A stretch of 64,000 bases of DNA from Parundibacterium terreum (GTDB lineage Bacteria; Pseudomonadota; Gammaproteobacteria; Burkholderiales; Burkholderiaceae_D), in assembly GCF_014636315.1 (NCBI RefSeq), contig NZ_BMED01000007.1:186001-250000 (forward strand). The letters run 5' to 3'. Positions 1-64,000 of the stretch are shown piece after piece (position 1 is the stretch's first letter; each line of letters opens with the position of its first letter). Under the pieces are notes generated by a model, which did no database searches, had not been told where the DNA came from, and was given only the letters and a program-made list of their open reading frames with translations. A program made the position numbers and the translations under genes.

Positions 1-34
1 TTTTAATGACGTCTTTTTGCGCCTTGTTGAACAT
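1..34 (-). CDS. 5' end of a gene running off the left edge (partial)
   Basis: An ATG on the minus strand at 34-32, preceded by the purine-rich GAGGGCGG, opens a frame of eleven codons (MFNKAQKDVIK) that reaches the window edge without a stop. It sits 24 bp downstream of the alpha/beta hydrolase and in the same direction, so it may be the next gene of the leftward benzoate operon. In related box clusters this slot is often an ABC-transporter substrate-binding protein, and the basic start would fit a signal peptide, but that is a guess from position only. Confidence 0.35.
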   Translation of the reverse strand, partial: MFNKAQKDVIK

Positions 35-58
35 ACCGCCCTCATTGATTTTTTTTAA

Positions 59-871
59 CTACATCTGCTGTACCGCCTTGATGAATTGCCCTGCCTTGTT
101 ACTCAATACCTCCGCCTGATCACGGTGGGGTGAGTGCCCGCATTGCGGAATCACCTGCAATACCGCCTGCGCGACCTGGTCTTGTATGCCGGTGATCTGC
201 GCCAGCGTGCCGTATTCGTCGTCTTCTCCCTGCACCGCCAGCATCGGGCAGGCGATGGACGGGAGATATGCTTCTATATTCCAGGAGCGGAACTCAGGGT
301 CCAGCCAGACATCGTTCCAGCCCCAGAATGCAGAATCCACGTCGTCATGGTGGCGTGCCAGCCGCTCACGCAAGCCCTGCTGCAAATAAGTTTCGCGGGC
401 GACACCGATGGCTGCGACCGTCATGTCCTCCACAAAAATATGCGGTGCTACCACCACGATGCCGCTGACCATATCGGGATAGCGTGCCGCGTACAGCAAT
501 GCAATCGAGCCGCCATCGCTATGGCCGAACAGCCAGGGTTTTTCCAGCCCTATTTTCTTGAAAAACAGCGGCAATACTTCAAATGCCTGCCTCTGCATGA
601 AGTCCACCGGAAAACGTTCGGCCGCCGGCCTGGCCGTGGATCTTCCATAGGCATAGCGGGAAAAAACCAGGCCGCTGAAGCCGTTACGCGAGCAGAATTG
701 TTCCGGAAAATCCTTCCACAGCGATACCGATCCCAGCCCCTCGTGCAGGAAGACCACCACAGGCTGATCCGACTTTTTCACGCCTACCCATTGGTATTCC
801 AGTTGGATATTACGCCCATTCCAGTCTATTTCGGCGAACAGCGGCGATTGATTTTCATGCTCTGCAACCAT
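59..871 (-). CDS. alpha/beta hydrolase of the box cluster
   Basis: A 270-residue alpha/beta-hydrolase fold protein. The nucleophile elbow GHSDGG puts the serine at residue 118. An acidic residue in the GEDDEYG segment and the histidine of CGHSPH near the C-terminus complete a plausible triad, and the HEGLG segment near residue 43 is the likely oxyanion-hole loop. There is no signal peptide, so it is probably cytoplasmic. It starts 2 bp after the bclA stop and is therefore translationally coupled to the benzoate-CoA ligase. Hydrolases in this place are thought to act as thioesterases or ring-cleavage accessory enzymes in aerobic benzoyl-CoA breakdown; the substrate cannot be read from the sequence. 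Confidence 0.85.
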   Translation of the reverse strand: MVAEHENQSPLFAEIDWNGRNIQLEYQWVGVKKSDQPVVVFLHEGLGSVSLWKDFPEQFCSRNGFSGLVFSRYAYGRSTARPAAERFPVDFMQRQAFEVLPLFFKKIGLEKPWLFGHSDGGSIALLYAARYPDMVSGIVVVAPHIFVEDMTVAAIGVARETYLQQGLRERLARHHDDVDSAFWGWNDVWLDPEFRSWNIEAYLPSIACPMLAVQGEDDEYGTLAQITGIQDQVAQAVLQVIPQCGHSPHRDQAEVLSNKAGQFIKAVQQM

Positions 872-873
872 GC

Positions 874-2466
874 TTAATGGCCTTCCGCTGCGCGTAGTTT
901 GAAACGCTGTATTTTGCCGGTGGCTGTCTTGGGCAGTAATTGCACGAAAGAAATGTCGCGCGGATATTTATGCGGCGCCAGGCGTGACTTGACGAACTTT
1001 TTCAAATCGTCCTCCAGTTCGCCGCAGGCGGATTCCGGATGCCGCAGCACCACAAAAGCCTTGGTCTTGGTCAGTCCATCCGCATCCGGCACGCCGATGA
1101 CCGCGCACTCCAGCACTGAGTCATGGCCCATCAATGCGGATTCGACTTCTATCGGCGACACATACTGGCCGCTGACTTTCAGCATGTCGTCGCTGCGGCC
1201 TGCATAGGTATAGTAACCGTCTGCATCAATCGAATACTTGTCACCGCTCTTGACCCAGTCGCCGACGAAGGTGGAGCGGCTTTTTTCGCGGTTGGCCCAG
1301 TACAGCAATGCTGCGCTGGGGCCGCGTATGTACAGGTCGCCGATTTCGCCGTTCGGCACGGCGTGACCGTTGTCGTCGCGCAATTCCAGCTGGTAGCCGG
1401 GTACCGGCCTGCCGGTAGAGCCGTAATGCACGTCGCCCTCCCGGTTGGACAGGAAGATATGCAGCATTTCGGTGGAGCCCAGGCCATCCAGGATGTGGCA
1501 ATCAAAATGATGATGGAATCTTTCTCCGACTTCCCTGGACAGGGCTTCCCCCGCAGAGGCGCAGATGCGCAGCGCGACTTGTTCTTTGGCCGGTAGCTCG
1601 TCCGAGGCCAGCATCGCTACATACAAGGTGGGCACGCCGCAAAACACGGTGGGCCGGTGTTCCGTCAGGCGCTTGAATACCGCAGGCGGGGTAGGACGTT
1701 CCGGCATCAGTACCGTAGTGGCTCCCACGCTGAGCGGAAAGGTCAGAGCATTTCCCAGGCCATAGGCAAAGAACAGTTTTGCCGCAGAAAATACCAGATC
1801 GGATTCGCGCACTCCCAATACGGGTTTTCCATACAGCTCTGCGGTCCAGAACAGGTTGGCATGTGAATGCACGGTACCCTTGGGCCGGCCGGTGGAGCCG
1901 GAGGAGTATAGCCAGAAGGCGAAGTCGTCGGCTCGTGTCCTGGCAAAATCAGCCTCTGCCAGCGGCGCGGTGTCCAGCACGCTGGCAAAACTCAGCGCTC
2001 CCGCGACACTGGCCGCACCTTGGCCGGTAATGATGATCTTGGGCTGTGTGGCCAAGGCGGCCAGCGCTTCCTGTACCACCGGCCACAAAGCCTCCGACAC
2101 GACCACGGCGCTGGCGGTGCTGTGCTCCAGCATATAGCTATAGTCGGCAGCAGGCAGCAGCGTGTTCACAGGCACCGGCACAATGCCGGCCAGCATTGCA
2201 CCCAGCAGGGCGACCGGCATATCCACGGTATCCTGCATCACCAGCAAGATACGTTCTTCGCGGTGTATGCCGGCCAGTTTCAGGCCTGCGGCAAAGCGGC
2301 GTGAAGCCTGTGCCAGTTCGCCATAGCTGAGTTTCCGGTTGTCGTCGATATATGCGGTCTTGCCAGCGCGGTCCTGATTCAACTCCAGGATGTGCCGGGC
2401 GAAATTGAATTGTTCCGGAAGCTTGATTTCTGATACATCTATTTCTGATACATCTGCCTGATCCAT
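874..2466 (-). CDS. bclA: benzoate-CoA ligase
   Basis: A 530-residue ANL-family acyl-CoA synthetase that activates benzoate with ATP and CoA to benzoyl-CoA, the first step of the box pathway. The adenylate-forming motif YSSGSTGRPKG lies at residues 187-197, and the C-terminal lysine in KTATGKIQR is residue 518. The AGRSDDMLKVSG hinge is also present. Length and context match BclA/BadA-type ligases. The gene is co-directional with boxD upstream and a hydrolase downstream. The N-terminus carries a duplicated pentapeptide DVSEI from an exact 15-bp tandem repeat. The family call is firm; benzoate specificity is inferred from the cluster. Confidence 0.93.
   Translation of the reverse strand: MDQADVSEIDVSEIKLPEQFNFARHILELNQDRAGKTAYIDDNRKLSYGELAQASRRFAAGLKLAGIHREERILLVMQDTVDMPVALLGAMLAGIVPVPVNTLLPAADYSYMLEHSTASAVVVSEALWPVVQEALAALATQPKIIITGQGAASVAGALSFASVLDTAPLAEADFARTRADDFAFWLYSSGSTGRPKGTVHSHANLFWTAELYGKPVLGVRESDLVFSAAKLFFAYGLGNALTFPLSVGATTVLMPERPTPPAVFKRLTEHRPTVFCGVPTLYVAMLASDELPAKEQVALRICASAGEALSREVGERFHHHFDCHILDGLGSTEMLHIFLSNREGDVHYGSTGRPVPGYQLELRDDNGHAVPNGEIGDLYIRGPSAALLYWANREKSRSTFVGDWVKSGDKYSIDADGYYTYAGRSDDMLKVSGQYVSPIEVESALMGHDSVLECAVIGVPDADGLTKTKAFVVLRHPESACGELEDDLKKFVKSRLAPHKYPRDISFVQLLPKTATGKIQRFKLRAAEGH
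2426..2455. repeat. 15-bp exact tandem duplication inside bclA
   Basis: The unit atttctgatacatct occurs twice with no gap (2426-2440 and 2441-2455). It is in frame and encodes DVSEI twice at the extreme N-terminus of the ligase, ahead of the conserved domain. Confidence 0.9.
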
Positions 2467-2545
2467 TGCTGTCTCTCCTCCAACATTCCTGGCTGCACTG
2501 CCGCTGGGTAAACCCGCCTTGTTATTTGCCGTCTGAAATCAATGT

Positions 2546-4117
2546 TCAGACGATCCAGGCTTTTGCGGTAGCAGATAAATTTTCCAGCGTTTGTGCTGAT
2601 CCCTGTATCGCGCTGCGGCGATGGTAGAAGGCCAGGCCTCGCAGGCCGCCCAGTTCCTCGCCGCCGCCGGCACGTCCAGGTCCGCCGTGAATGGATCCCG
2701 GCATCACATTGCCGTGGCCGGTCTGGGTCTTTGCCACTTCCGGCGTGACCGTATGCACCCGTCCATGCGATGCCGCCAGCGCCTGTGCAGTACGGGCCAG
2801 CCAGGCACTGTCTTCACTGAAGGCCGATGCCACTAATGAACCCAGGCCGCGCTGCGCCAGTGCCAGCGCATGCTCGGTGTCTCTATAGCCGAGCAGGGTA
2901 GAGACAGGGCCGAAGACTTCATGGTCGTGCACCAGCGTAGCCTGGTCCGCATCCCGTATGCCAAACAGCGTTGGCGACACACAGGCCGCTATGGCAGGAT
3001 CTGCATCGACCAGGGGCTGGCTGGAACCGCCATGGATGGTTTGCGCTTCGCCGGCCAGCTTGCGTATGCCGGCTTGCACATTGTCGTATTGCTCGCGGCT
3101 TACCAGCGAGCCCATGCGCACTTCTTCATTACGAGGATTGCCGACCTTGATCTGCGCCAGCTTGGCGGAAGCCGCCTCGGCCACCGCGCTGAATATACCG
3201 GCAGGCACCAGCGCGCGGCGTATCGCCGTGCAGCGCTGCCCGCTCTTGGTACTCATTTCACGCACCAGTTCGCTGACATAGGCATCAAAGGATGGCGTGC
3301 CCGGCAAGGCATCCGGTCCGAGTATCGAGCAATTCAGGCTATCCGCCTCCACATTGACCCTGACCGAGTGACGCGCCACCGCATCATGCGAGCGTATCGC
3401 CACAGCCGTGTCGGCGGAGCCTGTGAATGACAGCACATCAAAAGGCCGCAGCTGGTCGAGCAAGCCGGCGGAGCTGCCGCAGACGATGGACAGTGCACCG
3501 GGCGGCAGGATGCCGGCGGCAATCACGTCGGCCACCATGCGCTGCGTGAGCCATGCGGTGACGGTTGCCGGCTTGATGATGACAGGCACGCCGGACAAGA
3601 GTGCCGGAGCAGCCTTTTCCCACAAGCCCCAGGACGGAAAATTAAAAGCATTGATGAATAGCGCGACGCCGCGCACCGGCGTCAGGATATGCTGCGACTG
3701 GAACAGCTTGTCCTTCGAGTAAATGGCGGGGCTGCCGTCCAAAAGCAATCTGGCATCGCCGAGGCCGGCGCCGAGTTTGGCGTAATAGCCCAGCGTGAAC
3801 AAGGCGCCTTCGATATCGACGCCGGAATCAGCCTTGGTCGTACCGGAATTGGCAAGCGAGATGTCGTAGTAGGCATCGCGGTTGGCCTGCAATACCTTCA
3901 GCACCTGGTCCAGCATGGCGGCGCGCTCGCCATAGCTCATTGCCTGCAATGCGGCCGAGCCTTGCGTACGCGCAAAATCAAAGCCGGCCTGCAGGTTTTC
4001 GGCCTTGCCGCCGGTGCTGGCGATGTGTGCGCCGGTGATGGGGTCCAGCAGCTTGTTTACCGGTTCAGCCCGTGCCTGCCATGCGCCGCCGAGATAATTT
4101 TGCAGATAATTCGTCAT
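2546..4117 (-). CDS. boxD: 3,4-dehydroadipyl-CoA semialdehyde dehydrogenase
   Basis: Aldehyde dehydrogenase of 523 residues when started at the ATG at 4117 (MTNYLQNYLGG). The open frame continues 59 codons further upstream, but that part is basic, low-complexity and overlaps the DUF4863 gene, so it is unlikely to be translated. The fold is that of the BoxD/PaaZ-like dehydrogenases: an N-terminal NADP-binding half with FINAFNFPSWG, and a catalytic cysteine in KSGQRCTAIRR. The enzyme oxidises the semialdehyde produced by BoxC to 3,4-dehydroadipyl-CoA. It lies just upstream of bclA on the same strand and is expected to share its promoter. Confidence 0.9.
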   Translation of the reverse strand: MTNYLQNYLGGAWQARAEPVNKLLDPITGAHIASTGGKAENLQAGFDFARTQGSAALQAMSYGERAAMLDQVLKVLQANRDAYYDISLANSGTTKADSGVDIEGALFTLGYYAKLGAGLGDARLLLDGSPAIYSKDKLFQSQHILTPVRGVALFINAFNFPSWGLWEKAAPALLSGVPVIIKPATVTAWLTQRMVADVIAAGILPPGALSIVCGSSAGLLDQLRPFDVLSFTGSADTAVAIRSHDAVARHSVRVNVEADSLNCSILGPDALPGTPSFDAYVSELVREMSTKSGQRCTAIRRALVPAGIFSAVAEAASAKLAQIKVGNPRNEEVRMGSLVSREQYDNVQAGIRKLAGEAQTIHGGSSQPLVDADPAIAACVSPTLFGIRDADQATLVHDHEVFGPVSTLLGYRDTEHALALAQRGLGSLVASAFSEDSAWLARTAQALAASHGRVHTVTPEVAKTQTGHGNVMPGSIHGGPGRAGGGEELGGLRGLAFYHRRSAIQGSAQTLENLSATAKAWIV

Positions 4118-4185
4118 AGAGTGCCTGGATGTCCGTTGGATATATAAATAAGGTAGGAGATGGGGACTAGGGCCTGGTTGATGCG

Positions 4186-4656
4186 CTAGGCCGCTGCGCT
4201 GAAATGGATTGCGCCTTGCGGCAGCAGGTAGAGTACGAAGGCGCGGCCCCGGCTGACGGTGGGGCTGTGGGCGCTGCCTGCTTCGTACACGCACCAGCCT
4301 GCCGGCCTGTCGTCAAACACCGCTTCACTGGTCAGCGGCATGATCAAGTCGATCTCGCCGTTAGGATGGCTGTGGTGGGGACCGGCGATATCCTGCATGT
4401 CGACCACGTCCACGCTGAAGCCATGCGTGGCATCGGAGGCTTTCAGCACCCTGCCGTAGCGGATGCCGCCGCCCTCGCGATTGCACATCCAGCCTTCGCT
4501 GGTGCCGGTCACGCAGGCATCGAAGATGGCTTCATAGATAGGGCTGCCTGGTCCGTGTTCTGCATTCAGGTGCGCTTCGAGCGCGGCACCCAGCGGTATC
4601 CCGGCGATTTCTTCAGTGAGACGGGCGATAAGTTTTTGAAAAGCCTGCGCATCCAT
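4186..4656 (-). CDS. DUF4863 protein (4-hydroxylaminobenzoate lyase-like)
   Basis: A 156-residue protein resembling the DUF4863 family, which includes the 4-hydroxylaminobenzoate lyase PnbB. A cupin-like metal-binding pattern can be seen: HHSHPNGEIDLIMP around residues 93-106 supplies three histidines and an acidic residue. It is the first gene of the leftward operon, 68 bp ahead of boxD, and its promoter faces boxR. The family often travels with box genes although no step of the pathway needs it, so it may extend substrate range to amino- or nitro-benzoates or detoxify an intermediate. The family call is moderately firm; the reaction is unproven. Confidence 0.72.
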   Translation of the reverse strand: MDAQAFQKLIARLTEEIAGIPLGAALEAHLNAEHGPGSPIYEAIFDACVTGTSEGWMCNREGGGIRYGRVLKASDATHGFSVDVVDMQDIAGPHHSHPNGEIDLIMPLTSEAVFDDRPAGWCVYEAGSAHSPTVSRGRAFVLYLLPQGAIHFSAAA

Positions 4657-4820
4657 CGTTTACAATCTCCAGATTGTTGCATCTATAGTGCATACATTTT
4701 TTTAGAAAGTGCACTGAAGGTGTGATTTCTGTGAAGTGTAGGTGTAATATCTTGCATGTGTCAAGTATTGGGTGCATATTATATTTCATGAAGTAATCCT
4801 CAACTCTGGAAAAGCAGTGC
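4657..4820. promoter_or_regulatory. divergent boxR/DUF4863 promoter region with six TGCA tetramers
   Basis: TGCA occurs at 4678, 4689, 4710, 4753, 4773 and 4818, with spacings of 11, 21, 43, 20 and 45 bp that are near multiples of a helical turn. TGCA repeats are known operator elements of the related BzdR and BoxR regulators of benzoate genes. BoxR binding here is inferred. Confidence 0.6.
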
Positions 4821-5732
4821 ATGAACGACATAAGTAATCAAGCAATCTCGGGCGAGTCGCCGGGGGAGGTAAAAGACCTGTTTTTGATCGCGCTGGGGGA
4901 CAGGCTGCGCGCGCTAAGGTCCAGGCGCGGCCTGACCCGCAAGGCGCTGGCGCGCCTGGCCGATGTTTCCGAGCGCCATCTTGCCAATGTGGAATCCGGT
5001 GTCGGCAATGCGTCCATACAATTCCTGCGGCAACTGACGGCGGTGCTGAATTGCACGCTGGCCGAAATGATAGGCGATGAAACCGCAACCTCGCCGGAAT
5101 GGCTGATGATACGCGAGGTGCTGCGCGGCCGTTCCGATGCGGAGCTGGCGCAGGCACGTGCTGCCTTGTCCGGCGTATTTGAGACGCCCACCAGCGAAAA
5201 GGCCAGGCGCCAGAGGGTGGCGCTAATAGGTTTGCGCGGAGCAGGAAAATCCTCGATAGGACGCATGCTGGCTGACCGCTGGGTGGTGCCCTTCATTGAG
5301 CTGAATCGCCAGATAGAAACCCTGGCCGGTTGCAGCGTGGCCGAGATCCATGCCCTGTATGGGCAGAACGCCTACCGCCGCTATGAATACCGGGCGCTGG
5401 AAGATGCGATCCAGCGCTATCCGCAGGCAGTGATCGCGACGCCGGGCGGCATCGTATCCGATCCGGCCACCTTTAATCTGCTGCTGTCGCATTGCTATAC
5501 AGTATGGCTGAAGGCTTCGCCGGAAGAGCATATGAGCCGCGTGGTGGCACAGGGCGATACCCGTCCGATGTCGGGTAACCGCGAGGCGATGCAAGACTTG
5601 AAGGAAATCATCCAGAGCCGCACCCCTTTTTACTCCAAGGCCGATGAAACCTTTGATACCAGCGAACTGACCCAGGAAGGCGCTTTCCTGGCGCTGGATG
5701 ATCAGCTGCGGTCCATGGCCCTGTCCAAGTAG
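4821..5732 (+). CDS. boxR: benzoyl-CoA-responsive regulator BoxR
   Basis: A 303-residue regulator with the BzdR/BoxR architecture. An XRE-type helix-turn-helix (about residues 28-85) joins through a linker to a shikimate-kinase-like domain whose Walker A is GLRGAGKSS (137-145). In this family the kinase-like domain binds benzoyl-CoA as inducer and the N-terminus represses the box promoters. It diverges from the DUF4863-boxD-bclA operon and precedes boxC by about 200 bp with a terminator between. TGCA clusters lie upstream of both boxR and boxC. No strong Shine-Dalgarno precedes the ATG at 4821. Confidence 0.92.
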   Translation: MNDISNQAISGESPGEVKDLFLIALGDRLRALRSRRGLTRKALARLADVSERHLANVESGVGNASIQFLRQLTAVLNCTLAEMIGDETATSPEWLMIREVLRGRSDAELAQARAALSGVFETPTSEKARRQRVALIGLRGAGKSSIGRMLADRWVVPFIELNRQIETLAGCSVAEIHALYGQNAYRRYEYRALEDAIQRYPQAVIATPGGIVSDPATFNLLLSHCYTVWLKASPEEHMSRVVAQGDTRPMSGNREAMQDLKEIIQSRTPFYSKADETFDTSELTQEGAFLALDDQLRSMALSK

Positions 5733-5754
5733 CGCTGTTTCAATTTCCTCCCTG

Positions 5755-5779
5755 ATGCCGGCTGAGTCCGGCATTTTTT
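5755..5779 (+). terminator. intrinsic terminator after boxR
   Basis: Stem ATGCCGG (5755-5761), loop ctgagt, stem CCGGCAT (5768-5774), followed by a run of T. It separates boxR from boxCBA transcription. Confidence 0.8.
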
Positions 5780-5798
5780 CCGCCTGTTTCTGTTTGCC

Positions 5799-5930
5799 TG
5801 CAGCGAATCTCCTCGAATTTCCCGCAATGCGGCAATTTTAAAATGCAGCTTATTGCTTGACTTGTCCATATTCATGCAATATAGTGCGTTTAAGGTATTT
5901 CAAATGCAGCATACTGCCACTGAGGAGTGA
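5799..5930 (+). promoter_or_regulatory. boxC upstream region with TGCA repeats
   Basis: TGCA at 5799, 5844, 5875 and 5905, with spacings of 45, 31 and 30 bp, and a TGCG at 5885. The same tetramer array is seen before boxR, so this is a candidate BoxR operator for boxCBA. A GAGGAG ribosome-binding site follows at 5922-5927. Confidence 0.55.
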
Positions 5931-5935
5931 GACAC

Positions 5936-7588
5936 ATGTCAACGATCATCAATTACGAAACCCACCCCGAATCCTATAAGCATTGGACGCTGTCCGTGGA
6001 TGGCGTCATTGCCACGTTGACAATGAATGTTGATGAAGACGGCGGCCTGAAAGAAGGCTACAAGCTGAAATTGAATTCCTATGACCTCGGGGTCGATATC
6101 GAATTGCATGACGCAGTGCAGCGCATCCGGTTTGAGCATCCTTCGGTGTGCACCGTTGTCATCACCAGCGCGCGTGACCGCATTTTTTGCTCCGGCGCCA
6201 ACATCTTTATGCTGGGCAAATCCACCCATGCGTGGAAGGTCAACTTCTGCAAATTCACCAATGAAACCCGTAACGGCCTGGAAGACTCCAGCCGCCATTC
6301 CGGCCTGAAGTTCATTGCCGCAGTGAATGGCGCCTGCGCCGGCGGTGGTTATGAACTGGCCGCTGCCTGCGACGAGATCATCCTGGTGGACGACCGCTCT
6401 TCTTCGGTGAGCCTGCCGGAAGTGCCCTTGCTCGGCGTCTTGCCCGGCACCGGCGGTCTGACCCGCCTGACCGACAAGCGCAAGGTGCGCCACGACCATG
6501 CCGATATCTTCTGCACTACGTCGGAAGGCGTGCGCGGCCAGCGCGCAAAGGACTGGCGCCTGGTGGACGAGGTCGTAAAACCTGCGCAATTCCAGCAGGC
6601 CGTCAAAGAGCGTGCGCAAGCCCTGGCGCAATTGAGTGACAGGCCAGCGGAAGCGCAGGGCGTGAAATTCCTGCCCTTGAACAAGGAGATCACCGCCGAT
6701 ACTGTCAACTACAGCTTTGTCGGCATACAGATCAACCGCGACGGCCGCACCGCGACGCTGACCGTAAAGGCGCCGTCGGTGGAGCAGCCGAAAGATATCG
6801 CCGGCATAGAAGCGGCCGGTGCAAGCTGGTGGCCGCTGCAGATGGCGCGTGAGCTGGACGATGCGATCCTGCATCTGCGCACCAATGAGCTGGACATCGG
6901 CACCTGGATATTGAAAACCCAGGGCGATGCGCGCGATGTGCTGGACGTGGATGCCAGCCTGGTGCAGCACAAGTCGCACTGGCTGGTGCGTGAAACCATA
7001 GGCTTCATGCGCCGCACCTTTGCCCGTCTGGACGTATCTTCCCGGTCCTTGTTCGCGCTGATCGAAGAGGGCTCATGCTTCGCGGGTTCTTTGCTGGAAA
7101 TAGCGCTGGCAGCGGACCGCAGCTATATGCTGGCGATGCCGGACGAACCGAAAAAAGCGCCACGGATTACCCCATCGGAAATGAATTTTGGCGCATTGCC
7201 CATGGTTACCGGCCAATCCCGCCTGCAACGCCGTTTCTATGAAGATGAAGCTGAGGTGGCTGCGGTCCGCGCCAAAATCGGCACTCCGCTGGATGCTGCA
7301 GAGGCGATGGCCTTGGGCTTGATCACCGCCGATCCGGATGACCTGGATTGGGCCGATGAAACCAGGCTGGCGCTGGAAGAACGCGCCAGCATGTCGCCTG
7401 ATGCACTGACAGGGCTGGAAGCGAACTTGCGCTTCAACGGCAAGGAAAACATGGAAACCCGCATCTTCGGCCGCCTGACCGCGTGGCAAAACTGGATCTT
7501 CATCCGTCCCAATGCAGTTGGCGAGCTGGGTGCATTGAAGGTCTATGGCAGCGGCAACAAGGCCAAGTTCGATTTGAATCGCGTTTAA
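5936..7588 (+). CDS. boxC: 2,3-epoxybenzoyl-CoA dihydrolase (BoxC)
   Basis: A 550-residue double-crotonase-fold enzyme that hydrolytically opens 2,3-epoxybenzoyl-CoA to 3,4-dehydroadipyl-CoA semialdehyde and formate. The N-terminal half has the crotonase CoA pocket segment CAGGGYELAAACDE. The ATG at 5936 is preferred because GAGGAG at 5922-5927 is well placed; a GTG at 5927 in the same frame overlaps that ribosome-binding site. It is followed by boxB 61 bp later and forms boxCBA. Length and context agree with BoxC. Confidence 0.95.
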   Translation: MSTIINYETHPESYKHWTLSVDGVIATLTMNVDEDGGLKEGYKLKLNSYDLGVDIELHDAVQRIRFEHPSVCTVVITSARDRIFCSGANIFMLGKSTHAWKVNFCKFTNETRNGLEDSSRHSGLKFIAAVNGACAGGGYELAAACDEIILVDDRSSSVSLPEVPLLGVLPGTGGLTRLTDKRKVRHDHADIFCTTSEGVRGQRAKDWRLVDEVVKPAQFQQAVKERAQALAQLSDRPAEAQGVKFLPLNKEITADTVNYSFVGIQINRDGRTATLTVKAPSVEQPKDIAGIEAAGASWWPLQMARELDDAILHLRTNELDIGTWILKTQGDARDVLDVDASLVQHKSHWLVRETIGFMRRTFARLDVSSRSLFALIEEGSCFAGSLLEIALAADRSYMLAMPDEPKKAPRITPSEMNFGALPMVTGQSRLQRRFYEDEAEVAAVRAKIGTPLDAAEAMALGLITADPDDLDWADETRLALEERASMSPDALTGLEANLRFNGKENMETRIFGRLTAWQNWIFIRPNAVGELGALKVYGSGNKAKFDLNRV

Positions 7589-7649
7589 AAAATCCGGCAA
7601 CACTGCTGAACCCAGACGACTACATTCCCTACCCGCAAAGGATAGCCCC

Positions 7650-9077
7650 GTGAGCACAATTAACTACAATGAGACGATACCGAACAACGTGAACTTGTCG
7701 GAAGACAAGACCCTGCAGCGCGCGCTGGAACACTGGCAGCCCAACTACCTGAACTGGTGGCGCGACATGGGGCCGAACGGTTCGCTGAACCATGACGTAT
7801 ACTTGCGCACAGCGATCAATGTCACGCCCGAGGGCTGGGCCCATTTCGGCCATGTGAAGATGCCGGAATACCGCTGGGGGATTTTCCTGGCGCAGGCGGA
7901 GGAAAACCGCAAGATCAATTTCGGCGAAAGCAAGGGCCGCGATGCCTGGCAGGATGTGCCCGGTGAGCACCGCGCCAACCTGCGCCGCATCATTGTGACG
8001 CAGGGCGATACCGAACCGGCTTCGGTGGAACAGCAGCGCCACCTGGGCCTGACCGCGCCTTCGCAGTACGACCTGCGCAACCTGTTCCAGATCAATGTGG
8101 AAGAAGGCCGCCATCTGTGGGCCATGGTGTATCTGCTGCACAAATACTTCGGACGCGACGGCCGCGAGGAAGCGGAGGCGCTGCTGCAGCGCAATTCCGG
8201 CGACCAGGACAAACCGCGCATCCTGGAGGCCTTCAATGAGGAAACGCCGGACTGGCTGGCCTTCTACATGTTCACCTACTTTACCGACCGTGACGGCAAA
8301 TTCCAGCTGAATGCACTGGCCGAATCCGGCTTTGATCCGCTGTCGCGTACCTGCCGCTTCATGCTGACGGAAGAAGCGCACCATATGTTTGTCGGCGAAT
8401 CCGGTATCTCGCGCGTGATCCAGCGCACTTGCGAAGTCATGCGCACCTTCGGCATCGAAGATCCCGAGCAGGTACGTGCCAAGGGCGTGATCGACTTGCC
8501 GACCATACAGCGCTACCTGAATTTCCATTTCAGCGTGACGATAGATTTGTTCGGTGCCGACCAGTCTTCCAATGCCGCCAATTTCTACACTTCCGGCCTC
8601 AAGGGCCGCTATGAAGAAACCAAGCGCGACGACGACCATCTGCTGAAGGGCCAGTCCTATCGCATCCTGGAAGTAGCGGGTGGCTCCCTGGTTGAGCGTG
8701 AAGTGCCGATGCTGAATGCGCTGAATGAAGTATTGCGCGACGATTTCATTCGCGATTCGGTAGCCGGTGTGGGCCGCTGGAACCGGGTGATAGAAAAGGC
8801 GGGCATCAACTTCCGCCTGAGCACGCCGCACAAGGCCTTCAATCGCCACATAGGCGGTTTCGCCAATATGCGCATTTCGCCGGAAGGCCAGGTCATTTCA
8901 GAAGCCGAATGGCTGAGCAAGGTACGCCACTGGCTGCCTAGCGAAGAAGACCGTGCCTATGTCGCATCGCTGATGGGGCGCGTGATAGAGCCTGGAAAAA
9001 TGGCGAACTGGATAGCACCGCCGCCGGTGGGCATCAATCGCCAGCCTATCGATTTTGAATATGTGCGTTTTAATTAA
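7650..9077 (+). CDS. boxB: benzoyl-CoA 2,3-epoxidase oxygenase subunit BoxB
   Basis: A 475-residue class I di-iron oxygenase that epoxidises benzoyl-CoA at C2-C3 with electrons from BoxA. Di-iron ligand motifs are visible as EEGRH and EEAHH. The frame opens with GTG at 7650 (VSTINYNE), preceded by AAAGGA, and length is as expected for BoxB. It lies between boxC and boxA on the same strand. Confidence 0.95.
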   Translation: MSTINYNETIPNNVNLSEDKTLQRALEHWQPNYLNWWRDMGPNGSLNHDVYLRTAINVTPEGWAHFGHVKMPEYRWGIFLAQAEENRKINFGESKGRDAWQDVPGEHRANLRRIIVTQGDTEPASVEQQRHLGLTAPSQYDLRNLFQINVEEGRHLWAMVYLLHKYFGRDGREEAEALLQRNSGDQDKPRILEAFNEETPDWLAFYMFTYFTDRDGKFQLNALAESGFDPLSRTCRFMLTEEAHHMFVGESGISRVIQRTCEVMRTFGIEDPEQVRAKGVIDLPTIQRYLNFHFSVTIDLFGADQSSNAANFYTSGLKGRYEETKRDDDHLLKGQSYRILEVAGGSLVEREVPMLNALNEVLRDDFIRDSVAGVGRWNRVIEKAGINFRLSTPHKAFNRHIGGFANMRISPEGQVISEAEWLSKVRHWLPSEEDRAYVASLMGRVIEPGKMANWIAPPPVGINRQPIDFEYVRFN

Positions 9078-9098
9078 ACTGTCTTAATGATCGGTAAT

Positions 9099-9124
9099 GC
9101 GGAGCAGGCAATTGCATGCTCCGC
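9099..9124 (+). other. stem-loop between boxB and boxA
   Basis: GCGGAGCA (9099-9106), a 10-nt loop and TGCTCCGC (9117-9124), followed by gaattttctt. It could stabilise the upstream message or attenuate boxA. There is no clean T-tract, so it is not a convincing terminator. Confidence 0.5.
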
Positions 9125-9157
9125 GAATTTTCTTCAGTATAGAACGTCAGGCATATC

Positions 9158-10390
9158 ATGAACGCTCCCGAAGCCGTCATCCTGATCAGGCAACACCTGA
9201 TTGATCCAGAGGTTTGCATACGCTGCAATACCTGTGAAGAAACCTGCCCGGTAGACGCCATCACGCACGACAGCCGCAATTACGTCGTCGATGCCGATAA
9301 ATGCAATAGCTGCGGCGCCTGCATCTCGCCTTGTCCTACAGGTTCCATCGACCATTGGCGCACGATGCCCAAGGCCGGCGCCTATACGCTGCAAGAACAG
9401 TTGAGCTGGGATGAGCTGCCGGTGCAACAGGAAATCGCCGCTGATGCGAGTCCCGCGCCGGAAAGCCTGGCTTTCGACGCTGTGCAGGTGAATGCTGCAG
9501 TATCCCCATCCTCGACCACGGCGCCATGGTCGGCTGCCCATCCCTACACCAATCTGTACACCTTGAAAACGCCTATCACGGCCACGGTGGCAGGTAATTT
9601 CCGGCTGACGGCAGATGATGCAGACAGCGATATCCGCCACATCGTGCTGGATTTCGGCAACCAGTTCTTCCCCATCCTGGAAGGCCAGTCCATAGGCGTG
9701 ATTCCTCCAGGTACTGATGCGTCCGGCAAGCCGCACTATATGCGCATGTATTCGGTAGCAAGCCCACGCGACGGCGAGCGCGAGGGTTACAACAATCTTT
9801 CGCTGACCGTAAAGCGGGTAGTGGAAGACTATGACGGCAAGCCAGTGCCGGGAGTGGCATCCAATTATCTGTGCGACTTGCAGAAGGGCGACACGGTAAG
9901 CCTGGCCGGTCCTTTCGGCAGCAGCTACCTGATGCCCAACCATGCCAATGCCAATCTGCTGATGATTTGCACCGGCACAGGTTCTGCCCCCATGCGCGCG
10001 ATGACGGAAAGACGGCGTCGGTTGTTGAAGACACAGGCGAAAGAGCAGAACGGCAAGTTGCTATTGTTTTTCGGCGCCCGCAGGTCGGAAGAATTGCCTT
10101 ATTTTGGCCCCTTGCGCAAATTACCGGCGGAGCTGATCGACATGCACTTGGCGTTTTCCCGCGTCCCGGACCAGCCGCGCGCCTATGTGCAAGACAAGAT
10201 GCTCGATGCCGGCAAGGCGGTGTCCGAACTGCTGGATGGTGACACCTATGTGTATATCTGCGGTCTGAAGGGCATGGAAACCGGCGTGATGCAGGCCTTG
10301 CGGGACATCTGCAAGGATGCAGGCAAGGACTGGTCCGCGCTGCATGCAAGAATGGTCAGCGAAGGCCGCTTCCATGTTGAAACCTATTAG
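9158..10390 (+). CDS. boxA: benzoyl-CoA 2,3-epoxidase reductase subunit BoxA
   Basis: A 410-residue iron-sulfur flavoprotein passing electrons from NADPH to BoxB. The N-terminus carries two 4Fe-4S motifs: cysteines 20, 23, 26 and 30, and cysteines 49, 52, 55 and 59. A linker follows, then a ferredoxin-NADP reductase module with the FAD-binding segment RMYSVASPR and a nucleotide-binding region ([13 protein letters not shown]). It is the third gene of boxCBA. Confidence 0.95.
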
Positions 10391-10412
10391 CACGCCGCAT
10401 ATGAGTAGCCAA

Positions 10413-10437
10413 GCGGGATAGCCTTAGGCTGTCCCGC
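10413..10437 (+). terminator. hairpin after boxA
   Basis: GCGGGA-t-AGCC / GGCT-g-TCCCGC with a 3-nt loop (10413-10437), followed by aacgtctttt. It is a possible partial terminator between boxA and the enoyl-CoA hydratase; the T-run is short. Confidence 0.5.
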
Positions 10438-10495
10438 AACGTCTTTTATCCTCGCCCCAGCTTGTACCTGCCTCCGGGCCTTCCAGAATAAGCCA

Positions 10496-11305
10496 ATGAC
10501 AAATTCCCTCGCGCTAAAAACCAATAATTTCCGTGTTGATATAGAACAGGATGGCATTGCCCATCTGGTGTTCCAGCCCGTGGCCGGCATGCCGGTCACG
10601 GATGCGCAAGGCCATGCGGAACTGGCCACAGTGTGGCCAAGGCTCAGTGCGCGGCCGGATGTCAGCGTCATCCTGGTACGCAGCGAAGGCAAGGCCTTTT
10701 GCGCCGGTGGGGAAATGGCGATGGTGGAAGATATGCTGGTATCGGAGCAGGCGCGCCAGCGGGTGATGCGTGAAGCGCGCGAGCTGGTACGCGGCATGCT
10801 GGATTGCGACAAGCCCATTGTTTCCGCCATCAACGGCGCAGCCGTCGGCGCCGGCCTGGCTGTAGCGCTGCTGGCCGACATCTCGGTGGCATCGCGTACG
10901 GCCAAGCTGATCGACGGCCATACCAAGCTGGGCGTGGCCGCCGGTGACCACGCGGCAATAGTCTGGCCGCTGTTATGCGGCATGGCCAAGGCAAAATACT
11001 ATCTGCTGCTATGCGAAACCCTGAGCGGCGAAGAGGCGGAACGCATAGGCCTGGTCAGCCGCGTTGTCGATGCAGAGGCCTTGCAGCAAGAGGCTTTGCA
11101 GATCGCACAGAAACTGGCGGCAGGCAGCCGTTCGGCACTGTCCGGCACCAAGCGCTCGCTGAATCACTGGATGCAGGCCGCCTGGCCCGCATTCGAGGCA
11201 TCGCTGGCGGCAGAAATGATGGATTTCAGCCAGGCAGATGCACGAGAGGGCGTGCGGGCCATCAAGGAAAAGCGTGCGCCGGTATTTGCACGCACGATGC
11301 CATGA
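10496..11305 (+). CDS. enoyl-CoA hydratase/isomerase family protein
   Basis: A 269-residue crotonase-family protein. The conserved segment [12 protein letters not shown] and the oxyanion-hole region [18 protein letters not shown] are present. It follows boxA and overlaps the downstream MaoC gene by four bases (ATGA). It could carry out hydration or isomerisation of 3,4-dehydroadipyl-CoA towards beta-oxidation, or act on other acyl-CoAs. The family is firm, the substrate is not. Confidence 0.85.
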
Positions 11306-11751
11306 AATTTTCTGAAATCAGTGAAGGCAAGAAATTCACCCTGGGGCCGGTGCTGGTGACGGAGGCAGAAATCATGCAGTTCGCCGGCAACTACGACGAC
11401 CAATGGTTCCATACCGATCCCGTGCGTGCTGAACAAGGCCCCTTCCACGGCCTGATCGCCAGCGGCTGGCACACCTGCGCGCTGGCGATGCAAATGGTGT
11501 CGAGGCAGATACTCGCCGGTTCCGAATCCTATGCGTCACCGGGCCTGGCCTATGTCAAATGGCCTAATCCGCTCAGGCCCGGCGATGTGCTGACGCTAAA
11601 GGTGCTGGTACTGGAGTCGCGCATATCGGCATCCCGCCCCTGGCTGGGCATAGTGCGCTGGCAATGGATCATGCTGAACCAGAGCGGCCAGCAAGTGCTT
11701 GATCTGGAGGCGACCAGCATGTTCAAGATAGGCGAAGAGCCGACCGCTTAG
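11302..11751 (+). CDS. MaoC-like (R)-enoyl-CoA hydratase
   Basis: A 149-residue hot-dog-fold protein starting at the ATG at 11302, which overlaps the stop of the enoyl-CoA hydratase. The MaoC signature is present: a catalytic aspartate-histidine arrangement in QWFHTDP and the GLIASGWHT helix. The frame is open 109 codons further upstream but inside the hydratase gene, so that part is ignored. Coupling to a crotonase suggests a joint role in lower-pathway acyl-CoA processing. Confidence 0.85.
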   Translation: MKFSEISEGKKFTLGPVLVTEAEIMQFAGNYDDQWFHTDPVRAEQGPFHGLIASGWHTCALAMQMVSRQILAGSESYASPGLAYVKWPNPLRPGDVLTLKVLVLESRISASRPWLGIVRWQWIMLNQSGQQVLDLEATSMFKIGEEPTA

Positions 11752-12015
11752 GACGTAAGCCGTTCTATCTTTATGTTTTTCTTCTGGCCATAGCGGCAAC
11801 AATTTCCGTGGTTTTGTAAATTCCCGTTAAGACATGTAAATACGGTAATAGCAATGAGTAAAACCGTGTAAAGCCAAATCGGGCACGCGCCGGCATGTGA
11901 CAGCATGCTGAAAATATCAACGGCGCGCGGCACATGGCTTACCTAATCTTCCCTGCTTTTACTGCATATTTCCTGCACCAGTGCACATCGGTTTGCGGCA
12001 GGGCAGGCTCGCGGC

Positions 12016-13392
12016 ATGTCCATGTGGCCCGGTAGGGACAGCACCCGCGATTCGATTCGCGGCCCGCTGGACGAATCGATCTTCGAGCCGCTTGATGAGC
12101 CGGGTCGCGATTCTGCCCCAGAGCCTTTCCATGACTCTAGTCCCGAGCCAGCGAAAGGCGTCTCCGGGAACATTTTCTATCTGGTACTGGTCCAGGCGAT
12201 TACCTACCTGGCACCACTGATCACCCTGCCTTACCTGACACGGACGCTGGACGTTGGCCATTACGCGCTGCTCGGCTTCACGCAGGCCGTCATCCAGTAC
12301 TTTGTGCTGGTCACCGACTATGGCTTTGGCATCACCGCCACCCGGCTGATTGCCATCGATAGCCGGAATAAAAACGCCGTCTCTGCGGTCGTCGCCAATA
12401 CCCTGGCAGTCAAGCTGCTGCTGGCGATCGCCTGCGCGCTGTTTTCGCTGCTGCTGATGGCGGTATTTTCCGACCTGGGAGAAAACGCCTTGCTGCTCGC
12501 CGCCTGTTTTATCGGTGTGCTGGGCAATGCCTTGTTTCCCACCTGGCTGTTTCAGGGACTGGAAAAAATGCAGATGCTGGCCTTCATCACCTGCATGTCC
12601 AGGCTGCTTCCTCTGCCTTTCTTCTTCCTGTTCGTGAAAACACCAGATGACGTTATCCGCGCAGCGATATTGCAAAACATACCGGGTTTGCTGGCCGCGA
12701 TAGCTTCGTTCTATTACCTGTCGCAGCAGGGAATAGTAGGCAGGTCGGCGGTGAGTGCCAGGACCATCAAAGCCATGCTGCAGGAGGGCTGGCCTGTTTT
12801 CCTGTCGAATATGTCGACCAGCTTTTACACCGGCATCAACCTCATCCTGCTGAAGATATTCTCCGGCGCCGACCAGGTGGCGTATTTTGCCGCCACCGAC
12901 AAGATCAGGCTCGCCGCGCAAGGCTTTATACAGCCGATTGCGTCTGCGCTGTTTCCGCGCATCGTTGCGCTGGGCAGGAAAGCGGAGAGTGCCGCCGCCT
13001 CGCGTGCACTGGTTCTCCGCGGCACTGTATTGCTGGTCGCGCTGGAACTTGCCGGTGGCCTGGTGCTGTATTTCGGCGCCGACCTCATTGCCCGCCGCTA
13101 CCTCGGGGCTGATTTCCTGGCCGCCGCTGTTTACCTGAAATCGCTGGCTTTCCTGCCGGTGATCATCGCCGTCGCCACCGTGATTTCGCAGTGGCGCTTC
13201 CTGGCGCTGGGTGAAAGCCGGGTGCTGAGCAGGATCTACCTGATCGCCGGACCGCTGCACGCGCTCTATGCCAGTTATCTGACCTACGCCCACCAATCCA
13301 GCGGCTTGATCGCGAGCCTGTACATCACAGAAATCGGCATCACGCTGGCGATGATCGCGGTTGCCCAGCGCAAGCAGATTCCCCTTCTTTAA
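12016..13392 (+). CDS. polysaccharide/oligosaccharide flippase (Wzx-like)
   Basis: An integral membrane protein of up to 458 residues with many hydrophobic helices, of the MOP/Wzx flippase type. It would move lipid-linked oligosaccharide units across the inner membrane. The first conserved helix (GNIFYLVLVQAITYLAPL) begins only near residue 51. The preceding 50 residues are rich in D, E, P and S, unusual for the family, so either the true start is downstream or the extension is real. A glycosyltransferase follows 54 bp later. Confidence 0.8.
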   Translation: MSMWPGRDSTRDSIRGPLDESIFEPLDEPGRDSAPEPFHDSSPEPAKGVSGNIFYLVLVQAITYLAPLITLPYLTRTLDVGHYALLGFTQAVIQYFVLVTDYGFGITATRLIAIDSRNKNAVSAVVANTLAVKLLLAIACALFSLLLMAVFSDLGENALLLAACFIGVLGNALFPTWLFQGLEKMQMLAFITCMSRLLPLPFFFLFVKTPDDVIRAAILQNIPGLLAAIASFYYLSQQGIVGRSAVSARTIKAMLQEGWPVFLSNMSTSFYTGINLILLKIFSGADQVAYFAATDKIRLAAQGFIQPIASALFPRIVALGRKAESAAASRALVLRGTVLLVALELAGGLVLYFGADLIARRYLGADFLAAAVYLKSLAFLPVIIAVATVISQWRFLALGESRVLSRIYLIAGPLHALYASYLTYAHQSSGLIASLYITEIGITLAMIAVAQRKQIPLL

Positions 13393-13446
13393 ATCTTCAA
13401 CACCCGGGCTTTTGCTCGATGCGGCGACCACTCCAGGACTTTAATC

Positions 13447-14406
13447 ATGCTGATGATAGACATTGCACTCGCTTCTTATAACGGAGAAAAATACATCTCC
13501 GAGCAGATAGATTCCATACTGAGCAGCGAGCTGGACGCCAGCCGCTTTGCATTGAAAAGCATCATCGTCTCCGACAACCGCTCCACGGACCGCACTGCTG
13601 ACATCGTGACCGAGATAGCGCAGCGGCATGACAAGGTGAAATTGACCATCAATGAAAAGCGCGGCGTCATCAATAATTTCAATCACGCGCTGACGCACTC
13701 GACGGCAGACTACATCATGCTGTCCGACCAGGACGATATCTGGCAGCACAACAAGATCCTGCTATCCATGCAAAAGCTGCTGGAAATGGAAGAGGCACAC
13801 GGCAAGGATTGCCCGCTGCTGGTATTCACGGATCTGGCGATTACCGACAGCCGGCTCAATACCGTGCAGCCCTCGTTTTTCGACTATATGAAAATCAAGC
13901 CGGAAGGCTATCAGCTGCCGGCAAACATCTTCCTGTCCAATGTTGCACCTGGGTGCACGATGATATTCAACCGGAAGTTGCTGGAGATGGCGATGCCGGT
14001 GCCCGAACAGGCCGCGATGCATGACTGGTGGCTGATCCTGGTTGCGACCACGTTTGGCAAGGTCGGACACGTAGACCAGGCCACGATCTTCTACAGGCAG
14101 CATGAGGGCAACCAGGTTGGCGCCCGGAGAAGCCGGTATTGGGAAATGCTGTTGCGCCCGCGCGCGAAATGCCGGATGGCGAAAAACAGCCTGGAAATGG
14201 CAGCGCGGCAAGCGCTGGCCTTCAAAAAAAGGTTCGGGTTGATCCCGCACTCCAGCATGGGGGCGATTAATTTCCTGATTACGTTCAGCCATCTTCGCAG
14301 GCTGGAAAGAATTCGCGGGCTGGTGGCCGGAAAGATAGGCTACCGCACTTTTTTCGGCAATGGGCTGCTATATCTGCTGGCGCTGATGCTTCCGGTGTCC
14401 AAGTAA
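13447..14406 (+). CDS. family 2 glycosyltransferase
   Basis: A 319-residue GT-A fold glycosyltransferase. The N-terminal nucleotide-binding segment DIALASYNGEKY and the metal-binding motif SDQDDIW (about residues 97-103) are clear. A hydrophobic C-terminal tail suggests membrane association. It probably adds a sugar to the lipid-linked glycan exported by the neighbouring flippase. No further glycan genes are in view. Confidence 0.85.
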   Translation: MLMIDIALASYNGEKYISEQIDSILSSELDASRFALKSIIVSDNRSTDRTADIVTEIAQRHDKVKLTINEKRGVINNFNHALTHSTADYIMLSDQDDIWQHNKILLSMQKLLEMEEAHGKDCPLLVFTDLAITDSRLNTVQPSFFDYMKIKPEGYQLPANIFLSNVAPGCTMIFNRKLLEMAMPVPEQAAMHDWWLILVATTFGKVGHVDQATIFYRQHEGNQVGARRSRYWEMLLRPRAKCRMAKNSLEMAARQALAFKKRFGLIPHSSMGAINFLITFSHLRRLERIRGLVAGKIGYRTFFGNGLLYLLALMLPVSK

Positions 14407-14559
14407 TTTTTTCCACGCTGGCGGAAATTCCGCCAGGGCTGCCTCGCGGATTTCTCCATAAGGGGGAATTGCAATGCTTTTCCGTTGCTATTCAGTGAAT
14501 TGAGCTTGCCTTGCGGATGTATATTCTCAAGGCCATTTCACTGAACCTGGGAACAGACC

Positions 14560-15117
14560 ATGAGCTCTATCAGCCAGCTATCTTCCGCCTATAACGCGAT
14601 CCTCAGCACGAATACGCTGAAAAAAAACACAGCAGCGCAAATCCCATCTACAGATGCCGATGCAACGGTCGCCAAAACCAGGGAAAAGGACGCTGCGGCT
14701 GCTACTGCAGCCGACAACAAGCCCACACTAACGGTGGCGCTTTTCCCCGACATGTACAACTCCAGGGTAATGGCGGCAGTGGATACCAATGGCGATCAGA
14801 AAATTTCCAAGGAAGAGTACAGCGCCCAGATACGCGCATCGGGAGGTTCGCAATCCAGGGCAGATGCGATGTACAAGAAGATGGACAAGGACAGCGATGG
14901 CACGGTATCTGCGCAAGAGTTCACCGACAGTATCGCCAGCCCCTTCGCCAAGGATGGCTATGCGCAAAAGATTGCGCAACTGATTGAGCAGATACAGGGC
15001 GGGCAAAGCACCGCGCCCTTCAGCGGTACCGTGCTGGATGCAGATGGCAAGGTCAGCCAGGCAAACTCCGATCAGATATTGAGGAATATGGTGCAGGAAT
15101 TTCCCGGCAATATCTGA
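14560..15117 (+). CDS. EF-hand calcium-binding protein
   Basis: A 185-residue protein with two canonical EF-hand loops, DTNGDQKISKEE and DKDSDGTVSAQE, spaced like a paired EF-hand domain. The N-terminus is Ala/Thr/Lys-rich with no clear signal peptide. A third partial D-rich loop (LDADGKVSQ) lies near the C-terminus. It stands alone between the glycosyltransferase and ohrR. Role unknown; calcium binding is inferred from the loops. Confidence 0.8.
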   Translation: MSSISQLSSAYNAILSTNTLKKNTAAQIPSTDADATVAKTREKDAAAATAADNKPTLTVALFPDMYNSRVMAAVDTNGDQKISKEEYSAQIRASGGSQSRADAMYKKMDKDSDGTVSAQEFTDSIASPFAKDGYAQKIAQLIEQIQGGQSTAPFSGTVLDADGKVSQANSDQILRNMVQEFPGNI

Positions 15118-15159
15118 GCTTATCCGCTTTTCTTCGTTCCAGCCGGCCTGTGGTCTTGG

Positions 15160-15636
15160 CTATTTGTGTAGCGAGTTAAACAGGCTGGTGCGCAGCTTGA
15201 TCAGCAAGTCACGCGCTATAGTGAATTCTTCTTGTGACAAACCGCAGGCTTCGAACAAGCCCACGGCAAAAGCCCTTTCCCTCAAAGCCCGTCCTTCGTC
15301 GGTCAGATCGACCCGGACCTGGCGCTCATCGGCAGCATCGCGCTGGCGGGTGACATAACCCATACCTTCCAGCTTCTTCAAGATAGGGGTGAGGGTATTT
15401 GATTCCAGGAACAGCTTTTCACCCAGGCCGCTTACTGTTTGTCCTCGCTCTTCCCACAGCGCAATGATGGTGATGTATTGGGTATAGGTCAGACCCAACT
15501 CGTCCAGCATGGGCTTGTAAGCCTTGCCGAAGGTCAGATTGGCCGAGTAGGTAGCAAAACACAGGAAGTCTGCCAGCGGCAAAATTTCCTGCCTGGCGGA
15601 TTTGGGTGCTTTAGCAAGTTTGCTGACTTTACTCAT
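15160..15636 (-). CDS. ohrR: organic hydroperoxide sensor OhrR (MarR family)
   Basis: A 158-residue MarR-family repressor starting at the ATG at 15636. Cysteines sit at residues 26 and 131, the same 105-residue separation as the redox pair of the Xanthomonas two-cysteine OhrR. The winged-helix region includes LFLESNTLTPILKKLE. It should sense organic hydroperoxides and release the ohr promoters. Both ohr genes lie about 4 kb away, and a 20-bp sequence upstream of ohrR matches sequences ahead of each. Confidence 0.9.
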   Translation of the reverse strand: MSKVSKLAKAPKSARQEILPLADFLCFATYSANLTFGKAYKPMLDELGLTYTQYITIIALWEERGQTVSGLGEKLFLESNTLTPILKKLEGMGYVTRQRDAADERQVRVDLTDEGRALRERAFAVGLFEACGLSQEEFTIARDLLIKLRTSLFNSLHK

Positions 15637-15686
15637 GATGTTTTTCCTGCCTGAAAGAGGTGGTGTATACGCACAATGTAGCACAT

Positions 15687-15706
15687 ATGCGATTCAATCG
15701 CATGCG
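15687..15706. promoter_or_regulatory. putative OhrR operator upstream of ohrR
   Basis: ATGCGATTCAATCGCATGCG. Its first 17 bases are a perfect palindrome around one central base. It aligns over 20 bp with 19126-19145 and 19648-19667 ahead of the two ohr genes. Autoregulation is inferred. Confidence 0.7.
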
Positions 15707-15816
15707 TTTTTAAATTGAATTTGCAATAAGGAAATTGCGGGCAAATGTTGCGGGGGAAGAGGCGCCAAGGCGCAGGCGAGCTATTCAGTCACCCTGCTAA
15801 ACACTATATTCAAGCG

Positions 15817-16314
15817 CTATTTCGCCTTGAATGCCGCGCGCCTTTCCGCGCGTTCGTGTGCATATTTGTCGCTCAGCGACGAGTCCAGGTCCTTGCGCTC
15901 CACCGGCACCTTGCACACCGGGCAGACATTGCTGACGCCCACATCATGTCCGCATGCGCGATGCACGAAGTTGACGGCGATCCCTTCATCCTTGCTCTTG
16001 CACCAGGTTTCACCCCAGGCCCGCAGCGCGTGAATGACGGGATAAAACGCCCGCCCTTTTTCGGTCAAATGATATCCGTGCCGCAAGGGTTTCTCGCTGT
16101 AGGGCCGGCGCTCTATCATCCCGTCGGATTCCAGTGATTTCAAACGCGTGGTCAGCATTTGCGGCGTGGCGGCCGTCTGTATCTGTATTTCTTCGAAGCG
16201 CGTTGCTCCCATGTACAGTTCCCTGAGTATCAGGATGCTCCACCGGTCTCCGGTAACGTCGAGTGAGCGAGAGACCGGACAGACGGTATTCATCGCTTCA
16301 GCCTGGCTTGCCAT
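15817..16314 (-). CDS. HxlR-family transcriptional regulator
   Basis: A 165-residue HxlR-type winged-helix protein. The signature run CPVSRSLDVTGDRWSILILRE opens the DNA-binding domain, followed by TTRLKSLESDGMIERRPY. The C-terminal tail holds the cysteines of CGHDVGVSNVCPVC, which could form a small metal site. It diverges from the isochorismatase-like hydrolase/aldehyde dehydrogenase pair and is their likely regulator. Confidence 0.87.
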   Translation of the reverse strand: MASQAEAMNTVCPVSRSLDVTGDRWSILILRELYMGATRFEEIQIQTAATPQMLTTRLKSLESDGMIERRPYSEKPLRHGYHLTEKGRAFYPVIHALRAWGETWCKSKDEGIAVNFVHRACGHDVGVSNVCPVCKVPVERKDLDSSLSDKYAHERAERRAAFKAK

Positions 16315-16604
16315 AATGAGTATTTCCGAGATTAACTATTAAATTCATAGCCTCAATTTTACCTGCTTTGCCGAATGCACGTGCTGCCCTCCGTTGGTAT
16401 GGCCGTCTCTTACGGCTGCCGGTAGCTCGACCGTAAAAATACGCTATAAGCCCTGCAATGCTTGACACTATGATTTTCATAGTGATATTCTGCGGCCACG
16501 ATACATCGCATCCCGCCGGTATCAAATCGTTCGCGAGGCAGCCTGATGATGACTGTTCCGCACGAACAGTTTTCTTTGCTTTTTAGCACCTCACGGAGGA
16601 CAGA

Positions 16605-17228
16605 ATGACTACCACTACCTACACAAAAGAACGCACTGGCTTATTGCTGGTTGATCCTTACAATGACTTTCTCTCCCATGGCGGCAAGATATTCCCCATG
16701 CTGGAACCGATCGCCAAGGAAGTTAATTTACTCGATAACCTGCGCACGGCGGTAGGCAGCGCGCGGGAAAAAGGCATCCAGGTTTTTTATGTTCCGCACA
16801 GGCGCTGGCAGCCGGGCGATTACGACAACTGGAAACATCCTAATCCAACCCAGCGCCTCATACAGCAGCGCCATTCGTTTGCCAAGGGCACATGGGGCGG
16901 GGAATGGCATCCGGACTTTGTGCCCCAGCAAGGCGACATCATTATCCAGGAGCACTGGGCGCAGAGCGGGTTTGCCAATACCGACCTGGATTTCCAGTTG
17001 AAGCAACAAGGCATCACGCACGTTGTGGTGGTCGGCCTGTTGGCCAATACCTGCATAGAATCCACCGCGCGCTTCGCGATGGAGCTGGGTTACCACGTGA
17101 CACTGGTGCGCGATGCAACTTCTGCGTTCACCAAAGAAATGATGCACGCGGCGCACGAGCTGAACGGCCCTACCTTTGCCCATGAAATTCTGACGACGGC
17201 GGAACTGGTCGCTGCATTGCCAGCCTGA
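16605..17228 (+). CDS. isochorismatase-like cysteine hydrolase
   Basis: A 207-residue cysteine-hydrolase fold protein. The catalytic aspartate is in VDPYNDF and the nucleophilic cysteine in ANTCIESTAR. The usual third catalytic residue, a lysine eight positions before the phenylalanine of SGF in relatives as I recall them (KEHWxxSGF), reads glutamine here (QEHWAQSGF). It precedes an aldehyde dehydrogenase by 17 bp, so the two are probably one operon controlled by the divergent HxlR gene. Substrate unknown. Confidence 0.8.
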   Translation: MTTTTYTKERTGLLLVDPYNDFLSHGGKIFPMLEPIAKEVNLLDNLRTAVGSAREKGIQVFYVPHRRWQPGDYDNWKHPNPTQRLIQQRHSFAKGTWGGEWHPDFVPQQGDIIIQEHWAQSGFANTDLDFQLKQQGITHVVVVGLLANTCIESTARFAMELGYHVTLVRDATSAFTKEMMHAAHELNGPTFAHEILTTAELVAALPA

Positions 17229-17245
17229 ACGGATCGGAGTACATC

Positions 17246-18829
17246 ATGCAACTAACAGGAAAACTCTTGATCGGCGCGCAGGAATTGCCTGCCACGGCAG
17301 GTACGATGAAGGCATTCAATCCGGCATCCAATTCGGAAATCGAACCAGAATTCGCGTTTGGCGGCACTGCCGAAGTAGATCGGGCCGTGCAATTGGCGGA
17401 TGAAGCATTCGACAGCTATAACGCCACGAGCCTGGCACAGCGCGCAGCGTTTCTTGAAAAGATCGCCGACGGCCTGGATGCCGTCGCCCCCGAGCTGGCA
17501 AAACGGGCTTCGTTGGAAACCGGATTGCCCGTTGCGCAACTGGAATGGGAAACAGGGAAGGCGGCGACGCAGTTTCGCCAGTTCGCCGCCGTCGTGCGCC
17601 AGGGGCGCTTCCGGCAGGCTGCCATCGACACGGCACAGCCTGAGCGCCAGCCGCGCGCAAGGATGGATCATCGCCTGCAAAAGATTGCACTCGGCCCGAT
17701 TGCGATCTTTGGCGCCAGCAATTTTCCCATCTCTTATTCAGTGGCGGGCGGCGATACCGCATCGGCGCTGGCAGCCGGTTGCCCGGTGATTTTAAAGGCC
17801 CACAATGCGCATCCGGGGGCTTCCGAGATCCAGGGGCGGGTCATACAACAGGCAGTGCGCGAGGCCGGCCTGCATGAAGGCGTATTCTCGCTGTTGCGGG
17901 GCGGCGGCAATGACATAGGCGAGGCGCTGGTTGATCATCCGCTGATCAAGGGCGTAACCTTCACCGGTTCTGAAGCTGGCGGCATGGCACTGTATCTCCG
18001 CGCGCAGCTTCGGCCCGATCCCATCCCTGTGTTTACCGAGATGACCAGCACCAATCCGACCTTTGTTCTACCCGCAGCACTGGCCGCGCGTGGGGCCGAG
18101 ATAGGCGATGGATTTGCGGAAAGGATGCTGGTAACAGTAGGGCAGGCTTGCTTGAAGCCGGCCATCTTGCTGGCGGTGGACGGCCCCGGATATGCCGAGC
18201 TGAAAAACGCAATGATCGCCCGCGTCGACGCGATGCACGCGCGGACGATGCTGACTCCCGGCATCCATACTTCGTACAAGAAGAATCTGGCACGCCTGGC
18301 GAACTCCGGCGCACATCAGGTCGCCGCCGGCAGCGTTGCGCAAGGAGAGTGGGATGGGCAGTCCTTCCTGTTTGAAGTTGACGGTGCCCAGATGCTGGAC
18401 AGCACGGTTTTGTCAGATGAAGTATTTGGCCCTGCCGCGCTGCTGGTACGGGTTGCAGACCTGGAGCAGATGACAGCAATCGCCAAAAAATTTCGAGGCC
18501 AGTTGTCGGCGACGATGCAGATAGACAGTGCCGATTATCCTGCCGCAACGCGATTGTTGCCGCTGCTGGAGCGCCGCACGGGACGCATCGTCATCAACGC
18601 GTTTGCGCACCCGCAGGAAGTGTCGCATGCATCGATTCATGGCGGGCCTTTTCCGGCGACCTCGGACAGCCGCTTCACCTCGGTCGGCATGAGCGCAATC
18701 GAGCGCTTCTTGCGCCCGGTATGCTACCAGGGCTTTCCGGATGAAATGCTGCCGGAAGCCTTGCAGCATGAGAATCCTCTGGGTATCTGGAGACTTGTCG
18801 ATGGCGAGTTGGCAAAAGCCTCGGCATAG
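17246..18829 (+). CDS. aldehyde dehydrogenase, alpha-ketoglutarate semialdehyde type
   Basis: A 527-residue NADP-type aldehyde dehydrogenase similar to the ketoglutarate semialdehyde dehydrogenases of sugar-acid and hydroxyproline breakdown. The segments FGASNFPISYSVAGGDTASA and FTEMTSTNP (general-base glutamate) are typical. The catalytic cysteine is in VGQACLKP, where the family more often has a bulkier residue before Cys and TNP after it, so substrate preference may differ. It is co-transcribed with the isochorismatase-like hydrolase. Confidence 0.82.
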   Translation: MQLTGKLLIGAQELPATAGTMKAFNPASNSEIEPEFAFGGTAEVDRAVQLADEAFDSYNATSLAQRAAFLEKIADGLDAVAPELAKRASLETGLPVAQLEWETGKAATQFRQFAAVVRQGRFRQAAIDTAQPERQPRARMDHRLQKIALGPIAIFGASNFPISYSVAGGDTASALAAGCPVILKAHNAHPGASEIQGRVIQQAVREAGLHEGVFSLLRGGGNDIGEALVDHPLIKGVTFTGSEAGGMALYLRAQLRPDPIPVFTEMTSTNPTFVLPAALAARGAEIGDGFAERMLVTVGQACLKPAILLAVDGPGYAELKNAMIARVDAMHARTMLTPGIHTSYKKNLARLANSGAHQVAAGSVAQGEWDGQSFLFEVDGAQMLDSTVLSDEVFGPAALLVRVADLEQMTAIAKKFRGQLSATMQIDSADYPAATRLLPLLERRTGRIVINAFAHPQEVSHASIHGGPFPATSDSRFTSVGMSAIERFLRPVCYQGFPDEMLPEALQHENPLGIWRLVDGELAKASA

Positions 18830-19180
18830 GCAAGCTTAAGCGAGGCCGTGAAAGCGGCTTCGCAGCAACTACCTCAAGCGGCATCGGGTTCGCTTTCGGC
18901 CCTTTGCATAGGTAGTGGGCAAATATCATTCAGGAAAGTTTTTTTGTCGGCACCGCAGTAAAGCTGTGGATTTATCGCACTGGTCGCCCACAGTAGCTTA
19001 CTGCTGCGCATATGGATTGATGCCTGCCGGCACCGCTACTATCAACAGCGCCGACTTCATTTAAATCTTTTTTCAAGGATATTCTTGACAGGCGGCGGCT
19101 CGTAGTCCAATATGCAGTCCATCGCATGCGATTGAAGCGGATGCGAATGTTAAATTAACCACTGATATGAGGATACAACC
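18830..19180. other. 351-bp intergenic region with ohr1 promoter
   Basis: No coding frame of interest. It contains a TTGACA (19085-19090), a 17-bp spacer, CAATAT (19108-19113), then the operator-like 20-mer at 19126-19145 and the ohr1 ribosome-binding site. Confidence 0.6.
19126..19145 (+). promoter_or_regulatory. putative OhrR operator upstream of ohr1
   Basis: ATGCGATTGAAGCGGATGCG. It matches the ohrR-upstream site at 17 of 20 positions and lies about 12 bp downstream of a TTGACA-N17-CAATAT promoter, a position suited to repression. Confidence 0.7.
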
Positions 19181-19627
19181 ATGAGCAAAATTCAAAAAGT
19201 ACTGGTGACAGGAAAAACCCACACTACCGGCAGCGATGCACGCATCTTTTCCGGCGACCACGAAGGTAACCTGAACATCAAGCTGACAGGCACCGGCGCG
19301 CGCAGCTATGCGTTCGAAGCAATCCAGGCCCATCCTACTGCTGAGCAATTGTTCGCCGGCGCCTGGTCTGCCTGTTACAGCGGTGCAGTCGGCATCGTGG
19401 CCAAAGAGAAAAACGTCACGCTACCAGCAGACACTGCAGTGGATATAGAAGTGGATCTGGGCCTGAGCGGTAGCGAGTATCTCCTACAAGCGCGCATCAC
19501 GCTGATCGCGCCTGGCGTTGACGAAGAAGTGGCCTTGGCGATTGCCCATGGTGCAGACCAGATGTGCCCATACTCTAAAGCAACCCGCGGCAATATCGAC
19601 GTAGCTTTGAAAGTTGTCACCGCCTAA
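19181..19627 (+). CDS. ohr: organic hydroperoxide resistance protein Ohr (copy 1)
   Basis: A 148-residue Ohr/OsmC-family thiol peroxidase that reduces organic and fatty-acid hydroperoxides. The redox cysteines lie in WSACYSGAVG and ADQMCPYSK; the early arginine is in the GTGAR region. It is preceded by an ATGAGGATACAACC leader with a good ribosome-binding site. A second copy, 136 of 148 residues identical, starts 549 bp downstream, each with its own operator-like element. Confidence 0.93.
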   Translation: MSKIQKVLVTGKTHTTGSDARIFSGDHEGNLNIKLTGTGARSYAFEAIQAHPTAEQLFAGAWSACYSGAVGIVAKEKNVTLPADTAVDIEVDLGLSGSEYLLQARITLIAPGVDEEVALAIAHGADQMCPYSKATRGNIDVALKVVTA

Positions 19628-19647
19628 TTTAATGACATATAACTCGC

Positions 19648-19667
19648 ATACGATGTAAGCGTATGCG
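19648..19667 (+). promoter_or_regulatory. putative OhrR operator upstream of ohr2
   Basis: ATACGATGTAAGCGTATGCG, containing the inverted repeat CGCATACG/CGTATGCG when one flanking base pair is included. It follows TTGTCA-N18-TATAAC (19614-19643), the same layout as at ohr1. Confidence 0.65.
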
Positions 19668-19729
19668 TTGTTAATGTAAGCTTACTTAAACAATTTGATT
19701 CAACCCAAACTTAAATTCGAGGAAACATC

Positions 19730-20176
19730 ATGAGCAAAATTCAAAAAGTACTGGTAACAGGCAAAACCCACACTACCGGCAGCGACGCACGCATTTTTTC
19801 CGGCGACCACGAAGGCAACCTGAACATCAAGCTGACAGGCACCGGCGCACGCACCCATGTATTTGAAGCAATCCAGGCCCATCCTACCGCTGAGCAATTG
19901 TTTGCCGGTGCCTGGTCTGCCTGCTATAGCGCGGCAGTCGGCATCGTGGCCAAAGAGAAAAACGTCACGCTGCCTGCTGATACTGCAGTGGATATAGAAG
20001 TGGATCTGGGCCTGGGCGGTGGCGAGTATTTCCTGCAAGCGCGCATCACGCTGATCGCACTTGGCATTGACGAAGAAGTGGCTTTGGCGATTGCACATGG
20101 TGCTGACCAGATGTGTCCATACTCCAAAGCAACCCGCGGCAATATTGATGTGACCCTGAACGTCATCACAGCCTGA
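19730..20176 (+). CDS. ohr: organic hydroperoxide resistance protein Ohr (copy 2)
   Basis: A 148-residue tandem paralogue of copy 1, differing at 12 positions clustered around residues 42-44, 96-99, 110-112 and the C-terminal strand. Both active-site cysteines are kept (WSACYSAAVG, ADQMCPYSK). It has its own promoter-like sequence and operator, so the two copies can be induced separately. The high nucleotide similarity indicates a recent duplication or gene conversion. Confidence 0.93.
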   Translation: MSKIQKVLVTGKTHTTGSDARIFSGDHEGNLNIKLTGTGARTHVFEAIQAHPTAEQLFAGAWSACYSAAVGIVAKEKNVTLPADTAVDIEVDLGLGGGEYFLQARITLIALGIDEEVALAIAHGADQMCPYSKATRGNIDVTLNVITA

Positions 20177-20231
20177 GGCTGCATCCGGGCGCTTCATCTT
20201 CACGTATAAACCTAAACAAAAGGAGGGCAGT

Positions 20232-20426
20232 ATGAGAGAACTTATAGCACGTCAGTTGTACAAGCCCTCCTTGGTCTTGTTGATGCTGAGCCTGATGCAA
20301 TTGATGGTGACACTGGACTTCAATATGGCCCAGGTAACTCTGGTGGCACTGGTAAAGAGTGCGCGTTACATGCGCCGCAAGCTGCGCTGCAAATGGCGGG
20401 GCTTTCTCCGTGTGGCTTGCTCTTAA
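20232..20426 (+). CDS. small hydrophobic protein, unknown
   Basis: A 64-residue frame starting MRELIARQLYK, with a very strong AGGAGG ribosome-binding site at 20221-20226. It has one hydrophobic stretch (LVLLMLSLMQLMVTL) and a basic, Arg/Lys/Cys-rich tail, compatible with a small membrane protein. No family is recognised. It sits between ohr2 and the Rof-like gene on the same strand. Confidence 0.45.
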   Translation: MRELIARQLYKPSLVLLMLSLMQLMVTLDFNMAQVTLVALVKSARYMRRKLRCKWRGFLRVACS

Positions 20427-20466
20427 CTTGATAGAATCAGATAACATTTAACACAGGAGGTCATAT

Positions 20467-20718
20467 ATGACGACCAATCCATCCAAATACGAACCTATCA
20501 GTTGCGAATTTCACGACCTGCTGGAAGTGCACGCAACAAAGCGCAAGCCGACCCAGATACACTTCTTCGACAGCGATGGAACAGCACAAACTCGCCATGC
20601 GACGATTACCGATGTATTTGCCAGGCAAGGCGCCGATTATCTGAGCTTGAGTACGGGCGAAACCTTGCGCCTGGATCAGTTGATAGAAGTGGATGACGCC
20701 AAGCTGGCAAACTATTGA
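20467..20718 (+). CDS. Rho-binding antiterminator (Rof/YaeO-like)
   Basis: An 83-residue protein resembling the Rof (YaeO) family, which binds the Rho termination factor and inhibits it. The pattern YEPISCEFHDLLE at the start and GADYLSLSTGETLRLDQL near the end matches the family's Sm-like fold. It has a near-perfect ribosome-binding site, AGGAGGT, 7 nt before the ATG. Assignment rests on motif resemblance. Confidence 0.65.
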   Translation: MTTNPSKYEPISCEFHDLLEVHATKRKPTQIHFFDSDGTAQTRHATITDVFARQGADYLSLSTGETLRLDQLIEVDDAKLANY

Positions 20719-21202
20719 ATCGTTGTGGCACCATGAGCATTGATGATCACTTAGGGCATGACATAGTCAGCGACGTGATTTTCGATTGAAAATTGAGCAG
20801 TATGGGCAGAGGGGAATATTTAGGCGTGTGAGGCAACGTTGTATTGGTTTGCGCTGGAAATTGATTCACTTGGATCTCGTATAGGTCAATACTGGAAAAA
20901 TTTGATTGAAAATGCCAAAGAAAATTTTCAAAACGCAGAATATAGCTGTGGATTTTATAAAATATCGCCCGAAAAATGACGTTGATTACTGTTCCTGTTC
21001 CCTTTTGACGGGAACGGCATAATTGTCAGGCATAATCCCGCGATTTAAGGAACGGCTACATATAATCCGATGAACTTCTTGATTCTGAATTTGAATCTAA
21101 CTAGAATCGGCATCGTCAAAGTTGAATGAAATCCGCAACTTATAAAGTTAACTTACGGTAATTTGTTCTTGTCGCAGTTCATTACTAACAATCAAGGCTC
21201 CC
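20719..21202. other. 484-bp AT-rich left edge of the island
   Basis: Composition turns AT-rich here compared with the flanking ohr/rof genes. It holds a gene-fragment-like frame (20824-20979) and a short hairpin GTTCCC-ttttgac-GGGAAC at 20997-21015. The remaining sequence before the nuclease gene probably contains its promoter; I saw no flanking repeat or tRNA. Confidence 0.5.
20824..20979 (+). pseudogene. possible gene remnant, 51 codons, no proper start
   Basis: A frame preceded directly by TAG and without ATG or GTG reads ACEATLYWFALEIDSLGSRI and continues to KISPEK before TGA. It looks protein-like (amphipathic, few rare residues). It may be the 3' end of a decayed gene, or start at the TTG at 20839. 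Confidence 0.3.
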
Positions 21203-21718
21203 TTGCAACAACAAACCCACAACTCTTCATGCCAAGAGCCATTTTCCAGTGAAGCCGATCTGGTTCAGAATTTTTTGGAGTTGCTGAAAGTCGGTGAGTC
21301 TCCATGGGGAAATGTAGAAACTACCACCGAGTGGGATTACCGCAATGGAATCACTGATGTTCTAGTCCGTACTAATCAGGGGCACCTCGTCGCCTTTGAA
21401 GCCAAATTGACAGATTGGCGTCGTGCAACTCATCAGGCTTATAAGAATACTACTTTTACAAGAAGTGCTTATGTTGTTATGCCTCCCAGCGCGGCACAAA
21501 GAGCAAGCACACATCCAGAGATTTTCCAGCGCTACCGCATAGGACTTTGCTCAATTGACAATAATGGTGTTAAGATTGTAATAGAAGCACCTGATTTGGA
21601 GGATGAGCCGCTAATTCCGTGGATGCATCGGAAGGCCCATCTATTTTTCGATGAGGCAGCAGAGTGCGGACTCACAATTGCAAACGGACATCGCAACGGA
21701 AATATGCAGACAGCTTAA
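21203..21718 (+). CDS. PD-(D/E)XK-type nuclease-like protein
   Basis: A 171-residue protein with a restriction-endonuclease-like core: aspartate 52 in ITDVLV, then E66-A-K68 on the next strand (VAFEAKL), giving D-x13-ExK. Hydrophobic beta-strands flank these residues (YVVMP near 90-94). The track start is TTG at 21203; no ATG lies ahead of the core. Its last 68 bp overlap the following kinase gene in another frame, so the two are coupled. Function is unproven; nuclease folds beside kinases are common in phage-defence loci. Confidence 0.7.
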   Translation: MQQQTHNSSCQEPFSSEADLVQNFLELLKVGESPWGNVETTTEWDYRNGITDVLVRTNQGHLVAFEAKLTDWRRATHQAYKNTTFTRSAYVVMPPSAAQRASTHPEIFQRYRIGLCSIDNNGVKIVIEAPDLEDEPLIPWMHRKAHLFFDEAAECGLTIANGHRNGNMQTA

Positions 21719-22514
21719 TGTCGCGTTATTACGCGGCCTGGGCTCTGGCGCCTTCAAGCAAGTCTATTTGATAGAAAAAGATAGTCATTTATACGCGCTC
21801 AAAATAGCACCGGTGTCAGGTGAGCTCAAGGCTAGGTTTGAACGTGAAGTCGACGCGCTGAAAACGTGCTCTCACTCTGCGATTTCGAAAATTCATGCCT
21901 CGGATCTCATGATCGTTCAAAACAGGGAGTACTGGACAATCATTGAGGAGTACCTGCCATTCGGAACACTCCAAGATTTAACACAGAGCAGATCTTTGTC
22001 TGGAGCAGACATTCTGCATATGGGCGTTTCTTTAGCCGAGGCTCTAGCCCATCTCTTCGAACGTAAATTCGTTCATCGGGATATTAAGCCCGCTAATATT
22101 TTGTTTCGAAATTCTACAGAACCTGTACTAACTGATTTTGGAATCGTGAGAATGCTTAATAAGCAGTCTCTTACCCAAGACTTCATGGCACAGGGACCCG
22201 GAACACCGATGTATGCGGCGCCGGAACAACTACTTAACGAAAAAAGTACTATTGATTGGCGGACAGACCAGTTCGGCTTAGCGTTGGTCTTAGCTGAGCA
22301 GCTTTTGGGCCACCATCCTTTCCTGACGGACGAAAATTCTCAGCCGCGAGATGCTGTTATGACTGTTGCTAGTCGGCAGTCGATGCCAGATATCAATAAG
22401 CAACGACTAATTGACAGTGGGTTCGGCTGTTTGATCAAAGCCATGTCTCCTTGGTCTGTTCAACGTTATAGAAAACCCGAAGAATTTCTTAATGCTTTGA
22501 AAGGCAATAATTAA
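21651..22514 (+). CDS. Hanks-type Ser/Thr protein kinase
   Basis: A 287-residue protein that is almost entirely a eukaryotic-like kinase domain. The glycine-rich loop is RGLGSGAF (28-35), the ATP lysine K51 and the helix-C glutamate E66. The catalytic loop HRDIKPAN spans 142-149 (D144), DFG is 162-164 and APE 190-192. No transmembrane segment or PASTA domain follows, so it is a soluble, complete-looking kinase. It starts inside the nuclease gene, and its stop is one base from the next start. Its target may be one of these two neighbours. Confidence 0.92.
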   Translation: MRQQSADSQLQTDIATEICRQLNVALLRGLGSGAFKQVYLIEKDSHLYALKIAPVSGELKARFEREVDALKTCSHSAISKIHASDLMIVQNREYWTIIEEYLPFGTLQDLTQSRSLSGADILHMGVSLAEALAHLFERKFVHRDIKPANILFRNSTEPVLTDFGIVRMLNKQSLTQDFMAQGPGTPMYAAPEQLLNEKSTIDWRTDQFGLALVLAEQLLGHHPFLTDENSQPRDAVMTVASRQSMPDINKQRLIDSGFGCLIKAMSPWSVQRYRKPEEFLNALKGNN

Positions 22515-22515
22515 C

Positions 22516-23673
22516 ATGGGCGCTTATCATCAGATGGGGCATGATTCCTGGAATCTCGTGCACGAAAAACATCTGCACGGTTATGAAGGCATCGTCCTAA
22601 GTCCAATAAATAACGCTCCAGAAACAATGGCGCAAAGAATTCTGGCTCTAAAAAAGAAGCGCGACGACCTCGATATCATCCTCGACCCGCAGCTGTATGA
22701 GCCCCGCAGTAATAGGGGACAACTGGCATCATGGCCGTATTTCTCCACAGATGTAGACACCGTAAATCTGGCAAATGTTAGCTGGTGGGGGGAAAAGGGA
22801 CAAGCTATCGTGGCAGCTGCGAAGAGTGTAGGTGCAAACGCAATATGCTCCCCAGCGATGCTTCCGAGGATATACAGTGACGACTATTACCGCTGGACCG
22901 TCGACTGCGCGGAAACGACAAGTAAGCACGCATCAAAAAACGGGATTGACACACTTATTACCTCAATTGTCCGGTTGTCTGAACTCGCTCAAAAAGGGCG
23001 ATGCGAGGCAATTGCCAGTATCTTAACTGGTACTGATATCTCTAGAATCTACCTAGTACTTTCGGACGACCTTACCCCAAGAAATCAGCGTACAGATGTC
23101 GAAAGCTTGGCAGGTGCTATTCGCCTGATTAGGCTGCTTGAAGATGCAGGCACCGAGGTTTTGGTATCGTTCAGTGGTCTAGATATGCTCCTTTGGAAAG
23201 CAGCTGGCGCAACTCATGTTGCTAGTGGAAAATTTTTCAATTTGCGCCGATTTGTGCCAGGAAGGTTTGAAGAAGACAATCAAGATGGTGGGAGGGTCGT
23301 TCCCTATTGGACTGATGCCGGCTTGATTACTTGGCTCCGAGAAGACGATATCAAGTTACTGGATAAGAACGAGTTAATTGATCGTACCGAAGCTAGTTCA
23401 AATCCATTTTCAAAGGAAATTCTTGAAATTCTTGATGCTGGCTCAGGCGAGGCATGGGTTGGATATGGATGGCGCCAGTATTTATATTGGTTTCAGGAAA
23501 CTGAGGCAGTCATTTCCTCGGACCTTAATGCCGCAAAAACGATACTAAAATCTGCGGATGCGTTGTGGGGGAAAAAGGAAGAGACAGGAGTATATCTATT
23601 TGACCGTCAAAATACCGGCGACTGGATTCGACCTTGGTTGAATGCAATAAAGATGGGTTTACAGGATATATAA
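22516..23673 (+). CDS. uncharacterised protein of the kinase module
   Basis: A 385-residue soluble protein, starting one base after the kinase stop. Alternating strand-like segments (GIVLSPI, LDIILDP, GANAICSP, RIYLVLSDD, TEVLVSFSG, THVASGKFF) recall a TIM barrel, reminiscent of tRNA-guanine transglycosylase or luciferase-like barrels, but I cannot place it in a family. Conserved-looking polar sites are DPQLYEP and SGLDMLLWK. The C-terminal third (WVGYGWRQYLYW) is aromatic-rich. It is probably the effector or substrate of the kinase module. Confidence 0.75.
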   Translation: MGAYHQMGHDSWNLVHEKHLHGYEGIVLSPINNAPETMAQRILALKKKRDDLDIILDPQLYEPRSNRGQLASWPYFSTDVDTVNLANVSWWGEKGQAIVAAAKSVGANAICSPAMLPRIYSDDYYRWTVDCAETTSKHASKNGIDTLITSIVRLSELAQKGRCEAIASILTGTDISRIYLVLSDDLTPRNQRTDVESLAGAIRLIRLLEDAGTEVLVSFSGLDMLLWKAAGATHVASGKFFNLRRFVPGRFEEDNQDGGRVVPYWTDAGLITWLREDDIKLLDKNELIDRTEASSNPFSKEILEILDAGSGEAWVGYGWRQYLYWFQETEAVISSDLNAAKTILKSADALWGKKEETGVYLFDRQNTGDWIRPWLNAIKMGLQDI

Positions 23674-24034
23674 ATCATCAAATTCTCTACGATAGTTTTG
23701 ATGGCATTTTTTTCTGGAAATTGACGTTCTTTGTAGGGAGATTTCGTGTCCAAATTCGCTAGTATTTTAAAATGGGTCGAATAGTGAGGCGACCTTGGAT
23801 CGGAAGCAGGGCGATGGTTTGAACGGCTTTATTTGGATCTTAGGAGGTTGAACTTCAACGGATTGGATAACTCAGGTGGATATATCACCAAGGACAAAGG
23901 TGAAAAAACAAACAGGATCCTTTTGGTGGAAAAAAATTAATTTTTCAGCCAAAATAAGAACTGCATACATGATCATCGACATGCAAATAAATTCCAGAAT
24001 AACAGTAAAATTTGGTCCTACTCAGGAGACTTAA
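23674..24034. other. 361-bp AT-rich gap after the kinase module
   Basis: No complete gene. It contains a broken reading frame (23746-23940) and the promoter region of the YegP-like gene, whose ribosome-binding site CAGGAGA lies at 24022-24028. I saw no insertion-sequence ends. Confidence 0.5.
23746..23940 (+). pseudogene. possible decayed gene interrupted by tandem stops
   Basis: A GTG after GGGAG begins VSKFASILKWVE, then TAG TGA interrupt, and the same frame continues GDLGSEAGRWFERLYLDL to ILLVEKN before TAA. The part after the stops keeps a protein-like composition, suggesting a gene lost to point mutation. Chance openness in AT-rich DNA is possible. Confidence 0.3.
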
Positions 24035-24367
24035 ATGGCAGGTTATTACGTAATTAAAAAAGGTTCGTCCGGCATGTTTCACTTTGTTTTAAAGGCAGAT
24101 AATCATGAGGTCATCCTTACTAGTGAGACTTATGTTTCGAAGCAAGGGGCGCATACAGGCATAGCTTCCTGCCAGGTGAATAGTCCTTACGACTCACAAT
24201 ACGACAAGCGTAATTCGACGTCAAGCCAGCCCTATTTCGTGTTAAAGGCTAAGAACGGCGAAATTATTGGCACCAGCCAAATGTACTCGTCGACATCGGC
24301 TCGAGATAACGGTATTGCATCGTGCAAGTTCAATGGGCCAACAACTAAGATTGTTGATGAATCTTAG
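24035..24367 (+). CDS. DUF1508 (YegP-like) two-repeat protein
   Basis: A 110-residue protein made of two similar halves: FHFVLKADNHEVILTSETY ... GIASCQVN and YFVLKAKNGEIIGTSQMY ... GIASCKFN. This is the tandem DUF1508 fold of E. coli YegP. Small soluble proteins of this family are abundant in stationary cells but have no settled function. It has a good ribosome-binding site and is followed by a clear terminator. Confidence 0.88.
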   Translation: MAGYYVIKKGSSGMFHFVLKADNHEVILTSETYVSKQGAHTGIASCQVNSPYDSQYDKRNSTSSQPYFVLKAKNGEIIGTSQMYSSTSARDNGIASCKFNGPTTKIVDES

Positions 24368-24382
24368 ATTGCGCCTAAGTCT

Positions 24383-24412
24383 AAAGGCCACTATTAATAG
24401 TGGCCTTTTATT
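24383..24412. terminator. bidirectional intrinsic terminator
   Basis: AAAGGCCACTATTAATAGTGGCCTTT, a near-uninterrupted inverted repeat with A-rich and T-rich flanks, 16 bp after the YegP-like stop. It can end transcription from both sides and marks the right border of the AT-rich island. Confidence 0.85.
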
Positions 24413-24495
24413 TCTAGCGTTGAAGTCCCATTCGACGAGTTATTTGACCGCCACTCTGTCGCCTCATTCTTAGCAACATTCGTTGGTTTAGTCAT
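24394..24495 (-). CDS. possible 33-residue peptide
   Basis: On the minus strand AAGGAGG lies 6 nt ahead of an ATG at 24495 that opens MTKPTNVAKNEATEWRSNNS and ends at 24394. The ribosome-binding site is unusually good for chance, but the frame runs into the terminator stem and shows no family features. Confidence 0.3.
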   Translation of the reverse strand: MTKPTNVAKNEATEWRSNNSSNGTSTLEIKGHY

Positions 24496-24634
24496 ATCCA
24501 TCCTCCTTAGCCACGTGATATCCCAGCAAATGCAAAGACGTCGCGTGCAGGGCATGTAACGGCAGCTCGATAACTGAGTTTCTGTTTTGGCGCCCGTGCG
24601 TTGCTGCAAATGCCGCAACCCAAATCAAAGGGGA

Positions 24635-25273
24635 CTATGCGTTGATGATCCGGGCAACCCGGGCAGCAATTGCCTGCGCCAATTGGTGAACATGGAAACC
24701 ATCGACGAAGCCGTGGTGAGCCTGTACTGAAAAAGGTACTGTCATCAGGCCATCCTGTGCAGATCCAAAACGGCCCCATGCAAACGAAGGAATATCGGGG
24801 CTTCCCCTGAAGTCAGGATGCTCTATCGATGTCAGGCGTAGCCAGGGTATGCAGGTAATATGGAAGGCATCCTTCTGCTCGCGCTCGCTCAACTCATTGC
24901 CCGTATTGATCATCTGCACGCTTTCTTCGGCTTCTTTCTTTGCCGCCAGGCTGCGGGCAATGAACTGGTCCAGATCGGAAGTCATGTCAAACTGGGTGAA
25001 GTTCAAGTTGTTATCTTTATTGACTACCGTATAAGAACCGCAGAATTTATCTATCTTGATTATTTTTCCGTCATGCTCGCGATACCGGAAATTTTCCACA
25101 TCCTGCACGGAACTCAGCAGGCAGAACAGCAGGAAGTGGAAGGGAGGAATCCCGCGCTCCTTGCAATAAGGCCGGAAGTCCGGTAGCTCAAGATCGAAAC
25201 TCAGATTGAAGCGGGGATTGTCTGCCTGGGAAAAAAAGTCGTATCTATCGCGGCGTTTTTCAAAATTCTGCAT
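24635..25273 (-). CDS. CatA-like chloramphenicol acetyltransferase family protein
   Basis: A 212-residue protein with the type A chloramphenicol acetyltransferase fold. The catalytic motif HHGFVDGFH places histidine 187 and aspartate 191 as expected (HHxxxDG), and length matches the family. Chromosomal members do not always give chloramphenicol resistance, so the natural substrate is open. It is monocistronic with its promoter upstream of 25273. Confidence 0.85.
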   Translation of the reverse strand: MQNFEKRRDRYDFFSQADNPRFNLSFDLELPDFRPYCKERGIPPFHFLLFCLLSSVQDVENFRYREHDGKIIKIDKFCGSYTVVNKDNNLNFTQFDMTSDLDQFIARSLAAKKEAEESVQMINTGNELSEREQKDAFHITCIPWLRLTSIEHPDFRGSPDIPSFAWGRFGSAQDGLMTVPFSVQAHHGFVDGFHVHQLAQAIAARVARIINA

Positions 25274-25469
25274 GGATATAGGGTGGAGATCGTGACAAAG
25301 CGGATGCTGGGATAAATCTTAGCACAGCCACCTGGTCATCGAACAAGCGCACCGAACAAGCTGGCTGAGCCAGCGTCCGTCAAAGGCGCTAACCACAACT
25401 CCTTCATACAAAGTTTCAACTGCCGGAATTTATCCGGTTCACCCAATTTATCTGCGAAGCGACTCAGCT

Positions 25470-26456
25470 TTACCTCAAATTTTTACTGAAAAAATCGACT
25501 ACCGCCTTGTTGAAGCTTTGGTGAAACGCCGCCCTGTCAAAGCCGGGGTTGCTTTTACAGATGACGGGGGCAATGTTTTCAAGTGCAGGGCTGCAAGGTG
25601 CCAGGAAGTCAAAATGGCCGGCTTTTGGCACCACGTGAAAGTCTGGAGCGTTTGGAAGAGCAAGCCGAACAGCTTCGGCATAGCGTGGATGCGGCAGTAT
25701 CACGTCATCCTCGGCACGCCATAGTTGCACCGGTATATTGACCTTTTTCAGTCCATCCGGCGAGAACGTGAAGCCCAGAGCCGGGGCTGCCACAACCGCC
25801 GCCTTGATCCTAGGATCTTGCGCAAGGCTTGAAGCAGGCGGCACGCCAGCAGCTTGCCCGGCCTTCGCCAGCAATTGGCAGGCAAAATCTTCCGGATACT
25901 CGCGGCACACAGGGCCCACCTTGGAGAAATCGGCGAGCCCGCCGATGCTGACCAGCGTTGTAAAGCCGCCGGCCGAAAATCCAAACATCCCTATGCGTGC
26001 CGAATCGATATTGGCACGGCCATCCCAGCTTGACAGCATATGGTCAATCACCCGGCTCATTTGCCTGGGCCTATCCATGATGAATACGCTGCGGCTCTGG
26101 TCGGCATAGTTGTCGCCGGTATGGGTAACAGCCGCAACCACGTAGCCCGCGTCTGCCAGGGCAATGGCTGTGTCGTAGTGCCCCAGGAATGAACCTCCGG
26201 TGCCGTGCGACATGACCACCAGCGGCAATGCGCGTCCTTCTAACGGCCCGTTAACCGCAACTGACATTATTGTTGCTCCCATGGTCACGGGCTTAGGCGC
26301 TGCCTGGCTCGGATACCAGATGCCGATTTCCAGCGGCTTCCCATCGGGATCAGCGGCAAAGCCATGCTGGAACCCGGCAGCTTGCGCGCAAGTGGCGGCA
26401 AGTGTCATGCCCAGTATCGTCAGGGCGGAAAGTACGGTCGACTTCAGGTTTTTCAT
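25470..26456 (-). CDS. secreted alpha/beta hydrolase (dienelactone-hydrolase-like)
   Basis: A 328-residue hydrolase starting at the ATG at 26456. An N-terminal signal peptide (MKNLKSTVLSALTILG ... AQAA) targets it to the periplasm. The fold is like predicted dienelactone hydrolases or PAF-acetylhydrolase-like enzymes: SHGTGG oxyanion loop, nucleophile GFSAGG and a late histidine in AGHFD. The frame is open 20 codons upstream, but the signal peptide fixes the start. Substrate unknown. Confidence 0.82.
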   Translation of the reverse strand: MKNLKSTVLSALTILGMTLAATCAQAAGFQHGFAADPDGKPLEIGIWYPSQAAPKPVTMGATIMSVAVNGPLEGRALPLVVMSHGTGGSFLGHYDTAIALADAGYVVAAVTHTGDNYADQSRSVFIMDRPRQMSRVIDHMLSSWDGRANIDSARIGMFGFSAGGFTTLVSIGGLADFSKVGPVCREYPEDFACQLLAKAGQAAGVPPASSLAQDPRIKAAVVAAPALGFTFSPDGLKKVNIPVQLWRAEDDVILPHPRYAEAVRLALPNAPDFHVVPKAGHFDFLAPCSPALENIAPVICKSNPGFDRAAFHQSFNKAVVDFFSKNLR

Positions 26457-26771
26457 GGATGAGCTCCAAAGGTGGGTAAGCTCAGTGATTCTCTGCGCAC
26501 CCTCGTACGCTATCAATGTCTTTGCGACGAAGGGTGGGGATTAAGGCGCGAGCTGTAGAACCAATACGCGGACCCGTGGGGGAAATGGAGAGGGTTGTTG
26601 CTTTGCATTTGAAAGTGACTCTTCTTTGAGAGCTTACTTTTGAATATACGTACCAGAGAGTGCTGAATTCGGAATGGTCTTTGAACGGAGTGCCCCTCAG
26701 GCTGAGCAGAGGGGCACACTGGGTTAGCGCTAAACCCTCACTGAAGTACGTAAGAAAGGCCGCAGGTACTT
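26457..26771. other. 315-bp intergenic region
   Basis: No gene. It holds the hydrolase promoter side and a stem-loop with 9-bp arms, GTGCCCCTC/GAGGGGCAC (26690-26717), loop of 10, without a T-tract. Confidence 0.5.
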
Positions 26772-27062
26772 TTAGGCCGCCTTCAGTGCTTCATACGTCG
26801 GCTGCGCTAGCTTGATATCGACTTCGGTGATCTGATATTCGCCTACATTTGCGATCACATAGGAGTCTTCGGACAGTATTTTTGTCAACGCTTGCATTTC
26901 CATGCTTTTGACGGCGAGGATACCGCCCTGGCCATTTCTCTTTGCCCCAGCGAACAGGAAGCTGCCATCGGCCAGGTATTTTTTTACCCAATCGAGGTGA
27001 GCCTTGTTTTCCGGCTCTACCTGCTGCTTTTCTTTGATGTAACTTAAATCAAGTAAATACAT
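26772..27062 (-). CDS. YciI-like protein
   Basis: A 96-residue protein starting at the ATG at 27062 (MYLLDLSYIKEK). It has the small ferredoxin-like fold of YCII proteins, with the histidine of AHLDWVKKYLADG and a central FLFAGAK strand. It is 84 bp downstream of an SDR on the same strand and probably co-transcribed. YciI relatives act as small dehalogenases, isomerases or stand-alone accessory domains; no reaction can be assigned. Confidence 0.75.
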   Translation of the reverse strand: MYLLDLSYIKEKQQVEPENKAHLDWVKKYLADGSFLFAGAKRNGQGGILAVKSMEMQALTKILSEDSYVIANVGEYQITEVDIKLAQPTYEALKAA

Positions 27063-27146
27063 GATGTTTCCTAACAATAAAATGAAATTTGAAAACCGGC
27101 TTCGTACGCGAGAAATTCATACTCCGCCGATTTGACCCAAAGGAGC

Positions 27147-27893
27147 TTAGAGTTTGGAGCCGCCGCCGACTTGAACGACATCGCCGGTGATCCAGCGGGC
27201 TTCGTCCGAGGCAAGGAAGGCCACCACATCGCCGATATCGTCAGGCTGCGCGATACGTTTCAGCGCTTGAATCGAGAGGGTGAAATCCCGGCCGCCCTCT
27301 GTCTTGACGAAGCTGGACATGTCGGTATCAACCACACCAGGTGCTACCGCATTTACCCGGATACCGCGTTCGCCCAACGCGCTCGCAAAATGTGTGACCA
27401 GTGTACTGATCGCACCTTTGGTGGCTGCATAGGCCGACAATTCGCCAACAGCGGCACGCGCTGCCAGTGAAGAATTGAGGATGATGCTGCTGCCGCTGCC
27501 AAGGATAGGCAGCAATTGCTGAACCAGGAAATAGGGAGCCCGGACATTGACAGCGAACAGACGGTCAAAGTCATCGACTTTGGTTTCTTCGATGGGGCCT
27601 GCTGAAGCAACGCCTGCGTTGGCAAATACAATATCCAGACGATCACCAACAATGGCGCGTACCTGTTTCGCCAGTACGTGCGCGCCGTCAGGAGCGCTCA
27701 GATCGGTGGCAATGGCGGTAGCGCGGCCGCCGGCAGCAATGATGTCGGCTACCACATTGTCTGCTTCAGCCTTCGCGCTACTATAGTGAACAACGACGAA
27801 TGCGCCAGCCTTGGCCAGTGCGATGGCACTGGCTCGTCCGATACCGCGAGATGCACCTGTGACCAGGGCGTTTTTTCCAGAAAGTTTTGTCAT
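27147..27893 (-). CDS. short-chain dehydrogenase/reductase (SDR A)
   Basis: A 248-residue classical SDR. TGASRGIG binds the cofactor, NAG follows, and the catalytic serine, tyrosine and lysine are in the NSSLAA and YAATK segments. It is a close paralogue of SDR C at 30203 (same length, roughly two thirds identical by eye). With the YciI gene it forms a leftward unit beyond the LysR regulator. The RITGxxxxVxGG ending is family-typical. Confidence 0.85.
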   Translation of the reverse strand: MTKLSGKNALVTGASRGIGRASAIALAKAGAFVVVHYSSAKAEADNVVADIIAAGGRATAIATDLSAPDGAHVLAKQVRAIVGDRLDIVFANAGVASAGPIEETKVDDFDRLFAVNVRAPYFLVQQLLPILGSGSSIILNSSLAARAAVGELSAYAATKGAISTLVTHFASALGERGIRVNAVAPGVVDTDMSSFVKTEGGRDFTLSIQALKRIAQPDDIGDVVAFLASDEARWITGDVVQVGGGSKL

Positions 27894-28328
27894 GATAATT
27901 CCTTTGTAAGATCAGAATGATGTGATTGACGACTACTTTTCAGGTATAGGTCAATCAGTCGTATGGAAGACCGGTCAAATTGCTTTGGCTTAGTCTTTGA
28001 AAGGAAGATACGCGGACTTCATTTTCGGGAAAAATACTTTATAAGCTTGTGGGCATGCCCGGTAAGCATGGAGGCTTATTGGCAGACACTCTATCTGTGG
28101 CTGTGAACTCGCCGCTGCAGTAGCAGAAACCTGGGTCTGGCGATAGAAATTGCAGATGGGATTGTGAAGGCGATTTTGCTTTAGAACCGAGGTGCTAAGG
28201 CATGAGTAGATTTACCGCATTGATATTGGCGCATCGGAAACATGTAGTGATAAATGCGGAAAAATGCGGGCAAATACGAAAATTCTCCCGTTTTGACAAG
28301 AGAATTATGTGGCGAACTGAGGAACTCT
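27894..28328. other. 435-bp intergenic region
   Basis: No supportable gene; short minus-strand frames look like noise. It must hold the SDR A promoter (leftward). Confidence 0.5.
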
Positions 28329-29228
28329 TTAAGGCAGTGTGTGGCTTGCTTGCACCATTAGCTGATCGAGACGAGAGATGAACAGTTTCAGGGTGGGCGA
28401 CATGTTTGCCTTGCTGTATCCAACGCAAAGATCGACTCTCGGTGCAGTGCCAGCAAGTGGCCGGCTGACGACAGACCAGGGCATGAGGTTTTCCACGTAA
28501 GAGGGAATCAAGGTAACTCCGCGTGTGGATGCCACGAGTGACATCACCATGGCGGGATTATCCACACCCTGGCTAGGCACAATATCGACACCTTCTCGTT
28601 CCAGATAAGCGTCAATGACTGCACGCAACACCTTTGCCTTATTCGCCATCGCGATAAATTTTTCGCCGACAAGGTCCTTTGGGTGGACACTTTCCTGTGC
28701 AGCCAGGTGATGATCGCTGGGCATGAGGACTACCAGAGGTTCACTGGTAACGGCGTGATAAGTAAGGTCAAATCCTGGCTCCGCCCGCAAAAAGGCAACA
28801 TCAAGCTTGCCCCGTGCCAAGGACTCTGCAAGGTCCGGCGAGTAGTCGCTGGATACTGTGACATCCACATTTGGCAATTCCTCGCGCAGTATGGCCATTG
28901 CGCGTGGTAGCCAAGTCATTTCCTGCCCCGTAAGAAATCCCAAGGCGAATCTTTGCTTGGCCGGCGTCGCTGCACGCCGCGCCGCTTCGATTGCAGCATC
29001 GACTTGCGTCAAGGCCAGCCGGGCATGGTCGATAAATGCTTTCCCCGCCGCTGTCAATTCCACACCGCGCGCGCTGCGGCTGAACAGCTCGGTTCCGACC
29101 TGATCTTCCAGGTCGCGAATCTGCCGGCTCAGAGAGGGCTGCGAGGTATGCAGCCGCTGCTCGGCAGCAATGGTCAAGCTGCCTGTTTCGGCAACGGCGA
29201 TGAAATAACGAAGGTGTCGCAGCTCCAT
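28329..29228 (-). CDS. LysR-family transcriptional regulator
   Basis: A 299-residue LysR regulator. The N-terminal winged helix-turn-helix (MELRHLRYFIAVAETGSLT ... LHTSQPSLSRQIRDLE) is followed by a periplasmic-binding-protein-like effector domain. It diverges from SDR B, SDR C, GST and the ene-reductase, which are its likely targets; SDR A and YciI lie behind it. The effector is unknown. Confidence 0.9.
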   Translation of the reverse strand: MELRHLRYFIAVAETGSLTIAAEQRLHTSQPSLSRQIRDLEDQVGTELFSRSARGVELTAAGKAFIDHARLALTQVDAAIEAARRAATPAKQRFALGFLTGQEMTWLPRAMAILREELPNVDVTVSSDYSPDLAESLARGKLDVAFLRAEPGFDLTYHAVTSEPLVVLMPSDHHLAAQESVHPKDLVGEKFIAMANKAKVLRAVIDAYLEREGVDIVPSQGVDNPAMVMSLVASTRGVTLIPSYVENLMPWSVVSRPLAGTAPRVDLCVGYSKANMSPTLKLFISRLDQLMVQASHTLP

Positions 29229-29418
29229 GTTTCTATTCCTTTTTTATTCTTCCATGCCTGGGAAGCATGCCCACCAGCTTATAAAGTCTTTTTTTATTGT
29301 GCCATAAGTTTCTATATTGGGTCCTGTGGCAGCGCATTGCGGATTATTTCGGATGCCGGCCGATGCCATGGATCAACTAGACCCATGTTTAAAAAATATA
29401 CCTTAAAGGATTTACATC

Positions 29419-30165
29419 ATGACTCATCCCGTTGTTTTGATCACCGGCGCCCTGACCGGTATTGGCCGTGCTACTGCACTGGCGTTTGCAAAAAATGGTG
29501 CTCGCCTGGTTGTTTCAGGCCGCCGCGAAGTGGAAGGCAAGGCGCTGGAAGCCGAACTTCGCCAGCTTGGTTCCGAAGCCGTCTTCGTTCGCGCTGACGT
29601 GCGTCAGGACGACGATGTACGCACCCTGGTTGATGCAGCCGTCGCACGTTTTGGCCGTATCGATGTCGCGGTCAACAATGCCGGCACTGAAGGCCAGCCT
29701 GGCTTGATCGTCAATCAAACCGCCGAAAGCTACGCCGCAACCTTCGACACCAACGTTCTGGGCACGCTGATGAGCCTGAAGCACGAACTGCGCGTGATGA
29801 CCGCACAGGGAAGCGGCAGCATCATCAACATCTCCTCGACTTACGGTCATGAAGGCGCCGCATACGCATCCGTGTATGCCGGTAGCAAGCATGCGGTAGA
29901 GGGCATCACCAAGTCCGCCGCGCTGGAGGTTGCCGGCAGCGGCGTGCGCGTCAACGCAGTTGCACCGGGGCCAACCGACACCGGCATGCTGGATCGCTTT
30001 ACCGGCACTCCTGAAAACAAAGCGGCGCTCGCAGCCGGCGTACCGCTGGGCCGCGTCGGCCAGCCAGCGGAAGTTGCCAGTGCGGTGTTGTATCTGGCAT
30101 CCGAAGGCGCCACTTTCGTGACCGGGCAAATTCTCACGGTCGATGGCGGCAAGACTGCAGGCTGA
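29419..30165 (+). CDS. short-chain dehydrogenase/reductase (SDR B)
   Basis: A 248-residue classical SDR with TGALTGIG, NNAG, the serine of NISSTYG and YAGSK. It is the first gene of a rightward set (SDR B, SDR C, GST, ene-reductase) divergent from the LysR gene. It is distinct in sequence from SDR A and C. Substrate unknown. Confidence 0.85.
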   Translation: MTHPVVLITGALTGIGRATALAFAKNGARLVVSGRREVEGKALEAELRQLGSEAVFVRADVRQDDDVRTLVDAAVARFGRIDVAVNNAGTEGQPGLIVNQTAESYAATFDTNVLGTLMSLKHELRVMTAQGSGSIINISSTYGHEGAAYASVYAGSKHAVEGITKSAALEVAGSGVRVNAVAPGPTDTGMLDRFTGTPENKAALAAGVPLGRVGQPAEVASAVLYLASEGATFVTGQILTVDGGKTAG

Positions 30166-30202
30166 TTGCGTGATCATTTTTAACTGACAAGGAAAATGTC
30201 TC

Positions 30203-30949
30203 ATGAGTAAGCTTGCAGGAAAGACCGCGCTGGTGACCGGCGCCTCGCGCGGTATCGGCCGCGCCACTGCCCTGGCATTGGCGAGAGATGGTGCCCAGGT
30301 GCTGGTGCATTACAGTCGCGGCGAGCAGGAGGCCGCGGCTGTAGTGGCCGAGATTCGCGAGGCCGGAGGCAAGGCGGAAAAAATTTCCGCTGATCTGGCG
30401 CAACCCGACGGGCCGCATCAATTGGCCCAAGGTGTGCGTGCCATTATCGGAGGACGGCTGGATGTTCTTGTTGCCAATGCCGGAATCAGCTCATCGACAT
30501 CGATACAGGATACGTCGGTCGAAGACTTTGACCGCTTGTTTGCCATTAACGTGCGCGCACCATTTTTTCTGGTCCAGCAACTACGGCCTGCTTTATGTAC
30601 TGGAAGCAGTATCGTGCTGTTGTCTTCGCTGGTGGCGCATTCGTCAATAGGTACTTTATCGGCTTACGCGGCGACCAAAGGCGCGATCGATACGCTGGTA
30701 AAGCATTTCGCTACTGCCTTGGGTGAGCACGGGATACGCGTCAATGCCGTGGCACCGGGTGTGGTACCTACCGACATGTCCAGCTTTACAAAAACCGAGG
30801 CAGGCCGCAATTTTGCGATCGGCATGCAAGCGCTCAAGAGGATGGCACAGCCGGATGATATCGGCGCTGCGATTTCCTTTCTCGCATCCGACGCGGCGCG
30901 CTGGATCACCGGCGAAACACTGCACGTTGACGGCGGTTCGAAGCTGTAA
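30203..30949 (+). CDS. short-chain dehydrogenase/reductase (SDR C)
   Basis: A 248-residue SDR, paralogous to SDR A: both start (M-x-KL-x-GK) and end (GGSKL) alike and share VNVRAP- and MSSF-type segments. Cofactor motif TGASRGIG and active-site YAATK are intact. It starts 37 bp after SDR B. The A/C pair on either side of the regulator suggests a local duplication. Confidence 0.85.
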   Translation: MSKLAGKTALVTGASRGIGRATALALARDGAQVLVHYSRGEQEAAAVVAEIREAGGKAEKISADLAQPDGPHQLAQGVRAIIGGRLDVLVANAGISSSTSIQDTSVEDFDRLFAINVRAPFFLVQQLRPALCTGSSIVLLSSLVAHSSIGTLSAYAATKGAIDTLVKHFATALGEHGIRVNAVAPGVVPTDMSSFTKTEAGRNFAIGMQALKRMAQPDDIGAAISFLASDAARWITGETLHVDGGSKL

Positions 30950-31000
30950 ACCGTTACCCATTCATTTTTAATTATTTTTTAACTATCCAGGAGTTTCACC

Positions 31001-31648
31001 ATGACAGATAACACTATCAAGCTGTATCAATCGCCGGCTTCCCCCAATTCGCGGCGTGTGCGGATGTTTCTAGCCGAGAAGGGCGTGCAAGTTGCCGTCA
31101 TTCCGGTAGATCTTGGCGCCAAGGAGCAATTCTCGGACCCGTATCGCGCAATCAATCCTCGCTTGCAGGTTCCTGCGCTAGTGCTAGAAGACGGTACGTC
31201 GATCACCGAGGTTCCCGCCATCTGGCGCTACCTGGAGTTAACACATCCTGGTACACCGCTGCTCGGGGCTACCGCAAAAGAGCAGGGGCTCATTGCCATG
31301 TGGGAGCGCCGGGTTGAGCTCGACGGCTTTTCTGCAGTGATGGAAGCGGTGCGCAATACCGTTCCAGGTCTGAAGGGGCGGGCATTATCGGGTCCGCATG
31401 CCTATGAGCAGATTCCGGCTCTGGCTGAGCGTAGTCTTGAGCGCATCAAGAATTTTTATGCCGACTTGAACACCTGGCTTGGCACATCAAGCTTTGTCGC
31501 CGGAGAGCAGTTTTCCGTGGCGGATATCACGGCTTTCATCACCGTCGATTTTGCCACCGGCGGCGCCAAATTGCCGATTCCTGAAGAGCACACAGCGACC
31601 AAGCGCTGGTATGACCGTATTGCGGCACGTCCAAGCGCCAAGGCGTGA
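31001..31648 (+). CDS. glutathione S-transferase family protein
   Basis: A 215-residue GST: thioredoxin-like N-terminal half with SPASPNSRRVRMFLAEK and the cis-proline motif QVPALVLEDG, then TEVPAIWRYLE, and an all-helical C-terminal half with SVADITAFI. It probably conjugates glutathione to electrophiles or reduces quinones, in keeping with neighbouring oxidoreductases. It lies 51 bp behind SDR C. Confidence 0.88.
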   Translation: MTDNTIKLYQSPASPNSRRVRMFLAEKGVQVAVIPVDLGAKEQFSDPYRAINPRLQVPALVLEDGTSITEVPAIWRYLELTHPGTPLLGATAKEQGLIAMWERRVELDGFSAVMEAVRNTVPGLKGRALSGPHAYEQIPALAERSLERIKNFYADLNTWLGTSSFVAGEQFSVADITAFITVDFATGGAKLPIPEEHTATKRWYDRIAARPSAKA

Positions 31649-31655
31649 TTTTAGT

Positions 31656-31680
31656 ATCCGCCGCCGCTAGCGCGGCGGAT
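31656..31680. other. GC-rich stem-loop between GST and ene-reductase
   Basis: ATCCGCCGC ... GCGGCGGAT with a short CGCTAGC-type loop. There is no T-tract, so it may be a processing or stability element. Confidence 0.5.
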
Positions 31681-31738
31681 GCGAAATCATTCATTGATCA
31701 AATTGATGCGGGTCCGAGCGATCCGCAGGGATACTTTT

Positions 31739-32845
31739 GTGACAAAAAATTCTTTATTTAGTGCCTACAAATTGGGCGCACTCGATCTGTCGCACCGGGT
31801 AGTGCATGCACCAATGACCCGGCTGCGGTCCGACGCCGACGATAGTCCAAGCGCCATGATGGTGGAGTATTACCGGCAGCGCGCCTCCGAAGGTGGTTTG
31901 ATTATCACCGAGAGCGTGCATCCTTCGTTCGATAGCCGCGGCTATTTGGGCGCACCTGGCATCTATACCGATAAGCATGTGGAAGCATGGAAACCGGTGG
32001 TGGATGCAGTACATCAGAAGGGTGGCCGGATCATCATGCAGATTGCGCATGACGGTCGTCAATCGCATGTTGACCTGAGTAATGGCAAGGCTCCGATCGC
32101 ACCGTCCGTGGTGCCCTTCGATACGGTTGTTTTCACGCAGGATGGCTGGGTGCCGGTATCGCCGCATCGTGCACTTGATGCAGATGAAATTCCCGGGCTG
32201 ATAGAGTCGTTCAGGCTTGCGGCCAAGCGGGCGCATGATGCCGGATTCGACGGCGTGGAGCTGCACTCCGCAAACGGCTATCTGGTTGATACCTTTCTGC
32301 AGGACGGTACCAATAAACGTAGCGATGGCTACGGCGGTTCGGTTGAGAAGCGAGCGCGCTTCCCGCTAGAACTGACAGAGGCTTTTATTTCTGTGTTCGG
32401 AGCCGGCCGGGTCGGTGTTCGTATCTCGCCGAGCGGCAAATGGGGCTCAATTTCGGACAGCGATCCGGAGTCGACATTCGCTTATTTCGCCCAGCGCCTG
32501 AATGAATATGGGCTAGCTTACCTGCATGTGATTGAACCTAGGGTGATGGGGACGGAGACGCTCGAAGAAGGCAAGGCTCCAGTCGCATCGGCATTTCTTC
32601 GCCGCCACTTCCAGGGACCGATTATCGCTGCCGGCGGCTTCGACCGCTACGATGCTGAGCAGATTTTGCAACGTGGCGATGCCGATCTTGTTGCTTTCGG
32701 GCGGTGGTTTTCTTCCAATCCGGATCTACCTGAGCGTCTGCGTCGCAACCTGCCACTGACACCCTATGTACGTGATGCATTCTGGGGTGGGGATGAGCGC
32801 AACTACATCGATTTTCCTTCCTACCAAAACGAGCTGGTGGAATAG
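31739..32845 (+). CDS. old yellow enzyme family alkene reductase
   Basis: A 368-residue FMN ene-reductase (OYE/NemA class) that reduces activated C=C bonds. I chose GTG at 31739 (VTKNSLFSAYK) because it follows CAGGGA and gives the family length; the open frame adds 20 codons upstream. The catalytic HxxN pair is in ELHSANGY, and substrate-binding LQDGTNKRSDGYGGS is conserved. With the GST and SDRs it suggests detoxification of unsaturated carbonyls. Confidence 0.87.
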   Translation: MTKNSLFSAYKLGALDLSHRVVHAPMTRLRSDADDSPSAMMVEYYRQRASEGGLIITESVHPSFDSRGYLGAPGIYTDKHVEAWKPVVDAVHQKGGRIIMQIAHDGRQSHVDLSNGKAPIAPSVVPFDTVVFTQDGWVPVSPHRALDADEIPGLIESFRLAAKRAHDAGFDGVELHSANGYLVDTFLQDGTNKRSDGYGGSVEKRARFPLELTEAFISVFGAGRVGVRISPSGKWGSISDSDPESTFAYFAQRLNEYGLAYLHVIEPRVMGTETLEEGKAPVASAFLRRHFQGPIIAAGGFDRYDAEQILQRGDADLVAFGRWFSSNPDLPERLRRNLPLTPYVRDAFWGGDERNYIDFPSYQNELVE

Positions 32846-32883
32846 GACGAAGCCGCCGGTTGGCGGGAATATGGAGGCGGGCC

Positions 32884-33102
32884 GTGAAATACGAAATCAG
32901 CTTTATCAGTTTTTGCAGTGTTTTTATCTATATTCTCGTATTCCTGGGAAGCTGGATCCTGGGCCGGCTTCTAGTGCAATTTAATGGGAAGTTTGAGATC
33001 CCCAGAGATGGGGATGAGGAATTGCTCAGACAATATTTCTCGATATGGCAGGATCGCTCGCCGATGGGTAGCGATGATTTTCGCTCGGCCAATGATCGCT
33101 GA
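32884..33102 (+). CDS. small single-span membrane protein
   Basis: A 72-residue frame from GTG at 32884 with GGAGG six bases ahead. One long hydrophobic helix (FCSVFIYILVFLGSWILG) is followed by a charged cytoplasmic-looking tail ending SANDR. No family recognised. It trails the ene-reductase by 38 bp. Confidence 0.5.
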   Translation: MKYEISFISFCSVFIYILVFLGSWILGRLLVQFNGKFEIPRDGDEELLRQYFSIWQDRSPMGSDDFRSANDR

Positions 33103-33118
33103 TTCTCTTTGACCGTGC

Positions 33119-33149
33119 ACACCTGCAAGCCTGTGCAGCTTGCAGGTGT
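33119..33149. terminator. strong stem-loop, possibly a terminator
   Basis: ACACCTGCAAGC, 7-nt loop, GCTTGCAGGTGT: a perfect 12-bp stem between convergent genes. A weak T-run follows, so the terminator call is tentative. Confidence 0.5.
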
Positions 33150-33168
33150 TACCACATATTAATACCGT

Positions 33169-33552
33169 TCAGCTTAATGGATGTTCCACGATGACATCGA
33201 CACGATCAGGATAAAAAGCGACGTGATCCTTGATCAATGCGACAGAGTCAAAAGGAGCCTCATAGGTCCACACAGCGTTTAGCGAACGCTCTCCTCCTGC
33301 GGGGATGCTGTAATAGGCACAGTCTCCTTTATACGGGCAATAAGTCTGGTTAGCGCTGCGTTCCAGCAGCGTCATGTCGATATCCTTGCGCGGGATATAC
33401 TGCACGGCCGGATAGGAAGCTTCTTGCAAGATCAGCGCATTGCGGGTGTCGGCGATGATACGGCCGGCCACCGTCACGGTGACACGAGCCGGATTTTGTT
33501 TGATAGTAATAGGGTGCTCGGGGCCTGGTATTTTGATTGCCTTGGTTTCCAT
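33169..33552 (-). CDS. DUF427 domain protein
   Basis: A 127-residue protein of the DUF427 family: ITIKQNPARVTV at the start, the RKDIDM and CPYKGDCAYYS cluster in the centre and AFYPDRVDV near the end. These small beta-barrel proteins are widespread and of unknown function. It is convergent with the small membrane protein. Confidence 0.85.
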   Translation of the reverse strand: METKAIKIPGPEHPITIKQNPARVTVTVAGRIIADTRNALILQEASYPAVQYIPRKDIDMTLLERSANQTYCPYKGDCAYYSIPAGGERSLNAVWTYEAPFDSVALIKDHVAFYPDRVDVIVEHPLS

Positions 33553-33715
33553 GATTTGGGTTCCTTTGTGTGGTTGAAAGTTTTAAACTGAAAAATAGCG
33601 GCGGCAATTTTTCTCGCTCCAAATTGCCACGCTGTCGAAGCCTGAAAATGGTGATTTCACTGACCAACTTGTTTCTGCCAGAGTGCCGTCTGTGGGATTG
33701 TTGCCGCATCGCCTG

Positions 33716-33737
33716 CGCACCGGCCTTGGCCGGTGCG
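33716..33737. repeat. REP-like palindrome
   Basis: CGCACCGGCC-TT-GGCCGGTGCG, 10-bp arms with a 2-nt loop. Read leftward it encodes the PLAPAKAGAQ-type peptide that is a hallmark of dispersed palindromic repeats of proteobacteria. Only one copy is visible in this window. Confidence 0.55.
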
Positions 33738-33770
33738 AGGGGGCTGTCTTGAACGATGCTTTGCGAATTC

Positions 33771-34628
33771 TTAGCCGTGCGCCTGCGACAGGAAGCGCGA
33801 AACGTCCTGAACAAACATCTCTGCGTATTGATAAAGTGAACCGTGGTTTGAATCTGGGTACAGAATCAGATGTGCGTCAGGGATGTTTTGCTGGAGGATA
33901 AACGAGTTGACCGAATAAATAATCACGTCGGTTTGCCCATTCACTACCAGGGTAGGTTGACGAAGTGCCTTCAGATATTCATAAGGCTGGTCACGCGGAG
34001 CGCCCCATTTGCCGAGTGCTTCGAGCTGCGCGCCGGCAACTTTTTCATTCGCTTCAGGGTCACGGCCTTCAGTGCGCAGGCGAAAGCGTTTTAGAAATTC
34101 GCGGCCCGCTGCCTGGCTCTTTTCGGACGGTGTAAAAAACACGTCAAGCCACAAATCATCAGGATGCTTGTAGGTGGCACCGAATATCTGCTGGGCCTCT
34201 GGTGTTAATGACGACATTCCTTCACCACTTCTGGGACCAGTGCCGACCAGGACTACGCGGCGAACCAGAGTGGGTTCAGTAATTGCCAATTCTTGAGCGA
34301 TAAGACCCCCCATTGAGAAGCCAAGCACGTCAACTTGTGATAATCCCAGTGCCTTGATGAATGCAGCAGCGTTAGCAGCCATTTCTTCTATGGAGGTGGG
34401 AACTTCCCCGCTGGTGCTGGAAATGCCCGCATTATTGAAGAGAATCACCTCCCTGTCCTTGGCTAATCCGTCCGTGACCAGTGGGTCCCAATGGTCCATG
34501 GTCCCAGTAAAGTGGATGTTGAAAACCAGGGGCACGCCACCGGCCTTGCCGAAACGGCGATAGGCGAATTGAATCCCTTTTGCTGAAACGTACTGCGTAG
34601 GTGCAGTTTGATGCGTATGCGAAGTCAT
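33771..34628 (-). CDS. alpha/beta hydrolase
   Basis: A 285-residue hydrolase starting at the ATG at 34628 (MTSHTHQTAPTQY). The nucleophile elbow is GFSMGG, the oxyanion area FNIHFTG, and the late histidine lies in DSNHGS. The frame stays open 83 codons upstream but that part is not protein-like. Substrate unknown. It is divergent from the thiolase. Confidence 0.83.
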   Translation of the reverse strand: MTSHTHQTAPTQYVSAKGIQFAYRRFGKAGGVPLVFNIHFTGTMDHWDPLVTDGLAKDREVILFNNAGISSTSGEVPTSIEEMAANAAAFIKALGLSQVDVLGFSMGGLIAQELAITEPTLVRRVVLVGTGPRSGEGMSSLTPEAQQIFGATYKHPDDLWLDVFFTPSEKSQAAGREFLKRFRLRTEGRDPEANEKVAGAQLEALGKWGAPRDQPYEYLKALRQPTLVVNGQTDVIIYSVNSFILQQNIPDAHLILYPDSNHGSLYQYAEMFVQDVSRFLSQAHG

Positions 34629-34999
34629 GATGAGTATCCTTGCGAGGTAATTTAATTTCAGCGATATGCTGTCCTTGCTCACTAGGATAGATACAGCGCG
34701 GATTGATCTCAAAGACTTTGTATGCCTGTCCCCATACTTGAAAAGCATGGAGTAGCAATCATGGCCTGCCCGGATACTGGTTTTGCGATTGACAGTCCCA
34801 CTTGTTAAAGCGGCGCCTGTCCCGCAGGAGGCTCGTAATGTATTCATCCTATGCCCTGTCGGATAGTGGTTTCGCATCCTCGGTCAATGTGATATTGTTT
34901 TTATTGCAAAACGAGCGCCGGCTCGTTCGACACCACGTCTAACGCAGTCACCACGGGCTGCCGTTTATAGCGGCCGGCCACATAATTTAGGAGAAGCCC
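34629..34999. other. 371-bp divergent promoter region
   Basis: Lies between the hydrolase and the thiolase, which point away from each other. No gene or clear operator seen. The thiolase ribosome-binding site is AGGAGA at 34990-34995. Confidence 0.5.
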
Positions 35000-36286
35000 A
35001 TGAATGAGCATATCGCCCGCAACGAAGTCTGGCTTGCCGCAGGCTTACGCACACCGTTCGCCAAGGTTGACGGTGCACTTGGCCGTTTCGATGCCATCGA
35101 GTTGTCTGTGCCGGTAGCGCAGGGGATGATGGCACAGCTCAATGGGGCCTCACCGGATTTTGTGGCGTGGGGAACGGTAGTGCCCAACCTCACCTGGAGC
35201 AATATCGCCCGTGAGGTGCTGATGGACTCGGGAGTGTCGCCGTCTATACCGGCCTACTCCACGATCATGGCCTGCTCCACCAGCATGATTGCCGCGATAC
35301 AGGCGGCCGGCATGCTCGATGGCGTTAGCCGTAATCTGGCGCTGGTTGGGGGCGTTGAAAGTATGAGCCGTGTCCAGATCGGTCTCGGTATGAAGCTGTC
35401 GGACTGGATGCGCAAGTTCCAGCAAGCAAGCTCTCTGGGGCAGAAAGTACAGCACTTGGCCGAACTCAAACCGGGCGATGTGCGGCTTTACATTCCCGCA
35501 GTCACCAACCGCACCAGTGGTATGAGCATGGGCGAACACACCGAGATCACGGTGAAGGAATGGAGTATCGTCCGCTCTGAGCAAGACCATCTGGCATTGC
35601 AAAGCCATCAGCGCGCCGTCGCAGCCTGGGAGCGGGGCTTCTTCGATGATCTGGTTATACCGGTCGGTGAAGCCAAGCGCGATACCATACCGCGCAAAGA
35701 AACTTCACTGGAGAAGCTTGGGCGATTGTCACCAGTGTTCGACCGTACGAGTGGCAAAGGCACGCTGACGGCAGGGAATTCTTCTTCTCTCACAGACGGT
35801 GCCGCTGGACTGTGGGTAGCTTCACGCTCCGGCCTTAACAAGCTTCCGTCCACCATACCGAGGGTGAGGCTGGTGGACTGGGAGATCGCAGCCGTCGATT
35901 TTCGGGTTGAGGGATTATTGATGGCGCCTGCCTTCGCCATCCCTAAGCTGCTGGCGCGGCACAAGCTACGTTACGAAGACATCGCTCTATGGGAAATCCA
36001 TGAGGCCTTCACGGGCCAAGTGCTGTTCCACATCAAGGCGCTGGAAGATCAGACCTTTATCAAGGAAAAAGCCGGTGTGGATTACAGCTTCGGAGCCTTC
36101 CCACATGAAAGACTCAATCCCAACGGCGGCAGTGTCGCTCTCGGCCACCCGTTCGGCGCCACAGGCGCGCGCATCCTTAGCCAGACGGTCGCAGAATTGG
36201 CAGCGATGCCGCCAGGTAGCCGTGCCATCGTCAGCATCTGCGCCGATGGCGGCCAGGGGAGTGTGGCGCTGCTTGAGGCAGTATAG
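35000..36286 (+). CDS. acetyl-CoA C-acyltransferase (thiolase, FadI-like)
   Basis: A 428-residue thiolase. The nucleophilic cysteine is in MACSTSM, the histidine in NGGSVALGHPFGATGAR, and the second active cysteine in SICADGGQGS. The length and the WEIHEAFTGQVL segment fit the FadI/trifunctional-beta type. It would cleave 3-ketoacyl-CoA in beta-oxidation. It is alone, so its partner hydratase-dehydrogenase must be elsewhere. Confidence 0.88.
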   Translation: MNEHIARNEVWLAAGLRTPFAKVDGALGRFDAIELSVPVAQGMMAQLNGASPDFVAWGTVVPNLTWSNIAREVLMDSGVSPSIPAYSTIMACSTSMIAAIQAAGMLDGVSRNLALVGGVESMSRVQIGLGMKLSDWMRKFQQASSLGQKVQHLAELKPGDVRLYIPAVTNRTSGMSMGEHTEITVKEWSIVRSEQDHLALQSHQRAVAAWERGFFDDLVIPVGEAKRDTIPRKETSLEKLGRLSPVFDRTSGKGTLTAGNSSSLTDGAAGLWVASRSGLNKLPSTIPRVRLVDWEIAAVDFRVEGLLMAPAFAIPKLLARHKLRYEDIALWEIHEAFTGQVLFHIKALEDQTFIKEKAGVDYSFGAFPHERLNPNGGSVALGHPFGATGARILSQTVAELAAMPPGSRAIVSICADGGQGSVALLEAV

Positions 36287-36305
36287 TGATTCAGACTGAC
36301 TTGAT

Positions 36306-36325
36306 GAGGCCTACGCGGAGGCCTC
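36306..36325 (+). terminator. hairpin after the thiolase gene
   Basis: GAGGCCT-acgcgg-AGGCCTC followed by gccattttgt, 19 bp past the stop. Moderate intrinsic terminator. Confidence 0.5.
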
Positions 36326-36379
36326 GCCATTTTGTATCAACAACTAATCAAGACTGCCAGACAATCTCCAATACCGAAC

Positions 36380-38197
36380 CTACTCCACAGTAACGGACTT
36401 CGCCAAATTCCGAGGCTTATCCACATCCGTACCTCGCGCCAGCGCCGTGTGATACGCCAGCAACTGCAAAGGCACCACGTGCAGGATAGGCGATAGCTGG
36501 CCGTAGTGTTCCGGCAGGCGGATGACGTGCACGCCTTCGCTCGGGGCAATGCGGGAGTCTGCATCGGCAAATACATATAGTTCGCCGCCGCGTGCGCGCA
36601 CTTCCTGCATATTCGATTTCAGTTTTTCTATCAGCGCATCTTTCGGCGCCACTGTCACTACCGGCATTTCCTTGGTGACCAGGGCCAGTGGGCCGTGCTT
36701 CAGTTCGCCGGCGGGATAGGCTTCTGCGTGGATATAGGAAATTTCTTTCAGTTTCAGTGCGCCTTCCAGCGCGATGGGGTAGTGCAGGCCGCGTCCCAGG
36801 AACAAGGCGTTTTCTTTGCGGGCGAATTCTTCTGCCCAGGCTATGATTTGCGGTTCCAGCGCCAGCACGGCACTGATGGCTACCGGCAGGTGGCGCAGGG
36901 CCTTGATGTGTTCTGCCTCTTGCTCATCGCTGAGGCGGCCTTTGGTTTGCGCCAATGCCAGCGCCAACAGGAATAGTGCTGCCAGTTGCGTAGTGAAAGC
37001 CTTGGTGGAGGCGACGCCGACTTCAACGCCGGCGCGGGTGATGTAAGACAATTCACATTCCCTGACCATGGCGCTGGTAGCAACGTTGCAGATGGTCAGC
37101 GTATGCTGCATGCCTTGCGCGCGTGCATGCTTTAGCGCTGCCAGGGTGTCGGCGGTTTCTCCGCTTTGCGAGATCGTGACGACCAGGCTGTTCGGATTGG
37201 GCACGCTGTCGCGGTAGCGGTATTCGCTGGCGATCTCTACATTGACGGTCACCTTGGCGATGGATTCTATCCAGTATTTGGCGGTCAGGCCGGCGTAGTA
37301 GCTGGTGCCGCAAGCCAGGATCAGCACCGAGTCTATCTGCTTGAAGATGTTGAAGGCCTTGTCGCCGAACAGTTCCGGCATGATGCCGGTAACGCCTTCC
37401 AGCGTGTCGCCGATGGCGCGCGGCTGCTCGAAGATTTCTTTCTGCATGTAGTGGCGGTAAGGGCCCAGCTCGGCCGCGCCGGTATGGGCATGCACGGTAC
37501 GCACTTCGCGTTGTACGGCCTTGCCGTTCACATCCACGATCCAGCAGCGCTGCAATTGCAGGTCCACGACATCGCCTTCTTCCAGGTAGATGATCTGGTC
37601 GGTGGTGCCGGCCAGCGCCATCGCGTCGGATGCCAGGAAATTCTCGCCCTGGCCTACGCCGACGATCAGCGGCGAACCCTGGCGCGCACCGACCACGCGG
37701 TGCGGTTCATCGCGGCAGAAGACGGCGATTGCATAGGCGCCGGTCAGGCGTTTCACTGCTTGCTGCACGGTCTCGAACAGATCGCCGGTATATAAATGGT
37801 CTACCAGATGGGCGATCACTTCGGTGTCGGTCTGGCTCTCGAACACATAGCCTGCCGCCTGCAGTTCTGCGCGCAGTTCTTCGTGGTTTTCTATGATGCC
37901 GTTGTGGACCAGCGCGATGCGGTCGCGCGAGAAATGCGGGTGGGCATTGGAGGAGGAGGGCGCGCCGTGCGTTGCCCAGCGGGTGTGCGCAATGCCGGTG
38001 AAGCCGGACAGCGCGGTTTGCTGGATCTGGGTTTCCAGATCGGCCACGCGGGAGGTGCTGCGCGAGCGTTGCAGCTTGCCGTCCACATGCAGTGCCACGC
38101 CGCAAGAGTCATAACCGCGATACTCCAGCCTTTTCAGGCCCTCGACCAGGATGGGAGTGATATTGCGTTGTGCTACTGCGCCGACGATGCCACACAT
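36380..38197 (-). CDS. glmS: glutamine-fructose-6-phosphate aminotransferase
   Basis: A 605-residue GlmS: N-terminal glutaminase domain with catalytic Cys2 (MCGIVGAV) and two sugar-isomerase domains; the C-terminal TVE ending is family-typical. It makes glucosamine-6-phosphate for cell-wall and outer-membrane precursors. The gene is monocistronic leftward, and the other pathway gene, glmU, is about 8 kb further right on the same strand. I see no glmS ribozyme-like leader. Confidence 0.96.
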
Positions 38198-38376
38198 AAG
38201 AGCCCCTTGATGTTTTGTTGGGTGGGATGGGTTTATTCAATAAAGCCAAACTGTTGCGTCATGCTAAAGGGTTTGCGATGAAATTATCTTGCAATATTTA
38301 GGGTATTTTGAATTTAAATGATGGTCGAGTATTTTTGTGTTTAAATATTCCAAATTACTAAATTAAATGAAATTAT

Positions 38377-38859
38377 ATGCCATCAAAAGATGATGTTTTG
38401 ATACTGGATGAATTGGACAGGCGCATCTTGCAGCAACTGCAGCAAGATGCGTCGCTGACCAATCATGAGCTGGCTGCCCGCGTGCATGCGTCGCCGCCTA
38501 CCTGCCTGCGCCGCGTCAAGCGCCTGGTGGATGAAAAGGTGATTGCCCGGCAAGTGGCCATCTTGTCGCCGGAAAAGGTGGGCGCCAGCCTGACGGCCAT
38601 CGTGGAAATTACGCTGGACCACCAGGCGACCGAGAAACAACTGGAGTTTGAGGCGCTGGTTGCCGGCGAAAGCGCGGTGCAGCAGTGCTATCGCGTGTCG
38701 CCCGGGCCGGATTTTGTGCTGGTGATCCTGGTGGCGGATATGGCTGCTTATCATGCACTGGCACACAGGCTGTTTGCGACGCAATCCAATGTGCGCAATG
38801 TGCGCAGTTTCTTTTCCATCCTGCGCAGCAAGTTCGAGACGCGCGTGCCGGTGGAATAG
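38377..38859 (+). CDS. Lrp/AsnC-family transcriptional regulator
   Basis: A 160-residue regulator with N-terminal helix-turn-helix (LDELDRRILQQLQQDASLT ... HASPPTCLRRVKRLVD) and a C-terminal RAM/ligand-binding domain. It is divergent from glmS across 179 bp. Target and amino-acid ligand unknown. Confidence 0.9.
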   Translation: MPSKDDVLILDELDRRILQQLQQDASLTNHELAARVHASPPTCLRRVKRLVDEKVIARQVAILSPEKVGASLTAIVEITLDHQATEKQLEFEALVAGESAVQQCYRVSPGPDFVLVILVADMAAYHALAHRLFATQSNVRNVRSFFSILRSKFETRVPVE

Positions 38860-38871
38860 CCTGCCCTGGGA

Positions 38872-39564
38872 TCAGGCGTATTCGCTGAGCGTCTTCAGCT
38901 TGCTTTCGGACACTACCTCTATATATGCATAGCCCAGGTGTATGGCCTGCTGCTCCACCAGCAGCTTCAGTTCCTTGGACAAAGTCTGGCGGGTAATGCC
39001 CAGCATCATGGCCAGCGACTCCTGCGATACTGGCAGCCGTGGCCGCAACTGGGTGGACATGGTGGCGTCTCCCCTGGCCAGCAGCAACAGCCGGCGAGCG
39101 ATACGGGCGCGGGTGGAGCGCAAGGTGGCGTCTTCCACAATGCCGTATAGCAGGCGTATGCGGGCCGCCATCATTTTGGCTATCGCCTGCGCGAACACAT
39201 TGCTCTTCATCAGCGTATCAAATACCTGCCTGGGCAAGACCAGGATTTCCGCCTCACCCATCGCCGTTGCATCATGCGTGCGCGGCTGATCGTCGATCAG
39301 CGAAATCTCGCCGAACCAGGTGCCGGTTTCCAGCACAACCAGTATGGCTTCCTTGCCGTCTGCACTGAGGGTGGACATCTTCATTGTGCCGGTGGCAACG
39401 GCGTACAAGTTACCGGGAGGATCGCCCTGGCGGAACAGCATTTCGCCGGGGCGCAGGCGCACCAGCTCGGAAGCCGCCAGCATGATTTTGCGCTCGCGCA
39501 AGGGCAGGGAGCCAAACCAGGGGTTGGCCGAGAGTCTTTGTAACAGGTCCTGGCTCGAACTCAT
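38872..39564 (-). CDS. Crp/Fnr-family transcriptional regulator
   Basis: A 230-residue cAMP-receptor-type regulator: N-terminal cyclic-nucleotide-binding fold (RPGEMLFRQGDPPGNLY ... GTWFGEISLIDDQPRTHDA) and a C-terminal helix-turn-helix (SQESLAMMLGITRQTLSKEL). There is no N-terminal cysteine cluster, so it is not a classical oxygen-sensing Fnr. Two inverted repeats in the divergent promoter region (39593-39648) suggest autoregulation and control of the HD/aldolase operon. Confidence 0.88.
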   Translation of the reverse strand: MSSSQDLLQRLSANPWFGSLPLRERKIMLAASELVRLRPGEMLFRQGDPPGNLYAVATGTMKMSTLSADGKEAILVVLETGTWFGEISLIDDQPRTHDATAMGEAEILVLPRQVFDTLMKSNVFAQAIAKMMAARIRLLYGIVEDATLRSTRARIARRLLLLARGDATMSTQLRPRLPVSQESLAMMLGITRQTLSKELKLLVEQQAIHLGYAYIEVVSESKLKTLSEYA

Positions 39565-39592
39565 ATACTCATATCTCTGGGCTTAATTGAGC

Positions 39593-39648
39593 AACTGTAA
39601 AAAATTTGACAGTTAAGAGTGTAGCCTAGTTGTAAGGTAGCTGTACAA
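39593..39648. promoter_or_regulatory. two inverted repeats, candidate Crp-type operators
   Basis: AACTGT-N10-ACAGTT at 39593-39614, which contains TGT-N10-ACA, the spacing of Crp sites, and TTGTA-N9-TACAA at 39630-39648. Both lie between the Crp-type regulator and the HD-domain gene. Confidence 0.55.
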
Positions 39649-39703
39649 ATAGAGCAAAAATGCCAAGCGCACACCCAACCAATGAGTATTGAGGAGAGAC
39701 AAT

Positions 39704-40282
39704 ATGAATGCACGCGCCAATTTCGTCCGCATGCAGGACAGCACGCAACAGGACTGGCAACTGATAGGTTCCGAATTCATGCAGTTCAGCAAAGGACTGC
39801 CTGAGCGCATCATCAAGCATCTGCAAATCCTGGAAGGCGACTACGGCGGCTTTCCCATAGACCGTTACACCCACTCGCTGCAAACCGCGACACGCGCACT
39901 GAAAGACGGCCGCGATGACGAGTATGTCGTCTGTGCCTTGCTGCACGATATAGGCGACACGCTGGGTTCCTTCAACCATCCCGATATTGCCGCCGCCATC
40001 CTGAAACCTTTCGTCAGTGAAGAAAACCTGTGGATGGTGCAGAATCATGGCATCTTTCAGGGTTATTACTTCTTCCACCATATAGGGCTGGACAAGAATA
40101 TGCGCGACCAGTTCAAGGACCATCCGCACTTTACGCGCACGGCGGAATTCTGCGAACTGTATGACAACCCGGCCTTTGATGCCAAGGCAGAGACCTTGCC
40201 GATGAGCGAGTTTGAGCCTATGGTGCGCAAGCTGTTTGCCAGCCCGCGCAATTCCATCTATAAGAAGGCATTGAGCGAATAA
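39704..40282 (+). CDS. HD-domain protein, PhnZ-like oxygenase candidate
   Basis: A 192-residue HD protein starting at the ATG at 39704; the TTG at 39689 in the same frame overlaps the GGAGAG ribosome-binding site. Metal-ligand candidates are H57 (THSLQ), H81-D82 (LLHDIG), H92 and H115. This pattern is like the mixed-valent di-iron HD oxygenases such as PhnZ or inositol oxygenase, not nucleotide phosphohydrolases. It leads an operon with a class II aldolase and two SDRs. Function inferred from motif and context. Confidence 0.7.
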   Translation: MNARANFVRMQDSTQQDWQLIGSEFMQFSKGLPERIIKHLQILEGDYGGFPIDRYTHSLQTATRALKDGRDDEYVVCALLHDIGDTLGSFNHPDIAAAILKPFVSEENLWMVQNHGIFQGYYFFHHIGLDKNMRDQFKDHPHFTRTAEFCELYDNPAFDAKAETLPMSEFEPMVRKLFASPRNSIYKKALSE

Positions 40283-40349
40283 GACCGCACTCGGGCCGTC
40301 AGAGCCCATCAATGTCTATCCAAGCAAAAAAAAATTTTAGGAGACAAAT

Positions 40350-41105
40350 ATGAATATCCCATCATTGAAAGAAGTCGTCAGTGCCGAAGAGTGGCAATTG
40401 CGGGTGGACCTCGCTGCCTGCTACCGGCTGGTGGCCGCCTACGGTTGGAGCGATCTGGTGTTCACGCACATCAGTGCGCGCATTCCTGGGCCGGAACACC
40501 ATTTCCTGATCAATCCATACGGCCTGATGTTTGACGAGATCACCGCCTCATCGCTGGTCAAGGTAGATCAGCAGTGCAACAAGGTGATCGACTCGGAATT
40601 TCCGGTTAACCCTGCCGGCTTTGTGATCCATAGTGCCGTGCATGAAGCCCGTGACGACGTGCAGTGCGTACTGCACACGCATACCCGCGCCGGCGTTGCG
40701 GTCAGCGCGCAGAAATGCGGCATCCTGCCTATCTCTCAGCAATCCACCTTTGTGCTGGCATCGCTGGCGTATCACGAATATGAAGGCGTGGCCTTCCGCG
40801 ATGAAGAAAAACCGCGCCTGCAGGCTGACATGGGCCGTGCCAATTTCCTGATGCTGCGCAATCATGGCTTGCTGGTGGCCGGTAAATCCATCGCCGATGC
40901 CTTCCTGTCCATGTACACCTTCGAAGCGACTTGCCAGATACAGTTGTCGGCGCAGGCCGGCGGTGAGCTGACGCAGGTCAATCCTATGATCGTCAAGGGC
41001 GTATCGGAAGCGATGCGGGTGCAGACTGGCGGCTTGGGCGGCGCTTTCGTCTGGCCTTCTCTGATACGCAAGCTGGACCGCATGGATCAGAGCTACAAAA
41101 CCTGA
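40350..41105 (+). CDS. class II aldolase/adducin family protein
   Basis: A 251-residue zinc-type class II aldolase/adducin protein. Zinc histidines are seen in LHTHTR, with a later one in RNHGLLVAG; VVAAYGWSDLVFTHIS opens the fold. It sits 67 bp behind the HD protein. Likely acts on a small sugar- or hydroxy-acid-like substrate produced by the HD enzyme. Confidence 0.85.
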   Translation: MNIPSLKEVVSAEEWQLRVDLAACYRLVAAYGWSDLVFTHISARIPGPEHHFLINPYGLMFDEITASSLVKVDQQCNKVIDSEFPVNPAGFVIHSAVHEARDDVQCVLHTHTRAGVAVSAQKCGILPISQQSTFVLASLAYHEYEGVAFRDEEKPRLQADMGRANFLMLRNHGLLVAGKSIADAFLSMYTFEATCQIQLSAQAGGELTQVNPMIVKGVSEAMRVQTGGLGGAFVWPSLIRKLDRMDQSYKT

Positions 41106-41208
41106 TCCGGTTCCACGCACTATCTTGCAGGCCCCGGCATTATCCGGGGCTTTGTTTATCTGATGCGGACTCTGAAAACGAGTCTCAAGTTTTGGCCAGG
41201 AGATTACT

Positions 41209-42054
41209 ATGTCTTATGCAGGTAAAGTTGTTTGGGTAACTGGGGCTTCATCCGGAATAGGGGAGGCACTAGTTAGTTCCTTGTTGCAGGCTGGTGCGCA
41301 AGTCATCTTGTCCGGCCGCCGGCTTGCGGAGCTGGAGCGGGTTGCAGCAAGCGCAGCGGACCGTACATTGATCCTGGCTTTCGAGACGACCGATTATGAT
41401 GCACTGCCACAGGTAGTGGAAAAAGCCTGGGCCTGGAAAGGCAGGATCGATATCCTGATCAACAATGCCGGCATCAGCCAGCGCAGCCTGGCGCTGGATA
41501 CGCACCTGGATGTCTATCGCCAACTGATCGAGGTCGATTACCTGGCGCCGCTGGCGCTGACACAACTGATCGTACCGCGCATGGTAGAAAAACGCTCCGG
41601 GCACGTGGCGGTGATCAGCTCTGTAGCTGGCAAGGTGGGAACACCGTTGCGCACCGGTTATTGCGGCGCCAAGCATGCGGTGGTCGGCTATTTTGACGGC
41701 CTGCGCGCAGAAGTGGAAGAAGCCTACGGCATCAAGGTCAGTGTGATCTTGCCGGGGTCCGTGCAAACCTCCATCGCCGTGAACGCACTGGTGGGTGACG
41801 GTTCGTCGCGGGGACGCTCCGACGCCAATATCGATAACGGCATGCCGGTCGCGGCTGCGGCAAAGATCATCCTGGATGGCATGGCAGCAGGCAAGCGCGA
41901 GATCCCGGTAGCAGAAGGCAAGGAACTTGCCGCGCTGAATTTCCGTACCCAGGACCCGGAGCGCCTGTTCGACATGCTGGCCAAGGAAGGTGCGCGTCTG
42001 GCAGGGTTGCGTGATGAAGGAAAATCCATCGATCCTAGCGATATCCGTTCATAG
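41209..42054 (+). CDS. short-chain dehydrogenase/reductase
   Basis: A 281-residue SDR with TGASSGIG, NNAG, ISSVAGKVG and YCGAK. The extended C-terminus fits DHRS7-like SDRs. Part of the HD/aldolase operon; the next SDR starts 65 bp later. Confidence 0.85.
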   Translation: MSYAGKVVWVTGASSGIGEALVSSLLQAGAQVILSGRRLAELERVAASAADRTLILAFETTDYDALPQVVEKAWAWKGRIDILINNAGISQRSLALDTHLDVYRQLIEVDYLAPLALTQLIVPRMVEKRSGHVAVISSVAGKVGTPLRTGYCGAKHAVVGYFDGLRAEVEEAYGIKVSVILPGSVQTSIAVNALVGDGSSRGRSDANIDNGMPVAAAAKIILDGMAAGKREIPVAEGKELAALNFRTQDPERLFDMLAKEGARLAGLRDEGKSIDPSDIRS

Positions 42055-42119
42055 CCTTGCTCGCGAAAGTATCTTTTAGAAATCAGTTCCAAATATCTCG
42101 ACATAAGAAAGAAAAAATA

Positions 42120-42926
42120 ATGAGAGTAGTGATTATCACCGGCAGCTCCGATGGCATAGGCGCGGAAATGGCGCGCCAGATGGCAAAGGCGGAAGGCAGC
42201 AAGCTGGCCCTGGTGCTGGCAGCGCGCAGTGAAGAACAGCTCAGGCAGGTCGCCGACGAGTGCGCCAAATTCGGCACGCAAACACTGGTCGTAAAGACCG
42301 ACGTCTCGGTGCAGGCACAATGCAAACACCTGATTGCGGCAACGGTAGACAAATTCGGGCGCATCGATGCGCTGGTGAATAACGCTGGCCGTTCGGCGCA
42401 CGCCTTGTTTGAGGATGTGCTGGATCTGGCCTGGTATGAAGAGCTGATGCGCATCAATCTGTGGGGCAGCGTCTGGTGTACCCATGCTGCACTGCCTTAC
42501 CTGAAGCAATCCCGCGGCAGTATCGTGGCGGTGTCTTCGCTGGCGGGCCTGATCGGCGTGCCGGGGCGTACTGCCTACAATGCGACCAAGTTTGCGATGG
42601 CCGGATTTTTTGAAGGCTTGCGCGCGGAACTGAAGGTGGCCGGCGTCAGTGTGACGACGGCCTATCCAGGTGTGGTTGCAACGCAGATACGCTACAAGGG
42701 CTACAACGCTGCCGGTACCGCTCTGGGCAGTAGCAGCCTGAAAGAAGATGATGCAATGTCGGTAGAGGAGTGTGCCGGCCTGATCGTGGACGGCATGAAC
42801 CGGCGCAAGCGCGAAGTGGTGATGTCATTCAAGGGTAAGCTGGGCCGTTTCATGAAGTTGATCGCTCCCGGCCTGGTGGAGAACATGGCACTGGCAGCGC
42901 TGAAAGATGATGTAAAACCACACTGA
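42120..42926 (+). CDS. short-chain dehydrogenase/reductase
   Basis: A 268-residue SDR starting at the ATG at 42120 (MRVVIITGSSDGIG). Motifs NNAG, VSSLAGLIG and YNATK are complete. The frame is open 21 codons upstream without a good start. Last gene of the HD/aldolase/SDR operon. Confidence 0.85.
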   Translation: MRVVIITGSSDGIGAEMARQMAKAEGSKLALVLAARSEEQLRQVADECAKFGTQTLVVKTDVSVQAQCKHLIAATVDKFGRIDALVNNAGRSAHALFEDVLDLAWYEELMRINLWGSVWCTHAALPYLKQSRGSIVAVSSLAGLIGVPGRTAYNATKFAMAGFFEGLRAELKVAGVSVTTAYPGVVATQIRYKGYNAAGTALGSSSLKEDDAMSVEECAGLIVDGMNRRKREVVMSFKGKLGRFMKLIAPGLVENMALAALKDDVKPH

Positions 42927-42997
42927 TCTTAACTGGCTTCCCGCTCGCGCTATATCCTGGAGCGAGCGGGCTCTGACTTACGCCGGCAGGCCGTTGC

Positions 42998-43291
42998 CTA
43001 TGGAAGCTTGCTGAGTATCTTGTTCACTTCGTCCCTGTTGTAGGCCTTCAGCGCCGAGAAACGCACATTGCCATTGGCACTCAACGCATAACCGAAGGCG
43101 GTAATCGCTGCATCATCTTCTGCTTCGGTGATAGAAACCATATCGTATTCGCCCATCGTCCAATAGATATGGGTCATCTTGACGCCAAACTTGCCGGATA
43201 GTTCTTTGGCCATGTCGGCGCGCTTTGTTGTGTCCTTCACTGTGCGCATTCCCTGGTCGGTAAATTTTGCGAGAGAAATATAGGTCACCAT
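42998..43291 (-). CDS. GYD-domain protein
   Basis: A 97-residue GYD-family protein with MTHIYWTMGEYDMVSI as the family core and a C-terminal KAYNRDEV. Such ferredoxin-like small proteins have no fixed function. It stands alone. Confidence 0.85.
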   Translation of the reverse strand: MVTYISLAKFTDQGMRTVKDTTKRADMAKELSGKFGVKMTHIYWTMGEYDMVSITEAEDDAAITAFGYALSANGNVRFSALKAYNRDEVNKILSKLP

Positions 43292-43670
43292 GTTGATACT
43301 CCCAAGTTATAGGAGGCCATCAGGATTGCGTCACATGGCACCGGCCTCCGTATGCCAGATGAAGATGTTGGGATGCGGTAAAAAGATGAGCGGAAGCGCT
43401 CCAGCGAAACAGGACGCCCGCGAATGAAAAGCTGGAAGGATTGAATCCCGGAGGTTTTTTTGGTTTGAGCAAGGTATTCCATCTGTGGAAGGCCAGGCCG
43501 GATTCAGTCGGGTAAATTATCTGCTTCAGACTTTTGAAAGGTAGAACATCCTGAGGGAATTGCAAGCACAGACTTTGAATGCAAACGGGCGGCGGGGCGA
43601 TTGGCGGAAAAGAAAAACCGCGCATCCCCCGGTCAAGGAAAATGCGCGGTTTCTTCAAACAATCATTGCA
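43292..43670. other. 379-bp region between GYD gene and azlD
   Basis: No convincing gene. It holds the terminator of azlCD (43615-43652) and the leftward promoter of the GYD gene. Confidence 0.5.
43615..43652 (-). terminator. intrinsic terminator of azlCD
   Basis: AAACCGCGCAT ... ATGCGCGGTTT. Read leftward the stem ends in a T-rich run, 18 bp beyond the azlD stop. Confidence 0.75.
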
Positions 43671-43997
43671 TTACATCATCCAGAACTGCCACGCAAAAAA
43701 TACAGACAAGCCGGCAATAATGGTCAGCATCTGCTTCTTGCTGAACAAGCAGACAATGATTGCCGCGATGGAAGCAATCAGCTGCGGGTTATGCAGGTTC
43801 AACTCCATCCCTTTGTCCGGCCCATGCGGCGCCAGTATCATAGGAACGATGATTGCCGTCAGCACAGTGACGGGAACGAAGCTCAGGGCCAGGTTCAGCA
43901 AGGGCGGAAAACTGATGCGGTCACCCAGGATAAACATGATGGCCTTGACGAAGACCGTCACCACGGCCATGCCCAATATCATCACGGTATAGTTCAT
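43671..43997 (-). CDS. azlD: branched-chain amino acid export subunit AzlD
   Basis: A 108-residue hydrophobic protein starting at the ATG at 43997 that overlaps the azlC stop by 4 bp. Several transmembrane helices and the GDRISFPPLLNLALSFVP segment fit AzlD. With AzlC it exports branched-chain or related amino acids. Confidence 0.88.
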   Translation of the reverse strand: MNYTVMILGMAVVTVFVKAIMFILGDRISFPPLLNLALSFVPVTVLTAIIVPMILAPHGPDKGMELNLHNPQLIASIAAIIVCLFSKKQMLTIIAGLSVFFAWQFWMM

Positions 43998-44755
43998 GCC
44001 TGCACCTGCTGGGTAGTATCTTTTGCCTTGCTGGCGCGCGTCAGCGCTATACCCACAATCACGCCGATGAGTACCGCCGACAGCAAGCCCAGCTTGTATG
44101 GCAGTCCTTGCAGCAGGTAGGCAAACGTGCCTGCTGCCAGCGCTGCGCCGAATTGAGGCAGGCGGTTCAGTTGCGGCACGATGATGGCGAGGAAGGTGGC
44201 GACCATTGCAAAATCCAGGCCCAGGGTTTGCAGTTGCGGGAAGATCGCGCCAAACAGCAGGCCGACCAGGGTCCACAATTGCCAGTTGCCATACATGGCC
44301 AGGCCTGAGCCGAGAAAATACCAGTGCCCATTGGGCGGATTACGGTGCCGCTGGTAATAGCCTGCCATCACCGCAAAGGTTTCATCGGTCAACAGGAAGC
44401 CCAGCAGCCAGCGCCAGCGCGCAGGCAGGTGCGCCACATGCGGCAGCAAGGTCGCGGCATACAGCATATGCCGCATATTAACGATCAACGTGGTAAACCA
44501 GATCACCAGCATGCCGGTATGTGCGGCCACCAGTCCGGTGGCGATGAACTGGCTGGAGCCGGCATAAACGCTGAGCGACATCAGTTGCCCATGCCAGGGC
44601 GCCATCGGGCTGGCCGCGACCAGGGTGCCGAAAATGATGCCGAAAGGCGCTGCGCCTATCAGCATAGGCAGTGTGTCGCGTGCACCGGCGGCGAAGCTGG
44701 CCAGCGGCGCCTTGTTTGTTTCTGTATTGATTGGACTGTCTGCAGTCATTACCAT
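43994..44755 (-). CDS. azlC: branched-chain amino acid exporter subunit AzlC
   Basis: A 253-residue inner-membrane protein of the AzlC family, with AAPFGIIFGTLVAA and LSVYAGSSQFIATGLV as conserved helices. It forms the exporter with AzlD. Confidence 0.9.
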   Translation of the reverse strand: MVMTADSPINTETNKAPLASFAAGARDTLPMLIGAAPFGIIFGTLVAASPMAPWHGQLMSLSVYAGSSQFIATGLVAAHTGMLVIWFTTLIVNMRHMLYAATLLPHVAHLPARWRWLLGFLLTDETFAVMAGYYQRHRNPPNGHWYFLGSGLAMYGNWQLWTLVGLLFGAIFPQLQTLGLDFAMVATFLAIIVPQLNRLPQFGAALAAGTFAYLLQGLPYKLGLLSAVLIGVIVGIALTRASKAKDTTQQVQA

Positions 44756-44853
44756 CCTCCTTCAGGCTTGGATGGTAACGTTTATCCAGTGTTTTTGCTT
44801 GTACCAGATTGCTGCCGCCTGGCTATAAATGTAGAAAATGCAAATCGGAAAAA

Positions 44854-45597
44854 TCAGGCAATCGCATTTCTTCTCAGATAGCCGCGCCCGCTGCGTGCTT
44901 CGGTTTTTGCGATCAGGCGTTGCTTCGCGACAGCATCCTCGGGAGGCGACCAGGTAGTATGCTCGCGTTTTTTGGGATCATAGAAACCGATATAGCCGCC
45001 CGGTTTCACGCCGAAAGACGCCAGTCCTTTGCGGTCTGCATCCAGCCGGCCCAGGAAATCGTTGCGGGCCCCGGCTTGCTCGCCTGGCGTGAAATACGAG
45101 GGCAGTACGAAATTGGATACTTCTATGCCGTCTATCTTGTAGCTTTCACTTTGCACGGCATCGCACATTTCAAACCAGTGGAAGACTTCATGTTCCGGGT
45201 TGTCCGGATGCGGCCCCTGTACCAGCAGATTGGATTGCGCATCGGCGATCAGCTCCATGGTCTCGTGCGACAGCGTGACCGTCCAGCTTTCTCCCAGTTT
45301 CTTGCACAGGTCCAGGAAGATAAAGCCATACGGAATGCCGCGGTTGTTCTTGTCATGATAGCCGAGTGCGTCCTTGATGTTGGTCTTGTCGTTCAGGTAC
45401 AGCACCGCATCGCCGCGCATGCCGGACAGGGATTTGATATCGGCCCGCTTGCCTATCATGCCTTCCAGCCTCAAGTTGGCGCCGAACGACCAGTAGGGTT
45501 CAAAATCTTCCTTGACCTGCCGGTTGATGGCGCGAATCACGCATTGCACCTCTTCGTCGCTGAGGCTGGTGGAGTGGTTTATCAGGGAAATGATCAT
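44854..45597 (-). CDS. uncharacterised protein with zincin-like motif
   Basis: A 247-residue protein starting at the ATG at 45597 (MIISLINHSTSLSDEE). The segment LSHETMELIAD resembles a variant metal-binding helix (HExxE rather than HExxH) followed by an aspartate, and HEVFHWFEMCDA carries further histidines. No signal peptide and no neighbour in the same operon. I do not recognise the family; a metallopeptidase-like fold is a suggestion only. Confidence 0.6.
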   Translation of the reverse strand: MIISLINHSTSLSDEEVQCVIRAINRQVKEDFEPYWSFGANLRLEGMIGKRADIKSLSGMRGDAVLYLNDKTNIKDALGYHDKNNRGIPYGFIFLDLCKKLGESWTVTLSHETMELIADAQSNLLVQGPHPDNPEHEVFHWFEMCDAVQSESYKIDGIEVSNFVLPSYFTPGEQAGARNDFLGRLDADRKGLASFGVKPGGYIGFYDPKKREHTTWSPPEDAVAKQRLIAKTEARSGRGYLRRNAIA

Positions 45598-45824
45598 GAT
45601 CGCTGCCTCTTTGTCTGTTAGTGTCTTGACTGTGGGTGAGGGCGCTGTGTTTCCGGGCCGGTGCTGCATTGCCGGGTAACAGTACGAAGCGTACGAACGC
45701 TCTGGATCAATCTAGTTGTTCGCTGCACTTTATGCAAGTGCAGGCTGGGTAATCTAATGCCTGGGAAAGGGTTGCCGCTGCAGGTGCGGTATTTGCACTA
45801 CAGCGGCTTGGAGGCTGTGGCTAT

Positions 45825-47195
45825 TTACTTCTTTACCTTCACCGGGCGCTGCCAGTTCTCTATGGTAATTTGCTTGGCGCGGGACACGGTCAGCTTTCCT
45901 TCCGGCGCATCCTTGGTCAGCGTGGTGCCTGCTCCCAAAGTTGCACCCTTGCCGACCCGCACCGGCGCCACCAGTTGCGAATCGCTGCCGATAAAGGCGT
46001 CGTCTTCAATGATGGTGCGGAACTTGTTGGCGCCGTCATAGTTGCAGGTAATCGTGCCTGCGCCTATGTTGACACGGGAACCTATCGTGGCGTCGCCGAT
46101 GTAGGCCAGGTGGTTGGCCTTGCTGTGTGCGGCAATCTGGCTGTTTTTGACCTCGACAAAATTACCTATATGCACATCTTCCGCCAGGGTAGTGCCTGGG
46201 CGCAGCCTTGCATACGGGCCGATTTGCGATGCCGCGCCGACGCTGGCTTCTTCTATATGGCAGAAAGGCTTGATCACCGCGCCGGCGGCGATGTGTGCAT
46301 TGCTGAGCACGCAGTTGGCGCCTATGCGCACGCCGTCTTCCAGCGTGACCTTGCCTTCAAACACGCAGCCTACGTCGATGGTAACGTCGCGGCCGCACAC
46401 CAGGCTACCGCGCACGTCGATGCGGGCCGGGTCCATCAGCGTAACACCTTGTTCCAGCAGGGCCTTGGCGATGTTGGACTGATGCACGCGTTCCAGTTCC
46501 GCCAGTTGCACCTTGCTGTTGACACCCAGGGTTTCCCAGATCGCATCCGGTTGTGCCGAGACCACAGGCACGCCGTCCGCCACCGCGCGGGCGACGATGT
46601 CGGTCAGATAGTATTCGCCCTGCGCATTATTGTTCGATAGCGTGGACAGCCATTGCTTCAGTTTGGCGGTAGGTGCGATCAGGATGCCGGTGTTGATTTC
46701 GGTAATGGCGCGCTCTGCTTCGCTGGCATCTTTCTGTTCGACGATGCGCACGATCTTGCCGTTCTCCCTGACCATGCGGCCCAGGCCGGTAGGGTCGGAC
46801 ATTTCAGCGGTCAGTATCGCCAGTTTGTCGGTACCTGCGGCGGCAATCAGCCTTTGCAGGCTGGCTGCGGTAGTCAATGGTACATCGCCATACAGCACCA
46901 GCGTAGGCACCGCATCATCCAGCACCGGGCCGGCTTGCGCTACCGCGTGGCCGGTGCCCAGTTGCGGCTCCTGTTTTGCAAAACGCAGGTCGTCTGCCGC
47001 AATAGCGGTTGGTACCTGTTCGCCGCCATGCCCGTAAATGACGCAGATATTCGAGGCCTGGCCGCTAGTGCTTAGGCTGCGTGCGGTATCGACCACATGC
47101 GACAGCAGCGGTTTTCCGGCCAGGGGATGCAATACTTTCGGCAAGGCGGATTGCATGCGTTTGCCCATGCCGGCTGCAAGGATGACGACGTTCAT
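45825..47195 (-). CDS. glmU: bifunctional GlcN-1-P acetyltransferase/GlcNAc-1-P uridyltransferase
   Basis: A 456-residue GlmU. The N-terminal pyrophosphorylase starts [21 protein letters not shown]; the C-terminal left-handed beta-helix with hexapeptide repeats carries the acetyltransferase. It completes UDP-GlcNAc synthesis begun by GlmS. Confidence 0.96.
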
Positions 47196-47277
47196 TGTGG
47201 TTCCAGGGTGAGCTTCGATGCCGAAATTTTAACATGCGCGGTTTGTGCCGGGCAGCCTGTTCTGGCGGGAGTCCAAC

Positions 47278-47306
47278 AAAAAAACGGGGCACATCATGTG
47301 CCCCGT
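47278..47306 (-). terminator. intrinsic terminator of the sigma/anti-sigma operon
   Basis: Read leftward, ACGGGGCACAT-g-ATGTGCCCCGT then a run of seven T. It lies about 40 bp past the anti-sigma stop, ahead of glmU. Confidence 0.85.
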
Positions 47307-47343
47307 TCGAGGTGTTTGCCCATCAGGCAATGAAACTCTGAGA

Positions 47344-48069
47344 TCAGGTTTGCAGCCAGTTACCCTTGAAGATGATGGGGCCCGTCGCCTTATCCGGATT
47401 ACCAGAGCCGCCTTTCGGTTCCAGCGTCACTGCCAGCAGCGGGGTCGCTTCCTCGCTCATATAGTCGGGCATGGGCAGGGTAACCGTGCCTTTGTCCGCG
47501 ACCAGACCCAGCGACCTGACCTTGCCATCCTTGTACACAGCCCACAGTTCCAGGCTCTTGTCGGACGCAATATTCTGTGCGGCGACCATGCGTACTATCA
47601 GTTGGCGGCGCTTGAGGTCGCCGGTGACCACGGCGATAGGCTGGGCCTTGTCATCCGACAGGGTCGCCACATAGTTGTTCAGCGGAGCAGTTGGTTCCAC
47701 TTGTTGCCTGCTGACCAGCACCGACACCAGCACCAGCGCTGCCGCGGTAGATACCATTCCCAGGCCGCGCCAGAATGCAAGGTCTTCGCGCAGATTGCGC
47801 CAGTAAGCCCAGCGGTCTTCCACCTTGCCTGAGGCTTTCAGCTTCAGGCGTCTTTCCAGTGCTGCCCAGACGCTGGGGGCAGGCTGCGCGGCAGGAGAAA
47901 ATTCTGCCATTGGCAGCAGATTGCTTTGCCATTGCCTTACCACCTGCTGCAAGCTTTGGTCGCCGCTCAGCCATTTTTCAAAACGGCGGCGCGCGCCGCC
48001 GCGCAGCGTGCCGAGCACATATTCGGATGCCAGCTTTTGCTGCAGATCCGGTTTATTGTGGATATTCAT
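47344..48069 (-). CDS. anti-sigma factor (RskA-like)
   Basis: A 241-residue anti-sigma factor: cytoplasmic N-terminal sigma-binding part (EYVLGTLRGGARRRFEKWL), one membrane helix at about 102-120, and a periplasmic RskA-type domain (SLELWAVYKDGKVRSLG). It overlaps its sigma factor by 4 bp, the usual arrangement, and holds it at the membrane. Confidence 0.88.
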   Translation of the reverse strand: MNIHNKPDLQQKLASEYVLGTLRGGARRRFEKWLSGDQSLQQVVRQWQSNLLPMAEFSPAAQPAPSVWAALERRLKLKASGKVEDRWAYWRNLREDLAFWRGLGMVSTAAALVLVSVLVSRQQVEPTAPLNNYVATLSDDKAQPIAVVTGDLKRRQLIVRMVAAQNIASDKSLELWAVYKDGKVRSLGLVADKGTVTLPMPDYMSEEATPLLAVTLEPKGGSGNPDKATGPIIFKGNWLQT

Positions 48070-48653
48070 GCGGTCTCCAGTTTGGACAAGCAGGTACGCA
48101 GCTTGTCCAGTCCACGTCGTATCCAGGTTTTGACTGTGCCCATGGGCAGTTTCATTTGTTCGGCCACTTCACTGTGTGACAGGTCATGATAAAAGGCCAG
48201 CGCCATTGCCTGCCTGTGCAAGCCCTCCAGGCGCGAAAAACATCTCGCCAGCGCTTTCGCGTCTTCGCTGAGCTGCAGCGACTCGATCGGGGTCGGGTCG
48301 CCGGATTCCAGTGCATTGACTACTTCCATATCAAAATGATCCGCATCGATTTCTACGTCATGGTCCAGTTTGCGCAACAGGTCAAACGCGCGGTTGCGCA
48401 CGATGGTCGTCATCCAGGTCATGGGCGCAGCCAGGCTGGATTGATAGCTGGCTGCGTTGTTCCAGATGTTGACAAAACTCTCTTGCAATACTTCTTCCGC
48501 AAGTTCGCGCTTATTTAATATACGCAACGCGAAGCCAAACAGTTTCGGCGAAGTTGTTTCATATAGTGAACGAAACGCCGCGCTATCTTTGTTTGCCACA
48601 GCCGCCAGCCAGATATGCAGCTGGCCGGAGTCTATTTTTGGTAGATTTGACAA
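48066..48653 (-). CDS. ECF RNA polymerase sigma factor
   Basis: A 195-residue ECF sigma factor with region 2 (SLYETTSPKLFGFALRIL ... WMTTIVRNRAFDLLRK) and region 4 (HDLSHSEVAEQMKLPMGTVK). The architecture with a downstream RskA-like anti-sigma points to SigK-type regulation by an envelope signal. Confidence 0.9.
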   Translation of the reverse strand: MSNLPKIDSGQLHIWLAAVANKDSAAFRSLYETTSPKLFGFALRILNKRELAEEVLQESFVNIWNNAASYQSSLAAPMTWMTTIVRNRAFDLLRKLDHDVEIDADHFDMEVVNALESGDPTPIESLQLSEDAKALARCFSRLEGLHRQAMALAFYHDLSHSEVAEQMKLPMGTVKTWIRRGLDKLRTCLSKLETA

Positions 48654-49067
48654 TTTTTAATCCGTTTCAAAAAAAGAAGCGATATCGGAGCAAGTAGGAG
48701 AATCGATAAACAGTGTGAAAAAAGCAAATTGTATTCTACCGTCAGCCCGAGCTTTTATCGCCCATTTGATACGTAATCGAGTGTGGTTTGGATGTATTTT
48801 TCCACTGGGCATTTAATTTCCGTGGAAATAGCGGCTAATAGCGACTTATTGCTTGCCTCGGCAATAGTCGATTATTGCTGAATATGGAATAACACATTGC
48901 GAATAGTCATCTTTATTGAGGTCGCTAAAGAATATAAACTCGACGCCATCGATGAGTACCACAGCCATTTCGGCTCAGGTACGAAACACCGAGGCAGGAG
49001 ACAGCAGAGTATTGCATCACTTGGCGGCCCTACCCAGAGTCACGAATTTAATTTTTGGAGAAATACT
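48654..49067. other. 414-bp divergent region between sigma factor and DUF4148 gene
   Basis: No gene with supporting features. It must carry the leftward sigma operon promoter and the rightward DUF4148 promoter. I could not define a sigma-specific pair of boxes. Confidence 0.5.
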
Positions 49068-49391
49068 ATGAATGCGAAACAACTTATTGCTGCTGTTGCC
49101 CTGATCACTACCGGTTCTATCGCCTTTGCAGGTGACTACCAGGTTGGCGGCGAAGCATACGCAAGCTTCCCTATCCCTTCCATGATCAAAACAACTGAAA
49201 CAGCTAAAGCTGCTCCAGCCGCAGTTGCAACCTCCAACAGCGCCAGCAAAACACGCGCAGAAGTCATCGCTGAACTGACACAGGCTCGCGCAGCAGGCGC
49301 AACAGTTGGTGGCGATACTTATGTTGCAGAAGCACCAGTTGCTGCAGCAAAAGCAACACCAGAAACTGTCAAAACTGCAACAAGCAAATAA
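49068..49391 (+). CDS. secreted DUF4148 protein
   Basis: A 107-residue protein starting at the ATG at 49068 with TTGGAG ahead. A clear signal peptide (MNAKQLIAAVALITTGSIAFA) leads an Ala/Thr-rich mature part with the DUF4148 TRAEVIAELTQARAAG segment. Typical of Burkholderiales. It is divergent from the ECF sigma factor and may be its target. The open frame upstream is not coding. Confidence 0.85.
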   Translation: MNAKQLIAAVALITTGSIAFAGDYQVGGEAYASFPIPSMIKTTETAKAAPAAVATSNSASKTRAEVIAELTQARAAGATVGGDTYVAEAPVAAAKATPETVKTATSK

Positions 49392-49428
49392 TTTGACCGG
49401 TTTCAGCCGCTATCGCGGCTAAATCAAA

Positions 49429-49468
49429 AAACGCCGCATCGGAAGCTTCCATGCGGCGTTTTTTTTCG
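49429..49468 (+). terminator. intrinsic terminator after the DUF4148 gene
   Basis: AACGCCGCAT ... ATGCGGCGTT followed by eight T. A strong Rho-independent terminator. Confidence 0.9.
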
Positions 49469-49679
49469 TCCGCCTCCTTTCATGGGATGCCCTGAGCACT
49501 GAGACTGCTACCAAAAGAGCCTGCCTCATAAAATTGCATATTAGAAATTTTTATAAAAAAACATCACTTTTCTCCATTTTGATCATAAAATGAAGTCGGA
49601 CTTCAATCGACGCCACACCGGAATAGAAAGAGCTTCAGGGTATCCTGCTTCAGCGTAGATGCAAAAGGACTAAGGTTTA

Positions 49680-50588
49680 GTGGCTTCCGCAAGATTCGTT
49701 GTCGATTACACCATATGGATTGCCATGGCAGTGCTCTATCTGTTGCTTGGGGCAAGCTCTGTCGCAGTCGCATACAAGACGCGCTCATCACCGATTAGCC
49801 AGCTACGCCAGCAGGTGTATGCGTGGTGGATTATTTTCCCGGTCGTCAGCCTCAGCATTTTCATATACCCGTATGGCTGCCTGGCATTGATCCTGCTGAT
49901 TTCTTGCCTGGCGATACGCGAGCTGGTGCGCTATCACAAGGGGCCGCGTCCGCTGTTTTGCGCGATCTGCCTCGTCTTGCTTGGCCTCGTTCTGGCGCTG
50001 ACGTATTACCAGCCGCGCAGCGTTTCCCTGCTGCTTCCATTGCTGATTATTGCGCAACTCGCCTATTTTTCATTGCGGCGCGAATCCAACCAGCTATTGC
50101 TGCTGCTCTTCCTGCTGAGCTGCTTCGGCCTGAGCTTTCTGATCCAGCTGACGCATTTGCCGCTGCCGGCCGATACCAATCTGGCATGGCTATTCTATCT
50201 ATTCACTTTGACTGCGCTGAACGACATTGCACAGTTTGTCAGCGGGAAATGCCTGGGCACGAAACAGATCGCAAAACGCATCAGCCCCAATAAAACCTGG
50301 CAAGGCCTGGCGGGCGGGGTGGTGATCAGCATACTGGTGTCCGTCACTTTGGGCAGTTTCCTGCAGCTGGCGACATTGCCCTACCTTTGCTTGCTGGCCC
50401 TGCTGCTGTCGCTGGGAGGTTTTGCCGGCGATCTTCTCTTTTCTGCGGGCAAGCGGTTTTTGCACATCAAGGATTACTCTCAATTGATACCGGGCCACGG
50501 AGGCATTCTGGACCGCGTGGACAGCCTGATAGTCACGGCACCGCTGCTATACCAGGTAATTTATTTCTCACATGACGGATTTATCTAA
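49680..50588 (+). CDS. CdsA-like phosphatidate cytidylyltransferase (YnbB-type)
   Basis: A 302-residue multi-span membrane protein. The CDP-diacylglycerol synthase signature is near the C-terminus (KRFLHIKDYSQLIPGHGGIL). It converts a phosphatidate-like lipid and CTP to a CDP-lipid. The frame opens at GTG 49680. It is joined to the next gene by a 1-base overlap. With the three following partner genes it matches the E. coli ynbB position, distinct from the housekeeping cdsA. Confidence 0.85.
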   Translation: MASARFVVDYTIWIAMAVLYLLLGASSVAVAYKTRSSPISQLRQQVYAWWIIFPVVSLSIFIYPYGCLALILLISCLAIRELVRYHKGPRPLFCAICLVLLGLVLALTYYQPRSVSLLLPLLIIAQLAYFSLRRESNQLLLLLFLLSCFGLSFLIQLTHLPLPADTNLAWLFYLFTLTALNDIAQFVSGKCLGTKQIAKRISPNKTWQGLAGGVVISILVSVTLGSFLQLATLPYLCLLALLLSLGGFAGDLLFSAGKRFLHIKDYSQLIPGHGGILDRVDSLIVTAPLLYQVIYFSHDGFI

Positions 50589-52390
50589 TGACCGCTACAA
50601 CCGCAGAATATTGGACGCATTTGGAATCGGGATTTAATACTATCGATCAGACGCGCTTGTTTTACCGCTGCTGGAAACCGCAGGAAGCGCGTGCCGATGG
50701 CCCTGCCAGAGCCCTGATATTCCTGCATCGCGGCCATGAACACTCAGGCCGCATACAGCCGCTGGTGGAGCAATTGGCGGGCCGCCATGACTGGAGCTTT
50801 GCGTGGGATGCGCGTGGGCACGGTTATTCTCCGGGGGAGCGCGGCGACGCTCCCGGTTTCGATATCCTGGTGCAGGATTTCAATGCGTTTGTCGCGCACA
50901 TACAGCAGACTTACGGTATCGCGCCGGAGAATATGCTGATCGTCGCCAACAGCGTAGGCGCGGTGATTGCGGCGACCTGGCTGCATGACTACGCGCCGCG
51001 CGTGCGCGGCGTCATCATGGCCGCAGCCGCATTCCAGATCAAATTGTATGTGCCGTTTGCCAAGGCAGGCTTGCGTTTCGCCACCTGCTTCAAACCCGAT
51101 CTGTTCATCACCAGCTATATCCGTTCGTCGATGCTGACCCATTCCAGGGAGCAGGCCAAAGCTTACGACAGCGACCCCCTAATTGCTAAAAGCATCTCCG
51201 CGCGCGTATTGCTCGGCCTGGCGGATACCGCGCAGCGCATCGTGCAGGATGCAGCGGCGATTGATGTGCCCGTGCTGATGCTGGTGGCGGACAAGGATTT
51301 TGTCGTGCAGCAGGCACCGCAGCGCACTTTTTTTGACCGCCTGTCGTCCAGCCTGAAACGCTATGTGCTTCTCAAGGATAGCTATCACGCGATTTTCTAT
51401 GAAGAACAGGTGCAGCCGGCGATTGAAGCCAGCAGGCAGTTTATTGCGGAATGTTTTGCGCAGCCGGTGACGCAAACCTTGCGCTATCAGTCCGCGGACA
51501 GGCAAAGCTCCAGCGCCAGCCAGTATCTGGCCTTACAGCAAGGGCGATTAGGAGGCCCGCTGGAGAATGCCTTCTATGGAATGCAGCGCGTGATGCTGGG
51601 CTCGCTCGGTTTTCTGAGCGACGGCATGAAGATAGGCCAGAAGTATGGCTTCGATTCCGGTGCGTCGCTGGACTATGTATATCGCAATCAGGCTGGCGGG
51701 CGCTTCCTGATAGGCAAGTCCATCGATCGCGGCTATCTGGATGCGATAGGCTGGCGCGGCATACGGCAAAGGAAAATGCAGTTGCAGCAAAGCCTGTCGG
51801 AGCTGATTGCCCAGGCTCCTGCGGATAAGCCCTTGCGCATTCTGGACGTGGCAGCGGGTGCCGGCCGGTATGTGCTGGAAACAGTCAAGCGCTTCCAGGA
51901 CAGGGATATCCATGTCAGTTTGCGCGACTACCTGCCGCATAATCTGGAAGAGGCCAGGCAACTGGCGGCGCATCTGGAGTTGAAGCAAAGCGTGGACTTC
52001 CAATGCCGTGATGCATTTTCCGAAGACAGTTATCCTGTGACCGAACAGCCTTACGATATCGTAATCGTGTCCGGCCTGTATGAATTATTCAGCGACAATG
52101 CCCTGGTGATGCGCTCCCTGCAGGGCATACAAAGGCAACTGGCGCCGGGAGGCCATATCGTATACACCGGCCAGCCCTGGCACCCGCAACTGGCGATGAT
52201 CGCCAAGACGCTGACCAATCACCAGGGCCAGCCATGGATAATGCGGCCGCGGCCACAGGTGGAGATGGATGCCCTGGTTGCCGGCATAGGCTGCAAGAAA
52301 ATCCAGATGCAGATAGGTATTGCCGGGATCTTTACAGTGTCGGTTGCACAGCGGATACCTGCGAGCGCAGCGCTTGCCGCAGCCGATTGA
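50588..52390 (+). CDS. fused alpha/beta hydrolase-methyltransferase (YnbC-type)
   Basis: A 600-residue fusion. The N-terminal half is a lysophospholipase-like alpha/beta hydrolase (LHRGHEHSG, AWDARGHGYS, nucleophile ANSVGA). The C-terminal third is a class I SAM-dependent methyltransferase (LRILDVAAGAGRYVL). This fusion is the hallmark of E. coli YnbC. The 3' end overlaps the convergent CDP-alcohol phosphatidyltransferase gene by 59 bp. Confidence 0.85.
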   Translation: MTATTAEYWTHLESGFNTIDQTRLFYRCWKPQEARADGPARALIFLHRGHEHSGRIQPLVEQLAGRHDWSFAWDARGHGYSPGERGDAPGFDILVQDFNAFVAHIQQTYGIAPENMLIVANSVGAVIAATWLHDYAPRVRGVIMAAAAFQIKLYVPFAKAGLRFATCFKPDLFITSYIRSSMLTHSREQAKAYDSDPLIAKSISARVLLGLADTAQRIVQDAAAIDVPVLMLVADKDFVVQQAPQRTFFDRLSSSLKRYVLLKDSYHAIFYEEQVQPAIEASRQFIAECFAQPVTQTLRYQSADRQSSSASQYLALQQGRLGGPLENAFYGMQRVMLGSLGFLSDGMKIGQKYGFDSGASLDYVYRNQAGGRFLIGKSIDRGYLDAIGWRGIRQRKMQLQQSLSELIAQAPADKPLRILDVAAGAGRYVLETVKRFQDRDIHVSLRDYLPHNLEEARQLAAHLELKQSVDFQCRDAFSEDSYPVTEQPYDIVIVSGLYELFSDNALVMRSLQGIQRQLAPGGHIVYTGQPWHPQLAMIAKTLTNHQGQPWIMRPRPQVEMDALVAGIGCKKIQMQIGIAGIFTVSVAQRIPASAALAAAD

Positions 52391-52958
52391 AAATGGTGTA
52401 GCCCAGCAGCAGCAGGCTCAGGCCGAGCAAGCCGTTTTGCCAGCTAGGCGAGGCGGCATAGAAATGCATCAGCGCCAGCAGCCCGAAAACAAAGGCCCTG
52501 TCGCTTTTTCCCATGGGGCCATCAAAGCGGCGCGGCGAGCCTATCAGTGCCGCGCTAACGCCGGCAAATTCCGCCAGCAAGGCGGCGATCACCACGGCAA
52601 CGAGCAGTGGCGCATAGATATCTGCCAGCATCACGAACGGCAGATACAAGGCCAGGTCGGATAGTTGGTCGCAGAGCTCATTGAGCAGCGCGCCCAGATT
52701 GGTCTTTTGGCCGGAGGCATTGGCCAGCATGCCGTCGATCGCATTCAATGCCATGCGCAATAGCATAAAAAAGGGAAAGGCCATCCATAGCCAAGGTAAC
52801 TGGGGGAAGACCGCCAGGATTGCGCCGTATGCCACGCTCAAGCTCATTGCCAGCAGAGTAATCTGGTTCGGCGTCACTCTGCGGCGTATCAGCAGCGACA
52901 ACAGCGGCGCCAGCAATTGCTGAAACTTCGGCTTCAGCTGGTAAATGGAGATGCTCAT
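52332..52958 (-). CDS. CDP-alcohol phosphatidyltransferase (YnbA-type)
   Basis: A 208-residue membrane enzyme starting at the ATG at 52958, which overlaps the upstream phosphatase stop (ATGA). The family signature DGxxAR-x8-Gx3Dx3D reads DGMLAN-x8-GALLNELCD: AR is AN and the first D after the glycine is N. Both differences are in substrate-binding positions; the last aspartate is kept. It transfers a phospho-alcohol from or to a CDP-lipid. Confidence 0.82.
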   Translation of the reverse strand: MSISIYQLKPKFQQLLAPLLSLLIRRRVTPNQITLLAMSLSVAYGAILAVFPQLPWLWMAFPFFMLLRMALNAIDGMLANASGQKTNLGALLNELCDQLSDLALYLPFVMLADIYAPLLVAVVIAALLAEFAGVSAALIGSPRRFDGPMGKSDRAFVFGLLALMHFYAASPSWQNGLLGLSLLLLGYTIFNRLRQALRSQVSAVQPTL

Positions 52959-54184
52959 GGCTTGGTGTCTGCGAAAGTGTACTTGGCCAGCAATATACAA
53001 CGGCTATATCCCATGGCGCAATGCAGGTATACGCTGTGCCCCGCGGCTATTTCCTGGCGGATCGCGGCGGCTATTTCTTCCATCACGGCGGGTTCCGGTG
53101 TCACCAGATCCAGCAAGGGGAAGTAGAGGTAGATACGGGAGCGCAAGGCGGCGGTTTCGCCGAGTTCGCAACTCAGGTCTATGATGCTGGACTCCGGCGG
53201 CAGGTGGCCAGCCTCGTCCTCACTTAGCCGACGGCCTATCCACAAGTGGTTGCTGAACTGGATAAATGCCGGACGATGGCGTTCGCGGAAGCGCACCGCA
53301 AGCCAGGTCAGCCAATAGCCCGACAGATAAGGCGCATACATCAGCCACGCCAGCCAAGTGTGTTTGCCGTTGCGCTTTGGCAGGAAAAACCTGTCGCGCC
53401 GCTGATAGGCCAGCGCTACCAGCAGCATGCTGATGCACAGGTAGCCTGCCAGCCAGCTATGCAGGACAAGCACACCGGCCATGAACACCACGGCAGCGGC
53501 CATCGTATAGTAAAAGCCTACTTTCACCTGGCTGTGGCCGGCTGGAATCAGCCGTATTGCAGCCGCTGCCAACGCCAGGCCGCCGACCAGATCCAGTAAA
53601 TGATGCTGATAGGTGAACAGCGTGGATGCAGCCACCAGGAACAGGCAGCCTGCCAGGATGATTTTACTAGCCTGCCGTTTCAGGGTGGGATGCAGCGATT
53701 GCCAGAAGATCAGGCAATAGGCCACGTGCAGGGACGGCAACTGGTTATAAGGCTTGTCAATCAGGGACAGGAAATGGAACAGCGGAGCAAACAGCGAAGA
53801 GGTCAAAGCCGGCCTTTCCAGGCTGAAGCGCAGCGGGTAAAGGAAAAAAATCAGCGACGCGCATACCGTTGCCAGCAACAGGCGCTGGCTCAACACCCGG
53901 AGCTGCTCGCGGCTCTCTACCTGCAGAAAGCTCCATACAAAGAAGATGCCCGAGCTGAGATACGGAATAACCATCCATTCGATAAATGGCGTATTTCTCT
54001 CAAACGGCAGGGCTATATCGCGGATAATATGCTGCTGTTGTGCCAGTGAATTGGCCAGCAGATAGCAGAGGTTGAACAACAGCATGTTCATCAGAAAGTG
54101 TCGCGCACGTTCAGACCGTGTCGCCAGTTCTATGCTTGCTGTCAAAGGTAGTCCCGAAAGTGATAGCTTTATTGTGCCGTTCAT
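52955..54184 (-). CDS. PAP2/dual-specificity phosphatase fusion (YnbD-type)
   Basis: A 409-residue protein with an N-terminal PAP2 membrane phosphatase (PSLHVAYCL and the later HHLLDLVGG) and a C-terminal cysteine phosphatase with HCAMGYSR (H388-C389-x5-R395). The start at 54184 is used because the upstream frame is not coding. It could dephosphorylate the lipid product of the cluster. It leads the leftward pair and its start codon is 9 bp from that of the divergent patatin-like gene. Confidence 0.83.
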   Translation of the reverse strand: MNGTIKLSLSGLPLTASIELATRSERARHFLMNMLLFNLCYLLANSLAQQQHIIRDIALPFERNTPFIEWMVIPYLSSGIFFVWSFLQVESREQLRVLSQRLLLATVCASLIFFLYPLRFSLERPALTSSLFAPLFHFLSLIDKPYNQLPSLHVAYCLIFWQSLHPTLKRQASKIILAGCLFLVAASTLFTYQHHLLDLVGGLALAAAAIRLIPAGHSQVKVGFYYTMAAAVVFMAGVLVLHSWLAGYLCISMLLVALAYQRRDRFFLPKRNGKHTWLAWLMYAPYLSGYWLTWLAVRFRERHRPAFIQFSNHLWIGRRLSEDEAGHLPPESSIIDLSCELGETAALRSRIYLYFPLLDLVTPEPAVMEEIAAAIRQEIAAGHSVYLHCAMGYSRCILLAKYTFADTKP

Positions 54185-54193
54185 TCTAACACT

Positions 54194-55249
54194 ATGGATC
54201 AAGTGGAAAAATATCAGCGATGTATGGTCATGGCCGGAGGCGGATTCCGATTCGGCTACTATCTCGGCATTCACGCCGCCCTGTGCGAGTTGCAGGAAGA
54301 GCCGGATCTGCTGCTGGCCAGTTGCGGCGGCGCGATAGCTGCCGCCATTATCCAGGCACTTCCCGATGATGCCGCGCGCAAGGCCTGGATTGCCTCGCCA
54401 GAGATGCACGAGTTCTGGCGCGGACTGAAATCAAATCGTCATGCCAGCCTGAGCGCTTCTTTGGCGGGTGCAGTAAAGCGCAAGTTCTTTGTCCGCGGTG
54501 TCGATGTGATCCCGGATGTGTTCAACGACTATCTGTTCGAGATACCGGAAAACCTGCCTTTGCCCGCTGCACCGGAAAACCCCAAAAAAGCGGTAGCCAT
54601 CATTGCCGGTAAACTCCTGTTTGATGAGAGTGAGGTAGGGCAGGCACGGGGAGAGCGCAAATTATTTGCAGAAACCGTTTTCTGCGATACCAGAACGGCC
54701 GCCCTGCTGGCAGATATGCGTTCGCCACTGGCTGACGCAGCAATGGGAGAGAATGCCATTTCGCCGCAACTGATTACCCGGCAAGGCGTGCCTGTTGCCG
54801 AGGCGGTGCGGGCATCGGTGTCCGACATGTTTTATTTCCGCTGCCATTCCTATTTGTCGGAGAATTATATAGGCGGCGTCATCGACCTGTTTCCCATCGA
54901 GGTGGCCAGGCGCCTGTCGCATCGGCTTATCATGGAGAGGAAAGGGATGTATGAGGGTGTTTTTGCCTTGCCCGCGCTGAGAGCGGTATTGGGAATAGAC
55001 GGCAATCAAAGGCTGCGCCATGTATTGAAGCAGCCTGCCGATATGTGGGTTGATACCTCCGACATGCGCAAGGCGCTGGCTAGCCCGCAGATAGAGAAGA
55101 AGCTGGCCTGGCAGAAAAACAAGATTGAATTGCTTGCTCCCGAAAGCTATGCAGACTACCTGAAAATGATTGAAGCGCAATGGCAGTATGGATACGGTAA
55201 GGCGATGGAAGGCAATGCGAGGGAACCTCAGGGAATACTAGGAAGCTGA
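54194..55249 (+). CDS. patatin-like protein with altered active site
   Basis: A 351-residue patatin-fold protein. The glycine-rich motif AGGGFRFG (14-21) is intact. The nucleophile elbow reads ASCGGA, so the catalytic serine of GxSxG corresponds to cysteine 44. The DGG motif reads YIGGVID, so the catalytic aspartate corresponds to isoleucine 226. The protein is unlikely to be an ordinary phospholipase and may be a binding protein or a cysteine-dependent acyltransferase. It is followed 43 bp later by an SDR. Confidence 0.75.
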   Translation: MDQVEKYQRCMVMAGGGFRFGYYLGIHAALCELQEEPDLLLASCGGAIAAAIIQALPDDAARKAWIASPEMHEFWRGLKSNRHASLSASLAGAVKRKFFVRGVDVIPDVFNDYLFEIPENLPLPAAPENPKKAVAIIAGKLLFDESEVGQARGERKLFAETVFCDTRTAALLADMRSPLADAAMGENAISPQLITRQGVPVAEAVRASVSDMFYFRCHSYLSENYIGGVIDLFPIEVARRLSHRLIMERKGMYEGVFALPALRAVLGIDGNQRLRHVLKQPADMWVDTSDMRKALASPQIEKKLAWQKNKIELLAPESYADYLKMIEAQWQYGYGKAMEGNAREPQGILGS

Positions 55250-55292
55250 GCCGAACCACTCATGGAAAAGTGATCGATCCTACAGGCGAAAA

Positions 55293-56024
55293 ATGAAAAT
55301 ACTGATTGTAGGCGGAACCAGCGGCATAGGCTGGGCGCTGGCGCAGCATTACCTGCAAGCCGGCCACCAGCTTGCTGTTTGCGGCAGGGATGTGCAGCGT
55401 GTCGACCAGGCGCTGGCCAGGCAATATGCGCAGTTGACGATGTACCAGCTTGATATCGCAGATACTGCTGCGCTGGCTGCGGCTGTCAATGAATTCGGGG
55501 CTGGCGGACTGGATATGCTGATAGTCTCTGCCGGTTTCTACTTCAATACCCGTCACCATAAGCTGGATGAAGCTACGACGCTAAGGATGCTAAAGACCAA
55601 TGTATCCGGCCTGAATGCCGCGTTCGAGCTGGCAGCCGAAAAAATGATTGCACAGGGATATGGGCATCTGGTCGGCATTTCTTCCGTGGCTGGCCTGCTC
55701 AAGGACTATCCCGGTGCGTCCGTATACAGCGCCTGCAAAAGAACGGTGTTGAGCTTGTGCGATACCTATCGCATTGCGCTATCGCCTTTTGCGGTGAAGG
55801 TGACTGCGATTGTTCCCGGCTATGTCGACACCGCAAAACTGCGCGAGCTGAACGATGGCGATGCCAGCCACAAACCATTCATCATGCCGGAAGAGAAGGC
55901 GGTTGCGCTGATAGCTACGGCAATACAGCAAGCCGTGCCGGTAAGTGTGTTTCCATGGCAGATGCGGTGGATGATCAGGCTGTTAAATTTCTTGCCGGCG
56001 CAGTTATTGAAATTGAGGCGGTGA
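55293..56024 (+). CDS. short-chain dehydrogenase/reductase of the lipid cluster
   Basis: A 243-residue SDR with GGTSGIG, ISSVAGLL and YSACK. It follows the patatin-like gene on the same strand, suggesting action on a lipid ketone or alcohol. A hydrophobic C-terminal tail (MIRLLNFLPAQLL) could attach it to the membrane. Confidence 0.82.
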   Translation: MKILIVGGTSGIGWALAQHYLQAGHQLAVCGRDVQRVDQALARQYAQLTMYQLDIADTAALAAAVNEFGAGGLDMLIVSAGFYFNTRHHKLDEATTLRMLKTNVSGLNAAFELAAEKMIAQGYGHLVGISSVAGLLKDYPGASVYSACKRTVLSLCDTYRIALSPFAVKVTAIVPGYVDTAKLRELNDGDASHKPFIMPEEKAVALIATAIQQAVPVSVFPWQMRWMIRLLNFLPAQLLKLRR

Positions 56025-56144
56025 CTGTTCATTTCCTGCCTGGACGATATGCTGAAATTCCTCACGGCAAGATATGCCGTCCGCGATGGCGGTACTCTGG
56101 TTGCAGGGCAGCAAAATGAAATGCAATTTCTGCTAAGCTTGTAG

Positions 56145-57419
<1,275 letters not shown>

Positions 57420-57441
57420 ATCGAATCTGTGAGGAGACGAC

Positions 57442-58458
57442 GTGGCGACATCAATGACGATGATACAGGCCTTGCGCTCGGCCATGGATATCATGCTGGA
57501 GCGTGACAATAACGTGGTGATCTACGGCCAGGACGTGGGCTATTTCGGCGGCGTGTTTCGTTGTACCGAGGGTTTGCAAGCCAAGTATGGAAAATCGCGC
57601 GTCTTCGATGCGCCGATTTCCGAGGGCGGCATCGTAGGCACCGCAGTAGGCATGGCCGCTTATGGGTTGCGGCCGGTGGTGGAGATACAGTTTGCCGATT
57701 ATTTTTATCCGGCTTCGGACCAGATCGTGTCGGAGGCCGCGCGGCTGCGCTACCGTTCCGCCGGTGAATTTACTGCATCAATGACGATACGCATGCCCTG
57801 CGGCGGCGGCATCTATGGCGGCCAGACACATAGCCAGAGCCCGGAAGCGCTGTTTACCCATGTATGCGGCCTGCGCACGGTGATGCCGTCCAATCCCTAT
57901 GATGCGAAAGGCTTGCTGATCGCGGCGATAGAGAATGACGATCCGGTGATTTTCCTGGAGCCCAAGCGCTTGTACAACGGCCCATTCGACGGCCATCATG
58001 ACAGGCCGGTGGTGCCCTGGTCCACGCATCGCATGAGCCAGGTGCCGGAAGGCTATTACACGGTGCCGCTGGAATCGGCTTCGGTGTTTCGCAGTGGTGC
58101 CGACCTGACGGTAATTACCTACGGCACCATGGTGTTTGTATCAGAGGCAGCAGCGCATGAGACTGGCATCGATGCCGAGATCATAGACTTGCGCAGTATC
58201 TGGCCGCTGGATCTGGAGACCATCGTCAATTCGGTCAAGAAGACCGGGCGCTGTGTTGTCGTACACGAGGCGACCCGTACCAGCGGCTTTGGCGCAGAGC
58301 TGGCTTCGCTGGTGCAGGAGCACTGCTTTTATCATTTGGAAGCGCCGATAGAAAGGGTGACCGGCTGGGATACGCCTTATCCGCATGCGCAGGAATGGGC
58401 GTATTTCCCGGGACCGGACCGTGTCGGTGCGGCGTTCAGACGCGCAATGGAGGCCTAG
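57442..58458 (+). CDS. bkdA2: branched-chain 2-oxoacid dehydrogenase E1 beta
   Basis: A 338-residue E1 beta subunit (transketolase-like). The GTG start at 57442 follows GAGGAG. GQDVGYFGGVFRCTEGL and EPKRLYNGPF are family segments. It abuts the E2 gene with no gap. Confidence 0.92.
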   Translation: MATSMTMIQALRSAMDIMLERDNNVVIYGQDVGYFGGVFRCTEGLQAKYGKSRVFDAPISEGGIVGTAVGMAAYGLRPVVEIQFADYFYPASDQIVSEAARLRYRSAGEFTASMTIRMPCGGGIYGGQTHSQSPEALFTHVCGLRTVMPSNPYDAKGLLIAAIENDDPVIFLEPKRLYNGPFDGHHDRPVVPWSTHRMSQVPEGYYTVPLESASVFRSGADLTVITYGTMVFVSEAAAHETGIDAEIIDLRSIWPLDLETIVNSVKKTGRCVVVHEATRTSGFGAELASLVQEHCFYHLEAPIERVTGWDTPYPHAQEWAYFPGPDRVGAAFRRAMEA

Positions 58459-59760
58459 ATGAGCATACATGTGATCAAGGTGCCGGACATCGGCGAGGGC
58501 ATTGCCGAAGTGGAGCTGGTGGCATGGCATGTGCAGCCCGGCGATAAAGTGGCCGAAGACCAGGCGCTGGCCGATGTGATGACCGACAAGGCCAATGTGG
58601 AGATCCCTTCGCCGGTAGCCGGCACGGTGATAGCGGTGGGCGGCGCGCTCGGGCAGTTGATTTCCGTCGGTGCCGAATTGATACGGATAGAGGTACAGGA
58701 TCACAGCAACGCCGTGATTGCAGAAAACGCGAAAAATCCCCACGCGCCACAAGAAGCTGCGGCACCTGCCGTTGCCAAGATTGCGGCAGTAGCGCCGGTG
58801 GTGTCAGTGCCGCCGATGTCGCCCCCGCCCCAGCCGCCGGCAAGCAAGCCCTTGGCGGCATCGGACAGTGATGGCGCAGATCAGAAAGTGCAGGCATCTC
58901 CGGCAGTGCGTCGTCGCGCGCGCGAACTGGGAATCGATTTGCAGCGTGTCAGTAAGGCAGCGCCCAATGGCCATGTCACGCATCAGGACCTGGATGCCTG
59001 GCTGGTGAAAGGACAGCAGACCCGGCCATCGACTTCCGGCGCCGATAGATATACGCAGCGCAGCGCGGAAGAGGTCATACCTGTCATCGGCTTGCGCCGC
59101 AAGATAGCGCAAAAGATGCAGGAATCAAAACGCCGTATTCCACATTTCACCTATGTTGAAGAATGCGACGTTACCGAGATCGAGGCGCTGCGTGCCGAGC
59201 TGAATGCCAGGTGGGGAGAGCAGCGCGGTCGTTTGACTTTATTGCCGCTGCTGATGCGGGCCGTGGTGCTGGCATCGCAGCGTTATCCGCAAGTGAACGC
59301 CTTGTTTGATGACGAGGCAGGCAAGCTGACGCGCTATGGCGCGTCGCATATAGGCATTGCGACACAAACCGATAATGGCCTGGTAGTGCCGGTAGTCAGG
59401 CATGCCGAGACGCGCGACCTGTGGTCCAGCGCGGCGGAAGTGGCACGGCTGGCGCAGGCGGCCCGTGCCGGCCATGCTACCCGTGAAGAACTGTCCGGCT
59501 CCACCATCACGATCACCAGTCTGGGCGCGCTGGGCGGCATAGTCTCCACGCCGGTCATCAACCATCCAGAGGTGGCGATAGTCGGCGTCAACCGCATGGT
59601 ATTGCGCCCGGTAGTTCTGCAAGGCGCCATCGTGCCGCGCAAGATGATGAACCTGTCCTCGTCCTTTGATCATCGTGTGGTGGATGGCGCGTATGCGGCG
59701 GAGTTCATCCAGGCGATACGTAGCTATCTGGAGCATCCTGCTACCTTGTTTGTGGAGTAG
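58459..59760 (+). CDS. bkdB: branched-chain 2-oxoacid dehydrogenase E2 (lipoyl acyltransferase)
   Basis: A 433-residue E2: N-terminal lipoyl domain with DKANVEIPSP (lipoylated lysine), a Pro/Ala-rich hinge, a peripheral subunit-binding domain (SPAVRRRARELGIDL) and a catalytic domain with SSFDHRVVDGA. The E3 (dihydrolipoyl dehydrogenase) gene is not next to it. Confidence 0.93.
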   Translation: MSIHVIKVPDIGEGIAEVELVAWHVQPGDKVAEDQALADVMTDKANVEIPSPVAGTVIAVGGALGQLISVGAELIRIEVQDHSNAVIAENAKNPHAPQEAAAPAVAKIAAVAPVVSVPPMSPPPQPPASKPLAASDSDGADQKVQASPAVRRRARELGIDLQRVSKAAPNGHVTHQDLDAWLVKGQQTRPSTSGADRYTQRSAEEVIPVIGLRRKIAQKMQESKRRIPHFTYVEECDVTEIEALRAELNARWGEQRGRLTLLPLLMRAVVLASQRYPQVNALFDDEAGKLTRYGASHIGIATQTDNGLVVPVVRHAETRDLWSSAAEVARLAQAARAGHATREELSGSTITITSLGALGGIVSTPVINHPEVAIVGVNRMVLRPVVLQGAIVPRKMMNLSSSFDHRVVDGAYAAEFIQAIRSYLEHPATLFVE

Positions 59761-59994
59761 GCGGCGAGTAGACGACGGGTGTTTTTTGGCTGTGAGTGCA
59801 CCGTTATTGAATATTGTTGACGATACGATATCCATAAGCGGTGCAGACAGCGGTGTTGAAATTTGTGCCACTTTGCTGTTGCCAGAATTGCAAATTCACT
59901 GTGCCGAATTCCCGCATGCGATAATACGGGCTTATTTTATTGAAGCCCGAATCCATGGTTCGGCGCTGGCAGCAACAGACAGGTATCGGAAGTC

Positions 59995-60960
59995 ATGAAA
60001 TTAGATCTCGAAATTAGTACGCTAAACCCATCATTGTTAGGTTCTCCGGATACAGCCGATTCAGATGTGAATGCTGGCGAAGGGGAGGAAGCTATGGTGA
60101 AGAATTCCCGGCGCTTCGAGCTTTTGGAAAAGACCATACGGCGCAATGCAGGCAAGGCCATTGGCGACTTCAACATGATTGAAGACGGTGATCGCATCAT
60201 GGTGTGCCTGTCCGGCGGAGCCGATAGTTATACCATGCTGGATACGTTGCTGTATTTGAAATCGGTGGCCCCGATCAAGTTTGATCTGGTGGCAGTCAAC
60301 CTGGATCAAAAGCAACCCGGCTTCCCTGAGCAAATCCTGCCAGCCTATCTGGAAAAACTTGGTGTCGAATACAAGATTGTTGAGGAAGACACCTATAGCA
60401 TAGTCAAATCCAAGATCGCACCGGGAAAAACCACCTGTTCGCTGTGCTCCAGGCTGAGGCGCGGGATACTGTACCGCACGGCACAGGAATTGGGCGCAAC
60501 CAAGATCGCACTGGGCCACCATAGGGACGATATTCTGCATACCTTCATGCTCAATATGTTTTACGGCGGAACCATCAAAACGATGCCGCCGAAGCTGATT
60601 GCGGACGATGGCAAGAACATCGTCATTCGCCCCCTGGCCTATTCCAAAGAGAGCGACATCAAAAAATATGCGAAGGCGATGAATTATCCTATCATTCCTT
60701 GCAATCTGTGCGGCACCCAGCCGAATCTGCAGCGGCAAGCGATGAGAGAGATGACGACCCAATGGGAAAAGCACAATCCTCTGTGGGTCAAGAGCATGTT
60801 TACAGCGATGTCCAACGTCAAGCCCTCGCATATGCTTGACCGCGAACTGTATGACTTCTCGAGGTTTGAAACCCGGCAATCGGGCGAAGTCCAGGGCGAT
60901 ACCTTGTTTGATCCGCCTGATTCTTCCGAAACGGTACAAAGCGTCGTCAAGTTCATTTAG
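59995..60960 (+). CDS. ttcA: tRNA 2-thiocytidine(32) synthetase TtcA
   Basis: A 321-residue TtcA with two CxxC motifs (CSLC, CNLC) for the Fe-S cluster and the PP-loop [11 protein letters not shown], where alanine replaces the usual lysine of SGGKDS. The N-terminal 30 residues ahead of the core are acidic and variable. It introduces 2-thiocytidine at tRNA position 32. Confidence 0.93.
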
Positions 60961-61013
60961 CTACGCACTTCCTTCACTAGTGCGACGCGCAGGCATCTGC
61001 CGACAATCCGGAT

Positions 61014-61044
61014 GGCGTAAGGGCATGTACCTTACGCCTTTCTT
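61014..61044 (+). terminator. intrinsic terminator after ttcA
   Basis: GGCGTAAGG, 7-nt loop, CCTTACGCC, then tttctt; 54 bp past the ttcA stop. Confidence 0.85.
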
Positions 61045-61090
61045 GTATGGATTGAAGGTTTTAGCTGGCCTGTTCCGCTAATAGCCTTAC

Positions 61091-61390
61091 TTAGTCATCA
61101 TACTTGCAAAGCTTGCTGCAAAATTTCCTGTGCTTCCCCAGGATTCTGTCCATCGCCTCTTTTTCAGCCTCATCCAATTCCTGGATTTTTGCGGGATCGG
61201 TTTCACTTTTCTTTTTTTCCTGAATTTTTCTTACAGATGCGAAGAAGTTTGAATCCATTTCCTCGGGCTGCTTGAGCGGTACGTCGTTGCAACGGCGATA
61301 GCAAACAGGAGGCGTTGTCGGGGTTTGCGCCGCCACATCCAGGCTAAGAAAAATACTTGCGAGTAAAAATGTCCAAGGTTTTATAGTCAT
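61091..61390 (-). CDS. small secreted twin-CX3C protein
   Basis: A 99-residue protein with a signal peptide (MTIKPWTFLLASIFLSLDVAA) and four cysteines in two CX3C pairs (C30-C34 and C91-C95) flanking a long charged helical stretch. This layout would form a disulfide-locked helical hairpin in the periplasm. No family recognised. Confidence 0.6.
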   Translation of the reverse strand: MTIKPWTFLLASIFLSLDVAAQTPTTPPVCYRRCNDVPLKQPEEMDSNFFASVRKIQEKKKSETDPAKIQELDEAEKEAMDRILGKHRKFCSKLCKYDD

Positions 61391-61549
61391 GTGCTATCTA
61401 TGCTCAGGCTTGCGTGGATGTGTAGACTAGGGAAGTCAGCGATGGTTCGCTGTTATTGAGGGCGATTTTTCTGGAGTCCTGTGCAGGCATCCACGGCGAA
61501 CGGGGATACCTGCAGGACTCGCCTGCTTATGCTTCTTGCGCGTCTCGTA

Positions 61550-61948
61550 TTACTTATCCGTTTTAATCTGGAATACTTCTACGCCTACGCCTTCGCAATC
61601 GGGATAGACGTCTGGTTTCATCGTGGACACGCAAACTGCCCTGACCCTTGGATGCGCCAGCATGATGCGGGCTACGTCGTCGCACAGGGTTTCCTGCAGA
61701 TGCACATGGCCCTGGGCCATGCGCTGTGCGATGGTCTCGCGCATGAAATCGTAGTCCACGACTTCATGCAACTGGTCTGCGGCCGGTGTGGACAAAGCCA
61801 GAGGGATATACAGGTCGACGTTGATCAATACCCTTTGCTCCCCTTTCTTTTCGAACTCGTGCACACCTATGTTGATGCTGACTTCGTAGTTGCGCAGGAA
61901 CAGGCGGCGGCAGTCGGCGAGTTGGGGGTGGTGCAGGGCTGATAGCAT
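61550..61948 (-). CDS. folB: dihydroneopterin aldolase
   Basis: A 132-residue FolB: LRNYEVSINIGVHEFEKKGEQ is the family start, and the glutamate/tyrosine pocket follows. It cleaves 7,8-dihydroneopterin to 6-hydroxymethyl-dihydropterin in folate synthesis. It is 44 bp downstream of an SDR on the same strand. Confidence 0.9.
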   Translation of the reverse strand: MLSALHHPQLADCRRLFLRNYEVSINIGVHEFEKKGEQRVLINVDLYIPLALSTPAADQLHEVVDYDFMRETIAQRMAQGHVHLQETLCDDVARIMLAHPRVRAVCVSTMKPDVYPDCEGVGVEVFQIKTDK

Positions 61949-61992
61949 GATGGGGCTCTTTATTTCTGATCAATAAACGGTGATAGGGGTGT

Positions 61993-62826
61993 TCACAAGG
62001 CGGGTGGTGTCTTCGCCGTGGCGAGAAACATCACATCGCGTTGCAGGGGTATTAAATGCTGGCCGCCGTCCACCAGCAAGGTGGTGCCGGTGATGGCGCC
62101 GGATTCGGCGACAAAGCAAACGGTATTGGCGATGTCTTCCGGTGTGCTGGAGCGCCCCAGCGGCGTGACCTGGTGCGCTGTGGCAAAGTCCGCTGCGCTC
62201 TGCTCGCCGGACACCATCGTGATGCCGGGAGCAATGCCGACTACCCGCACGGTCGGCGCTAGTGCCTGCGCCAAGGTCGTGGTAGCGCACTGCAAGGCTG
62301 CCTTCGACAGCGTATAAGACAGGAAATCCGGGTTCAGGTTGTACAGTTTCTGGTCCAGCAGATTGATCACGCAGGCTTGCTGGCCGGCCGGCGTTGCGGC
62401 ATGCAGCGCTTGCGCCAGCATTACCGGGGCGGCCAGGTTGGCGCGCATATGTCTGTCCATGCCAGCCTGGCTGAAGCTTTGCGCATCGTCTTCTTCAAAT
62501 AACGATGCATTATTGACTACACACTGCACCTGGCCCAGTGCCGCGACGGCGCGCGGCAATAGCCTGCGCGTTGCCTCCTCGTCCAGCAGATCGCAAGATA
62601 AAGCTACCGCACGCCTGCCCATGGCCCTGATCTCGGCGATCAGGCTTTCCGCTTCGGCAGCGGAACGGCCATAGTGCACGGCGATATCCCAGCCGCGTGC
62701 CGCCATCGCCAGCGCGATATGGCGGCCTATGCGTTTGGCTGCGCCGGTGACCAGCGCGACGCGCGCGCCAGGTGCTGGAGTGGCAGGCGGCTGGCTGCTT
62801 GTGGCGTTCGTTTCTTTATTGCTCAT
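61993..62826 (-). CDS. pteridine-reductase-like SDR (FolM-like)
   Basis: A 277-residue SDR. The cofactor loop TGAAKRIGR matches the TGxxxRxG form of pteridine reductases and FolM rather than the common TGxxxGIG. The YTLSK active site is present. Coupling with folB supports a dihydromonapterin or dihydrofolate reductase role. Confidence 0.78.
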   Translation of the reverse strand: MSNKETNATSSQPPATPAPGARVALVTGAAKRIGRHIALAMAARGWDIAVHYGRSAAEAESLIAEIRAMGRRAVALSCDLLDEEATRRLLPRAVAALGQVQCVVNNASLFEEDDAQSFSQAGMDRHMRANLAAPVMLAQALHAATPAGQQACVINLLDQKLYNLNPDFLSYTLSKAALQCATTTLAQALAPTVRVVGIAPGITMVSGEQSAADFATAHQVTPLGRSSTPEDIANTVCFVAESGAITGTTLLVDGGQHLIPLQRDVMFLATAKTPPAL

Positions 62827-62912
62827 GGCACCAATAATGAAAATATTCTTTACTAAGGTTTATGCTGCGGCTTTTTACTGCATTAGCCGGGCGTTTTCTC
62901 TACAATGCCGGT

Positions 62913-64000
62913 ATGCAATTACCTTTATCTCTTCCCGTACCTGCTGCAGACGCGCAAGCAGCATCACAGGCGCTGCAACAGCTGATTATTGATGATATCA
63001 ACAACCATGCCGGATGGATTTCATTTTCCCGGTATATGGAACTGGCGCTGTATGCGCCAAGGCTGGGTTATTACAGTGGCGGTGCAGCAAAATTAGGCAA
63101 AGATGGTGATTTTACAACCGCGCCGGAAATTACGCCGCTTTTTGGTCAGGCTTTAGCGCATGTTGCCGCTAATTTGTTTGCGCAGACGGGCGCGCAGATC
63201 ATGGAATTCGGTGCCGGTACCGGCAGGCTGGCCTACGACATCCTGTCGGAATACCAGGCCCAGGGTATCGCGCTGGAGCGCTATTTTATCGTGGAGCTCT
63301 CCGGTGAATTGCGCGCCAGGCAGGAAGAATTACTGAAAGACTTTCCCCAAGTACAATGGTTGCAGCAAATGCCGCAGGCATTTGCCGGCGTAGTGCTGGG
63401 CAACGAGGTGCTGGATGCGATGCCGGTGCAGCTAGTCATCAAGACTGACGGCGGCTGGAAAGAATGCGGAGTCAGTGTTGCCGACGCTGACGCAGACAGC
63501 GGGCCTCGCTTCATCTATCGCGAGCGAGACTGCGATCCAGCCCTGGTGGCGCAAATTCCGGACGCGCAGGCGCTGCCCAGTGGCTACATGACAGAGGTAC
63601 ATCCTGTTGCAGCCGGCTTCATGCGCAGCTTGGCGCAAATGCTATGCAATGGCCGCGAAGCCAGCGGCAAGGGCGCGGCCGCGATCTTGATCGACTACGG
63701 TTTTCCAGCAGCAGAGTATTATCTGGAGCAGCGCATGCAGGGTACGCTGATGTGCCACTACCGCCATCATTCGCATCCGGATCCGTTTTACCTGCCGGGT
63801 TTGCAGGATATCACCGCCCATGTTGATTTTAGTGCAATGGCGATTGCTGCCAGCGAGGCTGGGCTGGATGTGATCGCTTATATGAGCCAGGCTGGATTTT
63901 TATTGGAAGCGGGCATAGGCGAGATCTTGATGCGCACACCGGCAGACGACCCACTGGCCTACTTACCGCAGGCCAATGCGCTGCAAAAGCTGATTTCCCC
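62913..64000 (+). CDS. MidA-family SAM-dependent methyltransferase (partial)
   Basis: A frame running off the right edge with no stop, about 362 codons. SAM motif EFGAGTGRLAYDIL and the GNEVLDAMPVQ segment are typical of the MidA/NDUFAF7 family, which in mitochondria methylates an arginine of complex I; bacterial roles are less clear. The ATG at 62913 gives the usual spacing to GWISFSRYMELALY; an in-frame ATG at 62862 is possible. It diverges from the folM-like gene. Confidence 0.85.
   Translation, partial: MQLPLSLPVPAADAQAASQALQQLIIDDINNHAGWISFSRYMELALYAPRLGYYSGGAAKLGKDGDFTTAPEITPLFGQALAHVAANLFAQTGAQIMEFGAGTGRLAYDILSEYQAQGIALERYFIVELSGELRARQEELLKDFPQVQWLQQMPQAFAGVVLGNEVLDAMPVQLVIKTDGGWKECGVSVADADADSGPRFIYRERDCDPALVAQIPDAQALPSGYMTEVHPVAAGFMRSLAQMLCNGREASGKGAAAILIDYGFPAAEYYLEQRMQGTLMCHYRHHSHPDPFYLPGLQDITAHVDFSAMAIAASEAGLDVIAYMSQAGFLLEAGIGEILMRTPADDPLAYLPQANALQKLIS

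Follow-up and report, generated by a model that had tools for sequence, protein, structure and literature searches.

What do three tightly packed genes of Parundibacterium terreum, encoding a putative nuclease, a protein kinase and a barrel-shaped protein, do together? We analyzed them within a 64,000-nucleotide stretch of the genome, hereafter the window, for which an earlier note had described a coupled module suited to phage defense. Our preferred reading, which we rate a little short of an even chance, is that the trio is one horizontally moving conflict module of a defense-like kind, in which the kinase and barrel proteins would sense invasion as a pair and switch the nuclease. We consider a mobile, defense-like function of the trio likely, judging from its sequences and their distribution.

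Architecture and composition of the locus

The trio and the two AT-rich stretches that enclose it are arranged as follows.

20719-21202, no strand: AT-rich upstream stretch, GC 0.39
21203-21718, + strand: nuclease gene, 171 aa, TTG start, PD-(D/E)XK fold in the predicted model
21651-22514, + strand: kinase gene, 287 aa, ATG start, PF00069 match
22516-23673, + strand: barrel gene, 385 aa, ATG start, TIM barrel in the predicted model
23674-24034, no strand: AT-rich downstream stretch, GC 0.37, preceding a DUF1508 gene

The three packed open reading frames of the earlier note were confirmed, together with the 68-bp overlap of the nuclease and kinase frames and the 1-bp gap before the barrel frame. 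When a 3-kb stretch was shuffled 500 times, no single strand gave an open run of more than 182 codons, so that the lengths of the kinase and barrel frames are beyond chance. The frame of the putative nuclease, with 171 codons, is within chance length, and its reality rests on conservation. The AT-rich island that the note described is evident from the base composition: the trio genes have a GC content of 0.46-0.47, compared to 0.554 for the whole window, and their flanks of 0.39 and 0.37. The GC3 of the trio is 0.41-0.46, as against 0.57-0.67 in six flanking genes and 0.48 in the DUF1508 gene. No direct repeat longer than 11 bp is shared by the two flanks searched. With the left flank as the query, 43 genomes of the genus gave nothing but short matches, apart from the window's own, and no usable empty site. 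Promoter- and terminator-like sites are no more frequent than in shuffled sequence.

The genes around the window trio look metabolic rather than defensive. Upstream lie two tandem, near-identical 148-aa reading frames (19181-19627 and 19730-20176; 90% DNA identity over approximately 457 bp), which we take to be OsmC-like, and a short gene (20467-20718) with a weak match, below the curated cut-off, to ROF, a Rho modulator. A protein of the chloramphenicol acetyltransferase family (PF00302, E 1.4e-16) is encoded on the minus strand at 24635-25273. The tandem DUF1508 gene (24035-24367, E 6.9e-38) starts 0.4 kb downstream of the trio, has a similarly low GC3, and is directly followed by a strong terminator-like hairpin (24383-24408). 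We rejected it as a part of the trio, as it is present at the window locus only, among ten loci compared. YegP is presumably a DUF1508 protein. It is named among capK-capS-associated genes in PMC13373217.

The three genes occur together across phyla

We collected 26 distinct trio loci, including that of the window. Scanning with the barrel protein located seven loci in species genomes and two in plasmids, and profile searches of IMG/VR and of genome samples yielded further ones. Phage records gave no match to the barrel protein, nor to a distant family member used as the query. A plasmid search with the nuclease of locus L016 returned three records (Natribaculum, Kineococcus and Priestia), each with an adjoining kinase and barrel. 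The Kineococcus barrel (L052) led in turn to plasmid 3 of Arthrobacter sp. FB24, which carries all three genes, its nuclease being unannotated. Family HMMs missed the Kineococcus barrel at E 0.1; it is tied to the family via the Arthrobacter protein (tblastn E 3e-38), which an HMM matched at E 4.9e-5. Twelve handles that designate the same places as others (L001, L014, L017-L022, L024, L027, L028 and L035) were left out as duplicates, as was L013, the barrel of which is identical to that of L003.

Trios occur in Pseudomonadota, Actinomycetota and Bacillota, in metagenome-assembled genomes titled Acidobacteria and Armatimonadetes, on IMG/VR contigs and on the plasmid of a haloarchaeon, Natribaculum breve. 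Other named records are those of Burkholderia arboris, Polaromonas, Kineococcus, Arthrobacter and Priestia, among others. The 24 fully read barrels share at most 71% pairwise identity. Matches are rare, even though every count given here includes the window's own or the seeding genome: 1 of 294 genomes in the family, 4 of 399 in the order, 1 of 369 in the class, 1 of 398 in the phylum and, for the phyla to which L006 and L007 belong, 4 of 151 and 4 of 199.

All three genes are found together in 25 of the 26 loci, which bears out the co-occurrence implied by the coupled module of the earlier note. The remaining locus, L005, begins at a contig end; the contig start falls within the would-be kinase N-lobe, and an in-frame stop follows 40-42 bases in. 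Counts of residues and gene orders refer to 24 loci, from which L005 and L008 were left out; in L008 all three genes are seen, and the barrel is cut at the locus end. A profile of the nuclease family has exactly one match per genome, at the trio, in 12 of 12 trio genomes (three of these matches extend a few codons beyond the gene's own stop), and a single match in 120 genomes of the order, in the window's own genome. The nuclease and barrel families were seen in trio context only, and the linkage of the three genes looks near-obligate.

The nuclease, kinase and barrel genes follow one another in this order and are co-directional in 17 of 24 loci. The nuclease and kinase frames overlap by 7 to 113 bp in 14 of these and are 1 to 12 bp apart in three, with overlap lengths varying with the start codon chosen. 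The other seven loci have a nuclease gene that runs toward the barrel gene, and the 3' ends of these two convergent genes overlap, by 4 to 77 bp in six loci and by 36 bp in Priestia. The kinase and barrel genes are adjacent in every locus. In Priestia they form one protein of 677 aa, with the kinase at residues 5-273. Pairwise distances of the three proteins correlate with rho of 0.60-0.63 over 23 loci, above all 2000 permutations in each case, and shared host ancestry may contribute to this. Locus L023, with a kinase that lacks its N-lobe, was dropped from the distance test. For several loci (L029-L034) this test used nuclease frames truncated where the locus ends, whereas nuclease residues were counted in the full frames.

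Kinase and nuclease keep predicted catalytic residues

The second gene encodes a Hanks-type serine/threonine protein kinase by its sequence: it matches PF00069 (E 5.7e-35; 121.4 bits, cut-off 31.7) and has the expected K51, E66, D144, N149 and D162. All 24 loci share D144, N149, D162, T185 and R272, in keeping with the complete kinase described in the earlier note, and K51 and E66 are kept in 23. The exception is L023 (L023:5438-5998), on a 157-kb IMG/VR contig, where tblastn detected no kinase N-lobe in any frame; this copy of the trio may be broken or mis-assembled. The window kinase has no additional Pfam domain beyond PF00069.

The nuclease has no match in Pfam, NCBIfam or PADLOC at E 1, and its match in PHROG (E 0.0026) is to a family of unknown function. 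Its AlphaFold model, built from 12 sequences, has a pLDDT of 87.6. The model matches structures of the PD-(D/E)XK type, as the note had supposed: SPO1766 (3dnx, E 6e-6) and, with E below 1e-3, NucS/EndoMS repair nucleases (2vld and 5gke). Cap4, Card1 and Can2 were matched without significance. The predicted core fold, together with the catalytic D, E-x-K and downstream Q, places the first gene product in the PD-(D/E)XK superfamily. Residues E17, D52, E66, K68 and Q78 do not vary among the 24 full frames. E66 and K68 of the nuclease and D144 of the kinase, which the note had singled out, are therefore all strictly conserved. The three genes occur together across phyla, with the predicted catalytic residues of both enzymes retained.

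The spacing between D52 and E66 is 13 residues in ten nucleases, including that of the window, 32 in L034 and 88-99 in the remaining 13 of the 24. The insert of the L016 nuclease has weak winged-helix matches (MarR_2 E 7.9e-5, below the curated cut-off), and that of L012 a winged-helix match at E 0.04 only.

The third protein is a predicted TIM barrel with a transglycosylase-like fold

The 385-residue product of the third gene had been called unplaceable, and sequence libraries gave no usable family for it. There was no match in Pfam or NCBIfam, the best PADLOC match had an E-value of 0.036, that in PHROG (E 0.021) was to a family of unknown function, and a sequence search of the PDB returned nothing meaningful. 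The barrel protein represents, by these searches, an undescribed family, absent from Pfam, NCBIfam and PADLOC. Profile searches place neither it nor the nuclease in a housekeeping family.

Structure prediction agreed with the barrel-like shape suspected in the earlier note. The model, built from 13 sequences, is a TIM barrel (pLDDT 87.4, pTM 0.89) with eight barrel strands, helices between them and additional helices at the C-terminus; the prediction is poor for residues 240-259. Residues D57, P58, P113, Y179 and F246 are conserved in 24 of 24 loci, in an alignment that is uncertain near the N-terminus for the three most distant members, and position 238 is a glycine in 23 of 24. Among 50 matches listed in a fold search of the PDB, eight are tRNA-guanine transglycosylases, with TMq values of 0.46-0.52 over 375-424 columns, and the remaining 42 have a TMq of 0.39 or less. 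Over its full length the modeled barrel fold is therefore closest to tRNA-guanine transglycosylases among the matches listed. The E-values are modest, the best being that of a C-glucosyl deglycosidase (2.7e-4), with transglycosylases at 4.4e-4 to 1.8e-3. Searching BFVD by fold yielded nothing at E 0.001; a Sulfolobales virus protein, a putative queuine tRNA-ribosyltransferase, appeared at rank 20.

Sequence comparison does not support membership of the barrel in the tRNA-guanine transglycosylase family. The Pfam search returned no match to PF01702, and comparison with transglycosylases by hhalign was negative (E 0.71, 0.82 and 0.1, against a control alignment of five sequences). A C-x-C-x2-C...H motif, which in transglycosylases we take to bind zinc, is found in five of five transglycosylase controls, with the histidine 26 residues after the last cysteine. 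It occurs in three of 24 barrels (Kineococcus, Priestia and Arthrobacter), with the histidine at 17-19 residues, and is absent from the other 21, including that of the window. These three barrels belong to the barrel family of the trio, since they align to 22 others in hhalign with a probability of 98.8 (E 5e-17, 333 columns). By strand order and known motifs, rather than by structural alignment, we assume that D57 would occupy the position of the first catalytic aspartate of transglycosylases and S237/G238 that of the nucleophile. We call the barrel transglycosylase-like by fold and not a member of the family, because the fold resembles that of transglycosylases and the profile comparison is negative.

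Genomic setting of the trio

Plasmids carry five of the 26 loci, and a further five come from IMG/VR contigs, which may hold host DNA. In L003, genes of a Mu-type transposase, TniB and TniQ are located upstream of the trio, with TniQ 0.4 kb from the nuclease gene; TniQ lies 4.7 kb upstream in L064, and a Mu-type transposase 2 kb away in L004. The trio of L063 (L063:3537-14997) is inserted between the HsdR gene and the HsdS and HsdM genes of a type I restriction locus, in which an ORF6N gene is also present. An N6/N4 DNA methyltransferase gene is positioned 0.3 kb from the nuclease gene in L062, and a C5 methyltransferase gene 1 kb away in L025. On the Polaromonas plasmid, a PDC-S52 candidate and a UvrD-like helicase gene are approximately 4 kb downstream of the trio, and a JetD-like gene approximately 26 kb from it. 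A reading frame adjoining this trio (L009:11465-12538) has a weak match to a CARF-PD-(D/E)XK model (E 1.4e-4). When ten neighboring proteins were compared to PADLOC, four matched anything. These observations concern selected genes at selected loci and carry no measure of enrichment. For the phage-defense or abortive-infection device suggested in the earlier note, a mobile and defense-like setting of the trio is supported by its sporadic spread, plasmids, IMG/VR contigs, genes of the Tn type and one type I restriction locus.

Proposed mechanism

The kinase and barrel would form a single sensing and signaling unit, as no locus separates their genes and Priestia joins them in one protein. The nuclease, the gene of which changes strand, looks like the effector. 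We propose that the barrel, built like the nucleobase-handling tRNA-guanine transglycosylases, binds a nucleic-acid or nucleobase ligand that reports invasion, and that this binding may turn the kinase on. The kinase would then phosphorylate the nuclease, or the barrel holding the nuclease, and phosphorylation would release cleavage of DNA or RNA, stopping the invader or the cell. We infer the order from sensor to kinase to nuclease, and regard the switching of the nuclease or barrel by phosphorylation, as suggested in the earlier note, as a reasonable guess.

The reading of the trio as a conflict module is weakened by the metabolic appearance of the window neighbors and by the few PADLOC matches (4 of 10) among neighboring proteins. 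It is further weakened by the barrel fold search, with its modest E-values and a C-glucosyl deglycosidase as the best match, and by the negative profile comparison with transglycosylases. A more specific version is possible, though clearly less likely than not: an undescribed form of bacterial and archaeal immune signaling, in which a kinase, paired with a barrel of transglycosylase ancestry that would lack the catalytic nucleophile and act as a sensor of nucleic acids or nucleobases, releases a dedicated PD-(D/E)XK nuclease. Its logic would resemble that of GCN2 of eukaryotes, in which a kinase is linked to an inactive tRNA synthetase.

If the trio defends, it would be an unnamed kinase-nuclease system, with a barrel family outside the searched libraries, in bacteria and an archaeon. 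Prokaryotic immunity would gain a nuclease controlled by a Hanks-type kinase, and a transglycosylase-like fold turned sensor would become directly testable. As the three genes are strictly linked, single substitutions could be used to test each step.

Alternative functions

It is unlikely, in our estimate, that the trio is instead a toxin-antitoxin or plasmid-stabilizing module in which the nuclease is the toxin and the kinase and barrel restrain it. The genes overlap and five copies are on plasmids, as such a module might have it; however, the three genes are large and many copies, including that of the window, are chromosomal. VapKSC, described in PMC13373217, offers a precedent for a toxin nuclease under the control of a kinase. 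This explanation overlaps with defense in any case.

We regard as distinctly unlikely a device similar to restriction-modification, in which the barrel swaps a DNA base in the manner of DpdA, unmarked DNA is the target of the nuclease and the kinase has a regulatory role. The window clade lacks the Cys/His motif and has no profile match to transglycosylases, the position of the nucleophilic aspartate appears by strand order to be Gly or Ser/Thr, and base-synthesis genes were not seen among the window's listed reading frames around the trio. Set against these points are the transglycosylase-like barrel fold, the Cys/His motif in three members, the location of trios beside type I restriction genes once and beside a methyltransferase gene twice, and the action of transglycosylase homologs in defense, as stated in PMC12839542.

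A DNA-repair or stress-response module that is incidentally mobile has a similarly low probability. Such a role would be consistent with the nuclease fold, for which SPO1766 and the repair enzymes NucS/EndoMS are the closest matches, whereas the very scattered occurrence of the trio is unlike that of housekeeping repair genes. That the three genes are chance neighbors without a common function, for which we found no supporting point, has a probability close to nil and is contradicted by their co-occurrence, with the trio complete in 25 of 26 loci, in two gene orders and with one fusion.

Comparison with known systems

The earlier note had stated that the trio fits no system known by name, and the literature agrees with it to the extent covered: no description of such a trio was found in the listed titles and abstract openings of the open literature, and the trio may be catalogued elsewhere. 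Nor does it correspond to MADS, BREX type 2 or VapKSC. The comparison also drew on a review of restriction (PMC12707154), on DefensePredictor (PMC13092281) and on a functional selection in E. coli that includes a Ser/Thr kinase (PMC9519451).

The PD-(D/E)XK fold and the D...E-x-K...Q arrangement are common to the trio nuclease, the SPO1766-type proteins and NucS/EndoMS. The trio nuclease differs from them in having no match to a family model and, in 13 of 24 members, in the insert of 88-99 residues between D52 and E66.

The BRC and Dpd systems, as presented in PMC12839542, place a transglycosylase-like protein in a defense setting with nuclease activity, as our reading does for the trio. They contain HerA, PglZ, STAND and other genes, whereas the trio has three genes, including one kinase, and a barrel that the model of the transglycosylase family does not recognize.

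VapKSC and CapK-CapS (PMC13373217) are among the known systems closest to the trio. The operon has three genes, and its nuclease is under the control of a kinase, as we propose for the trio; protection from a phage has been reported for it, and it is activated after DNA damage. The trio was rejected as a VapKSC system, as all three component types differ: VapKSC has a GHKL kinase, a STAS middle protein and a PIN nuclease, and the trio a PF00069 kinase, a TIM barrel and a PD-(D/E)XK nuclease.

Among PADLOC models, the trio kinase is similar to mad6 (E 2e-41) and PD-T4-6 (E 6e-34). It stays below the cut-offs for MAD6 of MADS (NF047741, 87.9 of 460 bits) and for PglW of BREX type 2 (NF033442, 54.3 of 990 bits). 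In contrast to PD-T4-6, MAD6 and PglW, the trio kinase consists of a 287-aa domain alone and has its own two partner proteins.
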